NCBI RefSeq assembly: GCF_018408705.1 | Contig: NZ_AP023420.1 | Location: 2,728,001-2,792,000, forward strand | Direction: 5' to 3' | Source: Pusillibacter faecalis | GTDB taxonomy: Bacteria; Bacillota; Clostridia; Oscillospirales; Oscillospiraceae | Length of the DNA stretch: 64,000 bases | Part shown: piece after piece, positions 1 to 64,000 of the stretch | How positions within the stretch are numbered: the first letter of the stretch is position 1 | Layout: every line of letters begins with the position of its first letter | The notes under the pieces: generated by a model | Database searches by the model: none | What the model was told of the DNA's origin: nothing | What the model saw: the letters and a program-made list of their open reading frames with translations, nothing else | Program-made: the position numbers and the translations under genes

Positions 1-1206
1 ACCGGGAACAGAGGTTTCCATCCGGTCATTGACAAGGATGCGGCCCCGGTCATGTTCAACCTGTCCAGCTTCCAGATTCAAGGAGGCAGTGTTGGCCTTG
101 CGGCCGATGGCGACCAGGACCTTCTCCGCTTCAAAGGAGACAACAGCGCCGGATTTGTCCCTGCAGACTACTTTGGCTCCCATGGGGGAGGCCTCCACGG
201 ACTGCACCGGGCACTCCAGGTGGAACTCCATACCCATCTTCTTCATATGGGCCACCCCTACCTTCGTGAGGTCGCCATCCAGCATGGGCAGCATGCGGTC
301 CTGAGCTTCGATCACCGTGATCTTGGTGCCGAAGGCCGCATAAGCGCAGGCCAGCTCTAAACCGATGACGCCGCCGCCGATGACCACCATGGTCTTGGGC
401 AGCTTTTCCAGGCTGAGAGCGCCGGTTGAGTCGATGCAGTTAGGGTTCTCCATCAGACCGGGGATGGGAGGCTGGGAATTGATAGAGCCGGTTGCCAGAA
501 TGATGGCGTCCGCCGCCATGGTCTCTGAAGAACCGTCCTTCTTGGCGACCCTCAGGGTTTTGGGAGCGGTGAAGCTGGCTTCACCATCAATCTTTGACAC
601 CTTGTTGGCCTTCAGTAGGGCGGCAACACCGCTGGTAAGCTGCCGGCTGATATCGTTCTTATGGGCAATGACCTGGGGAAAGTTCACGGTAACGCCGCTA
701 ACTTCCACACCGATGTGCTTCCCCTGGTCCTGGATCTCAGAGACCAGCTCCGCAGAGTGCAGCAGACACTTGGTTGGAATGCAGCCTATGTTCAGGCAGG
801 TGCCGCCCAGATGCTCCCTTTCGATGAGGGTGACCTTCGCACCCAACTGGGCCGCCCGGATGGCAGCTACATAGCCGCCGGGACCTCCGCCCACCACGAT
901 CACACTCTTGAGATCCGCGGCAGAAGTCGCAGGAGCAGCAGCAGCCGGTGCGGCTGTGACGCGCTCCCCAGCCTCACCGATATAGGCGAGAATGCCCTTT
1001 ACAGGGACGTCGTCCCCCTCCTGGGCCACGATTTTTAGAAGCACACCATCGCGCTCGCTTTGAAGCTCATGAGTCAGCTTGTCTGTGGTAATCTCTGCGA
1101 CCACGTCGCCCGCCTTTACCGCATCGCCTTCGTGTTTCATCCACTGGGAGACGGTGCCCTCCTCCATGGTCAAGCCCAGCTGCGGCATTAAAATTTCATA
1201 TGCCAT
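1..1206 (-). CDS. lpdA: Dihydrolipoyl dehydrogenase (E3) with N-terminal lipoyl domain, truncated by window edge
   Basis: Flavoprotein that reoxidises dihydrolipoyl groups of a 2-oxo acid or acetoin dehydrogenase complex with NAD+. Translation starts at the ATG ending at 1206 and runs off the left edge, so about 400 residues are visible. Residues 1-80 form a lipoyl domain (lipoyl lysine in ITTDKLTHE), then an Ala/Pro linker, an FAD motif GGGPGG near residue 106, the redox disulfide in GGTCLNIGCIPTK, and a second dinucleotide motif GGGVIGLE. It lies 15 bases after the E2 stop in the same operon. Its lipoyl segment is almost identical in DNA to that of the E2 gene, suggesting duplication or gene conversion. 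Confidence 0.92.
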   Translation of the reverse strand, partial: MAYEILMPQLGLTMEEGTVSQWMKHEGDAVKAGDVVAEITTDKLTHELQSERDGVLLKIVAQEGDDVPVKGILAYIGEAGERVTAAPAAAAPATSAADLKSVIVVGGGPGGYVAAIRAAQLGAKVTLIEREHLGGTCLNIGCIPTKCLLHSAELVSEIQDQGKHIGVEVSGVTVNFPQVIAHKNDISRQLTSGVAALLKANKVSKIDGEASFTAPKTLRVAKKDGSSETMAADAIILATGSINSQPPIPGLMENPNCIDSTGALSLEKLPKTMVVIGGGVIGLELACAYAAFGTKITVIEAQDRMLPMLDGDLTKVGVAHMKKMGMEFHLECPVQSVEASPMGAKVVCRDKSGAVVSFEAEKVLVAIGRKANTASLNLEAGQVEHDRGRILVNDRMETSVPG

Positions 1207-1221
1207 TGCGATTGCCTCCCA

Positions 1222-2463
1222 TTACAATACGATACACATGGGACTCTGCAGCAGATCGCGCAGGTCCATGACGAACTTGGCGGCAGTGGCGCCGTCAATG
1301 AGCCTGTGGTCGTAAGTGAAAGACAGTCGCATGACCTGTCGCTTGCTTACCGAACCATCCTCCGCCAGGGTCAGCTCATCCTGCACCGCGCAGACACCCA
1401 GAATTGCGGCATCTGGCTGGTTAACAATGGGCGTGAAGGTCTCAATACCGAACATTCCCAGGTTGGAAACGGAGAAGGTGGACCCCTTGTACTCATCTGG
1501 AAGGAGCTTGTTGCCCTTGGCCCGGGAAGCCAGATCTTTGGCACTGTCTGCCAAGGCATCCAAGCCCAGGCGGTCGGCGTCCCGAATCACAGGAACGATC
1601 AGCCCGGCCTCCAGTGCCACGGCCATGCCGATGTTCACATGAGCCCGCTGGATCATCTGGCCGTTATCATAGCTCACCAAAATCTCAGGATGCTGGCGCA
1701 GCATCTTAGCGGTTGCTTTGAGGATCAAGTCGTTGACAGAGTACTTCCGGCCGGTTTCCGCCAGCAGAAGTTTCCGGAACTTCATCAGCTCTGTCACATC
1801 CACCTTGGTGTTCTGAGTCACCGGTGGAATTTCAGTGTGGGAATGGAGCATCCGCTCCGCCACCACCTTGCGCATGCCGGAGAGTTTCACCACGGTGTCT
1901 CCCTCCATCAGCTCCAGACCGGCCTTGGGTGCAGCGGGCTCTGAGGCAGAAGCGGCCGCTACGGAGAGAGGCGCTGGGGCAGGAGCAGTCTTCATAGCCT
2001 CAGCGGCTGCCAGGATATCCTTCTGGGTGATGCGGCCAGAGGTGCCGCTGCCCACGATAGCGGCAAAGTCCGTAACACCCAGCTTAGCCGCGGTCTTCCG
2101 GGCCAGAGGCGAGATGCGAATGCGCCTGCCGTCCGCAGTAGGAGCAGCTGCCGCGGGGGATGCTGCAGCAGGAACTGATTCCGCTGCCGCAGGCGCAGCG
2201 GCCGGTGCAGCTGTGATGCTCTCCCCAGCCTCACCGATATAGGCGAGGACCCCCTTTACAGGAACATCCTCCCCCTCCTGGGCCACGATTTTTAGAAGCA
2301 CACCATCGTGCTCGCTCTGAAGCTCATGAGTCAGCTTATCTGTGGTAATCTCTGCGACCACGTCGCCCGCCTTTACCGCATCGCCCTCGTGCTTGATCCA
2401 CTGGGAGACGGTGCCCTCCTCCATCGTTAGGCCCAGCTGCGGCATCAAAATTTCATATGCCAT
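1222..2463 (-). CDS. Dihydrolipoyl acyltransferase E2 (acetoin/2-oxo acid dehydrogenase complex)
   Basis: Core E2 enzyme transferring the acyl group from lipoyl-lysine to CoA. The 413 residues show a lipoyl domain (residues 1-80, Lys43 in TTDKL), an Ala/Pro-rich hinge, a peripheral subunit-binding domain around 112-150 (RISPLARKTAAKLG...GRITQKDI), a second hinge, and a catalytic domain ending in the family motif DHRLIDG (His386, Asp390). It starts 13 bases after E1beta. With E1 subunits of about 330 residues, the set resembles AcoABCL acetoin dehydrogenase, but pyruvate or branched-chain substrates cannot be excluded from sequence alone. Confidence 0.92.
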   Translation of the reverse strand: MAYEILMPQLGLTMEEGTVSQWIKHEGDAVKAGDVVAEITTDKLTHELQSEHDGVLLKIVAQEGEDVPVKGVLAYIGEAGESITAAPAAAPAAAESVPAAASPAAAAPTADGRRIRISPLARKTAAKLGVTDFAAIVGSGTSGRITQKDILAAAEAMKTAPAPAPLSVAAASASEPAAPKAGLELMEGDTVVKLSGMRKVVAERMLHSHTEIPPVTQNTKVDVTELMKFRKLLLAETGRKYSVNDLILKATAKMLRQHPEILVSYDNGQMIQRAHVNIGMAVALEAGLIVPVIRDADRLGLDALADSAKDLASRAKGNKLLPDEYKGSTFSVSNLGMFGIETFTPIVNQPDAAILGVCAVQDELTLAEDGSVSKRQVMRLSFTYDHRLIDGATAAKFVMDLRDLLQSPMCIVL

Positions 2464-2476
2464 GTTCTGCCCCTCC

Positions 2477-3457
2477 TCACTTGTTCAGCACATGCTTGAC
2501 GGCCTGGACGATGTTCTCGGGATGGGGGAAATTTTTGTCCTCCAGCACAGGACTGAAAGGAGAACAGATATTCAGTCCGCAGACCCGCTCCACGGGAGCA
2601 TCCAGCTCATCGAAAAGCTCTTCGGCAATTTGGGCAGAGAGTTCACCGGCATAGCTGCCGCGCTTGACCTCTTCGCTGACAATAACGACATAGTGAGTCT
2701 TGGAAACAGAAGCACGGATGGCGTCCCAATCCAGAGGCACCAGGCTCCGCAGGTCCAGGACCTCCGCGTCAATGCCCTCCTTGGACAGTGCTTCCGCGGC
2801 CTCCATGGAGAAGTTGACCTCTCGGGACCACGAGATGATTGTAAGGTCCTTGCCTTCGCGCTTGACGCTGGCCTTGCCCAGCGGGATGGTGTATTCCCCC
2901 TCAGGAATCTCCTCCTTGCGGGCGTAGAGCAGCTTGTGTTCTAAGAAGACCACGGGGTCATCGTCTCGGATGGCAGTCTTCAGAAGGCCCTTGGCATCCT
3001 CGGCAGAGCAGGGAGCCACAACCTTCAGGCCAGGGAAATGGCAGAAGAAGTTCTCCAGGGATTGGGAGTGCTGGCCGGCGTTGCGGCGGCCGGAGCCCAT
3101 AGGGGCCCGCAGCACCATGGGAACACTGCACTGGCCGCCAGTCATATAGCGGATCTTGGCGGCCTGGTTGAAGAGGGGATCGGCACACTCGGTGGCAAAG
3201 TCATCGTACATGAGCTCCACCACAGGTCGCATACCGCGCATGGCCGCGCCAACAGCCATTCCAACAAAGCCCTCCTCAGAGATCGGCGTGTCGATCACGC
3301 GGTTGGGGCCAAACTCCTCCAGAAAGCCCCGAGTAATGGCGAAGACGTTTCCCATAACAGCCATATCCTCGCCCATAATGAACATCTTGTCATCTCGGAG
3401 CATCTCCTCATGCAAGGCTTCACCGATGGCCTTGCTGACGGTGATCTTCTTGCTCAT
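2477..3457 (-). CDS. Thiamine-dependent dehydrogenase E1 component, beta subunit
   Basis: Transketolase-like beta subunit of the heterotetrameric E1 that decarboxylates or cleaves the substrate and acylates lipoyl-E2. The protein begins MSKKITVSKAIGEAL and carries the conserved GEDM and SEEGFVG stretches of the family; 326 residues is the usual length. I chose the ATG at 3457 rather than one 12 bases upstream, because it forms a 4-base ATGA overlap with the E1alpha stop and has AAAGGTG upstream. The overlap implies translational coupling and equal production of both E1 subunits. Confidence 0.92.
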   Translation of the reverse strand: MSKKITVSKAIGEALHEEMLRDDKMFIMGEDMAVMGNVFAITRGFLEEFGPNRVIDTPISEEGFVGMAVGAAMRGMRPVVELMYDDFATECADPLFNQAAKIRYMTGGQCSVPMVLRAPMGSGRRNAGQHSQSLENFFCHFPGLKVVAPCSAEDAKGLLKTAIRDDDPVVFLEHKLLYARKEEIPEGEYTIPLGKASVKREGKDLTIISWSREVNFSMEAAEALSKEGIDAEVLDLRSLVPLDWDAIRASVSKTHYVVIVSEEVKRGSYAGELSAQIAEELFDELDAPVERVCGLNICSPFSPVLEDKNFPHPENIVQAVKHVLNK

Positions 3458-4443
3458 CTTGCCACGCACCTTTCGTTATCGGTCACATACATATCATCGA
3501 GCACGGTGGCGGGGTCGGGATAAGGGGACTCGTCCGCAAACTTTACAGCCTCGTCCATCTCGGCTTCCGCCGCCGACTTCACAGCGTCCAGTTCCTCCTG
3601 GGTGGCGCCGGCTTCCAGCAGCCGCTTGCCCAGCTTCATGATGCCGTCATTCTTTAAGGCCTGCTCCATGTACTCCTTGGGGCGATATACGGCGGGATCG
3701 CCGCAGTAATGGCCCTGATAGCGGTAGACTTTGGCCTCCACAAGGTAAGGACCCTGGCCGGAGCGGGCATGCTCCATGGCTACCTTCATGGCCTCATAAA
3801 CAGCTATGGGATCGGTCCCGTCCACCACGGCATAGGGCACACCATAGGCAGCGGCTCGGGATGCCAGATCCGGGGTGTTGGTGATGCGGTGGATCTCGGT
3901 AGAAACACCGTAGCAATTGTTCTCGATGAACCAGACCATAGGCAGCTTCCAGGCGGCGGCCATATTCAGGGACTCGTGGAAAGAGCCTTCGTTGGTAGCG
4001 CCATCGCCGAAGCAGCCAACGGTGACGGAGCCATCCTCCATAATCTTGGAGGCCAGTGCGCTGCCAGCGGAGATGGGCTGGCCGGCACCTACGATGCCAT
4101 TGGCGCCCAGGTGGTTCATTTTCTTCATATCCGCAATGTGCATGGAGCCGCCCTTGCCCTTGCAGTAGCCGGTGGCCTTGCCGAAGAGCTCTGCCATGGC
4201 CAACTTGGGGTCCGCGCCTCGGGCGATGGCATGGCCATGGCCACGGTGGGTGGAGGTGAAGTAATCTTTGGGCTCGATGGCCGCAAAGGCGCCGGCTTCG
4301 GCGGCTTCCTGGCCGATACTCAAATGGATATTGCCGGCCAGCATGCCCTTGGTAAAGCATTCGGCTGCATGCTCCTCAAAAGCCCGGATTCGAACCATAT
4401 TCCGGTACAGCGACAGCAGGAAGTCCTTGTCATAGGTTGCCAT
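3454..4443 (-). CDS. Thiamine-dependent dehydrogenase E1 component, alpha subunit
   Basis: TPP-binding alpha subunit of the E1 enzyme. The 329 residues include the thiamine diphosphate motif GDGATNEG (146-153) ending at the Asn pair (175-176), and the substrate-side STHRGHGH segment. The stretch HLGANGIVGAG resembles acetoin dehydrogenase AcoA as well as pyruvate E1alpha. It is the first complex gene in the operon, 20 bases after the GntP-type permease, and overlaps E1beta by 4 bases. An acetoin role is plausible for a fermenter but is inference; substrate is not fixed by these motifs. Confidence 0.92.
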   Translation of the reverse strand: MATYDKDFLLSLYRNMVRIRAFEEHAAECFTKGMLAGNIHLSIGQEAAEAGAFAAIEPKDYFTSTHRGHGHAIARGADPKLAMAELFGKATGYCKGKGGSMHIADMKKMNHLGANGIVGAGQPISAGSALASKIMEDGSVTVGCFGDGATNEGSFHESLNMAAAWKLPMVWFIENNCYGVSTEIHRITNTPDLASRAAAYGVPYAVVDGTDPIAVYEAMKVAMEHARSGQGPYLVEAKVYRYQGHYCGDPAVYRPKEYMEQALKNDGIMKLGKRLLEAGATQEELDAVKSAAEAEMDEAVKFADESPYPDPATVLDDMYVTDNERCVAR

Positions 4444-4463
4444 AATTCACAACACGACCTTTC

Positions 4464-5783
4464 TCAGTGAGTGAGGGAGTAATAGATAAACACAGGGACC
4501 AGGGACAGCAGTGGCAGGATGACGGTTTCCACCGCCACATGCAGATACCCCTTTTTGTAGGAAACGCCGGAGAGCGCGAACAGCATGACTACCGTTCCAT
4601 TCCAGGGAAGCGTATCAAGCCCGCCGCAGGCGATGGATGCTACACGGTGAATGATCTCGGGCGTGTAACCCCAGGAGACAAAGGTCTCGCCAAAAAGCTC
4701 CAGGGCGATGGTCAGGCCGCCGGAGGCAGAACCCGTAATACCGGCAATGATCGTGGTGATAGCGGCCACTTTCAGAAGACCCGGCAGAGGTAGATTGATG
4801 ATATTTTCCTGGACCAGAGCAAAGACCTCCGTAGCGGAGACCACCTTGCCAACGCCTACCACGGCCGCGATAATGATGCAGGGGAAAATGCCGTTGTTGA
4901 AGCCCTCAGAGAGAACGTCGCTGACACCGTGGACGCCGTTCAGGGCCTTCCAGAACATCAGGACGGAGAGAATACAACCTGCGCCGAGACCGTAGAGCAG
5001 TTCCACACCGAAGCCGTTGATCAGGACAAAGGTCACCACCATGGGGATCAGAGACACCAGGAAGTGAGGGGCGCGGCCCTCCAGCTCTTTCTCATCCAGA
5101 ATACCGCCCTGGACCTGATAGTTCTCGATGGCAGCGGCAGGATCGTTGCGGCCGCGCTTGCACTGCCAAGAGAGGTAGCCAACACCCGCAATGATCATGA
5201 AGAGCGTAGCGAGAATGCCCTCCACCGGAGCGGCGGTAAGCTCGGTACCCAGTAACCGAGAGGGGATAATATTTTGCATCTGCAGGCTGCCGGGCATCTG
5301 TCCCATGGCAAAGGTAGCGATGGCCAAGCCAGTGATGCCAGGGAACAGATACCATGGAATGCCTGCCTTTGGGAAAAGGATCTTAGCGAAGGGCAGAAGT
5401 ACAAAGATCATGACAGTAACCTGAATGCCGCCGTAAACCAGCAGACCGCCTACTAGAACATAGATTAGCAGGGTCCACTGGGTGCCTGCCTTGTTGATCA
5501 GAGTACTGCTGATCCGCCAGGTGGCACCGCTCTTGTCATACAGAGCACCCAGCAGCGCGCCCATGGCAAAGACCACAAGCCAACTGCCGACAAAGTCTTT
5601 CATACCAATCAGGAAGGGACCCTCGGCCCCTACGATGGAGGCCGCCACATCTAAGCCGCCGAAGAGCGCCACAATGGCTGCTGCCAGAACAGCCGCCAGG
5701 AACATACTGATCTTCTTATACGCTGCGAAGATCAGCGCACCGAATGCCAGGAGAATGCCGATCACACTGAATGCGATAGTCAT
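4464..5783 (-). CDS. GntP-type carboxylate/gluconate permease
   Basis: Polytopic inner-membrane carrier of 439 residues with roughly a dozen hydrophobic segments. The C-terminal half has the signature GSASGGLTIAL followed by IHRVASIACGGLDTLPWNG, which matches GntP-family organic-acid:proton symporters. The ATG at 5783 is preferred because AAAGGATG lies just upstream; an ATG 42 bases earlier has a Shine-Dalgarno too far away. As first gene of the dehydrogenase operon it probably imports that complex's substrate or a precursor acid. The substrate itself cannot be read from the sequence. Confidence 0.8.
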   Translation of the reverse strand: MTIAFSVIGILLAFGALIFAAYKKISMFLAAVLAAAIVALFGGLDVAASIVGAEGPFLIGMKDFVGSWLVVFAMGALLGALYDKSGATWRISSTLINKAGTQWTLLIYVLVGGLLVYGGIQVTVMIFVLLPFAKILFPKAGIPWYLFPGITGLAIATFAMGQMPGSLQMQNIIPSRLLGTELTAAPVEGILATLFMIIAGVGYLSWQCKRGRNDPAAAIENYQVQGGILDEKELEGRAPHFLVSLIPMVVTFVLINGFGVELLYGLGAGCILSVLMFWKALNGVHGVSDVLSEGFNNGIFPCIIIAAVVGVGKVVSATEVFALVQENIINLPLPGLLKVAAITTIIAGITGSASGGLTIALELFGETFVSWGYTPEIIHRVASIACGGLDTLPWNGTVVMLFALSGVSYKKGYLHVAVETVILPLLSLVPVFIYYSLTH

Positions 5784-6106
5784 TTTTTTTACATCCTTTC
5801 CGGTATTTGTTGCAGAGATATTCATTGCAGTGGGGATCGGAAGGGGTTATTCCTCCCTCCTTTTTCCAGATGAAAGCTCAGCCGGCTGCTTTCGTGTAAC
5901 ATTGTAGTCGGGAATTTTTGAATTGTAAAATACTAAGAAATTATCCATGGATTACAAAAAACTATCCATAATGTGTCAAAGATTTATCATATTTGCTGTA
6001 CTTCGCTGTAACCAGCATCCAAATTTCTTATGGAAAGAAAAACTTGTTTTATGGGAAAAAAGCGAATATGATAGAAAAAGATTTCTGTAAGAGCGGAGGA
6101 ACGACC
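5784..6106. promoter_or_regulatory. Divergent control region between permease operon and LysR gene
   Basis: AT-rich 0.3 kb spacer with no gene. It holds the perfect palindrome ATCCATGGAT (5943-5952) and a second TATCCAT half-site about 20 bases further (5963-5969), plus inverse ATGG-containing half-sites near 6028-6051. LysR proteins normally bind such dyads between their own gene and a divergent target operon, so these are the best operator candidates. No clear -35/-10 pair could be assigned to either strand. Confidence 0.45.
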
Positions 6107-7045
6107 ATGTTAAATCTTAGACACCTTCAATATCTGAATGCGGTCTATCAGTATAAGAATTTTACCCAGGCCGGAGACTCCCTTTTTGTTTCTCAACCCA
6201 CAATTTCCGCCGCCATCAATACTTTAGAATCGGACCTTGGCGTAAAACTCATTGAGCGCAGCTCCAAGCGTGTAATCTTTACTTATGAGGGCGAGCAATT
6301 TATGCAGTGGGTCCAGAAGATCCTGCTGCTCTGCCAGGAGGCTGAAAGCGCCACGCGGGATCTCTCCGACTCGGCAGAGCAGCAGTTGCGGCTGGGGATG
6401 TCTTACGCCTTTATGGATTCCACCGCGCCGTTGGTTTTCTCCGACTTTTTGAAGGAGCATCCCCAGGGCAAGATTCACCTGGATGAAGGCTCCATGCAAA
6501 AGCACCTGCAGATGATCCAGAGTGAGAAGCTGGATCTGGCCTATAACGGGTTTCCGGACACTCAGGATCTCCCCGGGATCGAAACCATTCCCATCAGCAA
6601 GGCGGAGATCCGGATCGTGCTGCATCCAGACCATCAGCTAGCCAAGCAGGAGCGGATTCCCCTCTCCCTTTTGGCAGGTGAAAAGCTTGTGATGATGGAT
6701 GCTCAGTCCAAGGTTAAGCGCCTGATGGATGAAGCGTTTGAGCAGCAACACCTCTCCATGAATGTGGTGCTGAACTATACCCAGATCCTCTGTATGGTAA
6801 GCCTGGTAAAATCCTGCCGGTATGTTGGCATCATCAGCGAGGCAGCCGGACACAGCATTCCCGGCTGCGAAGGCTTAGTACTCCGCAGCTTTGAAGAACC
6901 GTTGGTCTTTGATTTGGGATTTTTCTTCAAAAAAGGGCGATATCTCCCTAAACTGGGGTGGGAGCTGATCCGCTTTCTTCAGGCCAGTGAGAAGCCATAC
7001 CTGAAATACTGGGAGGAAAAGCATGCCTCGGGGCGGCGCCAATAA
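6107..7045 (+). CDS. LysR-family transcriptional regulator
   Basis: 312-residue DNA-binding regulator. Residues 1-65 form the winged helix-turn-helix (LNLRHLQYLNAVYQ...SQPTISAAINTLESDLG), followed by a periplasmic-binding-protein-like effector domain. The ATG at 6107 is preferred over upstream starts because GCGGAGGA sits 6 bases before it and the protein then begins exactly where LysR proteins usually do. Being divergent from the permease/dehydrogenase operon, it probably controls that operon in response to its substrate (inference from layout). Confidence 0.92.
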   Translation: MLNLRHLQYLNAVYQYKNFTQAGDSLFVSQPTISAAINTLESDLGVKLIERSSKRVIFTYEGEQFMQWVQKILLLCQEAESATRDLSDSAEQQLRLGMSYAFMDSTAPLVFSDFLKEHPQGKIHLDEGSMQKHLQMIQSEKLDLAYNGFPDTQDLPGIETIPISKAEIRIVLHPDHQLAKQERIPLSLLAGEKLVMMDAQSKVKRLMDEAFEQQHLSMNVVLNYTQILCMVSLVKSCRYVGIISEAAGHSIPGCEGLVLRSFEEPLVFDLGFFFKKGRYLPKLGWELIRFLQASEKPYLKYWEEKHASGRRQ

Positions 7046-7067
7046 AAACAGGCTCGAGATTGTTTTG

Positions 7068-7104
7068 AGAAACGGCGTAGCTCCGGCTATTCCGTTTCTT
7101 CGTT
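7068..7104 (+). terminator. Probable terminator of the LysR gene
   Basis: Stem AGAAACGG/CCGTTTCT (7068-7075 with 7092-7099) extended inside by TAGC/GCTA, followed by a short T-rich stretch. It sits 22 bases after the LysR stop. The T-tract is weak. Confidence 0.45.
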
Positions 7105-7292
7105 TTGCCGTTTACCCAGCAAAGACGCGGGAGGTATTTGGTCATAGCTATTTTATGAGGCATAGAGAGACTGAACAGATTTAGAAGTATGTGAAAATTT
7201 GGCGGATGTCCACCTTGCAAATGAGCCCCATCCAACGCTGAATAGGCCAAAGATGGGTCAGCCAGAATCAAGGCCACAAGAAAATACAAACA

Positions 7293-7326
7293 AACCCCGC
7301 TGATTTCATCTGAAATCAGCGGGGTT
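7293..7326 (-). terminator. Perfect 16-bp hairpin, possible minus-strand terminator
   Basis: AACCCCGCTGATTTCA pairs perfectly with its inverse around a 2-base loop. On the minus strand the hairpin is followed by TTTGTTTGTATTTTC; on the plus strand no T-run follows. It may be a back-up terminator for the tRNA-Arg transcript. Confidence 0.45.
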
Positions 7327-7455
7327 CCTGGCAAGGGGCTACGATCTGGGGTTCCTCAGGAAAGCGGTCATCCAGATCATGACCCAGCAGAACAGTCACG
7401 ATCTGGAAAGGAAGTATCAGGGAGCGGGTAGACGACGTCTTTTTTGCCGTAGATA

Positions 7456-7494
7456 TAAAAAGACGTCGGAGCAAAGTTTACTTTACTCCGACGT
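7456..7494 (-). terminator. Rho-independent terminator of tRNA-Arg
   Basis: Stem of 15 bp (7463-7477 with 7480-7494, one G-T pair) directly after the encoded CCA end, followed on the minus strand by CTTTTTAT. Position and T-run fit the end of the tRNA transcript. Confidence 0.85.
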
Positions 7495-7570
7495 GGTACG
7501 CCCTGAGGGATTCGAACCCCCGGCCTTCTGGTCCGTAGCCAGACGCTCTATCCAGCTGAGCTAAGGGCGC
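7494..7570 (-). tRNA. tRNA-Arg (anticodon ACG)
   Basis: Full cloverleaf on the minus strand: acceptor GCGCCCT/AGGGCGT, D-arm AGCTCAGCTGGATAGAGC, anticodon stem TCTGG/CCAGA with loop CTACGGA giving anticodon ACG, T-loop GGTTCGAATCC. The 3' CCA is encoded (7494-7496). It has its own promoter and terminator, so it is a single-gene transcription unit. Confidence 0.97.
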
Positions 7571-7594
7571 ATGTCCATTCTGGACAGCTTGTTT

Positions 7595-7623
7595 ATAATA
7601 GCACACTTCTTTTGGAATTGCAA
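7595..7623 (-). promoter_or_regulatory. Promoter of tRNA-Arg
   Basis: On the minus strand TTGCAA (7618-7623), a 17-base spacer and TATTAT (7595-7600) lie about 25 bases upstream of the tRNA 5' end, a standard sigma-A layout. Confidence 0.8.
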
Positions 7624-7660
7624 GGGGTTTTTGAAAAAAATTTCACTTTATGAATGGCCC

Positions 7661-7689
7661 TTGTAAAAGAACAGGGGCTGTGATATAGT
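7661..7689 (+). promoter_or_regulatory. Promoter of the DivIVA-like coiled-coil gene
   Basis: TTGTAA (7661-7666), 17-base spacer, TATAGT (7684-7689), about 35 bases before the start codon at 7724. Confidence 0.7.
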
Positions 7690-7723
7690 AAATCACAAAG
7701 ATAAAACGGGAAGTGGTGGGTCT

Positions 7724-8311
7724 ATGGATAACTACGCCATCAAGAGTGTGACATTCGGCGGATTTGACAAGCAGGATGTTATTCAATATATCGAGCGGGC
7801 TGCGGAAGCGCAGAAGGCTCTGGAGGAAGAGAACGCCAGCTTGAAGGAACAGCTCGCTGATTTAGAGGGAAAATGCGGCGCGCTGGGTGCCCAAGTAGAG
7901 ACCCTGACCGCAGAGCATACCCGCCTGCAGGACGCTCTTGCAGAGGAGACAGCCCTGCGGCAGGAGTTGGAGCAGCTCAAGCCCCTGCGGGAGGAGGTGG
8001 CTCGGCTGCGGCCGGATGCGGAGGCCTACGCCCAGTTTCGGGAGCGGATCGGCGCCATTGAGTGCGAGGCCCGGAAGCGGGCAGCGGACCTGGAACAGGC
8101 CACGGCCACACAGTTACAGCAGACCGTGGAACTGTTCCAGAAGCAGTACCAGGCTCTGATGAGCACCTTTGAGGCCGCCGCGGGCCACGTGACGGGGGAG
8201 CTGCGGAAGGTGGAGGTCAACCTGGCCCAGCTGCCGCGGGTGATGGATCAGTCCGGAGCGGAGCTGAACGCATTGGCCTCCCGGCTGGACGCTGAACAAC
8301 AAAAGACGTGA
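7724..8311 (+). CDS. DivIVA/GpsB-like coiled-coil protein
   Basis: 195-residue acidic protein. The start MDNYAIKSVTFGGFDKQDVIQYIERA resembles the DivIVA/GpsB N-terminal segment (a GYD/GFDKxxVxxYI core) that binds curved membrane. Residues 25-110 are heptad-rich and surely coiled coil, with a shorter helical stretch to the C-terminus. It has no membrane segment. A role in cell division or cell-shape scaffolding is inferred from this layout; the protein is shorter and more diverged than classical DivIVA. It is monocistronic, with its own promoter and an efficient terminator. Confidence 0.7.
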   Translation: MDNYAIKSVTFGGFDKQDVIQYIERAAEAQKALEEENASLKEQLADLEGKCGALGAQVETLTAEHTRLQDALAEETALRQELEQLKPLREEVARLRPDAEAYAQFRERIGAIECEARKRAADLEQATATQLQQTVELFQKQYQALMSTFEAAAGHVTGELRKVEVNLAQLPRVMDQSGAELNALASRLDAEQQKT

Positions 8312-8339
8312 AAGGACGCGCCGCAGGCGCGTCCTTTTT
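8311..8339. terminator. Bidirectional terminator
   Basis: Perfect 10-bp GC stem AGGACGCGCC/GGCGCGTCCT (8313-8322 with 8326-8335), loop GCA, flanked by AAA and TTTTT. It ends the coiled-coil gene and probably also the convergent YigZ gene whose stop lies at 8341. Confidence 0.88.
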
Positions 8340-8340
8340 C

Positions 8341-8979
8341 TCATGGGATCTCCTCCCGGGGACCGGGCAGGAATTCCTCGCCCGCCGCCACCATCTCCAG
8401 CGCCCCGGCGGAGAGGTCCGTCAGGCGGGGAGAGAACTGCTCCACGCCGCCGGCGGGGAAGGCCGCCCGCAGCACGATATCCGCGCCGTACTCCGCGTCC
8501 CGCACCACGCCGCCACAGGCGGCGATCTCCAGCTTCATCCTCTCAAAGAGGGGATAGGTGCAGGGCACGTCCCACAGCGTCCAAAGGCCCATGACAGCGC
8601 AGCCAGCTGCGCACAGGGCGTCCCGGGCGCCCCTGGTGTAGGCCCGGGTCAGCCCCCCGGCTCCCAGCAGGATGCCGCCGAAGTACCGAGTCACCACACA
8701 GCAGACATTCCAGATTTCCTCCCGCTGAAATACGTTCAGCATGGGCTGGCCGGCGGTGCCCTGGGGTTCGCCGTCGTCGGAGTAGCGGACCGCGCCGCCC
8801 TCCCGCAGTAAGTAGCACCAGCAGTTGTGGCGGGCATCGTAGTATTTCTTTTTCATCTCCTCGATGCGGGCACGGGCCTCGGCCTCGCTTTCCACCCGCC
8901 AGAGGTGGCTGATAAAGCGGGAGCGCTTCTCCACGAATTCGCTCTCGCTGGCTTCATAGGGCACCCGATACTCGCTCAC
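8341..8979 (-). CDS. YigZ/IMPACT family protein
   Basis: 212-residue member of the YigZ (UPF0029/IMPACT) family, proteins linked to translation stress in eukaryotes and uncharacterised in most bacteria. Signature segments are present: KSRF-like EKRSRFISHL near the N-terminus, the central DDGEPQGTAGQPML, and VTRYFGGILLGAGGLTRAY. The start is GTG at 8979 with AAGGAGG ten bases upstream. It overlaps the 3' end of the upstream GNAT gene by 26 bases, so it is probably the last gene of an XRE-GNAT-YigZ operon. Confidence 0.9.
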   Translation of the reverse strand: MSEYRVPYEASESEFVEKRSRFISHLWRVESEAEARARIEEMKKKYYDARHNCWCYLLREGGAVRYSDDGEPQGTAGQPMLNVFQREEIWNVCCVVTRYFGGILLGAGGLTRAYTRGARDALCAAGCAVMGLWTLWDVPCTYPLFERMKLEIAACGGVVRDAEYGADIVLRAAFPAGGVEQFSPRLTDLSAGALEMVAAGEEFLPGPREEIP

Positions 8980-9499
8980 GCCACGCCTCCTTGGTCAATA
9001 CGTAAAAATAGGTTTGCCGGGTCTCGCCCAGGAGCGTTACCTCCGTGGGGCGGGAAAACTGGTAGCGGAAGCCGCACTTGCGGATGACGGCGGCGCTGCG
9101 CCAGTTCCCGGCGTAGTGGGCGCACCAGACGCGGTGCAGGCGCTCAAATCCATAGCGCAGCACCGCCTGGGCAGCCTCAGGCATCAGCCCACGGCCCCAA
9201 TATTGGCGGGAGAGGGCATAGCCCAACTCGTCATCTGGGCAGTGCTCCCCCGCGGGATGGCTGCCCACAAAGCCCACGGAGCCAATAACGGCGCTCGTCT
9301 CCTTGAGCTCCATAGCAAAGACGTCTGGTGCGGAGAACACCGTGCGGATGATCTCACGGCTCTCCTCCACGCTTTGGTGGGGAGGCCAGCCGGCCACCGG
9401 CCCCACCGCCGGGTCCTGAGCGTAGCGGTACACGTCCGCCGCGTCAGTATCCTGAAAGGGCCGGAGGAGCAGCCGGGGCGTCTCGATCACCGGCGTCAC
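8954..9499 (-). CDS. RimJ/RimL-like GNAT acetyltransferase
   Basis: 181-residue GNAT enzyme that would transfer acetyl from acetyl-CoA to an amine or protein N-terminus. ETPRLLLRPFQDTD is the typical RimJ/RimL opening, and GYALSRQYWGRGLMPEA carries the acetyl-CoA pyrophosphate loop (QxxGxG/A type). The start is taken as GTG at 9499, which forms a GTGA overlap with the stop of the XRE gene and has GGGAGG upstream; the longer frame has no good ribosome-binding site. The target is unknown. Confidence 0.85.
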   Translation of the reverse strand: MTPVIETPRLLLRPFQDTDAADVYRYAQDPAVGPVAGWPPHQSVEESREIIRTVFSAPDVFAMELKETSAVIGSVGFVGSHPAGEHCPDDELGYALSRQYWGRGLMPEAAQAVLRYGFERLHRVWCAHYAGNWRSAAVIRKCGFRYQFSRPTEVTLLGETRQTYFYVLTKEAWRERVSGAL

Positions 9500-9714
9500 C
9501 GGGACACCTCCCGCCGGTCCGTGCGGCCCGCCAGATAGTCCATAGACACACCGAAGTGCTCCGCCAGCGCGCAAAAGATTTCCAGGCCGGGAAGCCCGTC
9601 ATCATTTTCCAGCCGCTGATAATGACGGTCACCCATTCCAATGGCATTGGCAACCTGTACTTGCGTTTCGCTGCGCTCCTTGCGCAATTCTTTTAACCGA
9701 TTTCCAATTTTCAT
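9496..9714 (-). CDS. XRE-family transcriptional regulator
   Basis: 72-residue single-domain Cro/CI-type helix-turn-helix protein: MKIGNRLKELRKER, recognition helices around TQVQVANAIGMGDRHYQRLENDD, then FGVSMDYLAGRTD. The ATG at 9714 has AAGGAG upstream, better than a start 48 bases earlier. It is the first gene of an XRE-GNAT-YigZ operon with 4-base coupling, and is divergent from a tiny gene at 9795, so it may regulate both directions from the shared 80-base spacer. Confidence 0.9.
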   Translation of the reverse strand: MKIGNRLKELRKERSETQVQVANAIGMGDRHYQRLENDDGLPGLEIFCALAEHFGVSMDYLAGRTDRREVSR

Positions 9715-9723
9715 AAGAACTCC

Positions 9724-9752
9724 TTGACACGCCGGATCAGGTGTGTTATTAT
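9724..9752 (+). promoter_or_regulatory. Consensus sigma-A promoter with possible XRE operator
   Basis: Perfect TTGACA (9724-9729), 17-base spacer and TATTAT (9747-9752) driving the small gene at 9795. An imperfect dyad GGTGTGTTATT...AATACACC (9740-9762) overlaps the -10 and is a reasonable operator for the divergent XRE protein. Confidence 0.75.
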
Positions 9753-9794
9753 GAGAATACACCAGATGTGACGTGTTATGAAAGGGGGATTTTC

Positions 9795-10013
9795 ATGTCC
9801 GATTTCATGAAATGGCTCTATCCCCGGTATATCCGGCCCTATCTGGACGCTGTTCCCCAAGCCGATTACAGCTTTCACTTTGAGCTTGTGGAAAACGAGC
9901 TGGGCCAGCACGCCGTGGAGAGCTACGAAAAAATACAGGAATTTACTGCCATCCACGCCTTTTTGCTGGGGCTGCGCACCGGCGCGGGGCTGGCCGGGAT
10001 CAGTCCTCCATAA
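9795..10013 (+). CDS. Small uncharacterised protein divergent from XRE gene
   Basis: 72-residue soluble protein starting MSDFMKWLYPRYIRPYL; I recognise no family. AAAGGGGGAT precedes the ATG at 9795 and a consensus promoter lies upstream, so it is very probably expressed. Its last 14 bases overlap the end of the convergent hflX gene. The pairing of an XRE regulator with a divergent tiny gene recurs twice more in the next 9 kb, which suggests a conserved arrangement rather than chance. Confidence 0.7.
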   Translation: MSDFMKWLYPRYIRPYLDAVPQADYSFHFELVENELGQHAVESYEKIQEFTAIHAFLLGLRTGAGLAGISPP

Positions 10014-11274
10014 AGGGCTGCACCTGGCCGAGAGTCCGGGGACCGCAGACCACTGTGACGTCTATCGTCTCGCCGTACTCCACCTGTTCCACCTTAGCTT
10101 CCCGATACAGCATGTCCAGCAGGCTGCCTTTGTCATAGGGCAGGTGGAGCACCACCCGCCGGGTGCCCTTGTCCAGCCGCTGGTCAATCATCTCCAACAG
10201 GCGGTCGATGCCCTCGCCAGTCCGGGCGGAAATGGCGCAGATATCCTCGCCGTGGGGCATGATCTCCCCGACGGGTAACCGGTCTGACTTGTTAAATACA
10301 TCAATCCGAGGCAGCTCCCCGGCGCCCAGCTCCCGGATCAGATTTTCCACCACCGCCGCCTGGAGCTGCCACTCCGGGTTGGACACGTCGATGACGTGGA
10401 GCAGCAGGTCCGCGTACTCCAGCTCCTCCAGGGTGGCCTTGAACGCCTCCACCAGCTGGTGGGGGAGCTTGCGGATAAAGCCCACCGTATCGGATACCAC
10501 CACGTCCAGCGTGTCGCTGACGCGGAGCAGGCGGCTGGTGGTGTCCAGGGTATCAAAGAGACGGTTGTTGGCAGGGATGCCCGCTCCGGTGAGGTGGTTG
10601 AGCAGGGTGGACTTGCCCGCATTGGTATAGCCAACGATAGCCACCACGGGGACCTCGTTTTTCCGCCGCTGCTGGCGCTGGGTGCCCCGTACCCGGCGCA
10701 CGTCCTTCAAATCCTCCCGCAGCTTGTCAATTTTCCGGTGGATGTGCCGCCGGTCCGTCTCCAGCTGGGTTTCGCCGGGGCCCTTGGAGCCGATGGGACC
10801 CTTGCCGCTGGTACCCGCCTGACGCTCCAGGTGGGTCCACATGCCGGTGAGCCGGGGCAGCAGATATTGATATTGGGCCAGCTCCACCTGGAGCCGGCCC
10901 TCCCGGGTCTGAGCCCGCTGGGCAAAAATATCCAGAATCAGCCCGCAGCGGTCCAGCACCTGGACGCCCAGCAGCTGGGTGAGAACCCGCATCTGAGAGG
11001 GTGAGAGGTCGTTGTCAAAGATGACCATAGTGGCGCCGGTGTTCTCACAGTAGAGCTGTACCTCAGCTACCTTGCCCTCGCCGATAAAGGTGCGGGGGTC
11101 CGGGGAGGGGCGGTTTTGCAGCACAATGCCCACCGTCTCGCCACCGGCGGTCTCCACCAGGGCGCTGAGCTCCTCCATAGTGTCCTCGTCGGCGTTCTCC
11201 TCCTGTTTCAGCACCGGGGAGTTCAGCCCCACCAGCACCACTTTGTCTCGAATTTCCTTTGTCGTATCCTGCAT
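10000..11274 (-). CDS. hflX: Ribosome-associated GTPase HflX
   Basis: GTPase that binds the 50S subunit and rescues or splits stalled and heat-damaged ribosomes. The 424 residues have the N-terminal HflX domain with the conserved glycine-rich segment GTSGKGPIGSKGPGETQLE, a long basic helix (HRKIDKLREDL) and a TRAFAC G-domain with Walker A GYTNAGKST, G3 DTVGF and G4 NKSD. AAGGAG lies just before the ATG at 11274. It is monocistronic and convergent with the small gene at 9795. Confidence 0.96.
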   Translation of the reverse strand: MQDTTKEIRDKVVLVGLNSPVLKQEENADEDTMEELSALVETAGGETVGIVLQNRPSPDPRTFIGEGKVAEVQLYCENTGATMVIFDNDLSPSQMRVLTQLLGVQVLDRCGLILDIFAQRAQTREGRLQVELAQYQYLLPRLTGMWTHLERQAGTSGKGPIGSKGPGETQLETDRRHIHRKIDKLREDLKDVRRVRGTQRQQRRKNEVPVVAIVGYTNAGKSTLLNHLTGAGIPANNRLFDTLDTTSRLLRVSDTLDVVVSDTVGFIRKLPHQLVEAFKATLEELEYADLLLHVIDVSNPEWQLQAAVVENLIRELGAGELPRIDVFNKSDRLPVGEIMPHGEDICAISARTGEGIDRLLEMIDQRLDKGTRRVVLHLPYDKGSLLDMLYREAKVEQVEYGETIDVTVVCGPRTLGQVQPFMED

Positions 11275-11408
11275 GAACGCTCCTTGTTTTCCATCAATTT
11301 CCGGCCGTACCCGGTCCGTTTTTCCCGCTCCGGCGCAAATCCGGCCGCGTTGCCGTCGCAGAGGCTCGGTGAACTACCTAGCCCTCAGAGCGAGCCAAAT
11401 TCTTTTTG

Positions 11409-11435
11409 ATACGTTTTCTTTTTAAGAAAACGTAT
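11409..11435. repeat. Intergenic hairpin repeat, copy 1
   Basis: ATACGTTTTCTT pairs perfectly with AAGAAAACGTAT around TTT, preceded by ATTCTTTTTG. It overlaps the last codons and stop of the flavin reductase gene. Two related hairpins lie at 15929-15948 and 16037-16059. The T-run is on the wrong side for a classical terminator of the minus-strand gene. Confidence 0.6.
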
Positions 11436-11925
11436 AGGCTTCGAGGATTTCACCGGTGTAGGCGCGGTGAATACCGCCTTGAGCGGGACCGTAGAAGGTC
11501 TGAACCTTCTCCGCCATGCCGCCAAGATCCAGGTCCTGCACATAGAGCTTGCGGCACACCAGCACCAGCTCCGCCTGCTCGAAGTACGGCGCATCCCCCG
11601 CACCATAGGCAAGCGTCAGACCGCAGGCGGCGATCTTATCCGTGTCCCGGCCGCTCTTGGTACCGCATAGGGCCATGGCCTTCTTCTCGCTCTCAGGCAG
11701 GATAGAGAGAGTGAAGTAGTCATGGGACTCCATAAACTCATACGTATAGCGCTCCGGCCGCACGTAAACGGTGCATACCGGCAGACCCCAGACCAGGCCA
11801 TTTTGCCCCCAACCGATGGTCATGGTGTTGCAGCCGGTCTTGTCTCCGGCAGTCAGCAGGGCATTTTGGGTTCCCCAATAGCGGGTAAGGTCCACGGTTT
11901 TGGGATCAGTGAGATGCAGTTTCAT
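11422..11925 (-). CDS. Flavin reductase-like (FMN-binding split barrel) protein
   Basis: 167-residue protein of the flavin reductase family, which reduces or binds FMN using NAD(P)H and is often an electron donor for partner oxidoreductases. Family features are the early TGCNTMTIGWGQ segment, the PVCTVYVRPERYTYEFME strand-helix and YFTLSIL. I chose the ATG at 11925 (AGGAGG 10 bases upstream) over a GTG 9 bases earlier that is too close to the ribosome-binding site. It appears monocistronic; its stop lies inside a hairpin repeat. Confidence 0.88.
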   Translation of the reverse strand: MKLHLTDPKTVDLTRYWGTQNALLTAGDKTGCNTMTIGWGQNGLVWGLPVCTVYVRPERYTYEFMESHDYFTLSILPESEKKAMALCGTKSGRDTDKIAACGLTLAYGAGDAPYFEQAELVLVCRKLYVQDLDLGGMAEKVQTFYGPAQGGIHRAYTGEILEAYTFS

Positions 11926-11998
11926 ACGCAGCACGCCTCCTTTGATTTCTGGAATCTAGTATATGCGCCCCGGGAGAAAAAGTAAATCCTAAAATCGG

Positions 11999-12030
11999 AA
12001 AAACGGCGGCATGCAATCGCATGCCGCCGT
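11999..12030 (-). terminator. Terminator of the SNF-type transporter gene
   Basis: Perfect 12-bp GC-rich stem (12003-12014 with 12019-12030), loop AATC, followed on the minus strand by TTTTT. Confidence 0.9.
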
Positions 12031-12040
12031 GAATATGCAC

Positions 12041-13405
12041 TCAAATCAGGCCCTGAATCAAAATGACCAGGATGATAATGGGCAGGATAAACTGGAAATA
12101 GGGTTTGAAAGCCCGAGACATCCGGAGGCCCGTACCAGTGTTGGCCTCCTCCAGATATTTGTCAAAGCCCCAGCCCCACTTGGTGACGCAGAAGAGCAGA
12201 TAGATGAGAGAACCCAGCGGCAGCAGAAGATTGCTCACCAGGAAGTCCTCAATATCCAAAATCTGGCCGCCGTTGGGAGCGTTGGGCAGCACCACAGAGA
12301 AATACCACTCGTTGTAGCCCAGAACACAGGGCATGCTGGCCAGAAGAATGAACACGCAGCAGATACCAGTCGCCTTCTTACGGGACCAGCCAAAATTATC
12401 AATACAGCTGGCCATGATGTTCTCAAACACCGCGAGCACTGTGGTAAAGCTGGCGAACGTCATAAACAGGAAGAACAAAGCGCCCCAGACTCGGCCGCCG
12501 GCCATGTTCACAAATACCCGGGGCAGGGTGACGAAGATGAGGGAGGGGCCGCTGTCCGGCTGTACGCCAAAGCTGAAGCAGGCGGGGAAGATGATCATGC
12601 CGGACATGAACGCCACAAAGGTGTCCAGGCAGCAGATGCGCACCGCCTCTCCGGTGAGGGAGTGCTCCCGGCTCATGTAGCTGCCGAAAATCTCCATGGC
12701 GGCGATGCCAAGACTCAGGGTAAAGAAGGACTGATTCATGGCGGCGGTGATGACATTGCCAAGGCCCACCTCCGCGGCCCGCTGGAAGTCCGGCAGAAGA
12801 TAGAACTTCACGCCCTCCATGGCGCCGTCCAGGGTGAGGCTGTGAACTGCCAGAACCACAATCAGCGCCAAAAGCGCCAGCATCATCCACTTGCTGATGC
12901 GCTCCAATCCCTTCTGAAGGCCGAAGGAGCACACCAGAAAGCCCGCCAGCACAATGATCACCATGAAGACGGCCATCTCGCCGGGATTGGCCAGCATAGA
13001 GGAGAACACGCCGTCCACAGCATCGGTGGCAGCGCCGTCGAAGGCGCCGACGGTAAACTTATAGAAATAATCCAGCATCCAGCCGGAGACTGTGGTGTAG
13101 TACATCATCAGAAGGCAGCAGCCAATGACGCAGAACCAGCCGTGAATATGCCACTTGCTGCCCTTGGGCTCCAGAGCCTTGTACCCCAGTACCGCGCTCT
13201 TGCGGCTGGCACGTCCCACGGCCAGCTCCATGGTCAGTACGGGCACTCCCATGATCACCAGGAACAGCACATAGAACAGAACAAATACGCCGCCGCCGTT
13301 TTCGCCGGTCACATAGGGGAACTTCCACACATTGCCGATGCCGATGGCGCAGCCGGCGCTCACCAGCAGGAAGCCTAAGCGGGATTGAAAGTTTTCGCGT
13401 TTCAT
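12041..13405 (-). CDS. Sodium-dependent SNF/NSS-family amino acid transporter
   Basis: 454-residue, about 11-12-helix symporter of the neurotransmitter:sodium symporter family, which in bacteria imports amino acids such as tryptophan, leucine or tyrosine. The first helix has the diagnostic SRLGFLLVSAGCAIGIGNVWKFPYVTGENGGG pattern with its unwound GIGN sodium and substrate site (given here as the family hallmark), and helix 6 and 8 regions are present. The ATG at 13405 with GAGGGAG upstream is preferred over a start 69 bases earlier. It is monocistronic with its own terminator. Confidence 0.9.
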   Translation of the reverse strand: MKRENFQSRLGFLLVSAGCAIGIGNVWKFPYVTGENGGGVFVLFYVLFLVIMGVPVLTMELAVGRASRKSAVLGYKALEPKGSKWHIHGWFCVIGCCLLMMYYTTVSGWMLDYFYKFTVGAFDGAATDAVDGVFSSMLANPGEMAVFMVIIVLAGFLVCSFGLQKGLERISKWMMLALLALIVVLAVHSLTLDGAMEGVKFYLLPDFQRAAEVGLGNVITAAMNQSFFTLSLGIAAMEIFGSYMSREHSLTGEAVRICCLDTFVAFMSGMIIFPACFSFGVQPDSGPSLIFVTLPRVFVNMAGGRVWGALFFLFMTFASFTTVLAVFENIMASCIDNFGWSRKKATGICCVFILLASMPCVLGYNEWYFSVVLPNAPNGGQILDIEDFLVSNLLLPLGSLIYLLFCVTKWGWGFDKYLEEANTGTGLRMSRAFKPYFQFILPIIILVILIQGLI

Positions 13406-13576
13406 GAAATAGTCTCCCTCACTTTTTTTTACACACTCCCGAGGCCGAAAAAAGAGAACGGTATTGCCGTTCATCTTCCCCTTTTCAGGATGTTTCTATG
13501 GTAGCGAACTGACGGGCGAAAGTCAAGACTTTCCTGGAAGAACGTGAAAGATTCCGTGGATTTTAAGGGGAAGGCC

Positions 13577-13585
13577 TGCTATAAT
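13577..13585 (+). promoter_or_regulatory. Extended -10 promoter for the hydrolase pair
   Basis: TGCTATAAT, a perfect -10 with the TGn extension, 31 bases before the ATG at 13617. The -35 region is poor, as expected for extended -10 promoters. Confidence 0.7.
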
Positions 13586-13616
13586 AAGAGAAAATTGTGG
13601 GGGGAGGCTTTTTCAG

Positions 13617-14162
13617 ATGGAGATTCTGATCGTTGTGGACATGCAAAATGATTTTGTATCTGGCGCCCTGGGCACGCCGGAGGCCGGGGAGATCGTGCCG
13701 TATGTGGTAGGCCGGGTAGTGGAGGGCATGAACCGGGGAGAGGAGATTCTCTTTACCCGGGACACCCATGAGGCAAACTACCTCTCAACCCAGGAGGGGA
13801 AGAAGCTCCCGGTCCCGCACTGCATCCGGGGAACGGAGGGCTGGGAGATCATTGACCAGCTCCGGGAAGACGCGCGGCATCCCATTGACAAGCCCGCCTT
13901 TGCCAGCCGGTATCTGGGCGCCTTGCTGAAAGCCCGGGACGAGGATCTCCACAAGCAGGGAAAGCCCGGCGTAGAGAAAGTTACCTTTATCGGCCTGTGC
14001 ACAGATATCTGCGTGATCTCCAATGCACTGCTTATCAAGGCGTTTTTGCCGGAGGCGGAGATTGTGGTGGACGCGCGGTGCTGTGCCGGCGTTACGCCGG
14101 AGAGCCACCGAAACGCTCTGGAGGCCATGAAGATGTGCCAGATCACCGTGGAGAATGACTGA
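13617..14162 (+). CDS. Isochorismatase/nicotinamidase-family cysteine hydrolase
   Basis: 181-residue cysteine hydrolase of the isochorismatase superfamily, which cleaves amide or vinyl-ether bonds (nicotinamide, isochorismate, N-carbamoyl compounds). The Asp-Lys-Cys triad is visible: Asp8 in VVDMQNDF, Lys in IDKPAF and Cys in GLCTDICV. The metal-site region VPHCIRGTEGWEI is nicotinamidase-like, but the typical DWH metal ligands are replaced by DTHEANY, so nicotinamide is only one possibility. GGGGGGAGG precedes the ATG. It overlaps the next hydrolase gene by 8 bases. Confidence 0.88.
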   Translation: MEILIVVDMQNDFVSGALGTPEAGEIVPYVVGRVVEGMNRGEEILFTRDTHEANYLSTQEGKKLPVPHCIRGTEGWEIIDQLREDARHPIDKPAFASRYLGALLKARDEDLHKQGKPGVEKVTFIGLCTDICVISNALLIKAFLPEAEIVVDARCCAGVTPESHRNALEAMKMCQITVEND

Positions 14163-15126
14163 GCAGACGGTGGAGAAACGCTGTCCTTTTGAAGAGGAAT
14201 ACGTCTTTGCCAACGGAATTGAGCACTATCTGCTCCATTACCCAAAAGCGCCCGGTACGCCGGTGCTGCTGTACTTGCACGGCGGCCCCGGCAGCGTGGA
14301 GTCGCTGTTTGCCTACCAGCTGGATAGCGCCTGGGGTGAAATGTTCACCCATGTACACTGGGACCAGCGGGGCGCGGGCAAAACGCTCCGCAGGAATGGG
14401 AGGCGGGACCGACCGGAGAGTATGGAGCAGATGCTGGCAGACCTGCACGGTGTTATCGGACACCTCCGGCGGAAGTATCAGACTGAGCGGGTGGTTCTGC
14501 TGGGCCACTCCTGGGGAAGCGTACTGGGGAGCCTTTATGTGCTGCGGCATCCGGAGACTGTTCTGGCGTATATCGGCGTGGGGCAGGTGGTCGGCATGAT
14601 GGAAAACGAGCGGACCGCTTACCGGGAAACGCTGGAAATGGCCCGGCGGGCGGGAAATGAGGCGCATGTGCGGGCTTTAGAGCAGATGGGGGACTATCCG
14701 CCCAATGACCCGGAGCGGCTTTTGAAGCTGCTGCCGCGGATGCGGAGGATTCAGGCGGCCTATGACGACGGACCGGCCTCCGGCACCGGCCTGGGGGAGC
14801 TGCTGAACTCCATGCGGCGAAGCCCCGTCTTCCGGTGGAGCGATCTTCTGAGCTTTACGCAGATCATGAAGGTGAACCGCCCGCTGCACCTGCAAATGCT
14901 GTCGTTTCGACTAGGGGATTTTGCCCCTCGGTACGCGGCACCGATTCACTACCTGCTGGGAGAGGCGGACCCCATCGCGCCCACGAGCCTCAGCAGGGCG
15001 TATTTTGAGACCATCGAGGCTCCGGTCAAAGGCTTCACGGTGATTCCGGGAACGGGGCACAACCCCGCGCACGAGAGGCCGGGGGAATTTGCCGCCGCGC
15101 TTCGGACCATCCGTGAGACCCTATAG
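14155..15126 (+). CDS. Alpha/beta-hydrolase, proline iminopeptidase-like
   Basis: 323-residue serine hydrolase. The oxyanion motif HGGPG, the WDQRGAGKT segment and the nucleophile elbow GHSWGS match the proline iminopeptidase branch of alpha/beta hydrolases; the late Asp (GEADPIAP) and His (GTGHNPAH) complete the triad. No signal peptide, so cytoplasmic. It is translationally coupled to the upstream cysteine hydrolase by an 8-base overlap, which suggests the two act on related amides or peptides (inference). A strong terminator follows directly. Confidence 0.88.
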   Translation: MTEQTVEKRCPFEEEYVFANGIEHYLLHYPKAPGTPVLLYLHGGPGSVESLFAYQLDSAWGEMFTHVHWDQRGAGKTLRRNGRRDRPESMEQMLADLHGVIGHLRRKYQTERVVLLGHSWGSVLGSLYVLRHPETVLAYIGVGQVVGMMENERTAYRETLEMARRAGNEAHVRALEQMGDYPPNDPERLLKLLPRMRRIQAAYDDGPASGTGLGELLNSMRRSPVFRWSDLLSFTQIMKVNRPLHLQMLSFRLGDFAPRYAAPIHYLLGEADPIAPTSLSRAYFETIEAPVKGFTVIPGTGHNPAHERPGEFAAALRTIRETL

Positions 15127-15130
15127 CTAT

Positions 15131-15172
15131 CAAAACAAGCGGCAAATCCACAAGGATTTGCCGCTTGTTTTG
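15131..15172. terminator. Strong terminator after the hydrolase pair
   Basis: Perfect 19-bp stem (15131-15149 with 15154-15172), loop ACAA, with CAAAACAAG/CTTGTTTTG at the base. It can serve both the hydrolase operon and the convergent XRE gene. Confidence 0.85.
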
Positions 15173-15199
15173 GTGATGGAGCGCTATGGGAGGGGAGCT

Positions 15200-15460
15200 T
15201 CATGATTCGTGGATTTCATAGAAATCAGCCAACAACTCCCGTTCCGTGACATTTAATATCTGACAGAAGCAGGCAAGCTCATAATCCTTCACAAAGCGCT
15301 CGTTGCGTTCGATTTTGCTGATGAGCCGTTGGTTGATGTCTACTCCCAGAAGCTGCATCTGTGCGGCCAGGGCCTCTTGAGACAGCTTTTGCTCTTTCCG
15401 TATACGGCGCAGATGCCGGGAGATCAAATTTGAATTATCATAAAAGTAGGACTTATTCAT
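15200..15460 (-). CDS. XRE-family transcriptional regulator
   Basis: 86-residue Cro/CI-type regulator with helix-turn-helix LSQEALAAQMQLLGVDINQRLISKIERNER, preceded by SRHLRRIRKEQK. It diverges from a small gene at 15553 across a 92-base spacer that holds the promoter for the latter. The second of three XRE/small-gene divergent pairs in this part of the window. Target unknown. Confidence 0.88.
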   Translation of the reverse strand: MNKSYFYDNSNLISRHLRRIRKEQKLSQEALAAQMQLLGVDINQRLISKIERNERFVKDYELACFCQILNVTERELLADFYEIHES

Positions 15461-15486
15461 GTTTTACCCCAGCACGATGTATTTGC

Positions 15487-15516
15487 TTGACTTTAACATG
15501 AATATTGTCCTATAAT
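15487..15516 (+). promoter_or_regulatory. Promoter of the 81-residue small gene
   Basis: TTGACT (15487-15492), 18-base spacer, perfect TATAAT (15511-15516), about 37 bases before the ATG at 15553. Confidence 0.75.
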
Positions 15517-15552
15517 TACTTCGTCTTATTCTAAAATAAAAGAGGGGTTGCG

Positions 15553-15798
15553 ATGAAATTTGAGCTAAGGACTCTAGCCAAAATACTGCTCGACAGCGGA
15601 GCGAAGGTGCACATCAGCTGCGGGGAGGAGGCTCTGGAGCGGGTGATGAAGGAGCGGTGCTGGCAGGCGCTACGGGAAATTCGGGATGTGCTGGACGACG
15701 AGGAGCTGGATGACCCAATCTGCTTCCGGCGGATTGAGCGGATTGTGGAAATCTATGAGGCGATGGGACTTGGCGGCGGGAGCCGCCATGACTTTTAA
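15553..15798 (+). CDS. Small uncharacterised protein divergent from XRE gene
   Basis: 81-residue, charged, helical protein starting MKFELRTLAKILLDSGAK; no recognisable family. The ATG follows AGAGGGG and a good sigma-A promoter. It ends with a Gly-rich tail and is followed by a stable hairpin. The divergent XRE regulator is its likely controller. I cannot assign a function. Confidence 0.7.
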   Translation: MKFELRTLAKILLDSGAKVHISCGEEALERVMKERCWQALREIRDVLDDEELDDPICFRRIERIVEIYEAMGLGGGSRHDF

Positions 15799-15799
15799 A

Positions 15800-15832
15800 G
15801 CAGGCGGCAGATCGCTCAGATCTGCCGCCTGC
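15800..15832. terminator. Stable hairpin after the 81-residue gene
   Basis: 14-bp perfect stem GCAGGCGGCAGATC with its inverse around GCTCA, starting 2 bases after the stop. No T-run on the plus strand, so termination efficiency is uncertain. Confidence 0.5.
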
Positions 15833-15928
15833 CTGTCGGCGGGGCGGGCTATTGAACACCAAGTCGGGTTGCTGAGCGGCAGACCCGGTATCCCGCCAGT
15901 TCCCGTAACGTATCAAGATTCTTTTGGC

Positions 15929-15948
15929 CCTTTTCTTGAAAGAAAAGG
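15929..15948. repeat. Intergenic hairpin repeat, copy 2
   Basis: CCTTTTCTT/AAGAAAAGG around GA, preceded by GATTCTTTTGG. Same design as copies at 11409-11435 and 16037-16059. Confidence 0.6.
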
Positions 15949-16036
15949 ACAGAAGGGGAAGCCGCCACCAGACCTGGTTGCCGACGAACAGACATGGTCT
16001 CTCACCAGCCCGCGTAACGAGCGAAAATTCTTTTGG

Positions 16037-16059
16037 TCCTTTTCTTTTCAAGAAAAGGA
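16037..16059. repeat. Intergenic hairpin repeat, copy 3
   Basis: TCCTTTTCTT/AAGAAAAGGA around TTC, preceded by AATTCTTTTGG. It abuts the stop codon of the adenine deaminase gene. GTAACG-containing sequence precedes copies 2 and 3, about 100 bases apart, so the repeated unit is longer than the hairpin. Confidence 0.6.
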
Positions 16060-17784
16060 TTATACATAGCTTTGGGTGGTGACGTCAAAAACGCCGCGGG
16101 TTGTGATCCGCAGGGAGGGGATGACTGGAAGCGCCATGAAACTCAGCGTCATAAACGGGTCGATATTAGGATTCACACCCAGGGCGTGGGCCTTTGACTT
16201 TGCGGCCTCCAGCTGAATATTGACCACGGTCAGGGGTTCGTCGCTCATGATGCCGGCAATGGCCAGGGGAACCTCCGCCGCAACCCCGCCGCCGTCCCAG
16301 ACCACAATGCCGCCGTTCAGCTCCACCACCCGATTGACAGCGGCGGCCATGCTGGCCTCGTCGGCCCCCACCACAATGATGTTGTGGGAGTCGTGGGAGA
16401 TCGAGGTAGCCACGGCACCGGACCTCAGACCATAGCCTTGCAAAAAACCGATGCCGATGTGACGGGTATTTCTGTGACGCTCCACCACGGCGATCTTCAG
16501 CACATCATACTCCACGTCGATGCGATCCGAGTAGCCGGCGTCTACCGTGGTGATCTCGCCATTGACCATGCCGATAATGCCCCGGGGTCGAGACTCCGCA
16601 AAGTCCTCGGCTGAGAGCCGTCCTATATGGAAGGTGCTGTGGGCCCGCTCTTTCAGATAAGGCTCCACGGGCGGCTCTGAAAACGCCTGCACCGCGCCGT
16701 TTTCCACCATGAGGCGACCCTTTTTATAGACCTTTTCGATGTGGAACTCCTCAAAACTATCAATGATTACAAAATCCCCCAGATACCCTGGCGCAATGGC
16801 TCCTCGGTTGTTGAGCAGGAAATACCGGGCGGCGTTGTGGCAGGCCACCTTGATGGTGGTGATGGGGTCTGCCCCCATGTGGATGGCCTTTTTCACAATG
16901 GCGTCTATGTGCCCCCGCTCCAGAAGGTCACTGGGATGGATGTCGTCTGTACAGAACATGCACCGCTCAGCGTACTGGTCGCACAGCAGGGGGAAGAGGG
17001 CCTCCAGATTCCGGGCGGCGGTGCCCTCCCGGATCATGATGAACTGCCCCCGCTCCAGCTTGGCGATGGCGTCGCTGAGGTCGTGGCACTCGTGGTCGGA
17101 GTAGACGCCGGCGGCGATGTAGGCGTTGAGGTCGTTGTCCATCAGGTCCGGGGCATGGCCATCAATTTTCTTGTGATGGGCCTGGGCTGCTACGATCTTC
17201 TCCAGAGGCTGGTCATCTCCGGCGATGATGCCCACGAAGTTCATCATCTCTGCCAACCCCTGCACCCTGGGGTGGTCGTAGAAGGAGTCCAAACACCGGT
17301 AGTCCAGTACCGCGCCGGACTCGTCCAGAGGCGTGGCCGGCACACAGGAGGGCAGCATGAAACGCACATCCACCGGTAGACCCTCCGTGGCCTGCAACAT
17401 GTATTCAATACCGTCCGTCCCCATAACATTGGCGATCTCATGAGGGTCCGTCACGACTGTGGTGGTGCCATGGGGCAAAACAGCCTTGACAAATTCCTTC
17501 GGGGCGACCAGGGAGCTCTCCAGATGAATGTGCGCATCCAGAAAGCCGGGCAGGACAATCCTGCCGGTGCAGTCTTGCTCTTCAGTGCCGGAGTAGTGTC
17601 CCATGCCCACGATCAGTCCCTCTGCCACGGCGATGTCGGCGGTGCAGAGCTGATTTGAGAACACGTTGACATAGGTGGCGTTTTTCAGCACCAGGTCCGC
17701 TGGTTCCCGTCCAGCGGCGGCTTCCAGAATGCGGCGCTTTTTCAGCAGCTTTCGGTTGATCTTGCCGGCATAACTCTCGGACAT
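16060..17784 (-). CDS. ade: Adenine deaminase
   Basis: 574-residue amidohydrolase converting adenine to hypoxanthine and ammonia in purine salvage. The first metal motif DAHIHLES, the downstream TDDIHPSDL segment and the C-terminal domain with HSDHNIIVVG-like SHDSHNIIVVGAD and GGGVAAEVPLAIAG are typical of bacterial Ade. Length is normal. AAGGAG precedes the ATG at 17784, and a sigma-A promoter with TGGACA/TATACT lies 80 bases upstream. No purine riboswitch sequence was found in the leader. Confidence 0.94.
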   Translation of the reverse strand: MSESYAGKINRKLLKKRRILEAAAGREPADLVLKNATYVNVFSNQLCTADIAVAEGLIVGMGHYSGTEEQDCTGRIVLPGFLDAHIHLESSLVAPKEFVKAVLPHGTTTVVTDPHEIANVMGTDGIEYMLQATEGLPVDVRFMLPSCVPATPLDESGAVLDYRCLDSFYDHPRVQGLAEMMNFVGIIAGDDQPLEKIVAAQAHHKKIDGHAPDLMDNDLNAYIAAGVYSDHECHDLSDAIAKLERGQFIMIREGTAARNLEALFPLLCDQYAERCMFCTDDIHPSDLLERGHIDAIVKKAIHMGADPITTIKVACHNAARYFLLNNRGAIAPGYLGDFVIIDSFEEFHIEKVYKKGRLMVENGAVQAFSEPPVEPYLKERAHSTFHIGRLSAEDFAESRPRGIIGMVNGEITTVDAGYSDRIDVEYDVLKIAVVERHRNTRHIGIGFLQGYGLRSGAVATSISHDSHNIIVVGADEASMAAAVNRVVELNGGIVVWDGGGVAAEVPLAIAGIMSDEPLTVVNIQLEAAKSKAHALGVNPNIDPFMTLSFMALPVIPSLRITTRGVFDVTTQSYV

Positions 17785-17864
17785 AGAACCACTCCTTCTG
17801 AATTAAATTGAGATATTATAATAACTTATATAAAACATAAGATATCATAATATTTATGTAAGAG

Positions 17865-17893
17865 AGTATACGCGAAAACAGCCAATTTGTCCA
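17865..17893 (-). promoter_or_regulatory. Promoter of ade
   Basis: Minus strand TGGACA (17888-17893), 17-base spacer, TATACT (17865-17870). The 80-base leader between it and the ATG is AT-rich and shows no purine-riboswitch core. Confidence 0.7.
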
Positions 17894-17921
17894 CATGGGA
17901 ACCCAAATTCTTCACAAAAAT

Positions 17922-18086
17922 TTACTGATACCGGTATTGCTGCCGGGTATACTCATCCACGCAGCGGAAAAAGAGTGCTTGATCCCGGAACTCCAGCAGC
18001 TCGAAGCCATCCTCTGGATGGAAGGAGACAATGCGCCGCTGCGTATCTACCCAAATACGCCAGGGCGGTGGGTCCTGCTTGATCAT
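17922..18086 (-). CDS. 54-residue uncharacterised protein divergent from XRE gene
   Basis: Short gene below the usual length cut-off. ATG at 18086 preceded by GGAGA; the product starts MIKQDPPPWRIWVDTQRRIV and ends DEYTRQQYRYQ, a charged, aromatic-rich soluble protein without a known family. A TTGATT/TAAAAT promoter lies just upstream, overlapped by an XRE-type operator. A competing plus-strand frame over the same bases has no ribosome-binding site and reads like noise. Real coding is supported by promoter, Shine-Dalgarno and context. Confidence 0.65.
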   Translation of the reverse strand: MIKQDPPPWRIWVDTQRRIVSFHPEDGFELLEFRDQALFFRCVDEYTRQQYRYQ

Positions 18087-18116
18087 GAAAATCTCTCCAT
18101 TTCGTCAGTTTTCTCT

Positions 18117-18145
18117 ATTTTATGCGATTATTGCATAGAAATCAA
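18117..18145 (-). promoter_or_regulatory. Operator-overlapped promoter of the 54-residue gene
   Basis: Minus strand TTGATT (18140-18145), 17-base spacer, TAAAAT (18117-18122). The dyad at 18121-18137 fills the spacer, an arrangement typical of direct repression. Confidence 0.65.
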
Positions 18146-18162
18146 TATGCGATTTTTGCATA
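18121..18162. promoter_or_regulatory. Twin operator for the adjacent XRE regulator
   Basis: Two 17-bp near-perfect palindromes, TATGCGATTATTGCATA (18121-18137) and TATGCGATTTTTGCATA (18146-18162), 25 bp centre to centre. They are embedded in a larger dyad CTATTTTATG...CATAAAATAG. Half-site TATGC/GCATA. Between divergent XRE and small genes, this is a textbook Cro/CI-type control site. Confidence 0.75.
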
Positions 18163-18204
18163 TCATAAAATAGAAAAAACTGTGCAAGGAGGAGGGGGAG
18201 AGCC

Positions 18205-18420
18205 GTGTATCAGCGCCTGCGGAACCTGCGGGAGGACCGGGACCTGAATCAGGCTGCGGTGGCGGAGATTCTACATGTATCTCAGACCACCTATTCCAGA
18301 TACGAAAGCGGCGTGCTGGATGTGCCCAGTGCCTCCCTGATTGCCCTGGCTCGCTATTATGGAACCAGTGTAGATTATCTGCTGGGGCTGACGGACAATC
18401 CCACACCCTATCACAAGTGA
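18205..18420 (+). CDS. XRE-family transcriptional regulator
   Basis: 71-residue single-domain helix-turn-helix regulator: YQRLRNLREDRDLNQAAVAEIL, VSQTTYSRYESG recognition region, then YYGTSVDYLLGLTD. The start is GTG at 18205 behind AAGGAGGAGGGGG. The twin TATGC-n7-GCATA operator immediately upstream is its likely binding site, giving autoregulation and control of the divergent 54-residue gene. Third XRE/small-gene pair of the window. Confidence 0.9.
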   Translation: MYQRLRNLREDRDLNQAAVAEILHVSQTTYSRYESGVLDVPSASLIALARYYGTSVDYLLGLTDNPTPYHK

Positions 18421-18430
18421 ACGACAAGGA

Positions 18431-18458
18431 AGATGGGCCGGAAGAAGGCCCTCTTTTT
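18431..18458 (+). terminator. Terminator of the XRE gene
   Basis: GGGCC/GGCCC stem (18435-18439 with 18447-18451) followed by TCTTTTT, 14 bases after the XRE stop. Confidence 0.65.
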
Positions 18459-18619
18459 ACGGGGCGGAAAAGAGCATGGCTGGCACCCAAGCCGCCTGTA
18501 CAGACAATGCCGCTCACTGCGGCCATCTTCGTGGAGGCGAAGTTTTTTGCCAGCCGTTGCGAAAGACGCGAAAATGCGGTATACTAAAAAAATTGATTGG
18601 AACACATTGGAGGAACGAT

Positions 18620-21277
18620 ATGAAGCTCATGGTCATCGACGGCAACTCCATGATTAACCGGTCCTTTTATGGCATCCGGCCCCTTTCCACCCGGGACGGG
18701 CTGTATACTCATGCCGTTTTCGGCTTCCTGACCACGCTGACGCGGCTGCGGGAGGAGGAAAAGCCGGACGCTGTGTGCGTCACTTTTGACGTCCATGCGC
18801 CAACCTTTCGCCATACTGCGGACGAGAGCTATAAAGCCACTCGAAAACCCATGCCGGAGGAATTGCGAATGCAGATGCCGGTTTTGAAAGAGGTCCTGGA
18901 CGCACTGAACATTCCCCGCTATGAACTGGAGGGGTGGGAGGCTGATGATTTAATCGGCACCATCTCCCGCCGATGTGAGGCGGATGGGTGGGAGTGCGTC
19001 GTAGTCACCGGAGATAAGGACAGTTTGCAGCTTATTACGGACCATACAAAGGTAAAGCTGGTGTCCACCTGTATGGGGCAGACCACCACCAGGGACATGA
19101 CGGAGGAGACCTTCCGGGAGCAGTACGGCTTTGCACCCATCCACATGATTGATCTGAAAGCCCTGATGGGGGACGCCTCTGACAACATTCCCGGAGTACC
19201 GGGCGTCGGAGAAAAGACCGCCATGGGGCTGGTACAGATGTATGGCTCTATCGACCGTCTCTATGACCATATGCCGGAGATTGTGACAGCGCCGGAAACA
19301 CCCGCACGACCCAATGTGGTGAAAAAGCTGGCGGAGGGGGAGGAAAGCGCCCGCCATTCCTATTGGTTGGCAACCATCGCCACCGACGCTCCGCTGGACT
19401 TCCGACCAGAGGAGAATCTGGTGCGTGCGCCTGGACCAGAGGCTTACCCGCTGTTTTTACGGCTGGAATTTTCCAAGCTCATCGAAAAGTTCGGTCTGAC
19501 AGCAGAGGCGGAGACACGCTCCGACTTCACCGCGACCGTGGAGCAGGTGACAGATCCGGAGCAGGCGGAGCGGCTGCTGGAAATCTGGCGGAAGGCAGAC
19601 CACGTTTCCCTGTTGGCCTTGCCGGACTTGAACGGCATATCGGTGACATGCCGGACTGGGGAGAACACCACCATGACGGCGGAGCTGTTCTACGACAAGT
19701 ACCAGGGGGATTGGAACGGTCTGTTGGAGGTTCTCTTCTCCGCGGATATCCGGAAGGCCTCTCACAATGTTAAGGATTTGATGCGTGCACTGTTGGAGAA
19801 TCAGCTTCCCGCTGAGGGATTTCTCTTTGATACCGCCCTGGCGGCCTATCTCCTGGACGCCACGGCGGGCAGCTACGATTTGCAGCGGCTTTTTGTCACC
19901 TATTATAATGAGGAGCTGCCCAAGCCCATCTACTTGGACGCGGAGGCTTTTTCCATGCTGGGGGATGTGGCACAGGCGGAGGCGGCTCTTGACAGCTATG
20001 CCGTGGCGGTGGACGCCCTCTATGGTACCCTCTCCGCGAGGCTGCGGGAGCTGGGCCTCCAAGACCTCTTTGAGCGGGCAGAACTGCCTCTTTGCCGGGT
20101 GTTGGCAGAGATGGAACTCACGGGCTGCCGGGTGGACAAAGGAGCGCTGGTCTCCTTCGGGGAGATGTTGACGGGGTGGATCGCGGAGCAGGAACGGCGG
20201 ATTTATGAGATGGCGGGGGAGGCGTTCAACATTAACTCCCCCAAGCAGCTGGGGGAAATCCTCTTTGGAAAGTTGGGCCTGCCTCACGGGAAGAAGACAA
20301 AAACCGGCTGGTCCACCAATGCCGACGTTTTGGAAAAGCTCCGCTATGAGGCTCCTATTGTGGGGGCAGTGCTGGAATACCGCCAGTACGCCAAATTGAA
20401 ATCCACCTATGCAGAGGGCTTGCTGAAGGCCCTGGGGCCGGACGGCCGGATTCACACGAGCTTCCAGATGACTGTGACCGCAACGGGACGTCTGAGCTCC
20501 ACGGAGCCAAACTTGCAGAATATTCCCACCCGGACGGATCTGGGCAGCGAAATTCGCAGGATGTTTGTCCCGGCGGAGGGGTGCGTACTGGTGGATGCAG
20601 ATTACTCTCAGATTGAGCTGCGGCTGCTGGCCCATATCTCTGGGGATGAGAATATGCGCGCCGCCTTTGCCTCCGGCGCCGATATTCACACCGCCACAGC
20701 GGCGCAAGTATTTCACGTTGCGCCGGAGGAGGTCACGCCAGAGATGCGCCGCAGTGCCAAGGCAGTGAATTTCGGGATTGTCTATGGAATTTCCGCCTTC
20801 TCCCTCAGCCAGGACATCGGCGTGAGCGTGGCGGAGGCCAAGGCCTATATGGAGGCGTATTTTGCCACCTTCCCCGGTGTTCGGCGGTATATGGACCAAG
20901 TAGTGGAGGGCGCCAGGGAGAGCGGGTATGTGGAGACTATGTTCCACCGCCGGCGGGAGCTTCCGGAGCTGAAGTCCTCGAATTTCAATCTGCGCTCCTT
21001 CGGTGAGCGGGTGGCACTGAACATGCCCATTCAGGGCACGGCGGCGGATATCATGAAGCTTGCCATGATTGCGGTCTGGCGGCGGCTGCGGACGGAACAG
21101 CCACAGGCGCGGCTGGTGCTCCAAGTCCACGACGAGCTGATTGTGGAGTGTCCGGCAGATGAGGCGGAGGCGGTGGCGAGGCTTCTGGAGGAGGAGATGG
21201 AGCACGTTGTCCAGCTCTCCGTCCCCTTGACGGCAGAGGCTCATTGGGGCAAGGACTGGCTGGCGGCCAAGGGATAA
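18620..21277 (+). CDS. polA: DNA polymerase I
   Basis: 885-residue repair and Okazaki-fragment polymerase. Residues 1-300 are the FEN-type 5'-exonuclease (DGNSMINRSFYG, TGDKDSLQL), about 310-480 a 3'-exonuclease-like domain, and 510-885 the polymerase. Polymerase motifs A (DADYSQIELRLLAHISGD), B (RRSAKAVNFGIVYG) and C (QVHDELIVE) are intact. In the middle domain the metal-binding DxE is missing (LLALPDLNG), so proofreading is probably lost, as in Bacillus and Thermus enzymes. ATG at 18620 follows GGAGGAACG; longer upstream frames lack such a signal. Confidence 0.96.
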   Translation: MKLMVIDGNSMINRSFYGIRPLSTRDGLYTHAVFGFLTTLTRLREEEKPDAVCVTFDVHAPTFRHTADESYKATRKPMPEELRMQMPVLKEVLDALNIPRYELEGWEADDLIGTISRRCEADGWECVVVTGDKDSLQLITDHTKVKLVSTCMGQTTTRDMTEETFREQYGFAPIHMIDLKALMGDASDNIPGVPGVGEKTAMGLVQMYGSIDRLYDHMPEIVTAPETPARPNVVKKLAEGEESARHSYWLATIATDAPLDFRPEENLVRAPGPEAYPLFLRLEFSKLIEKFGLTAEAETRSDFTATVEQVTDPEQAERLLEIWRKADHVSLLALPDLNGISVTCRTGENTTMTAELFYDKYQGDWNGLLEVLFSADIRKASHNVKDLMRALLENQLPAEGFLFDTALAAYLLDATAGSYDLQRLFVTYYNEELPKPIYLDAEAFSMLGDVAQAEAALDSYAVAVDALYGTLSARLRELGLQDLFERAELPLCRVLAEMELTGCRVDKGALVSFGEMLTGWIAEQERRIYEMAGEAFNINSPKQLGEILFGKLGLPHGKKTKTGWSTNADVLEKLRYEAPIVGAVLEYRQYAKLKSTYAEGLLKALGPDGRIHTSFQMTVTATGRLSSTEPNLQNIPTRTDLGSEIRRMFVPAEGCVLVDADYSQIELRLLAHISGDENMRAAFASGADIHTATAAQVFHVAPEEVTPEMRRSAKAVNFGIVYGISAFSLSQDIGVSVAEAKAYMEAYFATFPGVRRYMDQVVEGARESGYVETMFHRRRELPELKSSNFNLRSFGERVALNMPIQGTAADIMKLAMIAVWRRLRTEQPQARLVLQVHDELIVECPADEAEAVARLLEEEMEHVVQLSVPLTAEAHWGKDWLAAKG

Positions 21278-21299
21278 TCTGAATTTTGGAGGGTGTGGA

Positions 21300-22232
21300 A
21301 TGAAGCGGTTGATCGTTTTACTAGGGGTGATGGCGGTCTCCTTATCCCCGGTCTTTGTGCGGCTGTCCACGGCACCTTCCATGGTGCTGGTACTCTACCG
21401 GGTGGCATTTGCTACGTTGATTTTAACGCCCTATGTTCTTTTGCGCTGCCGAGCGGAGCTGCGGGGGATGAAGCGGCGGGAGCTGCTGCTGTGCATGTGC
21501 AGCGGCATCTTTTTGGGGCTGCATTTCAGCGCGTATTTTGAGTCGCTGCAGCATACCAGCATTGCGGTTGCAGCAGTGTTGGTGAATACTGAGGCAATTT
21601 TTGTGACGCTGGGTTCCGTGGCCTTTTTGAAAAGCCGGCTGCAGGGCAAGGCTTGGGCAGCGGTGCTGATTACCTTTGCGGGCAGTGTGATTGTAGCGCT
21701 GGCCGACCTCTCCGGCGGTGGCTCTCTAAAAGGAAACCTGCTGGCGCTGGTTGGAGCCATCATGGGTGCCGCCTATACGTTGGTGGGGACAGTGTGTCGC
21801 CGGGGCGGTATCTCCACCACCATGTATACCTATTTCCTCTACATGGCCGCGGCGTTGACGGTACTGGTGCTGTCCCTGTTTTCCGGACTCTCTTTGACAG
21901 GCTATGAGCCAGTGAACTTGTTGACCACGCTGGGGATGGCAGTTTTCTGCACCCTGATGGGGCACAGCGTGTATAGCTGGGGACTGAAGTATCTGCCGGC
22001 GTCCTTTATCGCCACGGCAAAGCTGGTGGAGCCAGTGTTTGCGGCGGTATGGGGTCTGATTTTGTTCCGGGAACGGCCTGCGCTGCTGGTGGTGGCCGGC
22101 GGTGCCGTTGTGATCCTTGGAATCGCGTTGTACAGCAAGATTGCCGGAGAGGAGCAGACCGAGCAGCCGGCCCAGAATGTGATGGAGACGCCTAATGAAG
22201 AAGTAGCAGGAGGAGAGACCCGTGGAAAATAA
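21300..22232 (+). CDS. EamA/DMT-family transporter
   Basis: 310-residue membrane protein with ten predicted helices in two EamA repeats (drug/metabolite transporter superfamily), likely exporting or importing a small metabolite. The first repeat opens VSLSPVFVRLSTAPSMVLVLYRVAFATL, typical of the family; the second ends VLGIALYSK, followed by a hydrophilic tail. It starts 22 bases after polA and its last 11 bases overlap rimI, so it sits in a polA-EamA-rimI-GNAT-tsaD run. Substrate unknown. Confidence 0.87.
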   Translation: MKRLIVLLGVMAVSLSPVFVRLSTAPSMVLVLYRVAFATLILTPYVLLRCRAELRGMKRRELLLCMCSGIFLGLHFSAYFESLQHTSIAVAAVLVNTEAIFVTLGSVAFLKSRLQGKAWAAVLITFAGSVIVALADLSGGGSLKGNLLALVGAIMGAAYTLVGTVCRRGGISTTMYTYFLYMAAALTVLVLSLFSGLSLTGYEPVNLLTTLGMAVFCTLMGHSVYSWGLKYLPASFIATAKLVEPVFAAVWGLILFRERPALLVVAGGAVVILGIALYSKIAGEEQTEQPAQNVMETPNEEVAGGETRGK

Positions 22233-22698
22233 GGTACGAATTGTGCCAATGAACGGCGACCATCTGGATCAGGTGGCGGAGCTGGAGAGAATTTGCTTTT
22301 CCGTACCCTGGTCCAGAAACATGCTGGCAGAGGAGCTGGAGAACGACCTCTCCGCTTTTCTGGTTGCCTTGGATGGGGAGGAGCAGGTGGTGGGCTACGC
22401 CGGGATGCAGGTCGTGCTGGACGAGGGCTATATTACCAATGTGGCGGTCCGGCCTGACTGCCGCCGAAAGGGGATTGCGGGAAAGCTGCTGCAGGTTTTT
22501 CTAGATTTTGCACAGGGTCATCACCTGGCGTTTTTGACATTGGAGGTGCGGGCTTCCAATTACGATGCCATCGCGCTTTATGGCAGCCGCGGCTTTCGAA
22601 GTGTGGGGCGGCGGAGACATTACTATGAGCATCCCAAAGAGGATGCTGTCATTATGACAAAGGAGTTTAAATATGGAACTGCGAATACCAACACATGA
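22222..22698 (+). CDS. rimI: Ribosomal protein bS18 N-acetyltransferase RimI
   Basis: 158-residue GNAT enzyme acetylating the N-terminal alanine of ribosomal protein S18. The CoA-binding VAVRPDCRRKGIAGKLL loop and the RimI-type C-terminal pattern LEVRASNYDAIALYGSRGF, RRHYYEHPKEDAVIMTKE are clear. The start is GTG at 22222 behind CAGGAGGAGAG. The rimI-tsaD neighbourhood is conserved in many Firmicutes, supporting the assignment over a generic GNAT. Confidence 0.9.
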   Translation: MENKVRIVPMNGDHLDQVAELERICFSVPWSRNMLAEELENDLSAFLVALDGEEQVVGYAGMQVVLDEGYITNVAVRPDCRRKGIAGKLLQVFLDFAQGHHLAFLTLEVRASNYDAIALYGSRGFRSVGRRRHYYEHPKEDAVIMTKEFKYGTANTNT

Positions 22699-23266
22699 TC
22701 AGCTGAGGACGATCTATCACCGGGATTTAAAGGAGGCATTCCCGGAGGCGGAGCTCAAATCTCTGGCAACCATTGAGACTATGTGGGATCAAGGGCAGTA
22801 TATCCCCTACTGTCTGTTTGACGGAGATGCGATTGTAGGCGAGGCGTTTGTCTGGCTGGGGCATCCGGGCTGGGCGCTGCTGGATTATCTTTGTGTCTCC
22901 AGCACTGCCCGCAATGCGGGGCTGGGCGCGTCGGTTTTAAAAAGCCTTCTGGAGGCGGAGCCAGACACCGTGTTTTTTGGTGAGGTGGAGGCACCTGTTC
23001 ACGCACCAGACCCCGCGATGGCAGAGCGCCGCTTAGCATTTTATTTCAGAAATGGGCTGCGAATGGCCGGATATGACACGGAGATTTTCGGCGTTCACTA
23101 TAAAACGCTGTATCTGGCGAACCGCTTGGTAGAGGATGGGCCCCTGATGGAGGAGCATCAGTTTGTATACCGGCAGTCTTTTTCCCCGCAAAAGTATCGA
23201 AAATATATCCGGATTCCCAGAGATCCAGATGCGGAACCTGGTGAACAGATTCCCTGGGACCAGTGA
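22673..23266 (+). CDS. GNAT-family acetyltransferase
   Basis: 197-residue acetyltransferase-like protein inserted between rimI and tsaD. It has a GNAT core (LDYLCVSSTARNAGLGASVLKSLLE) with a degenerate but recognisable acetyl-CoA loop, and a longer C-terminal part (YKTLYLANR, FVYRQSF) than minimal GNATs. It overlaps rimI by 26 bases and is followed 18 bases later by tsaD, so it is co-translated with them. Substrate unknown. Confidence 0.82.
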   Translation: MELRIPTHDQLRTIYHRDLKEAFPEAELKSLATIETMWDQGQYIPYCLFDGDAIVGEAFVWLGHPGWALLDYLCVSSTARNAGLGASVLKSLLEAEPDTVFFGEVEAPVHAPDPAMAERRLAFYFRNGLRMAGYDTEIFGVHYKTLYLANRLVEDGPLMEEHQFVYRQSFSPQKYRKYIRIPRDPDAEPGEQIPWDQ

Positions 23267-23284
23267 GCGGAGGGAGAGACGCCC

Positions 23285-24292
23285 ATGAAGATTTTAGCCT
23301 TTGAATCCTCTTGCGACGAGACAGCGGTCGGCGTGGTGGAGGATGGGCGGCGGGTTTTATCCGATATTGTGGCATCTCAGGCGGACCTCCATGCCCTCTA
23401 TGGAGGTGTGGTACCGGAGATTGCCTCCCGCAAGCATGTGGAGGCAATCTCCGCTCTGACAGAGCAGGCTTTACGGGAGGCCGGCTGCAGCCGGAAAGAT
23501 ATCGGCGCTGTAGCGGTAACATATGCGCCTGGTCTGATTGGAGCTGTGCTGGTGGGACTCAGCTTTGCAAAATCTGTTGCCTTTGGCTTGGGTGTGCCGC
23601 TGATTCCGGTACATCATATTCGCGGGCATATTGCAGCCAATTATCTGGCCTTTCCAGAGTTGACTCCGCCCTTCCTGGCGCTGGCCATTTCCGGGGGCAA
23701 CACGCTGATTGTAGATGTGCGGGACTACACGGACATGGTGATTCTGGGAGCCACCCGGGACGATGCGGCGGGGGAGTGCTTTGATAAGGCTGCCAGGGTC
23801 CTGGGATTACCCTACCCCGGTGGAAAGCCGTTGGACGATTTAGCACGGCAGTCCGCTGGCGGCGTCTATCGGCTCCCCCATGCCCAGGTGGATGGCGCTC
23901 CATTGGACATGAGCTTTTCCGGACTGAAAACGGCGGTGGTCAATTTAGCACACCATGCTGAGCAGGTCGGAGAAGAGTTGGACCGGGCTGCGTTGGCGAG
24001 AGATTTTGCACAAGCGGTGAGTGACACGCTGGTGCCGAGGGTGATGGAAGCGGCAAGGCAGAGTGGGCGAGATATCATCTGCGCGGCAGGCGGTGTGGCG
24101 GCAAATTCTGTCATCCGTGCTGATTTGGAGAGGGCTTGTATAGAGGCAGGATATCGGCTTTATCTGCCGCCGGCGGCACTGTGCGGTGATAACAGCGCTA
24201 TGATTGGTGCGCAGGGATATTATGAGTATCTGGCTGGACATCAGGCGGGCATGGAGCTGAATGCTTATGCGAACTTGGATATTGCCACATGA
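23285..24292 (+). CDS. tsaD: tRNA N6-threonylcarbamoyladenosine transferase TsaD
   Basis: 335-residue ASKHA-fold enzyme that transfers the threonylcarbamoyl group to A37 of ANN-decoding tRNAs together with TsaB and TsaE, which are not in this window. Family hallmarks are ESSCDETAVGVV at the N-terminus, the metal motif HHIRGH (about 111-116), ISGGNT, and the closing GDNSAMIGAQG. Usual length. GCGGAGGGAGAGACGCCC precedes the ATG. A terminator follows, so it ends the polA-to-tsaD gene run. Confidence 0.97.
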   Translation: MKILAFESSCDETAVGVVEDGRRVLSDIVASQADLHALYGGVVPEIASRKHVEAISALTEQALREAGCSRKDIGAVAVTYAPGLIGAVLVGLSFAKSVAFGLGVPLIPVHHIRGHIAANYLAFPELTPPFLALAISGGNTLIVDVRDYTDMVILGATRDDAAGECFDKAARVLGLPYPGGKPLDDLARQSAGGVYRLPHAQVDGAPLDMSFSGLKTAVVNLAHHAEQVGEELDRAALARDFAQAVSDTLVPRVMEAARQSGRDIICAAGGVAANSVIRADLERACIEAGYRLYLPPAALCGDNSAMIGAQGYYEYLAGHQAGMELNAYANLDIAT

Positions 24293-24330
24293 GGAGGGAC
24301 GTATTTACGGCCCTCCTTATGTCGTTTTTT
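24292..24330 (+). terminator. Terminator after tsaD
   Basis: AGGAGGG/CCCTCCT stem (24292-24298 with 24311-24317) overlapping the tsaD stop, followed by TATGTCG and TTTTTTT (24324-24330). Confidence 0.6.
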
Positions 24331-24800
24331 TAGGACAGGGCTGTGCGGTTGTGGCCAATAGACACCGTGCAGGAGAGGGAGAGCTCAAGTGGGAGTTTAT
24401 GTCGAGTTGGAAAGTAATTTTAGCAGGGGGAAAAATGGAATAGAAGAGATGTTATTTTTTGGAAAAATAGGAGAAAAGCATTGAAAATAAAAGAAAAACT
24501 GCGTGTGGAAAACCCTGTGGAAAATGTGAATAACTCTTTGTAAAAGGAGAAGACCGAAAAAGATTATGTAAATGAATGAAAGAGAAAAATCATGGGAAAA
24601 TGTGGATAAAAAGCAAAAAGCAAGAGAAAAAATGCCGAAATTCGTCATAAAATTTTTAGCTTTTTTTCTCTTGACTTCTTTGATTTTCCTGTTTGTTCCA
24701 AAAAAAGTGACAAAGGGGATGCTGTTTTTTTCCAGTGAAATTTGTAATAATACGGAAAGTATTGTCAAGGGACAGAAAGTTTTCCGGCCCTGCATGTAAA
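24331..24800. other. AT-rich gene-free region with a DnaA-box cluster
   Basis: No supportable gene in about 0.5 kb of strikingly AT-rich DNA. Four same-direction 9-mers resemble DnaA boxes (TTATNCACA on the minus strand): exact copies at 24525-24533 (TGTGAATAA) and 24601-24609 (TGTGGATAA), and one-mismatch copies TGTGGAAAA at 24504-24512 and 24516-24524. Long A- and T-runs follow, resembling a DNA-unwinding element. dnaA is not in the window, so this could be a DnaA-titrating or regulatory site rather than the origin. Confidence 0.5.
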
Positions 24801-24806
24801 ATGTTG

Positions 24807-24835
24807 TTGACGAAGGGGCAAGGATATGATATACT
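24807..24835 (+). promoter_or_regulatory. Sigma-A promoter of the tRNA-Thr / structured RNA transcript
   Basis: TTGACG (24807-24812), 17-base spacer, TATACT (24830-24835). Transcription would begin near 24842, 147 bases before tRNA-Thr. Confidence 0.75.
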
Positions 24836-24841
24836 TTCAAC

Positions 24842-24985
24842 TGTTCTAACTGAATTGGCAGTTTATATTGTCTTACCTCTGGGTAAGGCGTTTTTTAGGC
24901 AAGGAAGCCGTGACAGACGAAACAGGGAGCGGAAAGACGATTTCCAAAGCGTTGGTATGCCCCAAGCTGAACTGTAAAAATTTTA
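24842..24985 (+). ncRNA. Candidate structured leader or 6S-like RNA
   Basis: No reading frame with a ribosome-binding site lies between the promoter at 24807-24835 and tRNA-Thr. Local folding by eye gives a CTTACC/GGTAAG hairpin (24872-24887), a GGC/GCC hairpin near 24898-24909, and a longer-range helix ATTGTCTT (24868-24875) with AAGACGAT (24937-24944), with TTGG/CCAA and further pairs outside it. These conflict in part, so the fold is uncertain. Length and a distal helix are reminiscent of 6S RNA, but it may simply be a tRNA leader. Confidence 0.35.
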
Positions 24986-24988
24986 TAT

Positions 24989-25064
24989 GCTACTGTAGCT
25001 CAGTCGGTAGAGCAGCTGATTCGTAATCAGCAGGTCGTGTGTTCGAGTCACATCAGTAGCTCCA
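24989..25064 (+). tRNA. tRNA-Thr (anticodon CGT)
   Basis: Cloverleaf with acceptor GCTACTG/CAGTAGC, D-arm AGCTCAGTCGGTAGAGC, anticodon stem GCTGA/TCAGC with loop TTCGTAA (anticodon CGT, Thr ACG codons), T-loop GTTCGAGTC, and encoded CCA (25062-25064). Promoter upstream and strong terminator downstream. Confidence 0.97.
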
Positions 25065-25074
25065 GAATGGATGC

Positions 25075-25117
25075 CGCCCGTATTTCGACGAGAAAGTCGA
25101 AGTACGGGCGTTTTTTT
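25075..25117 (+). terminator. Terminator of tRNA-Thr
   Basis: CGCCCGTATTTCGAC pairs with GTCGAAGTACGGGCG (one mismatch) around GAGAAA, followed by TTTTTTT (25111-25117). Confidence 0.92.
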
Positions 25118-25299
25118 CCGGAAGGCCTTGGTTTACCAGAGCTTTCCGGTTTTCTTATTTTGGAGAGAGCCTTACCGGCACCGTTACTTCAATGAAAGCA
25201 CGGGGAGGAAAGGCACGAATGGAGGCGCGGCGGACAAATTTAGTTGAGGAACATGGGAAGGGTATGATTGGGGGATTGCGAGCAGGTGGATAACGCCTA
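25118..25299. other. Gene-free spacer before the group II intron remnant
   Basis: No gene or clear signal beyond a short open frame at about 25219-25293 with no family match. Probably decayed mobile-element DNA. Confidence 0.4.
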
Positions 25300-25770
25300 T
25301 ACCCTGTACAGCGCACCTATATCCAGAAGTCAATGGTAGAATACACCCATTCAGTCATCCGGCTTTTACAGGCAAGTTGGTTCAGGAAGCCATGCTAATG
25401 ATTTTAGGGGCGGTCTATGAACCCGCTTTCTCAAATTCCTCTCACAGATTTCAACTGGGCGGAAGCTGTCACAAGGCACGGGGCTAGTTCAAGGATGAGT
25501 TTATCGGTACAAGTTGATTCATCAAGGCGACTAAAGGACTACTTTGATAACGTCGACCATGCGCGCTGATTGTTGCCGCTGGAAGGAAAGTTAAAGAGGC
25601 CAGATTGCAAGGAAAAGCATGGGGACATCGAACCTGAGGCGATTACAGTTGTAACCCAAGAACGCACGGCAATAGACAACCAGTTAAACACCAAGATATG
25701 CGAACTATGCGCTAGAACAAATGAAAACTGAAAATCCATCATGTAAACAGGGAAAAGAAATGTGAGAGTG
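25300..25770 (+). pseudogene. Decayed group II intron reverse transcriptase/maturase
   Basis: Reading across frameshifts gives the order of an LtrA-type intron protein: LYPEVNGRIHPFSHPAF and KLVQEAMLMILGAVYEPAF (25315-25430, compare family K-x-NGKxRPLGIPxxxDKLVQEAMRMIL), SNSSHRFQLGGSCHKAR (family SSHGFRPGRSCHTAL), WFIKATKG then YFDNVDH (family IKGYFDNIDH, RT active-site region), and near the end CELCARTNEN...KIHHV, the HNH endonuclease zinc motif. Large parts are missing and several stops and shifts interrupt it. No catalytic domain V RNA was recognised, so the intron is dead. Confidence 0.72.
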
Positions 25771-25850
25771 AGGAATAACCGTAAGGATGGAGAGCTGAGA
25801 GGCGCAGGCCTTTCCAGAAATGCGGAAAGGCGGTGATTTCCGACTCCGGC

Positions 25851-26120
25851 TCAAGTCGATAACATTGACATCGTCCAGAACAGCAAAGGCCGTGATGCTG
25901 TAGCAGCCGTCTGAATTTTGACAGGCAGGGCATCATACGCCGCGTCGTCGCCAATGACAATCACGTGGTTGCATTTGCCTGCAATCACGGCAAGTTCCAT
26001 TTTGACGGCGCCAATCATGGTTCTGCCGCCATTTTTACTGGCCACAGTCTTGATGGTGTATGGTGACAGGACAGAAAAAGCACCAAGTGGTTCCTCAATA
26101 GAATTGTCCGGAATGCACAA
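25851..26120 (-). CDS. Unrecognised open frame, possibly a gene fragment
   Basis: 89-codon uninterrupted frame (MCIPDNSIEEPLGAFSVL...) with a compositionally normal middle section (GAVKMELAVIAGK, VIVIGDDAAYDALPVKI) that looks like genuine protein rather than noise. It lacks a convincing ribosome-binding site and sits in decayed mobile-element DNA, so it may be the stump of a larger gene. I do not recognise the family. Confidence 0.35.
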   Translation of the reverse strand: MCIPDNSIEEPLGAFSVLSPYTIKTVASKNGGRTMIGAVKMELAVIAGKCNHVIVIGDDAAYDALPVKIQTAATASRPLLFWTMSMLST

Positions 26121-26151
26121 ATAGGGAGGGGGGCGTTGTCAGGAGTATACA

Positions 26152-26180
26152 TTGAGCTATACCAAGAAAAATGCTATATA
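26152..26180 (+). promoter_or_regulatory. Probable promoter of the hypB-led cluster
   Basis: TTGAGC (26152-26157), 17-base spacer, TATATA (26175-26180), 55 bases before hypB. An inverted repeat GTATA...TATAC (26145-26161) overlaps the -35 and could be an operator. Confidence 0.5.
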
Positions 26181-26234
26181 AAAAAGAAAGTTGTTTAAAA
26201 CAGACATAAATTGCAGATAAAAGGTGGGATCAGT

Positions 26235-26903
26235 ATGGCGATTCGATACATTGATATCAAGCAGGAGGTTCTGTCAGCAAATGATGGCCTGGCGAATAAG
26301 CTGCGGGTCCGCTTAAAAGAGCACAAGACCTTAATGATCAACGTTATGTCCTCCCCAGGAGCTGGAAAAACAACACTTTTACTGGACACAATCCAAAGGT
26401 TGAGGGAACAACTTCGAATCGGTGTTGTAGAGGCAGATATTGAATCCATGGTAGACGCAGAAAAAATTGAACAGAGTGGTGCCATGACAGTACAGATTCG
26501 GACTGGAGGCGACTGTCACATTGACGCGCCGATGCTGAAACCAGCTCTGGACACGATGAACTTGGATTCGGTGGATTTGTTGTTTTTAGAAAATGTTGGG
26601 AATCTCGTTTGCCCGGCGGAGTTTGATACCGGCGCTACATGCAGCATCATGCTTTTAAGTGTTCCTGAGGGGGATGACAAGGTTCTGAAATATCCGCTGA
26701 TGTTTACAGTTTGCGACCTGCTGCTGGTGACAAAAACAGACTGCCAGGCAATGTTTGATTTTGATTTGAAAAAGCTGACCACCCGTGTACATCAGTTGAA
26801 TCCGAATATGAAGATTATTCCTGTCAGCAGCAAGACGGGAGAGAACATGGATGCATGGATTTCCTGGCTGAAAGAAAGACGCGAAGCATTTATTAAAAAT
26901 TAA
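26235..26903 (+). CDS. hypB: Nickel-insertion GTPase HypB
   Basis: 222-residue SIMIBI-class GTPase that with HypA delivers Ni2+ to [NiFe]-hydrogenase or other nickel enzymes. Walker A SSPGAGKTT starts near residue 38; GGDCHIDAPML contains the conserved Cys-His metal site of the G-domain; late motifs LVTKTDC and VSSKTGENMDAW bind guanine. It lacks the N-terminal His-rich tail and CxxC nickel reservoir of E. coli HypB. ATG at 26235 follows AAAGGTGGGATC. It opens a cluster with tautomerase, Fe-S protein, hypA and flavoenzyme genes but no hydrogenase structural gene. Confidence 0.9.
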   Translation: MAIRYIDIKQEVLSANDGLANKLRVRLKEHKTLMINVMSSPGAGKTTLLLDTIQRLREQLRIGVVEADIESMVDAEKIEQSGAMTVQIRTGGDCHIDAPMLKPALDTMNLDSVDLLFLENVGNLVCPAEFDTGATCSIMLLSVPEGDDKVLKYPLMFTVCDLLLVTKTDCQAMFDFDLKKLTTRVHQLNPNMKIIPVSSKTGENMDAWISWLKERREAFIKN

Positions 26904-26919
26904 AGAAAGAGGCGACGAT

Positions 26920-27258
26920 ATGCCGCATATCCAAGTAAACGCAACCTGTCCCATTGACAGGGAACAGGAACAACAGCTGATCGCACAGATTGGAGATGCG
27001 ATTTCACTGCTTCCCGGAATGAAAGCGGAGTATCTGATGATCCGTCTGGAGGATGATTGTCGGTTGTTTTTCGGGGGGACAGGAAGCTGCGCCTTTGTGG
27101 AGATAGATCGCTTTGGACGGATTCCGGAGGAAGCCAGCCAGGCATTGACGGAACGCCTTTCTGATATTCTGGAAAGGGTTTTGGACATCAGCCGGGATCG
27201 CATGTACTTAAAATATACAGAAAACCCATACTGGGGCTGTCATGGGCGCAATTTTTGA
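26920..27258 (+). CDS. MIF/tautomerase-family protein
   Basis: 112-residue protein of the tautomerase superfamily (MIF/phenylpyruvate tautomerase type). Proline follows the initiator Met (MPHIQVNATCPI), the position of the catalytic N-terminal proline, and GSCAFVEIDRFGRI plus MYLKYTENPYWGCHG match the MIF-like beta-alpha-beta repeats and C-terminus. Likely keto-enol tautomerisation of an aromatic or 2-oxo acid. It lies 17 bases after hypB with AAAGAGGCG before its ATG, so it is co-transcribed. Confidence 0.82.
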   Translation: MPHIQVNATCPIDREQEQQLIAQIGDAISLLPGMKAEYLMIRLEDDCRLFFGGTGSCAFVEIDRFGRIPEEASQALTERLSDILERVLDISRDRMYLKYTENPYWGCHGRNF

Positions 27259-27328
27259 CAGAAAAAGACATTTTGGCGGCAAGAGTCTATATAAGGAGCG
27301 AGGAAAATAACAAAAAGGAGAGAAGATC

Positions 27329-28285
27329 ATGGCAAAGCGGTTTCATTTTTATGAGAATCCAAATCCCAAGAGTGTGACAAAATCTCAGGAAGAAAAGGAC
27401 GCATGGTTCGGAACGAAACCGGAGGATGGAGACGCTTTTTGGGCAAAGCGTATTCCGGGCCTGCGTGAGATATATGGACCGGCGCACTATGGCACTAAAG
27501 AGATCGACACGGAACCGCATGATATGTTTTACTGCGACATCGCCCCGCTTCCGCCTGTCATTCATATTGATGGCGGGAAAACGTTTCCGCTACCGCTGGC
27601 GGTTATTGCCGCGGTGATCAATCGTTCTTCACACCGCATTATCAACCGTCGCTGCACCTGTAGGACTACGTTTGATTGTCAAAGTTATGACAAAGGAATT
27701 GGGTGCGTACACATCGGAGGACCTACTGCAGAAGAGCCGGACAGCGTGGCCCGCCATGTGTCAAAGGAGGAAGCGATTGCGCATGTAAAGCATGCCATTG
27801 ACCTGGGGCTTTTGCCCTTCGTTGGAAAGATGGATGTGGATAACGAGGTTTGGGGAATCTGGTCCGGCGAGCCGATCTTCACGGTCTGCCTTTGCTGCCC
27901 TTGTTGCTGTATTCCAAGACGTGGTTATCAATATCTTCACCCCATTCAGAAGAAATGGCAGTTCAATCCCGCCAATGGGCTGCGGTGGAAGCTGAACCAC
28001 TCGGCCTGCATGGAGGAGGAATGCGGCTCCTGCGTGCGGCAGTGCCCGGCAAAGGCCTTGAGCTTTAAAGATGGGAAGCTCCAATACGATGCTGATGCCT
28101 GCTTGTACTGCGGGCGCTGCCAGCAGCTTTGCCCGCGTCAGGCGATCTCCATTGAAACACCAGATCTTGACGGCCTGCTCCGCGATATCTTCAGCCGTTA
28201 TGACGGTCAGTGTGGTGATCTGGGGTTCCAGGGACAGGACTATGCCAGAGCTGTTATCGAAACGGCGGAGCAGTTGAGGAGATAA
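27329..28285 (+). CDS. Dicluster 4Fe-4S ferredoxin-domain protein
   Basis: 318-residue cytoplasmic redox protein. The N-terminal two-thirds is a poorly known domain with its own cysteine groups (CTCRTTFDCQSYDKGIGC near 110-127 and CLCCPCCC near 187-194). The C-terminus (about 225-290) is a bacterial ferredoxin domain with C-x4-C-x2-C-x3-CP and C-x2-C-x2-C-x3-CP for two 4Fe-4S clusters. No signal peptide. AAAAGGAGAGAAG precedes the ATG. It probably carries electrons to or from the neighbouring flavoenzyme or an unidentified nickel enzyme (inference). Confidence 0.8.
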   Translation: MAKRFHFYENPNPKSVTKSQEEKDAWFGTKPEDGDAFWAKRIPGLREIYGPAHYGTKEIDTEPHDMFYCDIAPLPPVIHIDGGKTFPLPLAVIAAVINRSSHRIINRRCTCRTTFDCQSYDKGIGCVHIGGPTAEEPDSVARHVSKEEAIAHVKHAIDLGLLPFVGKMDVDNEVWGIWSGEPIFTVCLCCPCCCIPRRGYQYLHPIQKKWQFNPANGLRWKLNHSACMEEECGSCVRQCPAKALSFKDGKLQYDADACLYCGRCQQLCPRQAISIETPDLDGLLRDIFSRYDGQCGDLGFQGQDYARAVIETAEQLRR

Positions 28286-28291
28286 CCGCGC

Positions 28292-28696
28292 ATGCATGAA
28301 ATGAATGTGATCGGAAATTTGGCCGCCAGTGTCGTGCAGTGGGGACAGGCAAATCGGGTTCGAAAAATTTTGGAGATTGACATTATCTGTGGTCAGCTGC
28401 GCATGTTTGATCGGGACTTTATGCAGCGTTATTTCAATATTTTCACCCGAGACACCTGTGCAGAAGGCGCAAAGCTGGTGTTGAGCGTGCGCCCTATTGG
28501 TTATCACTGCAATGCCTGCGGATCAGATTATGAAATGACTCCGCGGGAGTGGCTGGATATGGATATCAACCGGGCCGCCTGTGTTCATTGTGATTCTGAG
28601 GATATCGTGCTGACTTCTGGCGGAGAGTATTTTATCAGTGATATTTTAGCTGAGACAGAGGAGGATGCACCTTCTGATAGTATGGGCGGGAGCTGA
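28292..28696 (+). CDS. hypA: Nickel chaperone HypA-like protein
   Basis: 134-residue HypA homologue. MHE at the N-terminus is the nickel-binding motif (His2), and the zinc site is formed by Cys73/Cys76 (CNAC) and Cys97/Cys100 (CVHC). The protein is slightly longer than the usual 113-118 residues, with an acidic C-terminal tail. It follows the Fe-S protein gene by 6 bases. Together with hypB it provides nickel delivery, yet hypC, hypD, hypE, hypF and hydrogenase genes are absent here. Confidence 0.85.
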   Translation: MHEMNVIGNLAASVVQWGQANRVRKILEIDIICGQLRMFDRDFMQRYFNIFTRDTCAEGAKLVLSVRPIGYHCNACGSDYEMTPREWLDMDINRAACVHCDSEDIVLTSGGEYFISDILAETEEDAPSDSMGGS

Positions 28697-28751
28697 TGTT
28701 GTAACAGGATATGAGTGAAAACAAAAGCAAGGAGAAAGGAGCAAGAAACCT

Positions 28752-30695
28752 ATGAAATATCAGAAATTGTTTGAAAAAGGCTATATTGGTGGCGTTGAAA
28801 TTCGAAATCGTGTTGCAATGACGGCTATGGGCAACGGTCTTGCCACCTGGGACGGTGAGGCGTCCCCAGAATTGATCCGCTTCTATGAGGACCGCGCCCG
28901 GGGCGGATGTGGTCTGATTTTCACGGAATTTACCCGCGTAGATGAAAACAGCGGCGCCTGTAACCCAAATCAACTGTGTATTGCCAGCAGAAAGCATGTA
29001 CGCAGTGTACAGCGCATGGCGGAATGTGTGCATCGCCACGGCGCAAAGATTTTTGTTCAGTTGCATCATGGCGGACGGGAAGCGCCTCCAGCGCTGAACG
29101 GCGGAAGACAGCCCATGGGCCCCAGTGCCATCATCAATCAGGTGAACGGACTGGTATCGGCCGAAATGACCAAAGCAGAGATTGACGAGATCGTAGGTAA
29201 ATTCGTCAACGGCGCGGCGAACTGTAAAAAAGCCGGTATTGACGGTGTGGAACTTCATGCGGCGCATGGTTATCTGCTGGGGTCTTTTATCAGTCCTTAC
29301 ACCAATAAACGGACGGACGATTATGGAGGGAATGCGGAAAACTGCTGCCGTATTGTGACGGATATCATCCGCGGAATTCGGGCGGCTTGCGGAAATTATC
29401 CGGTCTGCGTTCGAATCAACGGAAGTGATTTTGTGGAAGGCGGTATTACGCTGGATTACGCGGTGCAGGTCGCCAGAATTTTGGAGTCTGCTGGCGCAGA
29501 CGCCATCAATGTCAGCTGTGCGGTTTATGAGACCGTGCCGAATATGATTGAGCCGAACTACTACGATGAGGGCTGGAGGAAGGCGCTGGCAAAGACGGTA
29601 AAGGCGCGGATTCGTATTCCGGTGGTCGCGGTTAATACCATCAAATTTCCCGCTACTGCGGAAAAGCTGTTGGAGGAAGGTGTCAGCGATTTCGTGGGTG
29701 TTTCCCGCGGACAGATGGCAGACCCGGAGTGGGTCAATAAGACCCGGGCTGGTCGGGAAGATCTGATCCGTAAATGCATGGGATGTATGCAGTGCAACAA
29801 GTCTGTGGTGATGGATGGCTACCTTTCCTGCGCGGCAAATCCTGTCACAGGACGCGGCACCATGTACAACGATGAATATCTGATCCGAAACGGTGATGGA
29901 CGCAGGGTCGTGGTTATCGGCGGCGGTCCCGCAGGTATGCAGGCAGCCATCGTTTTGGCAAAGCGCGGCTTCCGGGTTGATCTGCTGGAGAAAAAGGATT
30001 ACCTTGGCGGAATGGCATATCTGGCTACGGTTCCGCCCCACAAGACCATGGTGGCGGAATTTATCAAGACCTTGACTGCCGAGATGAAAGAGGTTGGCGT
30101 AGCGGTTCATATGAACACTTCTGCGGATGTAAAAATGGTCAAAAAACTGGAACCATATGCCGTTGTGGTGGCGAATGGCGGCACAGAGATTGTACCAAAG
30201 GTTGCCGGCCTGGAGGCGGCAAATGTCCACACCATGGAGGAAGCCCTTTTAAAGAAGGTCACTTTTTCCGGCAAGCGGGTCGCCGTGATCGGCGGCGGCA
30301 TGGTTGGCTTGGAGACCGCTCATTACCTCTGTCAGGATAATCAGGTGACAATCGTCGAAATGACTGCGACGCCGGGAGCTACGATGTATCCGACTGTACG
30401 GAACAAACTGCTGTCTATTTTGAAAGATGAGGGTGTGGAGTTGCTGCTGAATCGGGCATTGTCTGCGGTGGAGGGAGATTCCATTGTGATGGACTGCACA
30501 GACAGCCGGGAACCCAGGCAGGAACGGCTGACCGTGGATGAGGTAGTGATTGCCGCCGGGCGTAAGCCGAATCTGAGCCTGTATCATGAAATGGAGAAGG
30601 CATTTGGAAAGGTTGTCATGGCTGGAGACTGTATGATGGGTGGATGTATTCTGGAAGCTACACGAACGGGAAACGACAATGTTTGGTTCCTGTGA
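28752..30695 (+). CDS. Old Yellow Enzyme-family NADH:flavin oxidoreductase (2,4-dienoyl-CoA reductase type)
   Basis: 647-residue three-domain ene-reductase. Residues 1-360 form the FMN TIM barrel (HHGGR, HAAHGYLLGSFISPYTNKRTDDYGG-type active-site region, GVSRGQMADPEW); C-x2-C-x2-C-x11-C (CMGCMQC...C) binds a 4Fe-4S cluster; the rest holds FAD (VVVIGGGPAGMQAA) and NAD(H) (VAVIGGGMVGLETA) domains. The family includes FadH, enoate reductases and bile-acid BaiCD/BaiH. It likely reduces an activated C=C bond of a plant- or host-derived substrate; two dehydrogenase genes follow immediately. Confidence 0.9.
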   Translation: MKYQKLFEKGYIGGVEIRNRVAMTAMGNGLATWDGEASPELIRFYEDRARGGCGLIFTEFTRVDENSGACNPNQLCIASRKHVRSVQRMAECVHRHGAKIFVQLHHGGREAPPALNGGRQPMGPSAIINQVNGLVSAEMTKAEIDEIVGKFVNGAANCKKAGIDGVELHAAHGYLLGSFISPYTNKRTDDYGGNAENCCRIVTDIIRGIRAACGNYPVCVRINGSDFVEGGITLDYAVQVARILESAGADAINVSCAVYETVPNMIEPNYYDEGWRKALAKTVKARIRIPVVAVNTIKFPATAEKLLEEGVSDFVGVSRGQMADPEWVNKTRAGREDLIRKCMGCMQCNKSVVMDGYLSCAANPVTGRGTMYNDEYLIRNGDGRRVVVIGGGPAGMQAAIVLAKRGFRVDLLEKKDYLGGMAYLATVPPHKTMVAEFIKTLTAEMKEVGVAVHMNTSADVKMVKKLEPYAVVVANGGTEIVPKVAGLEAANVHTMEEALLKKVTFSGKRVAVIGGGMVGLETAHYLCQDNQVTIVEMTATPGATMYPTVRNKLLSILKDEGVELLLNRALSAVEGDSIVMDCTDSREPRQERLTVDEVVIAAGRKPNLSLYHEMEKAFGKVVMAGDCMMGGCILEATRTGNDNVWFL

Positions 30696-30731
30696 GTGAA
30701 CTGAATTTTTATTTGATAGGAGAGATAAACG

Positions 30732-31511
30732 GTGATGAGATTCGACAAGTTTGATCTGACAGGAAGAGTCGCGCTGTGTGCTGGTGGCTCTTCTGGCTTA
30801 GGACTGCAGTTTGCCAAGGCAATGGCATCTGCCGGTGCTGATGTCGCCATTGTGGCCCGCAGGACGGATCGCCTGGAGGAAAATGCCAGGGAGATTGAGG
30901 CGGAGTACGGTGTTCACTGCTACCCACATGATTTGGACTTGACCAAGCCGGATACCATTACCAAAGGCGTGGAAGATATCGTGGAACACTATGGAAAAAT
31001 CGACATTCTAGTCAATTCTGCCGGTATTCCCTGCCGCAATGTGGCGGAGACCCAAAGCTATGAGGACTGGATGCTGGTGATGGATAGCGATTTGAACGGG
31101 CCTTTCTGGCTGATGCATGAGTGTGTCCGTTTGTCCATGAAAGAACGGCGGTATGGAAAGATCATCAATGTTGCATCCATTCATGCCTTTGTCAGCCGTC
31201 TGGGCTACAACACCAATGCATACTGTGCGGCAAAAGGCGGTTTGCTGATGCTGACGAAGTCGCTTGCTCAGGAATGGGCCAAATACAACATCACGGTCAA
31301 CGGCATTGCTCCCGGTTATTTCCCCAGCGAGCTTACTGGCGCATACATAGATACGCCTGCATTTAAAAAAGTGTGTGAGGATTATAGCCCTATGGGTCGG
31401 CCTGGCATCACCGGTGAGATGGATGGTCTTTGTATTTATCTGGCCTCTGACGCCTCCAGCTTTACCACAGGTCAGATGATCGCTGTGGACGGCGGCTGGC
31501 TGACGATTTAA
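30732..31511 (+). CDS. Short-chain dehydrogenase/reductase (gluconate 5-dehydrogenase-like)
   Basis: 259-residue classical SDR. The cofactor loop is AGGSSGLGLQFAKA, the structural motif LVNSAG, the catalytic Ser in NVASIHAF and the YCAAKGG Tyr-x3-Lys pair; the C-terminus GQMIAVDGGWLTI is typical. Arg residues after the second strand (ARRTDRLEE) suggest NADP(H) preference (inference). Start may be GTG at 30732 (best spacing to AGGAG) or ATG three bases on. It follows the ene-reductase by 36 bases and would oxidise or reduce a hydroxyl of the same substrate. Confidence 0.9.
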   Translation: MMRFDKFDLTGRVALCAGGSSGLGLQFAKAMASAGADVAIVARRTDRLEENAREIEAEYGVHCYPHDLDLTKPDTITKGVEDIVEHYGKIDILVNSAGIPCRNVAETQSYEDWMLVMDSDLNGPFWLMHECVRLSMKERRYGKIINVASIHAFVSRLGYNTNAYCAAKGGLLMLTKSLAQEWAKYNITVNGIAPGYFPSELTGAYIDTPAFKKVCEDYSPMGRPGITGEMDGLCIYLASDASSFTTGQMIAVDGGWLTI

Positions 31512-31528
31512 GAAATGAGGCGGAGCAT

Positions 31529-32383
31529 ATGAAAGAATTTTTCGGAAAGGTTGCTCTGATCACAGGCGCGGCCCATGGTATTGGCTATTCCTTTGCACTT
31601 GAGGCAGCCAGTCGCGGGATGAAGCTGGCACTGGTGGATATTGATGAAACTGCCATGCTGGAGGCTGCAAAGGAATGCAGCAGGTTTGGCGCGGAGGTTT
31701 TGACCTGCACGACGGATGTCTCGGTCTATGAAGAGGCGAAGGCGTCTGTAGAGGCAACGATGGCCCGCTTTGGACAGATCGACCTGTTATTTGCCAATGC
31801 GGGAATTGCCACGGCCGGCAGTATCCTCCATATTCCGATCCGAGACTGGGAATGGGCCCTGGCAGTCAACACCATGGGGATCGTTCATTATGTCCATGAG
31901 GTACTTCCTATCATGGAGGCACAAAAGACACCTGCACACCTGATGTGTACAGCGTCCATTGCCGGCCTGCGGGCAGGAATGGCCATCAATCCGCCGTATT
32001 TTTGCAGCAAGCATGCAGCTGTCAGCGTGGCAGAGTCTGTAAAGGCTGAGGTGGAAAGCAGCGGAAGCGACATCGGTGTTTCTGTGTTTTGCCCTATGTA
32101 TGTGGCAACAGATATTGACAACTGTGAAAATCATCGTCCGGCTCGCTTCTGGGACGCCTCAGATCCCTTCTATAACAGTGAAGAGTACCTCACGGCCAGA
32201 GAGGCTTTCCACAAGAATATCGCCACGGGGATGCCGCTGAAGAAGATTGGGAAGCGGCTGTTTAAAGCAATTGAGGATAATCAGATGTATACTGTTACAC
32301 ATACGCAGACGATCCCGTATATTGAAAGCCGCCATCGGGCCATTGAAGAAGATGCGAAGAAAGAGTTGGAGCTCCAACTATAA
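31529..32383 (+). CDS. Short-chain dehydrogenase/reductase
   Basis: 284-residue classical SDR with TGAAHGIGYSFA cofactor loop, an acidic LVDID after the second strand (suggesting NAD(H)), NAG motif ANAGIA, catalytic Ser in TASIAGLRAG and YFCSKHA. The long C-terminal section after CPMYVATDI resembles SDRs acting on bulky hydrophobic or steroid-like substrates, but this is only suggestive. It lies 17 bases after the previous SDR. A terminator follows, so it ends the hypB-OYE-SDR operon. Confidence 0.88.
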   Translation: MKEFFGKVALITGAAHGIGYSFALEAASRGMKLALVDIDETAMLEAAKECSRFGAEVLTCTTDVSVYEEAKASVEATMARFGQIDLLFANAGIATAGSILHIPIRDWEWALAVNTMGIVHYVHEVLPIMEAQKTPAHLMCTASIAGLRAGMAINPPYFCSKHAAVSVAESVKAEVESSGSDIGVSVFCPMYVATDIDNCENHRPARFWDASDPFYNSEEYLTAREAFHKNIATGMPLKKIGKRLFKAIEDNQMYTVTHTQTIPYIESRHRAIEEDAKKELELQL

Positions 32384-32401
32384 CATTTTGTACATGTGGA
32401 A

Positions 32402-32441
32402 AATTCTGCGGGAATTTTCCCGCAGAATTCTTCTTGTTTGG
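32402..32441 (+). terminator. Terminator of the hypB-SDR operon
   Basis: AATTCTGCGGG pairs perfectly with CCCGCAGAATT around AATTTT, followed by CTTCTTGTTT. It lies 18 bases after the SDR stop. Confidence 0.75.
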
Positions 32442-32749
32442 TAAAATAGTGAGATTTTCTCGCTTGTTTTTTGTGAAAAGTACAGTAAAATAAAGAGAGC
32501 ATAAAGGGAAGCTGACAGAGATCGTATGCATCGGAAGATGCATGCTTTGAGAGCAGAACTGGTAAAATCATTCAAAATATCTGTTTTGAAACGCAGGACA
32601 AATGGGCGGATCGTCTGGTTGCCCGGCGTTTTTGCGCTTATTTTGAGATTTTTTAGGAGGGAGAAATCCTGTTTGACAAAGAAGCGCGCTTTCCTGACAG
32701 GCACGGATAAAAACAGGATGCGTATAACTGCAACAGAAAGAGATGGACT
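32442..32749. other. Leader region of the PucR gene
   Basis: About 0.3 kb without a gene. It contains ATGCATC/GATGCAT-like dyad sequence near 32526-32541 and a TTGACA hexamer at 32672-32677 with no good -10 at 17 bases; TATAAC occurs at 32723-32728. No promoter can be assigned with confidence. The small frame across it has no Shine-Dalgarno. Confidence 0.35.
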
Positions 32750-34294
32750 ATGAAATTTTCAACGTTGACGGATATTTTGCTGAAAGCCAATATGATTACA
32801 GATGTAACGATTCCAGAGGACTGTGAGGTTGAGGATCTGAACCTGATGGATCAGGATTATCGGGAGTTTGGCGACCATGTTGTATATTTTATTCGTTCCG
32901 AGGAGATCGGGGCAGGAACTGCCCTTCCACAATGTTTGCTGTACCAAAACCTTTTTCCAGAGTATCGGGCGGCGGGCCTGAGGAACTCCGCCAGAATCCT
33001 GGAAAAGCTCTCCTTGGCAGAGGTCTTTCGGTATGTAAAGCTGCAACTGAATACAGAGCCGGAGGAACAGGCGGAATATGCGAATTTGGTATCTAAGCTG
33101 ATAGCAGGTACCCCTCTGCGCAATGTATTTTCAGAGGCATTTTCCTGTACCGGAAATCTGTTCGTGGCGATTGACCTCTCAGGGAAGATCCTGGAACATT
33201 CGACGCCGTTCTATGTGGATTATCCGCTGTGGATGAACAGTATTCAGCAAGGCTACTGCGACGAAATTCTGATGGATTATATCCAGAGCCGCCGCAAAAT
33301 GATCCATGTGCCAGCGACCTCACCGGTAATTGATCTGTACTGCAAGAAAAGTGATATGCATATTCTGGCGGCACGTATCCGGCATAACAGCGAGACGATG
33401 GGATATGTTTTTGCGCTGAACCGGCGTCCGATTTTTGACCAGTATACCAGGAAACTTCTGCCGCTGTTTGCACAAAAGGCAAAAGAACGGATTCTGCGGC
33501 TGAAAAGCATGGATCAGATGGACGATTTTCGCTCTATTATGAAGACGAATATCCTTTTGGATGCAGTAGATGGTGCCTCGCCGGCAGAGACCTCCATGCG
33601 GGCAAAGCTTAGCGGTTTTAAACTTCAAAAAGCCATGAAAGTGCTGATGATCCGGACGCCTTACTCCAAGGAGCAGGATTTCTATACGCGGGTCCTAATG
33701 CCGGCGCTGAATGAGGTACTGGGAGACTGGGGCAGCTTTCCTTGGCATTCTTCCGTGGTGTGTCTGATCAATGCCGACGATATAGCAGTCCTCCAAAATA
33801 AGCGGGATGCACTGGCAGCATTGGCAAAACAGTACAAGCTTCTTGTTGGTGTCAGCAATGTGTTTAACGATATCTCTCAATTTTCGGAACATTTTGAGCA
33901 GGCTAGGACTGCCTTGACATTCTCTGGCCGTATCAGTACGGATGATCTGTTTTTCTACTATCAGGATTATGCTTTTTATATTATCCTGGATAAAATCAAT
34001 GACGATAAATTTTTAGACTCTTGCTGTCATCCAGCTCTGGAGCAGCTTGCCAGCTATGATGCCAAAAAGGGAATGGAGCTGCTGGAAACACTGAGGGTTT
34101 ATACGGAGGCCGGTTTCAGCAAAGCACAGGCGGCACAAAAGCTGTTCATCCACCGAAATACGATCAATTATCGCATTCAGCAGATTGAGCAGCTATGTAA
34201 TATTGACCTTTCTGATGAGAAGCTGCTGTTCAGTTTGCAGATGTCTTTTCGGATCTTCTCCTATCGAAGGAACCGCTTGATCAGCAATGAATGA
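32750..34294 (+). CDS. PucR/CdaR-family transcriptional regulator
   Basis: 514-residue regulator with an N-terminal sensory region of the PucR/purine-catabolism type, a GGDEF-like middle section (about 270-400) seen in CdaR proteins, and a C-terminal PucR helix-turn-helix of the FIS-like class: FSKAQAAQKLFIHRNTINYRIQQIEQL. Such proteins activate catabolic genes on binding their substrate. It sits directly downstream of the OYE/SDR genes and convergent with the GntP permease, and probably controls one of these (inference). Confidence 0.88.
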   Translation: MKFSTLTDILLKANMITDVTIPEDCEVEDLNLMDQDYREFGDHVVYFIRSEEIGAGTALPQCLLYQNLFPEYRAAGLRNSARILEKLSLAEVFRYVKLQLNTEPEEQAEYANLVSKLIAGTPLRNVFSEAFSCTGNLFVAIDLSGKILEHSTPFYVDYPLWMNSIQQGYCDEILMDYIQSRRKMIHVPATSPVIDLYCKKSDMHILAARIRHNSETMGYVFALNRRPIFDQYTRKLLPLFAQKAKERILRLKSMDQMDDFRSIMKTNILLDAVDGASPAETSMRAKLSGFKLQKAMKVLMIRTPYSKEQDFYTRVLMPALNEVLGDWGSFPWHSSVVCLINADDIAVLQNKRDALAALAKQYKLLVGVSNVFNDISQFSEHFEQARTALTFSGRISTDDLFFYYQDYAFYIILDKINDDKFLDSCCHPALEQLASYDAKKGMELLETLRVYTEAGFSKAQAAQKLFIHRNTINYRIQQIEQLCNIDLSDEKLLFSLQMSFRIFSYRRNRLISNE

Positions 34295-34297
34295 TAG

Positions 34298-34351
34298 CAT
34301 ATCAGAAAAGAGACCGGAATTGCATGCAATTCCGGTCTCTTTTCTGATATG
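34298..34351. terminator. Bidirectional terminator, 54-bp perfect palindrome
   Basis: The bases from 34298 to 34351 are a perfect palindrome centred on GCATGC, with AGAAAAGAGACCGG in one arm and its inverse in the other. It lies between the convergent PucR and GntP permease genes and can end both transcripts (TCTTTTCT follows the GC section in either direction). Confidence 0.85.
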
Positions 34352-34365
34352 AAGGGGAGAATCTG

Positions 34366-35679
34366 TCAAGCCAGACCCGGGAATAGGGCGCATATCACGC
34401 AAACGGCTATGGTACCGCAGGTTGTTGCAACAACAGTTGTGATGAACATGGCCGGATAGATTTCTTTTAACTTCATGTGGCACATGGGGAGCAGCATGAG
34501 GATGGAGCCACAGTAGGGCATGGAGTCCAGTGTTGTGGCAGCGAAGACGGCCACACGATGGATGACATTGGCATTCAGCCCCATTTCCAGAAGCTTGGGA
34601 GCGATCAGGGGGAGGGCTACCAGCTGGCCGGTGGAAGAGCCGCCGGTGAGCATGCACATCAGAGCCACCACTACGGCGCAAATGATAATGGGAGAGGTGT
34701 TGATGCTGGTGATGGCGTCCAGCATGGTCTGGAAAGCAGAGGAATTGGTGATGACAGCCGCAAAGCCGCAGATCGCGGCAACATTCATGGTCATTGGAAC
34801 AGAGTCCACTGTGGCGCCGCACAGCAGTTCCTTGAGGTTTTTAGCTCTCAGCCACTTCCAGAAGAGGACGATGGACAGCAGGCAGCTGAGGACTAGGCAG
34901 GGGACGATATTGAGGTTGAAGAAATTGAAAGTGATGAAGAGGAAGATCATGGGGATCAGAGAGAGGATAAAGCCAGGACGATCCGCATCGGGTTCCATAT
35001 GAGGGTCCAACGGATGCCGTTCAAAATGATCGCCCTTCCGCCTGGCGCGATTGATCAGAAGGTTCAACAGGACTAAAATAACAATAATTTCCACAGCACC
35101 GCCGATCAGGCCGGGAATAGGCGCCACACCGGAACCTGTCCCCAGAACGGTCATAGCGGCAACGTTTGTCACCTGGGGGCTGCCCGGAATACTGAGGGTA
35201 AACGTATAGGAGCCTGCGCCTAAAACGCCCAAAATAAAACGCTTGGGGATATCACAACGTTCAAAGACCGCCAGGGCAATGGGGTACATCAGCACGATGA
35301 CCACGCCGGCGATGATGCCGCCCAGATTCAAAAGGGCGCCGATCACCAGAATGATGATCATACCGGTGAGATTCTTTGCGGTATCACTGGAATTATCACG
35401 GAGAAACTTGTTCATGACTGCGTCAGCAATGGTGAAGGCTGCGCCGCTTTCCCGGTACAGGTAAGACTGTACGCAACCAAACATCAGCATAAAAAAGAAA
35501 CTCTTGATCGCAGTGTAGACTCCGCTGACATATGTTTCGGAAATGGCCGTCATAAAACTGTCTCCAGTCAGCAAGACAACGACGCACATGCCAAAGAATG
35601 TGGCCAGATAGGACGACCAGTCCTTATAGACCAGATAAATCACAACAAGAAAACCAAGGATACAGCCAATGACTCCCAT
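34366..35679 (-). CDS. GntP-type carboxylate permease
   Basis: 437-residue polytopic membrane carrier distantly similar to the permease at 4464-5783. It has an unusually conserved SIPGSPQVTN loop in the first half and GGSSTGQLVALPL plus IHRVAVFAATTLDSMPYCG in the second, matching GntP/organic-acid permeases. AAAGGAGCG lies upstream of the ATG at 35679. Between the PucR gene and an MFS carrier, it likely takes up a substrate of the neighbouring catabolic genes. Confidence 0.8.
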   Translation of the reverse strand: MGVIGCILGFLVVIYLVYKDWSSYLATFFGMCVVVLLTGDSFMTAISETYVSGVYTAIKSFFFMLMFGCVQSYLYRESGAAFTIADAVMNKFLRDNSSDTAKNLTGMIIILVIGALLNLGGIIAGVVIVLMYPIALAVFERCDIPKRFILGVLGAGSYTFTLSIPGSPQVTNVAAMTVLGTGSGVAPIPGLIGGAVEIIVILVLLNLLINRARRKGDHFERHPLDPHMEPDADRPGFILSLIPMIFLFITFNFFNLNIVPCLVLSCLLSIVLFWKWLRAKNLKELLCGATVDSVPMTMNVAAICGFAAVITNSSAFQTMLDAITSINTSPIIICAVVVALMCMLTGGSSTGQLVALPLIAPKLLEMGLNANVIHRVAVFAATTLDSMPYCGSILMLLPMCHMKLKEIYPAMFITTVVATTCGTIAVCVICALFPGLA

Positions 35680-35896
35680 ACACGTAGCGCTCCTTTCAAA
35701 ATGTTATCAATTTGTGAACGGGTATACCCTTTTATAACAGAGGAAGAATTTGGGGAATATGTGCGGAGTCAACAAAAAATGAATAAATTTTTATTGTTTT
35801 TACAAAAAACGAAAAAATAAAAGAAAAGAGATTACGGGTGATGTGCAAAATGAATAAAAATTATAGTCGAATTTTGACGGCCATCTTTTGCGGATA

Positions 35897-35937
35897 GATC
35901 AAGGCCGCCGGTTGTTTCTCAGTCGGCGGCCTTGATC
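35897..35937 (-). terminator. GC-rich hairpin after the MFS gene
   Basis: GATCAAGGCCGCCG pairs perfectly with CGGCGGCCTTGATC (35897-35910 with 35924-35937), 34 bases after the end of the minus-strand MFS gene. No T-run follows, so it may stabilise the 3' end or terminate weakly. The rest of 35680-35896 is AT-rich leader of the GntP gene. Confidence 0.5.
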
Positions 35938-35970
35938 CATACTGGAAGGGAAAAGGCAATGAAGCATTTT

Positions 35971-37218
35971 CTATGGTTTTTTCAGTGGAGCACGGTCGAC
36001 CTTCGGAATCAGCAGCATAGATGCAAGAGAGATCAGGTTCAAGATAATGGCAATGGCAAATACCAGATTCCAACTTCCAGTGGCAGCCACAATAGCGGAA
36101 TTGACCTGCGGCATCAACAACGTGGCGAAAATCATATAAGCCCACATGCCAGTGCCGTAAATGCTCCCTCCATACTTGGGCCCAAAGCTCTTGGAGATGG
36201 CGACAGGATAAACGCAGTTGGTGGCGCCAAAGCCGATGCCCAGCAGGGCGTAAGCCAGATAGAAGAGCCCCACGGAATTGGCTCGCATCATGACCAGAGA
36301 AGCCAGAATGCTGAACATAGTGCACCAGATATACGTAAATTTATAGCTGGTTTTATCAATCAGGCGGCCAAGACCCAGCCGGCCTGCTACGTTAGCGATG
36401 GCATAGACCGTGACGCCCATAGTGGCGTAAGAGGTATCGATGCCGGCATTGGTCATAAAGAGTGTGAAACGGGGATAAGCAACGACGTACAAAATCGGCA
36501 TGGCCGCAAGGCAGAGCGCGATCTGCCAAAATGCACGGCTTTTCATGGCACGTGCAGCTGGCCAGCTTTCCAACTGTGTTTCGTCACCGATACTGGCGGG
36601 AGGGACATACCCTGCGGGCACATAACCTTCAGGGGCTTGTTGGAACCCACTGACAGAGCAGATTAGAATGATACCGCCAAGGATGATCCCGATGAGGATC
36701 ATAGCCATTTCTACACCGATTACATTGACGAGGTTTGCGCAGATCGGAGCCAGAAACGATGCGGAGCCGCCGTTACAGGCCATGCACAGTCCGCTGGCAA
36801 GACCGCGTTTATCAGGAAACCAGCTGATGGCGGTATAGGTGGCGGGCGTGTAGCTGAAGCCGACGCCCATTCCAAAAAATGCACCATAGGTCACATTTAG
36901 CAGAGCAGGGGTGGCTGCGGGAACCAATGCAGTACCGACAAAGGCCAAACAGATAAATAATCCACCGAGTGCAGTGGTCAGCTTAGAGCCGATCTTGGAG
37001 AGCAGGATGCCGCCGAAAAAGTGTCCGACAACCGTGAACGTGCCCATGAGGGTGGCGGCACTTGCGACTGCTTCTGCATCCCATCCTTTCAGAGCGGATA
37101 GTGGCGTGACAAAAATGGAAGGCGCATTCACGATTCCCGCTGAAAGCATAATGATAAGTGCACGGATCAGAATTCCGGAACGATTCACATTGCGCAAACT
37201 GACTGCTGGTGTTGACAT
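35971..37218 (-). CDS. MFS transporter, OFA (oxalate/formate antiporter-like) family
   Basis: 415-residue 12-helix major-facilitator carrier. NRSGILIRALIIMLSAGIVNAPSIFVTPL and GMGVGFSYTPATYTAISWFPDKRGLASGL are typical of the OFA branch, which exchanges or imports monocarboxylates. GAGGAGGTAGG precedes the ATG at 37218. A clear paralogue of the divergent carrier at 37913-39172; the two differ mainly in loops. Substrate unknown. Confidence 0.88.
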   Translation of the reverse strand: MSTPAVSLRNVNRSGILIRALIIMLSAGIVNAPSIFVTPLSALKGWDAEAVASAATLMGTFTVVGHFFGGILLSKIGSKLTTALGGLFICLAFVGTALVPAATPALLNVTYGAFFGMGVGFSYTPATYTAISWFPDKRGLASGLCMACNGGSASFLAPICANLVNVIGVEMAMILIGIILGGIILICSVSGFQQAPEGYVPAGYVPPASIGDETQLESWPAARAMKSRAFWQIALCLAAMPILYVVAYPRFTLFMTNAGIDTSYATMGVTVYAIANVAGRLGLGRLIDKTSYKFTYIWCTMFSILASLVMMRANSVGLFYLAYALLGIGFGATNCVYPVAISKSFGPKYGGSIYGTGMWAYMIFATLLMPQVNSAIVAATGSWNLVFAIAIILNLISLASMLLIPKVDRAPLKKP

Positions 37219-37912
37219 GGTGTTCCTACCTCCTCAATATGCTGATATGACGGATTCCTAGATGTGCGTATTTGTCAAAAGCCTCCTTTCCGATGTTTTT
37301 CCATGCGACACACATGATCCCACTCATTACAACATAGAAAAGGCGAATAGATAGAACAATGTGTAAATGAAACAAAATCAGCAGAGAAGTCGCACGAAAT
37401 GACGAAATAATTGGCGCGTCGTGCAGCTTTCATTGGCAGGAGCGAAGCAGACACTTTTGGGACAATCAACACGATTTCATACGTTATGCCTCATGCACAA
37501 AAAAGTGCTGAGATTTTATAAATTCCACCAGAGACAAAAGTAGCCTGCGGTTTTATAATGAAAAAACTCCTGGGTCAACAGTTGCTGCTGTTAAGCTGAC
37601 ACAGCAGCATGGCAGCATATGATGGCCGGCTTTGGATGTAGGGAGTGATACAGGATCATAACAGCCTCATCACAGTACATTGCTGTGATGAGGCTGTTAT
37701 TTGTTGTAAAAATATATAAATAGCGTGAGCGTTCGAGATACTTTAATTGTAAAAAAAGTGAATTGGGCGTCTGTTTTTGTTTTGTGTGCACATTGTTTGT
37801 GGACAGCTCTATCGTTAAACTATGAACATACTTGATCCTCACGCTTGGCTCTGCCGGCAGCGGGAAAAAGGGTGGCCACTCGGAAAAAGTAAATAAAAAG
37901 GGAAAGGAAGCG
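37219..37912. other. 0.7 kb intergenic region between divergent MFS carriers
   Basis: No supportable gene. It holds two hairpins on the plus strand: TGCTGCTGT/ACAGCAGCA (37583-37591 with 37601-37609) and an 18-bp perfect stem at 37658-37700 that looks like a terminator although no gene precedes it. A possible promoter for the downstream MFS gene is TTGTTT (37793-37798), 17 bases, TAAACT (37816-37821). The orphan terminator hints at a small RNA or a lost gene. Confidence 0.4.
37658..37700 (+). terminator. Orphan terminator-like hairpin
   Basis: ATAACAGCCTCATCACAG pairs perfectly with its inverse around TACATTG and is followed by TTGTTGT. No plus-strand gene lies upstream. Confidence 0.45.
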
Positions 37913-39172
37913 ATGTATCTCATGTCACAGACTTTAGACGTCCACAGCATCAATAGAAACGGCATCCTGATCCGTGGCTTGATCATTTTGCTTTGCGCCG
38001 GTATCATCAACGCCACATCCGTTTTCATCACGCCTCTTGCAACCTATTACGGATGGGAGGCTTCGGCAATCGCAAACGTTGGAACTACCATGCTGACTTT
38101 CTGGCCCATTGGCTCTCTGTTGGGCGGTAAGCTGCTGCAGAAGTTCGGCGGAAAAGCGGTGACAATTATTGGCGCTATCGTATTTGGCGCTGGCCTGATT
38201 TTAACTGGCTTAGTGCCCGACACAGCTCCTGGCCTGCTGTATTTCACATACAGCTTCCTGATCGGCATGGGCAACGGCATTACCTATTGCGGCGCGATGT
38301 ACTGTGTCATGGGCTGGTTCCCTGATAAGAAGGGCTTGGCTGCCGGCCTGTGCATGGCGTTCAACGGCGGTTCCTCGGCTTTCCTCGCGCCGCTGTGCGC
38401 TTATATCACGGCTGCGTTTAATGTTAAGGTCACTCTGTTCTCTTGCGGTATCGTCTGCGCGGTTATCTGCATTCTCTGCGGCCTTGGGATGCGCTCTGCT
38501 CCCCTGGGCTATGTGCCAGAGGGATACGTGGCTCCCAGCGATGGCGCTGCTCTGAGCTCTCAGTATGAAAGCTATCCCATCTCCAAGGCGTGGAAGACGA
38601 AGCAGTTCTGGCTGCAGTTGGGCGCGATGGCGTTTTTCCCCTCTTTCTACCTCATTATGTTCTCTCGGTTCTCTATGTTCATGACGGATAAGGGAATTGA
38701 TCTGGCGTACGCAACCCTTGGTGTTTCACTGTACAACATCGGCAACGTGGTAGGCCGCTTGCTGCTGGGCAAATTGACGGATAATCTTGGATTCAAGAAA
38801 GTGTACATGTGCTGCTGGCTCCTGTGCATGATTTGCGGTCTGCTCCTGCTGACGGGCAGCTCGGTGGCAATGATTCTGCTGGCTTACATCTGTCTGGGCG
38901 CTGGCTTTGGCGCTACCAACAGCGTTTACCCGGTTATGTCCACTACGTCCTTCGGGCCTGTCTACGCCGGCAATATCTATGGCTTCGCACTGCTGGGCTA
39001 TATGCTTATGACGCAGGTTATTCCCAGAATAACTGCCGCCACGATTGAGAGCACCGGCGGCTATACCGTGGCGTTCATTATGGCCTTCGTGCTTTGTACA
39101 CTGGGCGTTATCTGCGGTGTGCTGATTCCCAAGCTGGAGCGTCCTCGCTTGAAGGAAACAGAAAGCGTGTAA
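37913..39172 (+). CDS. MFS transporter, OFA (oxalate/formate antiporter-like) family
   Basis: 419-residue 12-helix carrier, paralogous to the divergent MFS protein. Shared blocks include INRNGILIRGLIILLCAGIINA, MYCVMGWFPDKKGLAAGLCMAFNGG and GAGFGATNSVYPV. The ATG at 37913 (AAAGGAAG upstream) is preferred over a frame 81 bases longer that has no such signal. It is the first gene of the plus-strand fermentation operon and probably moves the organic acid that the operon uses or makes. Confidence 0.88.
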   Translation: MYLMSQTLDVHSINRNGILIRGLIILLCAGIINATSVFITPLATYYGWEASAIANVGTTMLTFWPIGSLLGGKLLQKFGGKAVTIIGAIVFGAGLILTGLVPDTAPGLLYFTYSFLIGMGNGITYCGAMYCVMGWFPDKKGLAAGLCMAFNGGSSAFLAPLCAYITAAFNVKVTLFSCGIVCAVICILCGLGMRSAPLGYVPEGYVAPSDGAALSSQYESYPISKAWKTKQFWLQLGAMAFFPSFYLIMFSRFSMFMTDKGIDLAYATLGVSLYNIGNVVGRLLLGKLTDNLGFKKVYMCCWLLCMICGLLLLTGSSVAMILLAYICLGAGFGATNSVYPVMSTTSFGPVYAGNIYGFALLGYMLMTQVIPRITAATIESTGGYTVAFIMAFVLCTLGVICGVLIPKLERPRLKETESV

Positions 39173-39189
39173 AAGACAGATCCCAATGG

Positions 39190-39226
39190 CTTAAACGATC
39201 TGCGGCCAGACCGCGGTTCGTTTAAG
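39190..39226 (+). other. Intercistronic hairpin
   Basis: CTTAAACGA/TCGTTTAAG with an inner CTGCGG/CCGCGG part-stem, 18 bases after the MFS stop, no T-run. May set 3'-end stability or partial termination between transporter and enzyme genes. Confidence 0.45.
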
Positions 39227-39284
39227 TCAGGGTTCATGAAGAACAACTTTCCAAGGCTCAACTATTTGAAGGAGGCTTTTGATT

Positions 39285-40460
39285 ATGATTGCATTTGACG
39301 CTTATAATGCACCGCGGATCATCTATGGCGAAGGCGTATCCAAAAAGGTTTCCGACCTGCTGACGAGCTTGGGCGTAAAAACTGTAATGGCCGTTTATGA
39401 CGAGGGGATCAAAAAGGTCGGCATTGCAGACGCTGTCCTGACTCCCATCCGCGAGGCAGGTTTTGTTGTGGAGGAGTTTGGCGGAGTGACCGCAGATCCC
39501 CCAGTAGAGATGATCGAAGAAGCTGCCAATCTGGCTGATGAGAAAAATGTTGACATCTATGTGGCTATTGGCGGCGGCGGTGTCATCGACACGACCAAGT
39601 GCATGGCAGTCATGCATACGAATCCCGGCCGCCTGCTGGACTATGTGCTGGGGGTTGGCAAGCCAATTCCCAATGCCTGCCCCCGTGTGATCGCGATTCC
39701 CACGACCTCGGGCACCGGCTCTGAGGTGACGGCACTTTCCATCATCACGGATACCAGTACGCATCGCAAGGTCTGCGTGAAGGACGTTGTGAAAATGTGT
39801 CCATACGCCGCTTATCTGGACCCTGCGCTGACGGTTGGCTTGCCCAAGGGCCTGACGGCTTCCACCGGCATGGATGCCCTTTCTCACGCTGTGGAGGCTT
39901 ATCTGGTGGGACGCCACAATGAGTTTGCTGATATGTTCTGCGAGAACACCATCCGCAGAGTTGTTAAATGGCTGCCAGTGGCTGTGGAGGATGGAAAGAA
40001 TCTGGAAGCACGCGGTCAGATGATGCAGGCGGCTACCTATGGCGGCGCCAGCTTTGCCAGCAGCACGCTGCAGGCCGGACACGCCATTGCGCATGCTCTG
40101 GGAGGCGCTCTGCATGTGCCCCACGGCATTGCCTGCGCTTGGGGACTGAATTTTGCCATTAAGCACAGCGGAAAGACGGCGGAAATTGAACGCATGCACT
40201 CCCTGGCGGAATATATGGGTGTTGCCGGTGAGGCCGAAATGGGCCGTGAAGAGCTGGTGGCCGCCTGCTGCAAAGTGGTTTCAGACATGAATCGGTCGCT
40301 GAAAATCCCCACTCCCAAAACCTTTGGTATTGGAACCAAGGAGGAGATGGAGGCAGCCTATACCGCTTGCTGGACGAACGAGCAGGGGATGCTGGGTGTC
40401 GGCGGCGTGACGGATCAAGATGAGCTCCACGCTTATTTTGAAGAGATGTGGGCATGGTGA
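39285..40460 (+). CDS. Iron-containing alcohol dehydrogenase
   Basis: 391-residue group III (Fe-dependent) alcohol dehydrogenase interconverting an alcohol or hydroxy acid with its aldehyde using NAD(P)H. GGGGVIDTTK binds the nucleotide, and the metal ligands lie in ASTGMDALSHAVEAYL and in HAIAHALGGALHVPHG. The ATG at 39285 has GGAGG 9 bases upstream; an upstream TTG is less likely. Next to CoA-acylating aldehyde dehydrogenases, a 4-hydroxybutyrate or short-alcohol dehydrogenase role is possible, but the substrate is not determined. Confidence 0.92.
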   Translation: MIAFDAYNAPRIIYGEGVSKKVSDLLTSLGVKTVMAVYDEGIKKVGIADAVLTPIREAGFVVEEFGGVTADPPVEMIEEAANLADEKNVDIYVAIGGGGVIDTTKCMAVMHTNPGRLLDYVLGVGKPIPNACPRVIAIPTTSGTGSEVTALSIITDTSTHRKVCVKDVVKMCPYAAYLDPALTVGLPKGLTASTGMDALSHAVEAYLVGRHNEFADMFCENTIRRVVKWLPVAVEDGKNLEARGQMMQAATYGGASFASSTLQAGHAIAHALGGALHVPHGIACAWGLNFAIKHSGKTAEIERMHSLAEYMGVAGEAEMGREELVAACCKVVSDMNRSLKIPTPKTFGIGTKEEMEAAYTACWTNEQGMLGVGGVTDQDELHAYFEEMWAW

Positions 40461-40590
40461 TCTCTGCACGATAGGGGCAGAGGCCTGGACAAAGAATAAA
40501 AATACCGGGAAGCGGGACGGCTTGTGGCGTTATGGCGGCGCGTGTTGAAGGCGATGGTTTTGGCTTCCCTTGCAAAGAGGTACATAAGAG

Positions 40591-41805
40591 ATGGGAAGAC
40601 CTGTTTATGAAGGACTGAAGGTGCTGGACGTCACAAACAACTATGCCGGTCCAATGGCCGGCTCTATGCTGGCGGACTATGGCGCTGAGGTCTGGCATAT
40701 CGAAAAGCCGGTTTTGGGAGATGACAATCGTTTTTTCCCTCCAATGATCGATGGCATCAGCATCAACTACTGCACGTCCAACCGCGGGAAAAAGTCTGTG
40801 GTGCTGGATCTGAAAGATCCTCGCGGTGCGGAGGCATTCAAAAAGCTGGCGGCAAAAGCCGACGTCCTGCTGGAGAGCTATCGTCCCGGTGTCATGAAGA
40901 AATTGGGACTGAGCTATGAAGATTTGAAGGAGATCAATCCCAGGCTGATCTATTGCTCCATTTCCGCTTATGGCCAGACAGGGCCTTATGCCAGCCGGCC
41001 GGGATATGATGTCATCGCTCAGGCGGTTTCCGGCATCATGGAGATGACGGGAGAGCCGGATGGGCAGCCCACTAAAATCGGTCCCGCTATTGGGGACTGG
41101 ATGGGAGCGCTGAATGCTTTCGGCTGTATCGGCACGGCGCTGTACTATCGCTCAATTTGCGGCCGGGGCCAGCGGATCGATATTTCGCTTGCTCGCTCCC
41201 TGATGTGGATGGCGGCCAAGCTTGACCATGGCATCACAGGTGAGGTGGGCACACGGACGGGTAATCACCACAGCAATCTGGCCCCTTACGGTATTTTTAC
41301 TGGCAACAACAATGAGTCTGTTGTCATTGGCGTCCTGAGCACAAATCTCTGGAATAAATTCTGCGATGTGATGGGACGGCCAGAACTGGCGGAGGACGAG
41401 CGTTTCATCAGCAATGATAAGCGTGTGGCCAACAAGGAAATCCTGATCGACCTGATTCAGGAGTGGCTTCGGACATTTGCACATGTGAGCGATGCGGTTG
41501 ACCGTTTGATGGATGCGGGGATTCCATGCGCTAAGATTTACAATATGATCGATGTGGATGAAGATCCCCATTTCAATCAATGCGGCTGGATTGCCAATAT
41601 GCCGATGGCGGATGGAATGACAAGTGTTCGCACCCGGCGCTTCCCGGCAGATCCCTTTGAATTCTCGGAGTTCTCCGCGGAATATCGCAAGGCTCCCGCT
41701 CTGGGTGAGAACAATCATGAAGTACTGGGCGCACTTGGATACAGCAAGAAGGAAATTGACGAAATGGAAGCCGAGTGGGAAGCAAAGATCAAACATAAAA
41801 AATAA
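40591..41805 (+). CDS. Class III (CaiB/BaiF) CoA-transferase
   Basis: 404-residue family III CoA-transferase moving CoA between carboxylic acids. The catalytic aspartate is Asp169 in IGPAIGDWMGAL; the N-terminal LKVLDVTNNYAGPMAGSMLADYGAEV and NRGKKSVVLDLK are family hallmarks. Similar enzymes activate carnitine, formate, bile acids or aromatic acids. AGAGG precedes the ATG. It lies between alcohol and aldehyde dehydrogenase genes and likely recycles CoA onto the pathway acid. Confidence 0.92.
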   Translation: MGRPVYEGLKVLDVTNNYAGPMAGSMLADYGAEVWHIEKPVLGDDNRFFPPMIDGISINYCTSNRGKKSVVLDLKDPRGAEAFKKLAAKADVLLESYRPGVMKKLGLSYEDLKEINPRLIYCSISAYGQTGPYASRPGYDVIAQAVSGIMEMTGEPDGQPTKIGPAIGDWMGALNAFGCIGTALYYRSICGRGQRIDISLARSLMWMAAKLDHGITGEVGTRTGNHHSNLAPYGIFTGNNNESVVIGVLSTNLWNKFCDVMGRPELAEDERFISNDKRVANKEILIDLIQEWLRTFAHVSDAVDRLMDAGIPCAKIYNMIDVDEDPHFNQCGWIANMPMADGMTSVRTRRFPADPFEFSEFSAEYRKAPALGENNHEVLGALGYSKKEIDEMEAEWEAKIKHKK

Positions 41806-41880
41806 GAGAAATCCCTGTGCAAATACGTAACATCGCTTGAAAAAGCATGTAATTCTTGAAACATATGGAGGTTTACGATT

Positions 41881-43287
41881 ATGGCAGAAGTCAATGCAAA
41901 GGAATATGTCGGCGAGCTGGTCAAGCGCGCAAAGGCAGCTCAGAAGGAGTTTGAGCGTACTGCCACCGATCAGCTGACCATTGATAAGGTCGTTCGGGCC
42001 ATTGGAAAAACCATCTATGACGCCCGTGAGGAGCTGGCGAAGGATGCTCATGAGGAAACCAAGTACGGCACGATTCCCATGAAGGTCAGCAAGATCATTG
42101 CGACCACTACCTCTCAGTGGAACATTATGCGGGGTAAGAAGTCTGTTGGTTATATCAAAAATCTGCGGGATGAGCCGGGCGTCAAGGTTATGGCAAAGCC
42201 CATGGGGGTTGTTGGCTGTGTAATGCCCAGCACCAACCCGATTGTCACGATTGCCGCCAACGGCATGATGTCCATCAAGTGCAGAAACGCCTGCATTATT
42301 GCGCCCCATCCCTCTGCCAAGAATGTTTCCAAGAAAACGGTCGATATGGTCCGCAAGGAAATTGAAGCGCTGGGTGCCCCTGCTGACCTGATCCAGGTCA
42401 TTGAGCCGGAGTACTGCAGCATTCAGGCCACGGATGAACTGCTGGCTCAGTGCGATGTGAATATCGCCACCGGCGGCCCTGGTATGGTCAAGGCTGTTTA
42501 TTCCAGCGGCCGTCCCGGCTTCGGTGTGGGACAGGGCAACTGCCAGGAGATTATCTGCGACGACTATGAGGATCTGGATCGTCTGGCCATGCTGGCTATC
42601 AATAACCGTTCCTATGACAACGGCGTGCCCTGCACCAGCGAGCAGACCATGCATGTCCCCGCTGCCATGGAGGAGAAATTCCTGGAAGCGATGCAGAAAA
42701 ATGGCGCATATCTTGTCGAGGGTGCTGAGCTGATTGAGGCACTGCGCAAGGTGGTATTCCCGGATGGCGAGCACATCAACCGGGATGTGGTGGGCCGCTC
42801 TCCCCAGGTCATCGGGAAGATGGTCGGCATTGAGATTCCTGCTGACCGCAAGACCCTGCTGTGCAAGTATACCGGCTGTGCGCAGGATGACGTACTGTCC
42901 AAGGAAATCCTCTTCCCCTTTATCCGTTATGTTACCTATACCGACTTTCAGGACACAGTTGCTGCCGCCGTGGCGAACCTGGATATGGAAGGCGCCGGTC
43001 ATAACAGCTGCATCTGGACCAATGACCCCGAGAAAGTGGAATATGCCGCTCATCTGCTGCCAGTCTCCCGTTTCAATGTCAATCAGACTCCGTTTGGCAT
43101 CAACAATGGCATGCCTACCACGACGACACTTGGCTGCGGCAGCTGGGGCAACAACAGTATCTCTGAGAATCTTGCTTGGTATCACCTGATGAATACCACT
43201 CGCGTTACCGTTACGCTGCCCAATAAGCGCCTGTGGAAGGAAGGGGACTGGGACAACTTTGACGAGTGCCCAGTTACTGAGAATTGA
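41881..43287 (+). CDS. CoA-acylating aldehyde dehydrogenase, copy 1
   Basis: 468-residue aldehyde dehydrogenase converting aldehyde, CoA and NAD+ to acyl-CoA, or the reverse. The catalytic Cys251 lies in NGVPCTSEQT; VGCVMPSTNP, GPGMVKAVYSSG and GVGQGN match the CoA-acylating branch (succinate-semialdehyde SucD, PduP, AdhE N-terminus). ATGGAGG precedes the start. The next gene is a near-identical paralogue, which is unusual. Substrate not fixed; C4 semialdehydes are one option. Confidence 0.92.
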   Translation: MAEVNAKEYVGELVKRAKAAQKEFERTATDQLTIDKVVRAIGKTIYDAREELAKDAHEETKYGTIPMKVSKIIATTTSQWNIMRGKKSVGYIKNLRDEPGVKVMAKPMGVVGCVMPSTNPIVTIAANGMMSIKCRNACIIAPHPSAKNVSKKTVDMVRKEIEALGAPADLIQVIEPEYCSIQATDELLAQCDVNIATGGPGMVKAVYSSGRPGFGVGQGNCQEIICDDYEDLDRLAMLAINNRSYDNGVPCTSEQTMHVPAAMEEKFLEAMQKNGAYLVEGAELIEALRKVVFPDGEHINRDVVGRSPQVIGKMVGIEIPADRKTLLCKYTGCAQDDVLSKEILFPFIRYVTYTDFQDTVAAAVANLDMEGAGHNSCIWTNDPEKVEYAAHLLPVSRFNVNQTPFGINNGMPTTTTLGCGSWGNNSISENLAWYHLMNTTRVTVTLPNKRLWKEGDWDNFDECPVTEN

Positions 43288-43416
43288 TTTGCTGCGGACT
43301 GGGTTCGCTGTGTGACACGTTCTAAGAGGAGCGTCTGAAAGGCCCTGCGGTTAAAAATAGCGTTGGAAACTGATAGCTCCATGTTCTTCTAAAAATGATT
43401 ATCTTTGGAGGTTCTT

Positions 43417-44823
43417 ATGGCAGATGTCAACGTGAAAGAGTATGTCAGGAGTTTAGTACAGCGTGCAAAAGCTGCACAAAAGGAATTCGAAAGGACAGCC
43501 ACAGACCAACTGACCATTGACAAGGTGGTGCGAGCTGTTGGAAAGACGATCTATGACCATCGCGAAGAATTGGCGAAGGACGCCTGTGAAGAGACAAAGT
43601 ATGGCACCGTTGAAATGAAGATCAACAAAATTTTGGCTAGTACACCTGGGCAGTGGAATGTGATGCGTGGCAAAAAGTCGGTGGGGTATATTGCAAACCT
43701 GCGGGATGAGCCAGGTGTCAAGGTCATGGCAAAGCCCATGGGGGTTGTTGGCTGCGTGATGCCCAGCACCAACCCGATTGTCACCATTGGAGCAAATGGC
43801 ATGATGTCCATCAAGTGCAGAAATGCCTGCATCATTGCGCCGCATCCTTCAGCGAAACATGTCTCACTGAAGACGGTGAATCTGATTCGCAAAGAGATTG
43901 AGGCATTGGGGGCTCCTGCTGATCTGATTCAGGTCATTGAGCCGGAGTACTGTAGCATCCAGGCCACGGATGAACTGCTGTCCCAGTGTGATGTGAATAT
44001 CGCCACCGGCGGCCCCGGTATGGTGAAGGCTGTTTATTCCAGCGGCCGTCCCGGCTTCGGTGTCGGTCAGGGCAATTGCCAGGAGATTTTGTGCGATGAT
44101 TATGACGACCTTGCATACATGGCAAGGATGATTGTCGCCAATCGCTCTTATGACTATGGTGTTCCCTGCGTTAGTGAGCAGACGATCCATGTCCCTGCGG
44201 TCAGAGAGGGTGAATTCCTTGAGGCGATGCAGGACGCTGGAGCGTATCTCATTGAGGATGCCGACAAGATCCAAAAGCTCCGTGAGGTGGTGTTCCCAGA
44301 TGGCGAGCATATCAGCCGCGATGTGGTGGGGCGTTCTCCCCAGGTCGTGGGCGGCATGATCGGCATAGATGTTCCGGAGGATCGCCGGATTCTGTTGTGC
44401 AAGTATAGCGGCTGCGCGCAAGATGATGTACTGTCCAAGGAAATTTTGTTCCCGCTGGCCCGCTATGTGACCTACACGGACTTCAGGGGCACCGTTGCCG
44501 CTGCCGTTGCCAACCTAGAGCAGGAGGGCGCTGGACATAACAGCTGCATCTGGACCTATGATGAAGAAAAGATCGAGTATGCTGCGCATATGTTACCGGT
44601 TTCTCGTTTTCAAGTCAACCAGACACCGGCGGGCATCCACAACGGACTGCCCAGCACGCCGACGCTTGGATGCGGAACTTGGGGGAATAACAGTATTTCC
44701 GAAAACCTGGAGTGGTATCATTTAATGAATACTACTCGCGTGACAGTCACGCTGCCCAACAAGCGGGGGTGGAAAGACGGCGACTGGGATTGTTTTGAGG
44801 TATGTCCTGTTACTGAGGATTGA
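43417..44823 (+). CDS. CoA-acylating aldehyde dehydrogenase, copy 2
   Basis: 468-residue paralogue of the preceding gene with the same catalytic layout (GVPCVSEQT) and co-linear over its whole length, including long blocks of near-identical DNA around 43720-43860 and 43930-44060. Differences cluster in the region 225-310 and in the C-terminal third, so the copies may have diverged in substrate preference or form hetero-oligomers. ATG at 43417 follows TTTGGAGG; an in-frame TTG twelve bases earlier is less likely. Confidence 0.92.
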   Translation: MADVNVKEYVRSLVQRAKAAQKEFERTATDQLTIDKVVRAVGKTIYDHREELAKDACEETKYGTVEMKINKILASTPGQWNVMRGKKSVGYIANLRDEPGVKVMAKPMGVVGCVMPSTNPIVTIGANGMMSIKCRNACIIAPHPSAKHVSLKTVNLIRKEIEALGAPADLIQVIEPEYCSIQATDELLSQCDVNIATGGPGMVKAVYSSGRPGFGVGQGNCQEILCDDYDDLAYMARMIVANRSYDYGVPCVSEQTIHVPAVREGEFLEAMQDAGAYLIEDADKIQKLREVVFPDGEHISRDVVGRSPQVVGGMIGIDVPEDRRILLCKYSGCAQDDVLSKEILFPLARYVTYTDFRGTVAAAVANLEQEGAGHNSCIWTYDEEKIEYAAHMLPVSRFQVNQTPAGIHNGLPSTPTLGCGTWGNNSISENLEWYHLMNTTRVTVTLPNKRGWKDGDWDCFEVCPVTED

Positions 44824-44887
44824 ACCTATTTGCCAAAGCTTCTGAAGATGGGCTTTTCAAGAAGTCTGTCTTGTGAGAATCTTTGTC

Positions 44888-44927
44888 GGTGTATGCACAG
44901 GCTGCATGTGTATTCTGTGCATACACC
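44888..44927 (+). other. Intercistronic hairpin
   Basis: Perfect 13-bp stem GGTGTATGCACAG/CTGTGCATACACC around a 14-base loop, 64 bases after the second aldehyde dehydrogenase. No T-run. Possibly an mRNA-processing or stability element within the operon. Confidence 0.45.
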
Positions 44928-44957
44928 GCACACTTAAACAATGGCAAGGTGATGAAA

Positions 44958-45758
44958 ATGGATTTAAACTTTATAACGAATCATGTGCTTTTTGAAGTGC
45001 GGGAAGGTGTAGCTTATATTACACTGAACGATCCTGAACATCTGAACCCAGTGACCGCCGAGGTAACACAGGACTTAGTCCAGTGCCTGATCTATTGTGA
45101 ACGCGAAAATGAAGTCCGTGCCATTGTTTTCAGAGGTGCCGGCGGAAATTTTACCGCCGGCGGCAATGTCAGAGGAATGAAAGACCGCTTGGATCAGGGA
45201 ATTAATACCACGAAAAGCGGTATTCGCGCTGGCGGTGAATTTATCATGCGCCTGAAAACGATCTCCAAACCGACTATCGCATGGATTGAAGGAGCGGTGG
45301 CTGGAGTGGGGATGAGCATTGCGATGGCCTGTGACTTCTCAATCGCGGAAGAGGCCGCAAAAATGGTGTTTGCCTTTGTCAATATCGGTTTTGTCCCGGA
45401 TGGCGGCGCGGCGTACATGCTGAGCAAAGCTGTTGGACCCAATCAAGCCACAGAACTGCTGATGTCCGGAAAACGCTTCAGCGGCGCACAGGCGAAAGAA
45501 TGGGGGATTATTACAGAAGCTGTGCCGAGGGAACAACTGGAGGAAACCGTTCAAAAGTATATCAACAAATACTCCAAGGGCCCCGGTGTTGCATACGCGC
45601 AGATCAAAAAGCTGCTGATGAGTGTGAATTATCAGGAACTGAACGCTTGCATGCAAAATGAGGTGGACGCGCAGTATGTATGCAGTCTCACCGCGGACCA
45701 CAAAGAGGCGGTTACGGCATTTGTGGAAAAGCGGAAGCCTGTATTTCAGGGACGCTGA
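44958..45758 (+). CDS. Enoyl-CoA hydratase/isomerase (crotonase family)
   Basis: 266-residue crotonase-fold enzyme adding or removing water at an enoyl-CoA. The two oxyanion-hole segments are FTAGGNVRGM and GVGMSIAMACDF, and GFVPDGGAAYML follows where catalytic acids lie in the family. Start set at the ATG at 44958, which has AAGGTG 8 bases upstream; a longer frame begins in a hairpin without a ribosome-binding site. Part of the operon with acyl-CoA dehydrogenase and Etf, comparable to caiD in carnitine reduction. Confidence 0.9.
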   Translation: MDLNFITNHVLFEVREGVAYITLNDPEHLNPVTAEVTQDLVQCLIYCERENEVRAIVFRGAGGNFTAGGNVRGMKDRLDQGINTTKSGIRAGGEFIMRLKTISKPTIAWIEGAVAGVGMSIAMACDFSIAEEAAKMVFAFVNIGFVPDGGAAYMLSKAVGPNQATELLMSGKRFSGAQAKEWGIITEAVPREQLEETVQKYINKYSKGPGVAYAQIKKLLMSVNYQELNACMQNEVDAQYVCSLTADHKEAVTAFVEKRKPVFQGR

Positions 45759-45806
45759 CCCATGCTTTGAAACCGATGAGAAAATCATGATTTTGAGGTG
45801 ATGTAA

Positions 45807-46952
45807 ATGAGTAAGTATCTCTTGATGAATCAGGATCAGGAGGATTTGGTTGCACTGGTCCATGACTTTATGAGCAAGAAGGTAGATCCGTATGTTGCAG
45901 AGTGGGACCGTGAGAGCCACTGCCCGATCGAAGAGGTCCGGGAACTGATGGATCTTGGTTTCTGGGGGATTGATGTTCCGGAGGAATATGGCGGCGCCGG
46001 CCTGGATGTTGCTACGATTATGTATATCCGCATGGCTATGGCCTATCACGATGCCGGCTTTACCAACACCTTTAGCGCGCAGACCTTTGGTTGGAAGCCG
46101 GTGCTGCTGGCTGGCAGCGAAGAACAAAAGAAAAAGTGGGGCCGGCGATTGGCAGAGGGTGCGTTCTGGGCCATGTGCATTACTGAGCCTCAGTCCGGCT
46201 CCGATGCCGGTAACTGCAAGACCAAGGCTGTGAAAGATGGCGATGAGTATGTGATTACTGGTGCCAAGACTTTTATTACCAACGGCGGCATCTCTGATTT
46301 GTATACAGTGACTTGTTCTACGGACCCCGGCAAGGGCAATAAAGGCATTTCCCTGTTTATTGTTGAGCGGGACCGGGAAGGTGTTTCTGTCGGCAAGCAT
46401 GAGGATAAAATGGGCATCCGCACTTCCAACACCACCGACGTCGTGTTTGACTCTGTCCGTGTCCCTGCCGAGAATATGATCGGCGCCGAGGGCAGCGGCT
46501 TCAAGACACTGATGAAGATGCTCTCCCGCACGCGTCCCACCGGTGTTGCTCCGGCGGTTGGCGTTGCCCAGCGTGCACTGGATCTTGCCATTGATTATTC
46601 CCGCACGCGGCTTTCTTTTGGACAGCCCATCGGTAAGCTGGAGGGCATCCAGTTCAAGCTAGCTGATATGGAGGCAAAGATCCAGGCTTGCCAGGCGCAG
46701 CTTGCTTATTCTGCCGCCCTGGTGGACAAGGGAATCTATGATACGCTAAATGGTTCCAGCACGAAACTGTTTGTCTCGGAAGCTGTTCTGGATATTACGC
46801 TGCAGGCGCAGCAGGTTTATGGCGGCTATGGCTATTCCAAGGAGTATCCCCTGGAAAAGCTGGTACGGGATGCACGCATTTTCTCTATTTACGAAGGCTC
46901 CAGTGAGATCCAGCGGTATATCATCGGCAAGACGCTGGTGGGTAAAATCTGA
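45807..46952 (+). CDS. Acyl-CoA dehydrogenase
   Basis: 381-residue FAD enzyme oxidising acyl-CoA or, in fermenters, reducing enoyl-CoA with electrons from Etf. Signatures are CITEPQSGSDAG, FITNGGISDLYTV and the C-terminal YEGSSEIQRYIIG with the likely catalytic base Glu363. It immediately precedes etfB and etfA, its electron partners. GAGGTGATG precedes the ATG. A crotonyl-CoA-type or crotonobetainyl-CoA reductase direction fits an anaerobe, but the substrate chain is unknown. Confidence 0.93.
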   Translation: MSKYLLMNQDQEDLVALVHDFMSKKVDPYVAEWDRESHCPIEEVRELMDLGFWGIDVPEEYGGAGLDVATIMYIRMAMAYHDAGFTNTFSAQTFGWKPVLLAGSEEQKKKWGRRLAEGAFWAMCITEPQSGSDAGNCKTKAVKDGDEYVITGAKTFITNGGISDLYTVTCSTDPGKGNKGISLFIVERDREGVSVGKHEDKMGIRTSNTTDVVFDSVRVPAENMIGAEGSGFKTLMKMLSRTRPTGVAPAVGVAQRALDLAIDYSRTRLSFGQPIGKLEGIQFKLADMEAKIQACQAQLAYSAALVDKGIYDTLNGSSTKLFVSEAVLDITLQAQQVYGGYGYSKEYPLEKLVRDARIFSIYEGSSEIQRYIIGKTLVGKI

Positions 46953-46967
46953 GGAGGAACACGGTTC

Positions 46968-47777
46968 ATGAATATTTTAGTTTGCGTCAAACAGGTGCCA
47001 GATACAACTGCCGTCAAAATTGATCCAGTCACCAATACTTTAATTCGGGACGGTGTGCCCAGCATTCTGAACCCTTTTGATGGCTTTGCTTTGGAAATGG
47101 CACTGCGGATGAAAGAGGCGGCCGGCGGGACAGTGACCGTCGTCTCCATGGGACCGGCGCAGGCGGCCGCAGTCCTGCGGGATAGCTTGGCGGTTGGCGC
47201 GGATGATGCATTCCTAGTCTCTGGCCGTGAGTTTGGCGGTTCCGACACGCTGGCCACCAGCTATATCCTCTCGCGTACAGTAAAGACCATTGAAGAGCGC
47301 AAGGGAGTGAAGTTTGACGCCATTTTCTGCGGCAAACAGGCCATTGACGGCGACACTGGCCAGGTGGGCCCTGAAATGGCAGAACATCTGGACTACGCGC
47401 AGATCACCTATGCAACAGAATTGGTTTCCTGCGAGGACGGTAAGCTCCGCATCCGCAAGGAGACCGCAGATGGCTATGATGTCCTGGAGGCGGCACTGCC
47501 TGTGGTGATCTCTGTGACAAAGACACCCTTTGAGCTCCGCTTTCCCACGGTAAAGAAGCGCCTTGCTGCAAATCGCGCTGAGATCACCACAATTACGCCC
47601 CAGGATATGGAGGGCCAGATTGATCTGAGCTGCGCCGGACTGAAGGGATCACCGACAAAGGTCAAGAAGAGCTTCACTCCTCAGCACAACAAGACTTGCG
47701 TGATTGTGGAGGAGGATTCCCTTCCCGTTTCTGCGGTGAAGCTGGTTGCCCTTCTGAGCGATGCAAAGAAGATTTAA
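46968..47777 (+). CDS. etfB: Electron transfer flavoprotein, beta subunit
   Basis: 269-residue EtfB/FixA starting MNILVCVKQVPDTTAVKID. The nucleotide-binding VGADDAFLVSG and DGDTGQVGPEMAEHL segments are present. In anaerobes EtfB can carry the bifurcating FAD that couples NADH oxidation to ferredoxin and enoyl-CoA reduction; length and acyl-CoA dehydrogenase context are compatible with that, but bifurcation cannot be proved from these motifs. GAGGAGG lies before the ATG. Confidence 0.94.
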   Translation: MNILVCVKQVPDTTAVKIDPVTNTLIRDGVPSILNPFDGFALEMALRMKEAAGGTVTVVSMGPAQAAAVLRDSLAVGADDAFLVSGREFGGSDTLATSYILSRTVKTIEERKGVKFDAIFCGKQAIDGDTGQVGPEMAEHLDYAQITYATELVSCEDGKLRIRKETADGYDVLEAALPVVISVTKTPFELRFPTVKKRLAANRAEITTITPQDMEGQIDLSCAGLKGSPTKVKKSFTPQHNKTCVIVEEDSLPVSAVKLVALLSDAKKI

Positions 47778-47790
47778 GGAGGACAACACA

Positions 47791-48798
47791 ATGGATTTTT
47801 CTGCATATAAAGATATCTGGGTATTTATTGAAACGGACGAAGGTAAGGCTGCCAGTGTGGGCCTGGAGCTGCTGAATCCCGGCGTAGAGCTGGCGCATCA
47901 GTTGGGCCAAAAGGTTGTGGCCGTGATTTTGGGCAAGGATAATGCTGAGGCGGAAAAGGCTGCCATCGCGCATGGCGCCGATCAAGTCATTTCCCTGGAG
48001 GACCCCGCCTATGGGTACTATACCACAGAGGCATATACTTATGGCATGCAAAAGCTGGTGGAAAAGTACCGGCCTTCCATTCTAATGATTGGCGCGACGA
48101 TTATCGGCCGCGACTTTGGCCCTCGGGTGTCCTGCCGGCTGAAAACCGGTTTGACTGCGGACTGCACCTCTTTGGCGGTGGATGCGGAGACTGGTATCAT
48201 GGGATGGACTCGGCCAGCTTTCGGCGGCAATCTGATGGCCACCATCATGTGCGAGAATACCCGGCCCCAGATGGGGACTGTTCGGCCCGGCGTGTTTAAA
48301 AAGTTACCTGCAGATGCATCCCGTACTGCGGAGATCATCAAAGAGAGCATTCCAGTTCCGGATGGCGTGGTGCGCACAACACTGGTGGACTCTATCCGTG
48401 AGGTTGCCGCAGAAATGGTGAAACTGGAGGATGCGGAGATCATTGTTTCCGGCGGCCGGGGACTTGGCAAGGCAGAGAATTTTTCCTACATCCGTGATTT
48501 GGCAGATGCTCTGGGAGGTGCAGTGGGTGCCTCTCGCGCGGCAGTGGATGCTGGCTGGATTCCTCATGTTCATCAGGTTGGACAGACCGGAAAGACAGTG
48601 GCGCCCAAGCTGTATATTGCCTGCGGGATTTCTGGAGCTATCCAGCATCAGGCTGGCATGAGCGGTTCTGACTGCATCGTTGCTATCAATAAGGACCCCG
48701 ATGCGCCGATTTTTAGTATCGCTGACTACGGCATCGTGGGTGATCTATTCCAGGTGGTTCCCGCCATGGCGGCTGAAATCCGAAAGTTGAAAGCATAA
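47791..48798 (+). CDS. etfA: Electron transfer flavoprotein, alpha subunit
   Basis: 335-residue EtfA/FixB. The C-terminal FAD domain is intact (GGRGLGKAENF, VGASRAAVDAGWIPHVHQVGQTG-type loop, LYIACGISGAIQHQAGM, KDPDAPIFSIADYGIVGD). The N-terminal domain carries no extra ferredoxin insert. ATG at 47791 follows AAGGAGG; a longer frame overlapping etfB is less likely. Last enzyme gene of the operon, followed by a strong terminator. Confidence 0.94.
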   Translation: MDFSAYKDIWVFIETDEGKAASVGLELLNPGVELAHQLGQKVVAVILGKDNAEAEKAAIAHGADQVISLEDPAYGYYTTEAYTYGMQKLVEKYRPSILMIGATIIGRDFGPRVSCRLKTGLTADCTSLAVDAETGIMGWTRPAFGGNLMATIMCENTRPQMGTVRPGVFKKLPADASRTAEIIKESIPVPDGVVRTTLVDSIREVAAEMVKLEDAEIIVSGGRGLGKAENFSYIRDLADALGGAVGASRAAVDAGWIPHVHQVGQTGKTVAPKLYIACGISGAIQHQAGMSGSDCIVAINKDPDAPIFSIADYGIVGDLFQVVPAMAAEIRKLKA

Positions 48799-48894
48799 AT
48801 TCCACACACGCATAAGTGGCCGCGCATTTACAAGAACACATACTATCAACTTACCTCCCATACTCCTGCTTTTTGAAGTGTGCGGCATCATTTG

Positions 48895-48933
48895 ACGCAG
48901 CCTGTGGTGTCCCCACAGGCTGCGTTTTCTTTT
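48895..48933 (+). terminator. Terminator of the fermentation operon
   Basis: Perfect 13-bp stem ACGCAGCCTGTGG/CCACAGGCTGCGT around TGTCC, followed by TTTCTTTTGCC. Confidence 0.9.
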
Positions 48934-48964
48934 GCCTGGATGAAACTTGATGAGGTGTTGTTTT

Positions 48965-49777
48965 ATGGAAAATCAGTTCCGCGGCAGCGGTACCTATGTG
49001 GCAAGTGAAGAACTGCTGAAGGTCACGAATATTGCCATCGCACTGCAAAAGCCGCTTTTGGTAAAGGGTGAGCCGGGAACCGGCAAGACGGTTTTGGCAC
49101 AGGCTATTGCAAATGCACTGCAGAAGAGACTGCTGATCTGGAATATTAAATCCACGACCAAGGCTCAGGATGGACTATATGTCTACGATGTTGTGCAGCG
49201 CCTCTATGACAGCCAGATGGGCGTGGGAGACATTGAGAAGGTTGAAAAGTATGTGAAACTCGGCAAGCTGGGAGAGGCGTTTTCCAGTGACGAGCAGGTG
49301 ATATTGCTCATTGATGAGATCGACAAGGCAGACTTGGAGTTTCCCAATGATCTGTTGTGGGAGCTGGATCAGATGGAATTTGATATTTCGGAAACAGGCC
49401 GTACTGTGCGGGCAAAACAGCGCCCGATCGTCATTATCACATCTAATGCGGAAAAAGAGCTGCCGGATGCCTTTCTGCGCCGGTGCATTTTCCACTATAT
49501 TGAGTTCCCTGATGAAGGCTTGATGTCCCAAATTATTCGCGTACATTATCCGGACCTGGAGGATGCCATGCTCACCCAGGTTTTGAAAGCATTCTATCAA
49601 CTGCGGGCCATGAACGGTCTGCAAAAAAAGCCCGGCACCAGTGAGCTGCTGGATTGGATACAGGCGCTGCAGCTTGGGGGTGTGGACCCGGCCTGTTTGC
49701 ACGAGTCATTGCCGTTTGTGGGGGCACTTTTGAAGAAGAACGAAGATATTGAACTTGTACGCCGCCGTCAGGAATGA
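48965..49777 (+). CDS. MoxR-family AAA+ ATPase
   Basis: 270-residue AAA+ ATPase of the MoxR group, chaperone-like proteins that help insert metals or mature enzyme complexes together with a VWA partner. Walker A GEPGTGKT begins near residue 36, Walker B LLIDEIDKAD, sensor ITSNAEKELPDAFLRRC follow. ATG at 48965 has GAGGTG upstream. The VWA gene begins 10 bases after its stop, the classic MoxR-VWA (CoxD-CoxE) pairing. It might mature an enzyme of the adjacent operon (inference). Confidence 0.9.
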   Translation: MENQFRGSGTYVASEELLKVTNIAIALQKPLLVKGEPGTGKTVLAQAIANALQKRLLIWNIKSTTKAQDGLYVYDVVQRLYDSQMGVGDIEKVEKYVKLGKLGEAFSSDEQVILLIDEIDKADLEFPNDLLWELDQMEFDISETGRTVRAKQRPIVIITSNAEKELPDAFLRRCIFHYIEFPDEGLMSQIIRVHYPDLEDAMLTQVLKAFYQLRAMNGLQKKPGTSELLDWIQALQLGGVDPACLHESLPFVGALLKKNEDIELVRRRQE

Positions 49778-49787
49778 GGGGGACAGA

Positions 49788-50963
49788 ATGTTTGTGTCGC
49801 TTTTTTACCGTTTCCGTTCCAATGGACTGAAGGTTTCACTGGAAGAATGGCTGACGCTGATGAATGGTTTACAACAGGGGCTCCATGATTGTTCCTTGCA
49901 TGGCTTCTATACGCTTTGTCGGGCGGTGGTGGTCAGCAGCGAGACAGATTTTGACCGCTTTGACCAGGTGTTTTTTGAATTTTTCCGGGGGATTGAGCCT
50001 CAAGAGCGGCTGCCGGAGGCGATGCTGCAGTGGTTGGAACATCCAGAGCTGACAAGGAGTGATTGGAAGCTGCTTGGGAAATTCACCAATATGCAGGTGG
50101 AGGAGATTGAAACACTGTTTGCCAAACGCTTGCAGGAGCAAAAGGAAGAGCATAATGGCGGACGCAAGTGGGTCGGGACAGAGGGGTATACGGCCTTTGG
50201 CAACCAGGGAGAGAAGATGTTCGGAATTCGGGTCGCAGGAGATTCTCGTTATCATTCTGCCTATCGGATTGCCGGAGAGCGGAGATATCGGGACTGGCGC
50301 ACAGACTGTACCTTGGACTCTCGACAGTTTCAAATGGCATTCCGCAGTCTGCGCCAGCTGTCCAAGGAAACGGATGCACCAAAAACGGAATTGGACATAG
50401 GCGGGACAATCCGAAAGACCTGCGAAAATGCTGGGCGCATGGAAGTTATGTATACTCGCCCCAGAAAGAATATGCTAAAGCTTTTGCTGCTTATGGATTC
50501 CGGCGGATCAATGGAGCCGTATCAGCAGCTTTGCAGCTTGCTGTTTCAGTCGGTCAGCAAAGTGGGACATTTTAAGGATCTGAAAATTTACTATTTCCAT
50601 AACAGGCCGGGGAGCCTTATTTATCAGGACCCTACGTTGACACTTTCCAGTGCTGTGGAGACGGAGGGTCTGCTGAAAAACCTCTCTTCGGATTACCGAG
50701 CTATTTTCGTGGGCGACGGGGAGATGTCCCTGCGGGAGTTACTAGGAAGAGATGGCGTATCATCTTCCAAAAGCGGATTAGATTGGCTGAAACAATTTAA
50801 AAAGAAATACCCGCATGCGATCTGGCTGCATCCGCAGGAGCCGCCGGTTGGCAGCAGCTATTGGACACAGTCGTTTCGTCTGATCGGGGAACAATTTGAC
50901 ATGTATCAGGTCACTGTAGAAGGGCTGACACAGGGGATGCGAAAACTTTTGGCAAATCGGTAG
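49788..50963 (+). CDS. VWA-domain (CoxE-like) protein
   Basis: 391-residue partner of the MoxR ATPase. The C-terminal half is a von Willebrand A domain with the metal-site motif DSGGS (about residue 235-239) followed by conserved downstream parts (FHNRPG, IFVGDGEMS); the N-terminal half is the variable CoxE-type region. Start taken at ATG 49788 with GAGGGGGAC just before; a frame 39 bases longer overlaps moxR. CoxD/CoxE pairs assist CO dehydrogenase maturation in aerobes; here the client is unknown. Confidence 0.88.
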   Translation: MFVSLFYRFRSNGLKVSLEEWLTLMNGLQQGLHDCSLHGFYTLCRAVVVSSETDFDRFDQVFFEFFRGIEPQERLPEAMLQWLEHPELTRSDWKLLGKFTNMQVEEIETLFAKRLQEQKEEHNGGRKWVGTEGYTAFGNQGEKMFGIRVAGDSRYHSAYRIAGERRYRDWRTDCTLDSRQFQMAFRSLRQLSKETDAPKTELDIGGTIRKTCENAGRMEVMYTRPRKNMLKLLLLMDSGGSMEPYQQLCSLLFQSVSKVGHFKDLKIYYFHNRPGSLIYQDPTLTLSSAVETEGLLKNLSSDYRAIFVGDGEMSLRELLGRDGVSSSKSGLDWLKQFKKKYPHAIWLHPQEPPVGSSYWTQSFRLIGEQFDMYQVTVEGLTQGMRKLLANR

Positions 50964-51010
50964 GTGGTTGCCAGACACTGAAAAATACAAAGCTGTGGGT
51001 AGGAGAAACC

Positions 51011-51595
51011 ATGGACAAGGATGATGTGATCGCCTTTTTTAATCGCCGTGCTTTATCATGGGATGCGCGCATGGTGCGTGATGAACTGGTGATCCGTAAG
51101 ATTTTGGATAATGCGGAGATCTGGGATGGATTGGATATCTTGGATGTGGCCTGTGGAACGGGTGTGCTCATATCGGATTACTTAGCCCGTGGGGTCAGGC
51201 ATATCACAGGGATCGATATTGCGCCGGAGATGATACGGATCGCACAGGAAAAATTTCCGCAGAAACAGGTAGAATTGATCTGCGGAGATGCGGAGACCAT
51301 GCCAAGGAAAAAACGCTTTGATCGGATTATGGTATACAATGCGTTTCCGCATTTTGAAAATCCTATGGTGTTGCTTGCTGCACTGACGGAACAGTTGAAA
51401 TGCGGTGGACGCTTATCCATTGCTCATGGGATGAGCCGCGAACAATTGAAACAGCATCATACCGGCAGCGCCAGGGCAGTTTCTGTTGACCTTCCGACTG
51501 CAGAGATTTTAGCCGAAATGATGGAGAAATTTCACCTGTCTGTTGATGTTGTTATATCTGATGAAAGAATGTACCAAGTCAGCGGCAGAAAGTAA
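51011..51595 (+). CDS. Class I SAM-dependent methyltransferase
   Basis: 194-residue methyltransferase with motif I LDVACGTGVL, motif II GIDIAPEMI, GDAETMP and FDRIMVYNAFPHF (motif IV region). Its N-terminal FFNRRALSWDAR is typical of UbiE-like and corrinoid-operon methyltransferases. Substrate unknown. It follows the VWA gene by 47 bases on the same strand with TAGGAG before the ATG, and is the last ordinary chromosomal gene before the mobile-element ruins begin. Confidence 0.87.
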   Translation: MDKDDVIAFFNRRALSWDARMVRDELVIRKILDNAEIWDGLDILDVACGTGVLISDYLARGVRHITGIDIAPEMIRIAQEKFPQKQVELICGDAETMPRKKRFDRIMVYNAFPHFENPMVLLAALTEQLKCGGRLSIAHGMSREQLKQHHTGSARAVSVDLPTAEILAEMMEKFHLSVDVVISDERMYQVSGRK

Positions 51596-51734
51596 TAGAA
51601 GCCCCAACTCCATAGTCAGGGGATTATATCCGGTGAGGGATAGAAAGAAAATAAGAGCGGTGTTGGGCCGCCTCGGCACACTGGCGGCGTTGCCATAGCC
51701 TGTCATGTACACAGTAGGGCCTCTAAAAAATATA
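51596..51734. other. Left edge of the accessory island
   Basis: No gene. Composition changes here from the fermentation locus to decayed recombinase DNA, so the island boundary probably lies within this stretch. No clean direct repeat could be paired with another end. Confidence 0.35.
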
Positions 51735-52375
51735 ATTGTGGCTCAGATAGAGAAATTCGCAGAGACATCTGCCGCCGTCAAGAAAGTTCTCACCTTGCAG
51801 GAATACTGCGAGATGTGGTCGACTTCAAAACCTGCTCCAAGTCCTACAAGATGAAGCGCCGGATTGAAAAACCGGGCCATCTTCCTCAATGTCCATGAGC
51901 CCGTGTGACTTAGGAAAAGGTACAAAATCTGCAAACCACCCGGCGTAGGCGATCTGCCGTCACGAAGGAGTCCAGCGCCTTTTGCGGCTATCTGAACTGC
52001 CAGGAGTGCGGCGGTAATTTGACTTTCCACTTCAACCAGAATAACCTCAACATCAACTTCTTTAGCTGCCAGAACCACAATTCCGGGCTCGTCTACCCAC
52101 TATATCCGGCTGGACTTCTTGGAGAGGGTGGTGCTGGAGGGGCTCCACCGCCTAACCCGCTCCGTCAATGAGTATAAGGACGATTTTGCACAGGCCGTCG
52201 TGGGCGCTCCATGAAAGCGGCGAAGCGTGACCCGACAGCAGCAGGTGGTGATCCATTATCACTTTATCGGCGTGTTTATCGCCCCAAGCGCAAGGACATC
52301 CCCGAGGCCGCCATCCTCATGCAAACAAGAGAGGGAGTAGCGGTTCGCTACTCCCCGGAACAGACTGCAAGTTGA
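51735..52375 (+). pseudogene. Decayed large serine recombinase (TnpX-like)
   Basis: Several frames join to give the C-terminal half of a Tn4451-type resolvase: LQEYCEMW and KTCSKSYKMKRRIEKP (family YCEMWSDFKxxSKSYKMKKRIKNPEEN), HEPV, ATK-like recombinase zinc-ribbon remnants, THYIRLDFLERVVLEGLHRL (family CSATHYIRLDFLEQVVL), EYKDDFAQAVVGRS, and finally RKDIPEAAILMQTREGVAVRYSP before a stop at 52375. The N-terminal catalytic domain is absent and several shifts and stops interrupt the rest. Confidence 0.75.
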
Positions 52376-52393
52376 AGCGCCATAGCAATAAAA

Positions 52394-52424
52394 AAGCGGA
52401 GTGTCCTATAAGGACACTCCGCTT
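52394..52424 (-). terminator. Terminator hairpin in decayed transposon
   Basis: Perfect 14-bp stem AAGCGGAGTGTCCT/AGGACACTCCGCTT around ATA. A T-run follows only on the minus strand (TTTTTTATTG), where no intact gene precedes it. Confidence 0.6.
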
Positions 52425-52565
52425 GGTGCGATTGTTCATAACGGATTTGATGAAAACACATTGAAACACCAGCAGGAACACACATTGCCTACAATCGGCA
52501 CATTGGTAAGTCAGTTGGATTCCTCTTAATAATGAAGACAACATAAAAACACGGGAGGGAAACCA

Positions 52566-52888
52566 ATGGGAAGTATTTATGAAATGACAAGAGGAACCTA
52601 TCAAAAATAAGGAGACTATGAACTTCCAAACTTGAAGTTACTGCCTGAAGAAGGTCTGTTTATAGGCGTGTGGGGACAACGGTATCGGCAGCATTTCAGA
52701 CAGAATCATCGTATTCTTTACGATAATCTGTTGACTGCCGGACATTAAACAAACATTTAGCAGAGGTAGATCGTCAGACGGAGAGTATGTTTCAAGCCAT
52801 GGTAAAAACACTTTCCGAAAAGGGTGGATGAACCAATCATCCAGTTTTCAAAGGCGAGGCCGAAAAAATCAGGGCAAAATAGAACGAA
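52566..52888 (+). pseudogene. tnpV: Transposon-encoded TnpV, broken
   Basis: ATG with GGGAGGG upstream opens MGSIYEMTRGTYQK, a stop interrupts at 52606-52608, then GDYELPNLKLLPEEGLFIGVWG and HRILYDNLLTAG continue in frame. A frameshift near 52745 leads to TLNKHLAEVDRQTESMF and then a second stop and shift. Order and motifs (NLLLSGxLNxHLAEID type) match TnpV of Tn4451-like mobilisable elements. At least one stop and two shifts make it non-functional. Confidence 0.75.
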
Positions 52889-52921
52889 CCGGAGAAAGCA
52901 GTTTACTTTCTCCGGCTTTTC
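52889..52921 (+). terminator. Terminator after the tnpV remnant
   Basis: CCGGAGAAAG/CTTTCTCCGG (52889-52898 with 52906-52915) around CAGTTTA, followed by CTTTTCTG. Confidence 0.8.
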
Positions 52922-53030
52922 TGTATTGGCTTAGCCGGCAGACTATTTATGGATAGATGTGCCCAAAACAGTAAAACTCGATAGGGAGCTTCCCGAAAAC
53001 CCGTACTTCAAAAATGTAAGCAATTTTTTA

Positions 53031-53858
53031 TCATCTACTATTATTCGCTGTTTTGATGCCAACTGTAATCATAGTAATATAATCGTCACGGCTTTGCAGG
53101 GACATTTCGTTTAGCCCCTCCTCGTAGGAATATCCAACCAGCTCTATTTGATTTTTGTCCGCAAAAATGAGTATATTATGGTAAACCGTTTCAAGTTTGT
53201 TCCAGCCGCCTACACAGAAGACTCGCAGATAAGTTCCAGCAGGACGCACAGTATCGTAAATCTCTGTATCCTCTCTACCATAAGCAAAAAAGCAGTCGTA
53301 ATCGGCATAGTTTCCGGCTAAGATTTTCTCAACTGAAATTCGGCTCCCGAAATTATCATAAAGACCGAAAAGGGATTTTAGCCGCAAAGAAAAATCTCCT
53401 GCCACCGCAAAGTCGTCATCGTCATAAGAGCCAGTGATAGGAGCGCTGAGTAAAATGCGTTGTTCGGGAAGTGTGACTGTTTTGATCTCTCCTTCCCTAG
53501 CCGTAAGGCTTAGGGACAGTTTTTTGGATTTTTGTTCCAAAAAGGCTTTGGTGTTCAGGAGTTCCCGAATAGATTTATCGATCAGAGCTTTTCTCTCTTC
53601 GATCAGTTCCGCGAAGGAGGCACCCGATGGCCTTTGCTGGTAGCGGATGATTTCTTCAATAGATAAGCCGATTTTTCTCAGTATCAGAATCAACTCCAGC
53701 TGCACTGTCTGAAAACAGGTGTAGTAGCGATAGCCGTTTTCCCCTTTGAATTCGGGAGAAAACAGACCGATTTCATCATAATAGTGCAGCGTGCGCTTGT
53801 TGACGCCATTGAGCTTTGCAAATTGTCCCGTGGTATATAAATATTTCTTGTTTTTCAT
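53031..53858 (-). CDS. MerR-family multidrug-type regulator
   Basis: 275-residue activator of the MerR family. Residues 1-75 form the winged HTH ([30 protein letters not shown]), followed by a dimerisation coiled coil and a C-terminal ligand-binding section of the GyrI/BmrR type. It diverges from a GNAT plus two ABC exporter genes. The spacer contains a MerR-type promoter with 19-bp spacing and a dyad, so it most likely activates the exporter operon when it binds a drug-like ligand. Confidence 0.9.
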
Positions 53859-53867
53859 CTTACCCCC

Positions 53868-53898
53868 TTGACATTACAGTTACTGTACAGCTTATCAT
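53868..53898 (+). promoter_or_regulatory. MerR-type promoter and operator
   Basis: TTGACA (53868-53873), a 19-base spacer and TATCAT (53893-53898). A perfect dyad ACAGT-T-ACTGT (53876-53886) lies inside the over-long spacer. Over-length 19-bp spacing with a central dyad is the hallmark of promoters untwisted by MerR activators. Confidence 0.85.
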
Positions 53899-53937
53899 AC
53901 TGTATAGTGAATAAAATTGCAAGCGTGGAGTGTGAAC

Positions 53938-54474
53938 ATGGATATTTTAAATGCGAACCAAAAACCATGGAAAGAGATCAAAGAGATTTATATAGAAGCT
54001 TTTCCCAAGTCAGAGCGAAAACCCTTTTTTACAGTTCGACGTTCTGTAAATAAGGGAAAAGCGCTGCTGTTGACAGCAATGGAGAATGAAGCTTTGCGGG
54101 GCTTTGTACTGGTGATCCCTTACAAAAACATGGTGATGGTGGATTATCTGGCCGTTTCTTCAAAAACCCGCAGCCGTGGAACCGGAAGTAAAATTATGCA
54201 GGAAGTATGTCGGTATTTTCCCGGCAAAAAAATCGTTTTGCTGATTGAGCGGCCGGATGATACCGCCGAAAATAAAGACCAGCGGATTGCCCGCAGGAGA
54301 TTTTATTTCCAAAACGGCTTCACCTCCTCAAATATTTATATCACCGGGCGCAGCGGAAATATGGAAATTTTAAACTTTGGTGGCGCAGTATCTAAGCAAG
54401 AGTATATGGAAGTGCAGCAGTATGCTCTGGGGAAGCTGATGTTCCGGCTGTCCGGCATCAGGCTGGCCGTCTAA
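53938..54474 (+). CDS. GNAT-family acetyltransferase
   Basis: 178-residue GNAT enzyme. VDYLAVSSKTRSRGTGSKIMQEV is the acetyl-CoA loop; RRRFYFQNGFTSS is the typical late segment. First gene of the MerR-controlled unit, 14 bases before the ABC exporter, so it may acetylate the same class of antimicrobial that the pump exports (inference). ATG at 53938 with GTGGAGTG upstream chosen over a TTG 21 bases earlier. Confidence 0.85.
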   Translation: MDILNANQKPWKEIKEIYIEAFPKSERKPFFTVRRSVNKGKALLLTAMENEALRGFVLVIPYKNMVMVDYLAVSSKTRSRGTGSKIMQEVCRYFPGKKIVLLIERPDDTAENKDQRIARRRFYFQNGFTSSNIYITGRSGNMEILNFGGAVSKQEYMEVQQYALGKLMFRLSGIRLAV

Positions 54475-54488
54475 GAAAGGAGTATTTT

Positions 54489-56213
54489 ATGAGCACTATT
54501 TTTTCAAAGGTAAAATTGAAGGGGCGGCAGATCGCAGTGTTGTCCGTGCTGGTCTTGTTTGCTGCTATCGCAGAAATGATGCTGCCCTCGTTGCTTGCCC
54601 AAATGATCAATAACGGGGTAGCCGATTCTTCACGCAGCGCTGTTTTGAGCCTTGCCGCTGTCATGACGGGTGTTACGATACTGGCATGTATCGTCAATTT
54701 TTGGTCCGTGAAAATTGCTTCCCGCATTTCCACAGACTTTTCAGCAACACTTCGTGGACAGGTTTTTGAAAAGGTACAGAGCTTTTCAGCCGCTGAACTT
54801 GATAAGTTTGGTACAGCCAGCTTAGTTACACGAAGTACATCGGATATTACAAATGTTCAAAATTTTCTTACCATGCTTTTGCGGATCGGCATTCTTGCAC
54901 CTATGATGGCGATAGCTGGCTTGAGTTTCTCCGCGGCGACCGGCGGACAGGTCAGCTCTGTCCTTACGGTTGCGATTCCGGTATTATTGGTGAGTTGCGG
55001 CATTATCATTCTGTTCGCTTCCCGTTATTCTGTAAAACTCCGGCAAAAGCTGGATCGGCTCAATCAGCTTTTTCTGGAATCGCTGGAAGGGGTTCGAGTC
55101 ATCCGTGCTTTCAATAAGCAGCAGGCTGAACGCCGTCGTTTCGGCGAGGCAAATACCGACTATGCCGCAACAGCCATGCTATCCGGCCGAATTACTAGCC
55201 TTTTGCTGCCGGTTATCAATGTGATTTTCGGTGTAACCACAGCGGCGGTTTTGGGGCTTGGAGCCCGTTATGTCGAAACAGGTGCTATGGAGGTCGGTTC
55301 TCTGGTGGCGAATAGCCAGTATATCAGTATGGTACTGATGTCGGTGATGATGCTGGCCCTTGTGATCATGATGTTCCCCACGGCGTATGCCTGCGCGGGG
55401 CGCATTGCAGAAATGTTACAAACAGAAACAAGCATCCGGGACGGCTCGTTTTCATTGCAGGAGCGCCCTCTTCGTTCTACAGTAGAATTTCGTCATGTGA
55501 CCTTTGCCTACCCCGGAGCACAGGAGCCGATTTTAAAAGACATCAGCTTTGAAGCGCACCCCGGAGAAATCACCGCCATTATCGGTGGAACGGGACGGGG
55601 AAAATCCAGTATCCTGAAACTGATCCCACGCCTGTACGACCCTCTGTTCGGCGAAGTGCTGATCGACGGCGTGAACGCAAAGGACTATGCAGTGGATGAC
55701 CTTCGTTCTCTGATCGGCTATGTCCCGCAAAAAAATATTTTATTTTCCGGCGATATTGCCTCCAACCTCAATTTTGGAAAAGAAGACGGCACACAGCGGG
55801 ATTGGCAGGAGGCGGCGAGAGTTGCATGTGCCGAGGAATTTATCCTGAAAAAGGAGAACGGGTATCATGACAGGATCGCCCAAGGAGGAACAAACCTTTC
55901 CGGCGGACAGCGCCAGCGAATGGCGATTGCAAGAGCAATTATGAAACAGCCCGAAATCTATGTGTTTGACGACAGCTTTTCCGCTTTGGACATGAAAACC
56001 GACCAAACACTCCGCAAAAATTTGAGAGCATCCATGAGGAATGCCACCATTATTATGGTGGCACAGCGGGTGAGTACGATTTTAGACGCCGACCGCATTT
56101 TAGTTGTTGACGATGGAAGGATCGTCGGTCAGGGAACCCATCAGGAGCTCTTGAAAAACTGCCCGCTCTATCGTGAAATTGCAGAAATCCAGTTGGGAAA
56201 GGAGGCTATCTGA
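54489..56213 (+). CDS. ABC exporter, permease-ATPase half 1 (degenerate ATP site)
   Basis: 574-residue half-transporter: six-helix membrane domain then nucleotide-binding domain with Walker A GGTGRGKSS near residue 367, signature LSGGQRQR and Walker B VFDDSFSALD. The residue after the Walker B Asp is Asp instead of the catalytic Glu, as in the degenerate half of heterodimeric exporters such as LmrCD, BmrCD or TM287/288. AAGGAG precedes the ATG. It works with the next gene, one base apart. Confidence 0.93.
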   Translation: MSTIFSKVKLKGRQIAVLSVLVLFAAIAEMMLPSLLAQMINNGVADSSRSAVLSLAAVMTGVTILACIVNFWSVKIASRISTDFSATLRGQVFEKVQSFSAAELDKFGTASLVTRSTSDITNVQNFLTMLLRIGILAPMMAIAGLSFSAATGGQVSSVLTVAIPVLLVSCGIIILFASRYSVKLRQKLDRLNQLFLESLEGVRVIRAFNKQQAERRRFGEANTDYAATAMLSGRITSLLLPVINVIFGVTTAAVLGLGARYVETGAMEVGSLVANSQYISMVLMSVMMLALVIMMFPTAYACAGRIAEMLQTETSIRDGSFSLQERPLRSTVEFRHVTFAYPGAQEPILKDISFEAHPGEITAIIGGTGRGKSSILKLIPRLYDPLFGEVLIDGVNAKDYAVDDLRSLIGYVPQKNILFSGDIASNLNFGKEDGTQRDWQEAARVACAEEFILKKENGYHDRIAQGGTNLSGGQRQRMAIARAIMKQPEIYVFDDSFSALDMKTDQTLRKNLRASMRNATIIMVAQRVSTILDADRILVVDDGRIVGQGTHQELLKNCPLYREIAEIQLGKEAI

Positions 56214-56214
56214 C

Positions 56215-57954
56215 ATGAAAAAACATACTTTCAAACGGCTGTTAGGGTACCTGAAATCTCACAGGATACGGCTGTTTTTCGTCTTGCTGTTTGCTTCTGT
56301 CAGCACCATTTTCACGGTAATGGCCCCGTTCGTGATCGGCAAGGTCACGACAACCTTATTCGATAGCATCCGGGATGGCGTGTTTTACTGGGAAACCATT
56401 CTTTGGCTGCTTGCGGCGTTGGTATGCCTGTACCTAGTATCGCAGTTCTTTTCGTTTTTACAGGGCTTTTATATGGCGAAGATTACTGCCAATGTCATGC
56501 GTAAAATTAGAAGTGACATCGATGGGAAAATGCACAGATTGAAATTGAATTACTATGACACACATACCCACGGCGACATTCTCAGCGTAATCACCAACGA
56601 TGTCGATACCATCAATAATACCGTCAGCCAGAATCTTACTTCCATTGTTACGCAGGTGATCACAGCAATCGGTATCCTTTTGATGATGCTGGCAATCAGC
56701 CCAAAGCTGACGATCATTCCAATCATCATGGTGCCGCTGTCGCTGCTCAGCGCAGCGGGCGTTATGAAGGCTGGAAGCAAATATTATGAAAAACAACAGG
56801 AGCTGTTAGGGCGGCTCAATGGATATATTGAAGAAATGTACAACGGCCAGCAGGTTGTCCAATCCTTTAGCTATCAGGGCAGAGCAAAGCAGAACTTTTC
56901 TGCTTTGAATGAGGAATTGAAAAACAGTTCCTACAAAGCAGAAACAACCGCAGGAGCTGTCGGCCCAATTACCACCCTAGTCAATGATATGGGTTACGTG
57001 GTTTGTGCTGTAATCGGCTGTCTGGGTGCTATTGGCGGCCTTATCACGGTAGGAAATGTACAGGCTATGTTGGAGTACACCCGCCGGTTTGCCGAACCGT
57101 TTTCCTCGTTGGCAGGTATGGCAGGAAGCTTTGGCGCAGCCAAAGCTGCAGGAGACCGTATTTTTGCTTTGCTGGACGCAGAGGAAGAGTTACCGGACGC
57201 AGAACATGGTATCATTCCAAAAGATCGCTCCGGCAGCGTGACGTTCCAAAATGTTCGGTTCGGATATACACCTGACCGTATGCTGATGAACGGTGTAAAT
57301 CTGATAGTCAAGCCCGGCCAGAAGGTTGCGATTGTGGGACCGACCGGCGCGGGCAAAACCACGCTGATCAACCTGTTGATGCGCTTTTATGAGATTAACG
57401 GCGGAACTATCACGGTGGACGGCGTCAATATACAGGATATGCCAAGAGAAGAACTGCGGGACCGTTTCGGCATGGTGCTGCAGGACACATGGCTTTTTGA
57501 GGGGACGATTGCCGACAACGTGGGATACGCAGAAGAAGGTATGAACAAAAATAAAATTGTCGCTGCGGCAAAGTCGGCCTGTGCGCATAATTTTATCAAA
57601 ACGCTACCCAATGGATATGATATGGAACTTTCCAAAGGAGCGGAAAACATTTCACAAGGAGAGCGCCAGCTTCTCACTATCGCCCGTGCTATCGCTTCCG
57701 ATCCGGAAATTATGATTCTGGATGAGGCCACAAGTAATGTGGATACCCATACAGAGGTTTTAATCCAGCGCGCCATGGCGCAGCTTATGAAAGGACGCAC
57801 TAGCTTTGTCATTGCCCATAGACTTTCTACCATTCGTGATGCCGATATGATTTTGTACATGGAGGATGGTAGTATTAAGGAAGTCGGAAATCACGACGAA
57901 CTGATGGCAAGGGACGGGAAATATGCGGCCCTTTATAACAGTCAATTTGCATAA
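56215..57954 (+). CDS. ABC exporter, permease-ATPase half 2 (catalytic site)
   Basis: 579-residue partner half-transporter. Six-helix domain plus ATPase with Walker A GPTGAGKTT, a changed signature ISQGERQ and intact Walker B MILDEATSNVD with catalytic Glu. The pairing of one degenerate and one intact site is characteristic of heterodimeric multidrug exporters. ATG at 56215 is one base after the stop of half 1, with GGAAAGGAGG upstream; a longer frame inside half 1 is less likely. Confidence 0.93.
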   Translation: MKKHTFKRLLGYLKSHRIRLFFVLLFASVSTIFTVMAPFVIGKVTTTLFDSIRDGVFYWETILWLLAALVCLYLVSQFFSFLQGFYMAKITANVMRKIRSDIDGKMHRLKLNYYDTHTHGDILSVITNDVDTINNTVSQNLTSIVTQVITAIGILLMMLAISPKLTIIPIIMVPLSLLSAAGVMKAGSKYYEKQQELLGRLNGYIEEMYNGQQVVQSFSYQGRAKQNFSALNEELKNSSYKAETTAGAVGPITTLVNDMGYVVCAVIGCLGAIGGLITVGNVQAMLEYTRRFAEPFSSLAGMAGSFGAAKAAGDRIFALLDAEEELPDAEHGIIPKDRSGSVTFQNVRFGYTPDRMLMNGVNLIVKPGQKVAIVGPTGAGKTTLINLLMRFYEINGGTITVDGVNIQDMPREELRDRFGMVLQDTWLFEGTIADNVGYAEEGMNKNKIVAAAKSACAHNFIKTLPNGYDMELSKGAENISQGERQLLTIARAIASDPEIMILDEATSNVDTHTEVLIQRAMAQLMKGRTSFVIAHRLSTIRDADMILYMEDGSIKEVGNHDELMARDGKYAALYNSQFA

Positions 57955-57999
57955 TCATAATTACATATAAAACAACTGTCAAATTCAAAGAGAAAAAAT

Positions 58000-58039
58000 A
58001 AATTCCCGTAGGCGGTCGATACGCCTACGGGAATTTTTT
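58000..58039 (+). terminator. Terminator of the ABC exporter operon
   Basis: 14-bp perfect stem AATTCCCGTAGGCG/CGCCTACGGGAATT around GTCGATA, followed by TTTTTG. The inverse side (AAATT) can serve minus-strand transcripts from the AIPR side. Confidence 0.88.
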
Positions 58040-58070
58040 GTAAATATAAACTAATGTTTACGCTTGCTTT

Positions 58071-58365
58071 TCACATCTTTTCGTATTTTTCTCTCGGGAT
58101 AGATTTGGATCTTTTTTCCAACGCACAACTAATTTGTTGAACAAAAGACGGATCATTGTATGGAGAAATTCGAAATTCATAATCCATAGTAGTATCGCCT
58201 TGTAATGAGATATTGTGAGTGAAATATAGCATAAAAGAGTGAAAAAGGCAAAGTAGAAGCTTTAATTCCTACCCTTAGCACATTTTCACCAGAAATGATA
58301 AATCCGAACACATTACCCATCTGGATAATGTAGTTCGGATTATCATTGTTTGGTCGGAGTGTCAT
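58071..58365 (-). pseudogene. Small disrupted gene downstream of the AIPR gene
   Basis: Minus-strand frame from ATG 58365 (MTLRPNNDNPNYIIQMGNVFGF...) runs smoothly for about 50 codons, then by a shift near 58230 continues as LYFTHNISLQGDTTMDYEFRISPYN to a stop at 58071. Read together it gives one compact protein of about 95 residues. Composition is AT-rich like the AIPR gene, 76 bases upstream on the same strand. No family recognised; the join is my interpretation, and two separate short genes remain possible. Confidence 0.35.
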
Positions 58366-58441
58366 TTAAGGGCTTCAGAAAATCACAAACGCAAAAATGG
58401 TATTCAGGTACGGATAATCAGTATTCCATAAAATTTGCCTA

Positions 58442-60433
58442 TCAAACTGGAACAACATCAACAGCTTTATAATTTCCAAATTTATCTTTGACTATGCTGT
58501 ATAAAACTTCATGTGCATATAGATTGGAGAAATTTAAACCTGGATTATCCTGTTCGTGAAAGAAAATGTTGTCTGGTAACCTGGAAATAAATCCATAGTA
58601 TCTTCCGTTTCTATCAAATCCGGTTTTAATTACCGTTCCACGATACTGCAGAGGTTTCTCTTCGATTATATCTACTTTCTGCTGGGTATGAACATACTCT
58701 CTTAGATAATTGAAGAATTCAGTAGAGTCTTTCATCCCATATTTGTAGCTCTGACCCTTCTCTTCGATCCACTCTTGCTGAGCATTTGTAAAGAGCCGAC
58801 AGGTCCTATTTAGAGTTTCATTCCATGTTTTTTCATCCAGAAGTTTCTCTTTAAGCTGTTCGCAGTACTTGTCAATTTCTTTTTCATTATTTATTGTCGG
58901 GGTATTGGGGGCCAATAATTCTTTTACTAACCAACAAAGATGCATCCTATATGGAACTAGTTCTTTAGGAATTGTATTTGCCCTATATTCGTGTTCAATC
59001 ATAGAAAAGATTAGGGCTGCCATATAATATGGGTATTTTGATTGTGAGTCGACAAATATTTTGTTGCGGTATTCTTGTAGAAGTTTTGATTCATGCCTGT
59101 GCCCTTTAAAGGGTTCACTCAAAAAAACACTCACAAAACTTTGCAAAATTCCTCGCAAATTTACTTTTTCAAAAGGCTTAATAGTTGGATTATTAAAGTA
59201 TTGCTTGGAACGCCGTTCATAAAATAGCTTTATGCCTGTCTCCGTTGCAAGGGCATTAAACAAGTCTTCTAAATCTTTGTGGAACTGTCTGGTGATTTCA
59301 AAGGCCTCATCATATACAATGTTTTGGCGGTTTGTGCCCTTTACAATACTATTTGTAATCTCTAGGCTTCTCGTTGCAATTACTTTAGCAATTATCGTCA
59401 CATGGGATAAATCGTACCCATGTTTGCTTGCCTCGTAAATTACATTGCAGGTTTGGCAGCCGTTAACAACTTGAGGATTTTTAATTGTTATTTTGCGGTT
59501 ACCGCTCCCAATTTCATCACAAACAATAGTAATTCCATTGTTAAGAAGCACAAAGCTAAATGGATCATTTTGAATTGTGGTTAGAATATCTTGGTTAATC
59601 GTTGTATCCCCTTGATAATCTCTCACATTATCATCAAATAGGCTTTTTCTAATGAGACCTTCTTCCGATACAAGAAGTTTTAATAGCTCTGTGGCACTGC
59701 AAAGAACGATGCTTGAATTATCAACATCATCAACAGCGGTTAGTGAAAATGTATCTATGACATTCAAAACAACAGAAAAAGCGTTCTCGTTCTCGTCAAT
59801 AATTCTCTTGAAACTACTCGTATCTATATATTGGATAGCTATATCACCATAAGTTTCGAGGGCAGCTATATCTTTTTCTATCTTTTGAGAAATTGCAATT
59901 ATGTGGGGGCTTTCTTCCCAAGTCCCCATCACAACATAATAAAGTCGAACATCTGGATTTCGCGTCCAGCGCATCATAACTTGATCGCTCATTAAATATT
60001 CTTTTATAGATAGCCATTCCTGAATGCTATCATTATTAGGCTGGAAATGATCTTCTCCTAAAAAGTCAACAACACCATTTGTAAATTTGGCATATTCTCC
60101 TGAGTCGAACTTTTCTTTGTATTTTGACTGGATAAAAATAAATTCAATGTCTGCTTTATTGTATCTTTCAAATATATCCTTTGCATCCTGTAAAGTATGT
60201 ATGAGCAAACCGTTTAGCTTAATGCAAATTCCGTCGAGCCCCATATCGTTTTGCCCACCGACGCAAACGGCATCCAAAAGTGAGTCGTCTACACTAAATG
60301 CACCGGGTTGATGGGTCGACAGGATAACTTGATTAGCAAATCTTTCAAATGCTACTCCATCTGATACATTTTGAAGCTCATAATCTTCACGGAATTTGGC
60401 GAGTTTTACTCGGACTATCGGTTGTAATTTCAT
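58442..60433 (-). CDS. AIPR-family protein: Mrr-like nuclease, AIPR domain and C-terminal cold-shock-like domain
   Basis: 663-residue protein of the abortive-infection phage-resistance (AIPR) family. Residues 25-110 resemble a restriction-endonuclease fold: Glu30, Asp67 (GLDG) and Gln102-x-Lys104 (FIQSK) form an E-D-QxK pattern. The middle has FVLLNNGITIV and the family hallmark NPQVVNGCQT (319-328). The last 65 residues look like a cold-shock/OB domain: YYGFI and NIFFHEQD match RNP1/RNP2-like motifs, and YKAVDVVPV the closing strand. Likely a single-protein phage defence that cleaves nucleic acid. GGAGG precedes the ATG. AT-rich base use differs from neighbours, indicating transfer. Confidence 0.85.
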   Translation of the reverse strand: MKLQPIVRVKLAKFREDYELQNVSDGVAFERFANQVILSTHQPGAFSVDDSLLDAVCVGGQNDMGLDGICIKLNGLLIHTLQDAKDIFERYNKADIEFIFIQSKYKEKFDSGEYAKFTNGVVDFLGEDHFQPNNDSIQEWLSIKEYLMSDQVMMRWTRNPDVRLYYVVMGTWEESPHIIAISQKIEKDIAALETYGDIAIQYIDTSSFKRIIDENENAFSVVLNVIDTFSLTAVDDVDNSSIVLCSATELLKLLVSEEGLIRKSLFDDNVRDYQGDTTINQDILTTIQNDPFSFVLLNNGITIVCDEIGSGNRKITIKNPQVVNGCQTCNVIYEASKHGYDLSHVTIIAKVIATRSLEITNSIVKGTNRQNIVYDEAFEITRQFHKDLEDLFNALATETGIKLFYERRSKQYFNNPTIKPFEKVNLRGILQSFVSVFLSEPFKGHRHESKLLQEYRNKIFVDSQSKYPYYMAALIFSMIEHEYRANTIPKELVPYRMHLCWLVKELLAPNTPTINNEKEIDKYCEQLKEKLLDEKTWNETLNRTCRLFTNAQQEWIEEKGQSYKYGMKDSTEFFNYLREYVHTQQKVDIIEEKPLQYRGTVIKTGFDRNGRYYGFISRLPDNIFFHEQDNPGLNFSNLYAHEVLYSIVKDKFGNYKAVDVVPV

Positions 60434-60452
60434 GGCAATTCCTCCAAGTTAT

Positions 60453-60514
60453 ATTTCGACAGATATTCCAAGTTTAATTATTATACATTATATCATATTT
60501 AGTCGAAATGTCCA
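60453..60514 (-). promoter_or_regulatory. Promoter and operator candidate of the AIPR gene
   Basis: Minus strand TGGACA (60509-60514), 16-base spacer, TGATATAAT extended -10 (TATAAT 60487-60492). An 8-bp inverted repeat ATTTCGAC (60453-60460) / GTCGAAAT (60502-60509) flanks it, one arm touching the -35, so a repressor could silence the gene. Confidence 0.65.
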
Positions 60515-60592
60515 CAAAATGCTTGCTGTAGTTAATTGCAAATCAAAGCTTTTCCAAAGAACCATAAAGCCCACTTCATCGCATTACAGTAA

Positions 60593-60613
60593 TTTGGGAC
60601 AAAATGTCCCAAA
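60593..60613. repeat. 21-bp palindrome, copy 1
   Basis: TTTGGGACA-AAA-TGTCCCAAA, perfect arms. First of four related copies (also 61323-61343, 63155-63175, 63725-63745) differing only in the central bases. Confidence 0.85.
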
Positions 60614-60640
60614 CTGGTTCCCTTTACATGGCTCGGGTAG

Positions 60641-60780
60641 TATATCCCCCGTCGCCGCATATTGTTCAGAACAGCCGGGAGCTGTCTGTCAAGGGTGCAT
60701 AACACCGCCGTTATACGGCGGCTTGCCCTTGACTGACGGCCCCGGTTGTTCTATTTTCTGGCGGTGTGACGGGGGAATAT
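60641..60780 (+). other. 140-nt near-continuous inverted repeat (structured RNA or regulatory hairpin)
   Basis: Arms pair in order: ATATCCCCCGTC with GACGGGGGAATAT, GCCGC with GCGGT, GAACAGCCGGG with CCCGGTTGTTC, GTCAAGGG with CCCTTGAC, ending in the tip hairpin CCGCCGT/ACGGCGG (60705-60721). A further stable stem follows at 60793-60825. It precedes the broken cysteine-rich gene and looks like the leader of a conjugative-element transcript. No protein frame is supportable inside. Confidence 0.6.
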
Positions 60781-60855
60781 CCTCCAGAGCCGCCCCCTTT
60801 CCCAATCTTGGGAAAGGGCGGGGGGATAGGGTTGAACACCACGGAGGTTTTACTT

Positions 60856-61024
60856 ATGAATTTTACCAACAGCCCCTATGAGCGCATGATGAAAGAAGTC
60901 CCTCACTATTAAGAAGCCCGCCCCGCAGAAGGCCCCGGAAGAATCGCCTTGTGCGGGGTGATCTTATTGGAGGGGGATTACCTGTGTTTTCTGCTATCGA
61001 AAGCACCTCAAAAAGCAGTGCTAA
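60856..61024 (+). pseudogene. Broken small cysteine-rich protein of conjugative elements
   Basis: ATG behind GGAGG opens MNFTNSPYERMMKEVPHY then a stop; one base on, KKPAPQKAPEESPCAG, a second stop where Cys is expected, then SYWRGITCVFCYRKHLKKQC to the stop at 61024. The paired CxGC and CxxC cysteines and N-terminal NSPxExMM are typical of a short protein in Tn1549-like elements. A one-base deletion and one nonsense change inactivate it. Confidence 0.6.
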
Positions 61025-61321
61025 TAATTTAGCATTTGGCCCAGAATGGAGCTTGGTTTGCAAGGGGGGCTGAGCACAGTTTTAGCGGGGGCAATATGAT
61101 TTCCTTACCCACCCTCGATCTTCTAAAATACTGCTAACATTTTGTTCCGGAGCAGCGGAGGCGCTGCGTGGAAAACTAAGCTGTAAAAACACCCCGTCTA
61201 CAAGGGCCTGCGGGCATAGTTTTAGAGCGGCTAATACAATTCCCTTACTTGCTTATTTTGGACGAAACACTTTCCACATCTGGCGAACTGGGGACGGTTA
61301 AGCCCATCCGCTAGCATTTCT

Positions 61322-61344
61322 CTTTGGGACAATTTGTCCCAAAG
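61322..61344. repeat. 23-bp palindrome, copy 2
   Basis: CTTTGGGACA-ATT-TGTCCCAAAG, same arms as the other three copies with an added C/G pair at the ends. Confidence 0.88.
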
Positions 61345-61547
61345 TTAAGGCCTTTGGGCCGCAGACAATTACATCGGGGCTCCCGCCGAAGCCCAGCGCC
61401 AGCGGGTTCGGTGGGGAGAGGAGGCGCAGCAGAGCGAGGGAGAAAGCGGCTTTGGCCGGTTGCGAAGGATGCGGAGCTTGCGCCGACGAGGGTTTGGGGA
61501 AGCTCCCCAACAAGCGTTTTTTGTAGCATCTCGGGCTGCAAAAAATA

Positions 61548-61572
61548 GCAAGTGTGGCCACACTTGCCCTGC
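61548..61572. other. Candidate transfer origin (oriT-like) site
   Basis: Perfect 20-bp palindrome GCAAGTGTGG-CCACACTTGC followed at once by CCTGC. An inverted repeat directly next to a TTGCCCTGC-like core resembles the nic region of MOB-P-type origins, in which the relaxase binds the arm and cuts beside it. The relaxase is not visible, so this is a structural guess. Confidence 0.35.
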
Positions 61573-61636
61573 TTGCTGTTAGTGTACTCCCGTATAACCT
61601 CTATGGATTTGACGTGACTTGTCTGCCTTTTCTTCG

Positions 61637-61665
61637 TTGACTTTTTCTATAATTTATAGTATTAT
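61637..61665 (+). promoter_or_regulatory. Promoter of the PadR operon with internal dyad
   Basis: TTGACT (61637-61642), 17-base spacer, TATTAT (61660-61665). A 13-bp palindrome CTATAATTTATAG (61647-61659) fills the spacer, and ACTTTATAGT follows the -10; both are plausible PadR operators for autorepression. Confidence 0.75.
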
Positions 61666-61693
61666 ACTTTATAGTAAAGGGGGGATGATATGT

Positions 61694-62230
61694 ATGTCAT
61701 CCATTGATTTAGTGATTTTGGGGATTGTGCTGGAAAAGCCCCAAAGTGCCTATGACATTCAAAAAGATATTGAGTACCACAATTTCTCCCGCTGGACAAA
61801 AATCAGCATCCCATCTATCTACAAAAAAGTGCTCCAACTAAAAGAAAAAGGCTATCTTACGAGCGATGTGGTAAAGGGAGAGCGGTTTGCTGAAAAGGCA
61901 ATTTACTCGATTACCGATGCCGGGAGAGCCTACTTTGAAACGCTGATGGACACTATCGCTGAACAGAATGTGCCGCTTACCTTTGACTTCAATGTGGTGA
62001 TTACGAACCTCAACAAAATGGATCGCCCTCATGCCCAAGCCCTTGTCAGCAAGCTGCGGAAAAGTATTCTTGCATCTGCGGAAAAAAACGAGGGGTATGC
62101 ACAGCAATATGCAGACATTCCCTTGGTAGGCCGGACAATCTTTGACCAACAGCGCCTTTTGTATCAAGCGCTGTTGGCATGGCTGGATTCTTTTTCGACC
62201 CAGTTTTCCGAAGAAGGGAACGCCACGTAA
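61694..62230 (+). CDS. PadR-family transcriptional regulator
   Basis: 178-residue PadR-like repressor with winged HTH (SSIDLVILGIVLEKPQSAYDIQKDIE...SIPSIYKKVLQLKEKGYL) and a C-terminal helical dimerisation part. The ATG at 61694 fits the GGGGGG ribosome-binding site better than the ATG 9 bases earlier, which touches it. Its promoter carries dyads suited to autoregulation. It shares one base with the downstream YjdF gene (TAATG), so the two are co-translated. Confidence 0.88.
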   Translation: MSSIDLVILGIVLEKPQSAYDIQKDIEYHNFSRWTKISIPSIYKKVLQLKEKGYLTSDVVKGERFAEKAIYSITDAGRAYFETLMDTIAEQNVPLTFDFNVVITNLNKMDRPHAQALVSKLRKSILASAEKNEGYAQQYADIPLVGRTIFDQQRLLYQALLAWLDSFSTQFSEEGNAT

Positions 62231-62643
62231 TGGCACGAAGTACCCTAACGGTATTCTTTGAAAATCCATTTTGGGTCGGGGTCTACGAGCGTGTTGACGG
62301 CGATCGATATGAGGTTTGCAAAATTACTTTTGGAGCGGAGCCAAAGGACTATGAGGTATGGGATTTCCTGCTCAAAAATTGGAGCAAGTTGAAATTCAGC
62401 CCACCCATCAAAGCTGAACGAGTTGAGGAGCGGAAGATCAATCCCAAACGAATGCAGCGGGAGATCCACAGTAAGTTGCAGGAGCCCGGAATTGGGACAA
62501 AGGCACAGCAGGCATTGAAATTGCAGCATGAACAAAACAAATTGGAGCGTAAAACCATAAGCCGTGAGCAGCGGGAAGCAGAAAAAGAACGGCAATATGA
62601 ATTACGCCCACAGAAAAAGCGGGATAAACATCGGGGCCGCTGA
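62230..62643 (+). CDS. YjdF-family (DUF2992) protein
   Basis: 137-residue basic protein beginning MARSTLTVFFENPFWVGVYER, the opening of the YjdF family; KITFGAEPKDYEVWDFL is also conserved. The C-terminal half is a long charged helix rich in Lys, Arg and Gln, possibly nucleic-acid binding. In some Firmicutes yjdF follows an azaaromatic-sensing riboswitch; none is evident here, and a PadR regulator precedes it instead. Function unknown, with a role in handling toxic aromatics suggested for the family. Confidence 0.85.
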   Translation: MARSTLTVFFENPFWVGVYERVDGDRYEVCKITFGAEPKDYEVWDFLLKNWSKLKFSPPIKAERVEERKINPKRMQREIHSKLQEPGIGTKAQQALKLQHEQNKLERKTISREQREAEKERQYELRPQKKRDKHRGR

Positions 62644-62651
62644 ATGGGGGG

Positions 62652-62846
62652 ATCAACACGGAAAAACGAGATTGGATTTTATGCCCGGCGTGTGGCAGCA
62701 AAACACGCCTGCAAATACGGTCAGATACCGAACTGATACACTTTCCTCTGTACTGCCCCAAGTGCAAGAAAGAGTCATTGATCAATGTAAAACAGCAAAC
62801 GGTATTGGTTATCAAAGAGCCAGACGCTTTAACGCAGAGCCGATAA
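62652..62846 (+). CDS. Cysteine-rich KTR-domain protein, start codon apparently lost
   Basis: 64-codon frame giving DWILCPACGSKTRLQIRSDTE..., CPKCKKESLINVKQ and ending KEPDALTQSR, the cysteine-rich KTR protein found in Firmicute conjugative elements (zinc ribbon CPxC...CPKC). The expected initiation point, right after GGGGGG at 62646-62651, reads ATC-AAC-ACG-GAA; no in-frame ATG, GTG or TTG exists before the first cysteine. Either ATG has mutated to ATC or an unusual start is used. It follows the YjdF stop by 8 bases. Confidence 0.7.
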   Translation: MNTEKRDWILCPACGSKTRLQIRSDTELIHFPLYCPKCKKESLINVKQQTVLVIKEPDALTQSR

Positions 62847-62879
62847 CACAGGATCAAATCCTGATGTTATCGGCTTTTT
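62838..62879 (+). terminator. Terminator of the PadR-YjdF-KTR unit
   Basis: AGCCGATAACA/TGTTATCGGCT (62838-62848 with 62865-62875) plus inner CAGGAT/ATCCTG, followed by TTTTTC. It overlaps the KTR stop. Confidence 0.9.
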
Positions 62880-62961
62880 CATGTTTATATCGCCTTATTA
62901 TCTGCCCGGCGGCAGAAAAGAAAAAACCGCCGTGGGCAGATCATTCACTATGCTCTAAGGC

Positions 62962-63005
62962 AGGACACGGCGGTATCCGGGAGGTATCGCCGTGTCCTTT
63001 TCCTT
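62962..63005 (+). terminator. Terminator hairpin
   Basis: AGGACACGGCG/CGCCGTGTCCT (62962-62972 with 62988-62998) followed by TTTTCCTTTTT. No intact gene lies directly upstream, so it may back up the previous terminator. Confidence 0.7.
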
Positions 63006-63153
63006 TTTCCATCCGCCTAATCTGTCAAAAAAGCCCGTCCGCACTATGGGGACAGTCCGGCAGCGGATGCGAAATATGGCAGTACCTAAATAAATTTGTC
63101 ATTTCATGCGCTTACGTGTCGCCTTGCCACACAGGCGCATTTCATTTTCTTTA

Positions 63154-63176
63154 CTTTGGGACAACTTGTCCCAAAG
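63154..63176. repeat. 23-bp palindrome, copy 3
   Basis: CTTTGGGACA-ACT-TGTCCCAAAG, flanked by A and T that extend the symmetry by one more pair. Lies 75 bases before the sigma-like gene. Confidence 0.9.
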
Positions 63177-63251
63177 TAAGTCCCCGCTGCCGATCCCCAC
63201 CAGCTTCGTTCAGATCGCCCATTCACAAAAATCTGAACGGAGGTACATAAA

Positions 63252-63674
63252 ATGACTACCATCAATCTCAAAGACTTTTACCCTTGGTACACCCAGGATG
63301 AATATACGGAAGTTTCCGATGAAGTGGCAGAAGAACTGAGAGCCAACAAGCGGTATGAGGCCGCCTATCGCCGCCGTGTGACCCGCAACAAGGCACAATA
63401 CTCCTTGGACTGTGACGACGGGATCAAGTATTCCGCCTGTGTCTTTGAGCCGTCCCCGGAGGAATTGGTGCTGCGAGCAGAACGATTTTTCTATCTTTGG
63501 AACGCATTGAACACCCTACCCGAGATGCAGGGACACCGTGTGGAGGCTTGTGTCATTGCCGACAAAAGCTATGCCGAGGTTGGTCGGGCCGAGGGCGTAC
63601 ATAGCGGCTCGGTGCGCGGCTCCGTCCTGCGGGGCCTTGAGAGCATGAAAGAATATCTGAAAGAAAACTGGTAA
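63252..63674 (+). CDS. Sigma-70-like (region 4) protein of a conjugative element
   Basis: 140-residue protein with a C-terminal sigma region-4-type helix-turn-helix (KSYAEVGRAEGVHSGSVRGSVLRGLESMKEYL) and an N-terminal helical part (YTEVSDEVAEELRANKRYEAAYRRRVTRNKAQYSLDCDDG is the family-type linker region). Such proteins occur in Tn1549-like elements and probably set transcription of transfer or excision genes. GGAGG precedes the ATG at 63252. Region 2 is not recognisable, so it may be a regulator rather than a full sigma factor. Confidence 0.78.
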   Translation: MTTINLKDFYPWYTQDEYTEVSDEVAEELRANKRYEAAYRRRVTRNKAQYSLDCDDGIKYSACVFEPSPEELVLRAERFFYLWNALNTLPEMQGHRVEACVIADKSYAEVGRAEGVHSGSVRGSVLRGLESMKEYLKENW

Positions 63675-63723
63675 TGACGGTTAAAATCATCCGATGTTTT
63701 GTCCTTGGTGTATGAGGGGTGAA

Positions 63724-63746
63724 CTTTGGGACAAGTTGTCCCAAAG
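63724..63746. repeat. 23-bp palindrome, copy 4
   Basis: CTTTGGGACA-AGT-TGTCCCAAAG, again with an extra flanking A/T pair. Lies 49 bases after the sigma-like gene and 90 bases before the TnpW-like gene. Confidence 0.9.
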
Positions 63747-63836
63747 TCCCCCTCATGGGAAAGAACCGAGGGGCGGTGCTGTGCGCCGTCCCTTGGTTTT
63801 TATCTATCTGTGCGAAAGGAGGCGTAATGCCGGAGC

Positions 63837-64000
63837 AGTACACCTATCAAGTGGGCAAAATCAATTTCATTGTTACCCCGGTCTATAAGGACAAGCGGTC
63901 GGGCGAAACGATGAAAGACATCCTCTTAAAGCTCATGCTGGCAGACTTGGAAAGCGGCGACATCCTTAACATCGGGGGTAAGCGGAGGTACAATATACTT
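63837..64000 (+). CDS. TnpW-like small transposon protein, truncated by window edge
   Basis: ATG behind GAAAGGAGG opens MPEQYTYQVGKINFIVTPVY, then KDKRSGETMKDILLKLMLADLE. The Y-x-Y-x-VG opening, V-x-P/F strand and S-x-ETM-x-DK/I helix match transposon-encoded TnpW-type proteins of about 50-60 residues. The frame is still open at base 64000, so the protein is either longer than usual or ends just outside. Function of the family unknown. Confidence 0.6.

What the first reader, a model, noticed from the sequence alone, without database searches (positions are those of the whole stretch)
58442..60433. AIPR phage-defence candidate fused to a cold-shock-like domain
Seen: AIPR hallmark NPQVVNGCQT, an Mrr-like E-D-QxK pattern in the N-terminus, and a C-terminal 65-residue segment with YYGFI and NIFFHEQD like the RNP motifs of cold-shock domains. 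Known: AIPR proteins are phage-resistance nucleases. Inference: the C-terminal OB-type domain may sense or hold RNA or single-stranded DNA of an infecting phage and trigger the nuclease. AT-rich base use and the mobile-element setting suggest a transferred defence gene.
Basis: partly seen in the sequence, partly recalled or inferred. Interest (0 to 1): 0.78.

Follow-up and report, generated by a model that had tools for sequence, protein, structure and literature searches.

The report
AbiU-type defence nuclease with cold-shock tail
This gene encodes a three-part bacterial protein of the AbiU phage-resistance family (a nuclease, a probable nucleotide-binding switch, and a tail that looks built to hold single-stranded RNA or DNA), which has moved between distant bacteria and belongs to a widespread branch whose function has not been tested here.

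The parts
58442..60433 (-). AIPR/AbiU-type gene, 663 aa
59729..60433 (-). residues 1-235: PD-(D/E)XK (Mrr/FokI-like) nuclease domain
60344..60346 (-). E30, catalytic-type glutamate
   Evidence: 118/118 of listed homologues with a residue there
60233..60235 (-). D67, catalytic-type aspartate
   Evidence: 117/118
60122..60130 (-). Q102-S-K104, QxK motif
   Evidence: Q 119/119, K 119/119
58658..59728 (-). residues 236-592: AIPR region; core (about 240-385) models as ParB/sulfiredoxin-like, followed by a helical part
59450..59464 (-). NGCQT (residues 324-328), at the strand-to-helix turn of the ParB-like core
   Evidence: N324, G325, Q327 identical in all 87 AIPR proteins aligned; secondary structure
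58445..58654 (-). residues 594-663: cold-shock-like domain (five strands)
58586..58600 (-). YYGFI (612-616), RNP1-like
   Evidence: G614 117/118; motif name recalled
58556..58564 (-). FFH (624-626), RNP2-like
   Evidence: F625 115/118, H626 116/118; motif name recalled
58353..60754 (.). 2.4-kb block shared (95.5% nt) with an unrelated locus of a distant genome: the unit that moved
   Evidence: L002 9686-12081; 61% identity of a chromosomal protein between the same two genomes

Best explanation
A stand-alone, horizontally transferred anti-phage (or anti-mobile-element) nuclease of the AbiU/AIPR family. The N-terminal PD-(D/E)XK domain cuts nucleic acid. The AIPR core is a ParB/sulfiredoxin-like nucleotide-binding switch that holds the nuclease in check. 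The C-terminal cold-shock domain binds single-stranded nucleic acid made in quantity during infection (phage mRNA or ssDNA replication intermediates) and so licenses or directs cutting, ending in abortive infection or restriction. Shown: gene, predicted domains, conservation, purifying selection, transfer, some defence neighbours of relatives. Inferred: nucleotide binding, nucleic-acid binding, the order of events and the phage phenotype.
Confidence: 0.5

Rival explanations
1. The cold-shock domain is only a substrate-holding domain: it delivers the nuclease to RNA or ssDNA, and activation comes from elsewhere (NTP state, a phage protein).
For: CSDs are generic binders (general knowledge); 27 of 87 AIPR proteins lack one and 26 of these keep the nuclease site, so they need another trigger.
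Against: The sister clade keeps the CSD after losing its own nuclease site (13 of 13), so the CSD seems useful beyond feeding the built-in nuclease.
Confidence: 0.25
2. The protein acts chiefly against plasmids or rival mobile elements, or as a carrier's competition gene, not against phages.
For: Lies a few kb from serine recombinase genes; moved as a compact block; AIPR relatives on 79 of 72,556 plasmid records and in 12 of 50,697 phage records.
Against: Some relatives stand beside anti-phage genes; AbiU1/AIPR is described as an abortive infection system (PMC3506569, passage).
Confidence: 0.15
3. The C-terminal domain is an autoregulatory part that binds the gene's own mRNA or keeps the nuclease autoinhibited.
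For: CSDs regulate translation elsewhere (general knowledge); a stand-alone nuclease without an evident antitoxin needs restraint.
Against: No direct evidence; no Rfam element around the gene at gathering threshold.
Confidence: 0.07

Closest known systems
AbiU (PADLOC PDLC02357; AbiU1/AIPR, Pfam PF10592)
   Same: N-terminal and AIPR parts align nearly end to end (residues 6-557 to model 5-515 of 537).
   Different: The model match ends at residue 557, before the cold-shock domain (594-663).
MzaE of the MZA system (NF041935)
   Same: AIPR domain.
   Different: 45.1 bits against a cut-off of 1050. MZA partner genes were not searched for by profile; none was recognised by eye among the ORFs of 50-64 kb.
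SspE, BrxU/GmrSD, DndBCDE-DndI entry (NTPase-nuclease defence proteins)
   Different: Poor superposition for SspE and the Dnd entry (rmsd 16.7 and 7.3 A in the best rows); different nuclease parts and no CSD (general knowledge).
CoCoNuT (Type IV restriction, PMC11090510)
   Same: CSD-like OB folds joined to nuclease-bearing defence proteins, predicted to target RNA (passages).
   Different: McrBC GTPase core; the word AIPR does not occur in the main text.
WonAB / PD-T4-4 (PMC12137116)
   Same: The ATPase of the sister-clade operon best matches PD-T4-4_A (6.7e-37); the small partner has a D...(D/E)xK pattern.
   Different: WonAB is a two-gene system in the passages seen; the window gene itself has no ATPase partner of this kind.
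FokI, MspJI, Avs4 N-terminus
   Same: Nuclease fold.
   Different: No AIPR or CSD; sensor parts differ (general knowledge).

Membership tests
AIPR (PF10592) | Profile match above gathering score | tested here: met
   146.6 bits against 25; matched by 39 of 39 members of A1
AbiU | Near full-length match to the PADLOC AbiU model | tested here: met
   E=1.4e-103, residues 6-557, model 5-515 of 537
AbiU | Abortive infection phenotype | not testable with these tools
   needs phage challenge
PD-(D/E)XK nuclease | Restriction-enzyme-like fold | tested here: met
PD-(D/E)XK nuclease | Conserved acidic residues and (E/Q)xK lysine | tested here: met
   E30, D67, Q102, K104
PD-(D/E)XK nuclease | Cleavage activity | not testable with these tools
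   biochemistry needed
Cold-shock domain (PF00313) | Pfam gathering score in this protein | tested here: not met
   no match at E<=10 in the full protein; tail alone 14.4 bits against 27. It is therefore called cold-shock-like, by fold and relatives
Cold-shock domain (PF00313) | Five-stranded CSD barrel | tested here: met
Cold-shock domain (PF00313) | Profile of the tails finds true CSDs | tested here: met
   (Unr 7.9e-5, Csp 3.1e-4); 26 of 30 tails match PF00313 at E<=1
Cold-shock domain (PF00313) | ssDNA/RNA binding | not testable with these tools
   binding assay needed
ParB/sulfiredoxin superfamily | Fold of the AIPR core | tested here: inconclusive
ParB/sulfiredoxin superfamily | NTP binding | not testable with these tools
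   ligand assay needed
MzaE | NCBIfam equivalog cut-off | tested here: not met
   45.1 against 1050 bits
WonAB / PD-T4-4 | Adjacent OLD-type ATPase gene | tested here: not met
   the neighbours read as an ABC exporter pair and a PadR-like regulator by eye; an OLD-type ATPase is present in the sister clade

The most novel reading that the evidence does not exclude
AIPR-CSD is a portable recognition-and-switch module (ParB-like nucleotide switch plus cold-shock reader of single-stranded nucleic acid) that can drive either its own nuclease or an outsourced one. In one Lachnospiraceae-rich clade the built-in nuclease is dead and the module works as the third gene of a system that I found no name for: OLD/WonA-type ATPase, a ~227-aa PD-(D/E)XK-like protein without Pfam or PADLOC match, and a nuclease-dead AIPR-CSD.
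Probability: 0.35. Interest if true: 0.8.

Novelty: new variant of a known kind. Interest (0 to 1): 0.58.

Why it matters
How AIPR/AbiU proteins detect infection is not explained in the paper passages read here. A family-wide cold-shock domain gives a concrete, testable candidate for the trigger or target (single-stranded nucleic acid), and the nuclease-dead sister clade is a natural experiment that separates recognition from cutting. The model also argues that the N-terminus of this protein is a PD-(D/E)XK nuclease and not the HEPN domain that PMC3506569 gives AIPR proteins.

Tried and rejected
Rejected: AIPR N-terminus as HEPN (PMC3506569): the model matches PD-(D/E)XK enzymes. Membership of MzaE: far below cut-off. 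An operon partner in the window: none seen; in the window's own clade no partner recurs. A fixed empty site: the left ABC exporter has no close same-genus counterpart in the 24 congeners searched (best 42%, G003), so the island's left edge was not settled. Rfam elements in 57900-64000: none at gathering threshold. PDB sequence relatives of P0001 and of the ~227-aa partner: none at E<=10. The A2 profile found 4 PDB sequences at E<=10, all CSD proteins. Gain or loss of the CSD: presence/absence needs at least 4 changes on an unrooted quick tree of 87 rows, in which L044 and L023 are long branches; the direction is open.

Selections made. Tree: 87 of 90 rows (L013 and L026 truncated, L002 near-duplicate of the window left out). 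Neighbour test: 54 CSD-bearing loci after leaving out five close relatives (L029, L032, L034, L047, L053) and the window; up to two ORFs of 100-900 aa on each side within 3 kb (near) or beyond 6.5 kb (far); 148 of 184 near proteins fitted the cap (44 loci), all 118 far ones (45 loci) were given. Near and far sets are not perfectly matched, PADLOC ATPase models overlap one another, only 25 families of 473 and of 162 were shown, and 8 of the 10 near ATPases come from the one operon clade. Loci L002-L081 are the best 80 of 301. Labels canon/bact/t4/t5 for other tails were given by eye; Pfam on 10 of these proteins gave a CSD match in 9, of which L040 is below cut-off, and none in L045. The 36 congeners include incomplete genomes (56-100% complete).

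Literature: no paper joining AIPR and a cold-shock domain was found; the two papers listed were not opened. Eleven papers were read as passages only, none in full.

Full report
1. The observation. AIPR is certain (Pfam 146.6 bits). PADLOC names residues 6-557 AbiU at 1.4e-103. NCBIfam offers MzaE, far below its cut-off. No solved structure is related by single-sequence search at E<=10. The gene has GC 0.363 and GC3 0.321 in a window of 0.521.

2. Family. A search of 5.8 billion proteins gave 1464 relatives at E<=1e-3 among 7991 scored candidates, 120 of them listed. Of those 120, 118 carry the C-terminal domain; the two without it are shorter, 462 and 463 aa (the profile used was built from 30 tails of this same family, so this shows homology of the tails, not that they are CSDs). 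Identity in the list falls to about 45% over full length, and names given by sources include Oscillospiraceae, Methanimicrococcus, Ruminiclostridium and Ignavibacteria. The tail is a family trait.

4. Other lineages. In 80 loci from GTDB genomes (best 80 of 301) and 13 viral contigs, AIPR tails differ by lineage. Of ten such proteins scanned, four carry strong canonical CSDs (Nitrospinota, Thermodesulfobacteriota, Nitrospirota, one viral contig; 66.9-75.7 bits against a cut-off of 27), two of the 'bact' type (53.4, 40.7) and two of the 't4' type (30.9, 28.4) pass too, and of the 't5' type L040 scores 20.6 and L045 has no match. On a quick tree of the core without the tail (87 rows) CSD presence/absence needs at least 4 changes; starred branches force 3 for the tail-less group. 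Losses and gains cannot be told apart without a root.

5. Mobility. Among 60 genomes only the window's own has the gene: 0 of 36 congeners, 0 of 23 of the same order, some of them incomplete. L002 (Ca. Gallacutalibacter stercoravium) has the same block, window 58353-60754 to L002 9686-12081, 95.5% identical, as the only match between its 22 kb and the window, and 60 bases after a tRNA-Pro gene. The DNA beside that block in L002 (13000-16200) matches the window's own genome at only 64-66% over two short pieces, and the protein of L002 12846-14069 finds its counterpart there at 61% identity, against 98% for the AIPR protein: the two genomes are distant and the gene has moved. dN is 0.0063 and dS 0.089 between the two copies, so selection keeps the protein. 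To the right of the gene lie a sigma-region-4-like gene (below cut-off), a weak TnpW match, a serine recombinase gene broken in two by a second insertion, an Mrr_cat restriction gene (1.7e-24), further serine recombinases and a tRNA-Pro at about 72.8 kb in window numbering, beyond the window's end.

6. Defence neighbours. Near CSD-bearing AIPR genes, 10 of 148 proteins match Old and AriA models and 9 of 148 a GajA model. Far from them, AriA PDLC02980 matches 2 of 118 and an ATPase-Toprim model 3 of 118; Old is not among the 25 families shown, the last of which have one member. But mad3 matches 7 of 148 near and 6 of 118 far, the far set also holds restriction, BREX and AbiE genes, and a direct comparison gives 8 of the 10 near ATPases to the single operon clade of section 7, 2 of the other 116 near proteins, and 0 of 118 far ones. 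So the excess is real but mostly that clade. Single cases outside it: L028 has Septu PtuA (5.3e-162) and PtuB (9.7e-65) directly before the gene, PtuB overlapping it by 4 bases; L036 an Old ATPase (9.6e-93) 57 bases before it; L058 what reads by eye as a DNA methylase 30 bases before it. In the window's own clade no partner recurs.

7. The nuclease-dead clade. In 13 loci (L027, L029-L035, L037, L042, L046, L047, L053) an AAA_15-type ATPase gene lies upstream in 13 of 13, and a ~227-aa gene between it and the AIPR gene was called in 11 of 13. Three of these ATPases were scanned; [quoted passage not shown] The AIPR protein of this clade has lost nuclease residues: E30 0/12, D67 0/13, Q102 0/13 (K in column 104 in 7/13), against 73 of 74 with both D67 and K104 in all other rows, the exception being L044. 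Its AIPR motifs are kept 13 of 13; CSD G599, G614, F615, I616 and F625 13 of 13, H626 6 of 13. The ~227-aa protein has no PADLOC match and no Pfam match above cut-off in the three members scanned and 82 relatives, none with a precomputed Pfam domain. Across 92 aligned sequences D74 is kept in 91 of 91, position 93 is D in 89 and E in 2 of 91, K95 91 of 91, Q110 92 of 92: the look of a PD-(D/E)XK site. The simplest reading is that cutting moved to a new subunit while AIPR-CSD stayed for recognition or switching. This is inference from motifs; the fold was not predicted.

8. Mechanism. Best reading: an NTP-gated nuclease whose cold-shock tail engages single-stranded nucleic acid exposed by infection. 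The sister clade argues that AIPR-CSD does more than feed a built-in nuclease. Whether the tail triggers or merely targets is open, hence confidence 0.5.

9. Known or new. Parts and family are known; the fusion was not found described in the papers searched. CSD-like OB folds in nuclease defence systems are known from CoCoNuTs. New variant of a known kind.

Noticed in passing
L027, L029-L035, L037, L042, L046, L047, L053 (e.g. L030 8001-11914): Candidate three-gene system: OLD/WonA-like ATPase, ~227-aa PD-(D/E)XK-like protein, nuclease-dead AIPR-CSD; ATPase in 13 of 13 loci, small gene called in 11 of 13.
   Followed up: partly
L060 9923-13173 (Anaerovibrio lipolyticus DSM 3074): An AIPR gene without CSD stands 25 bases before an ATPase gene and a 171-aa protein with an ELK motif. 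PMC12137116 cites an OLD-ABC ATPase plus novel REase from the same strain, perhaps these two genes (accessions not checked).
   Followed up: partly
window 60593-60613, 61323-61343, 63155-63175, 63725-63745: 21-base palindrome TTTGGGACAAnnTGTCCCAAA: five exact sites in the whole genome, four within 3.2 kb beside this gene; reversed control pattern 0. Function unknown.
   Followed up: partly
L095 8110-16694 (right of the window): A serine recombinase gene interrupted by about 6.8 kb that carries an Mrr_cat restriction gene and two more serine recombinase genes; a tRNA-Pro follows.
   Followed up: partly
L028 2587-6699: Septu PtuA-PtuB directly followed, with a 4-base overlap, by an AIPR-CSD gene: possible three-gene Septu variant.
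   Followed up: no
window 60630-60754 and L002 9686-9800: GC-rich stretch with inverted repeats, conserved upstream of the AIPR gene in both copies of the mobile block; no Rfam match at gathering threshold.
   Followed up: no
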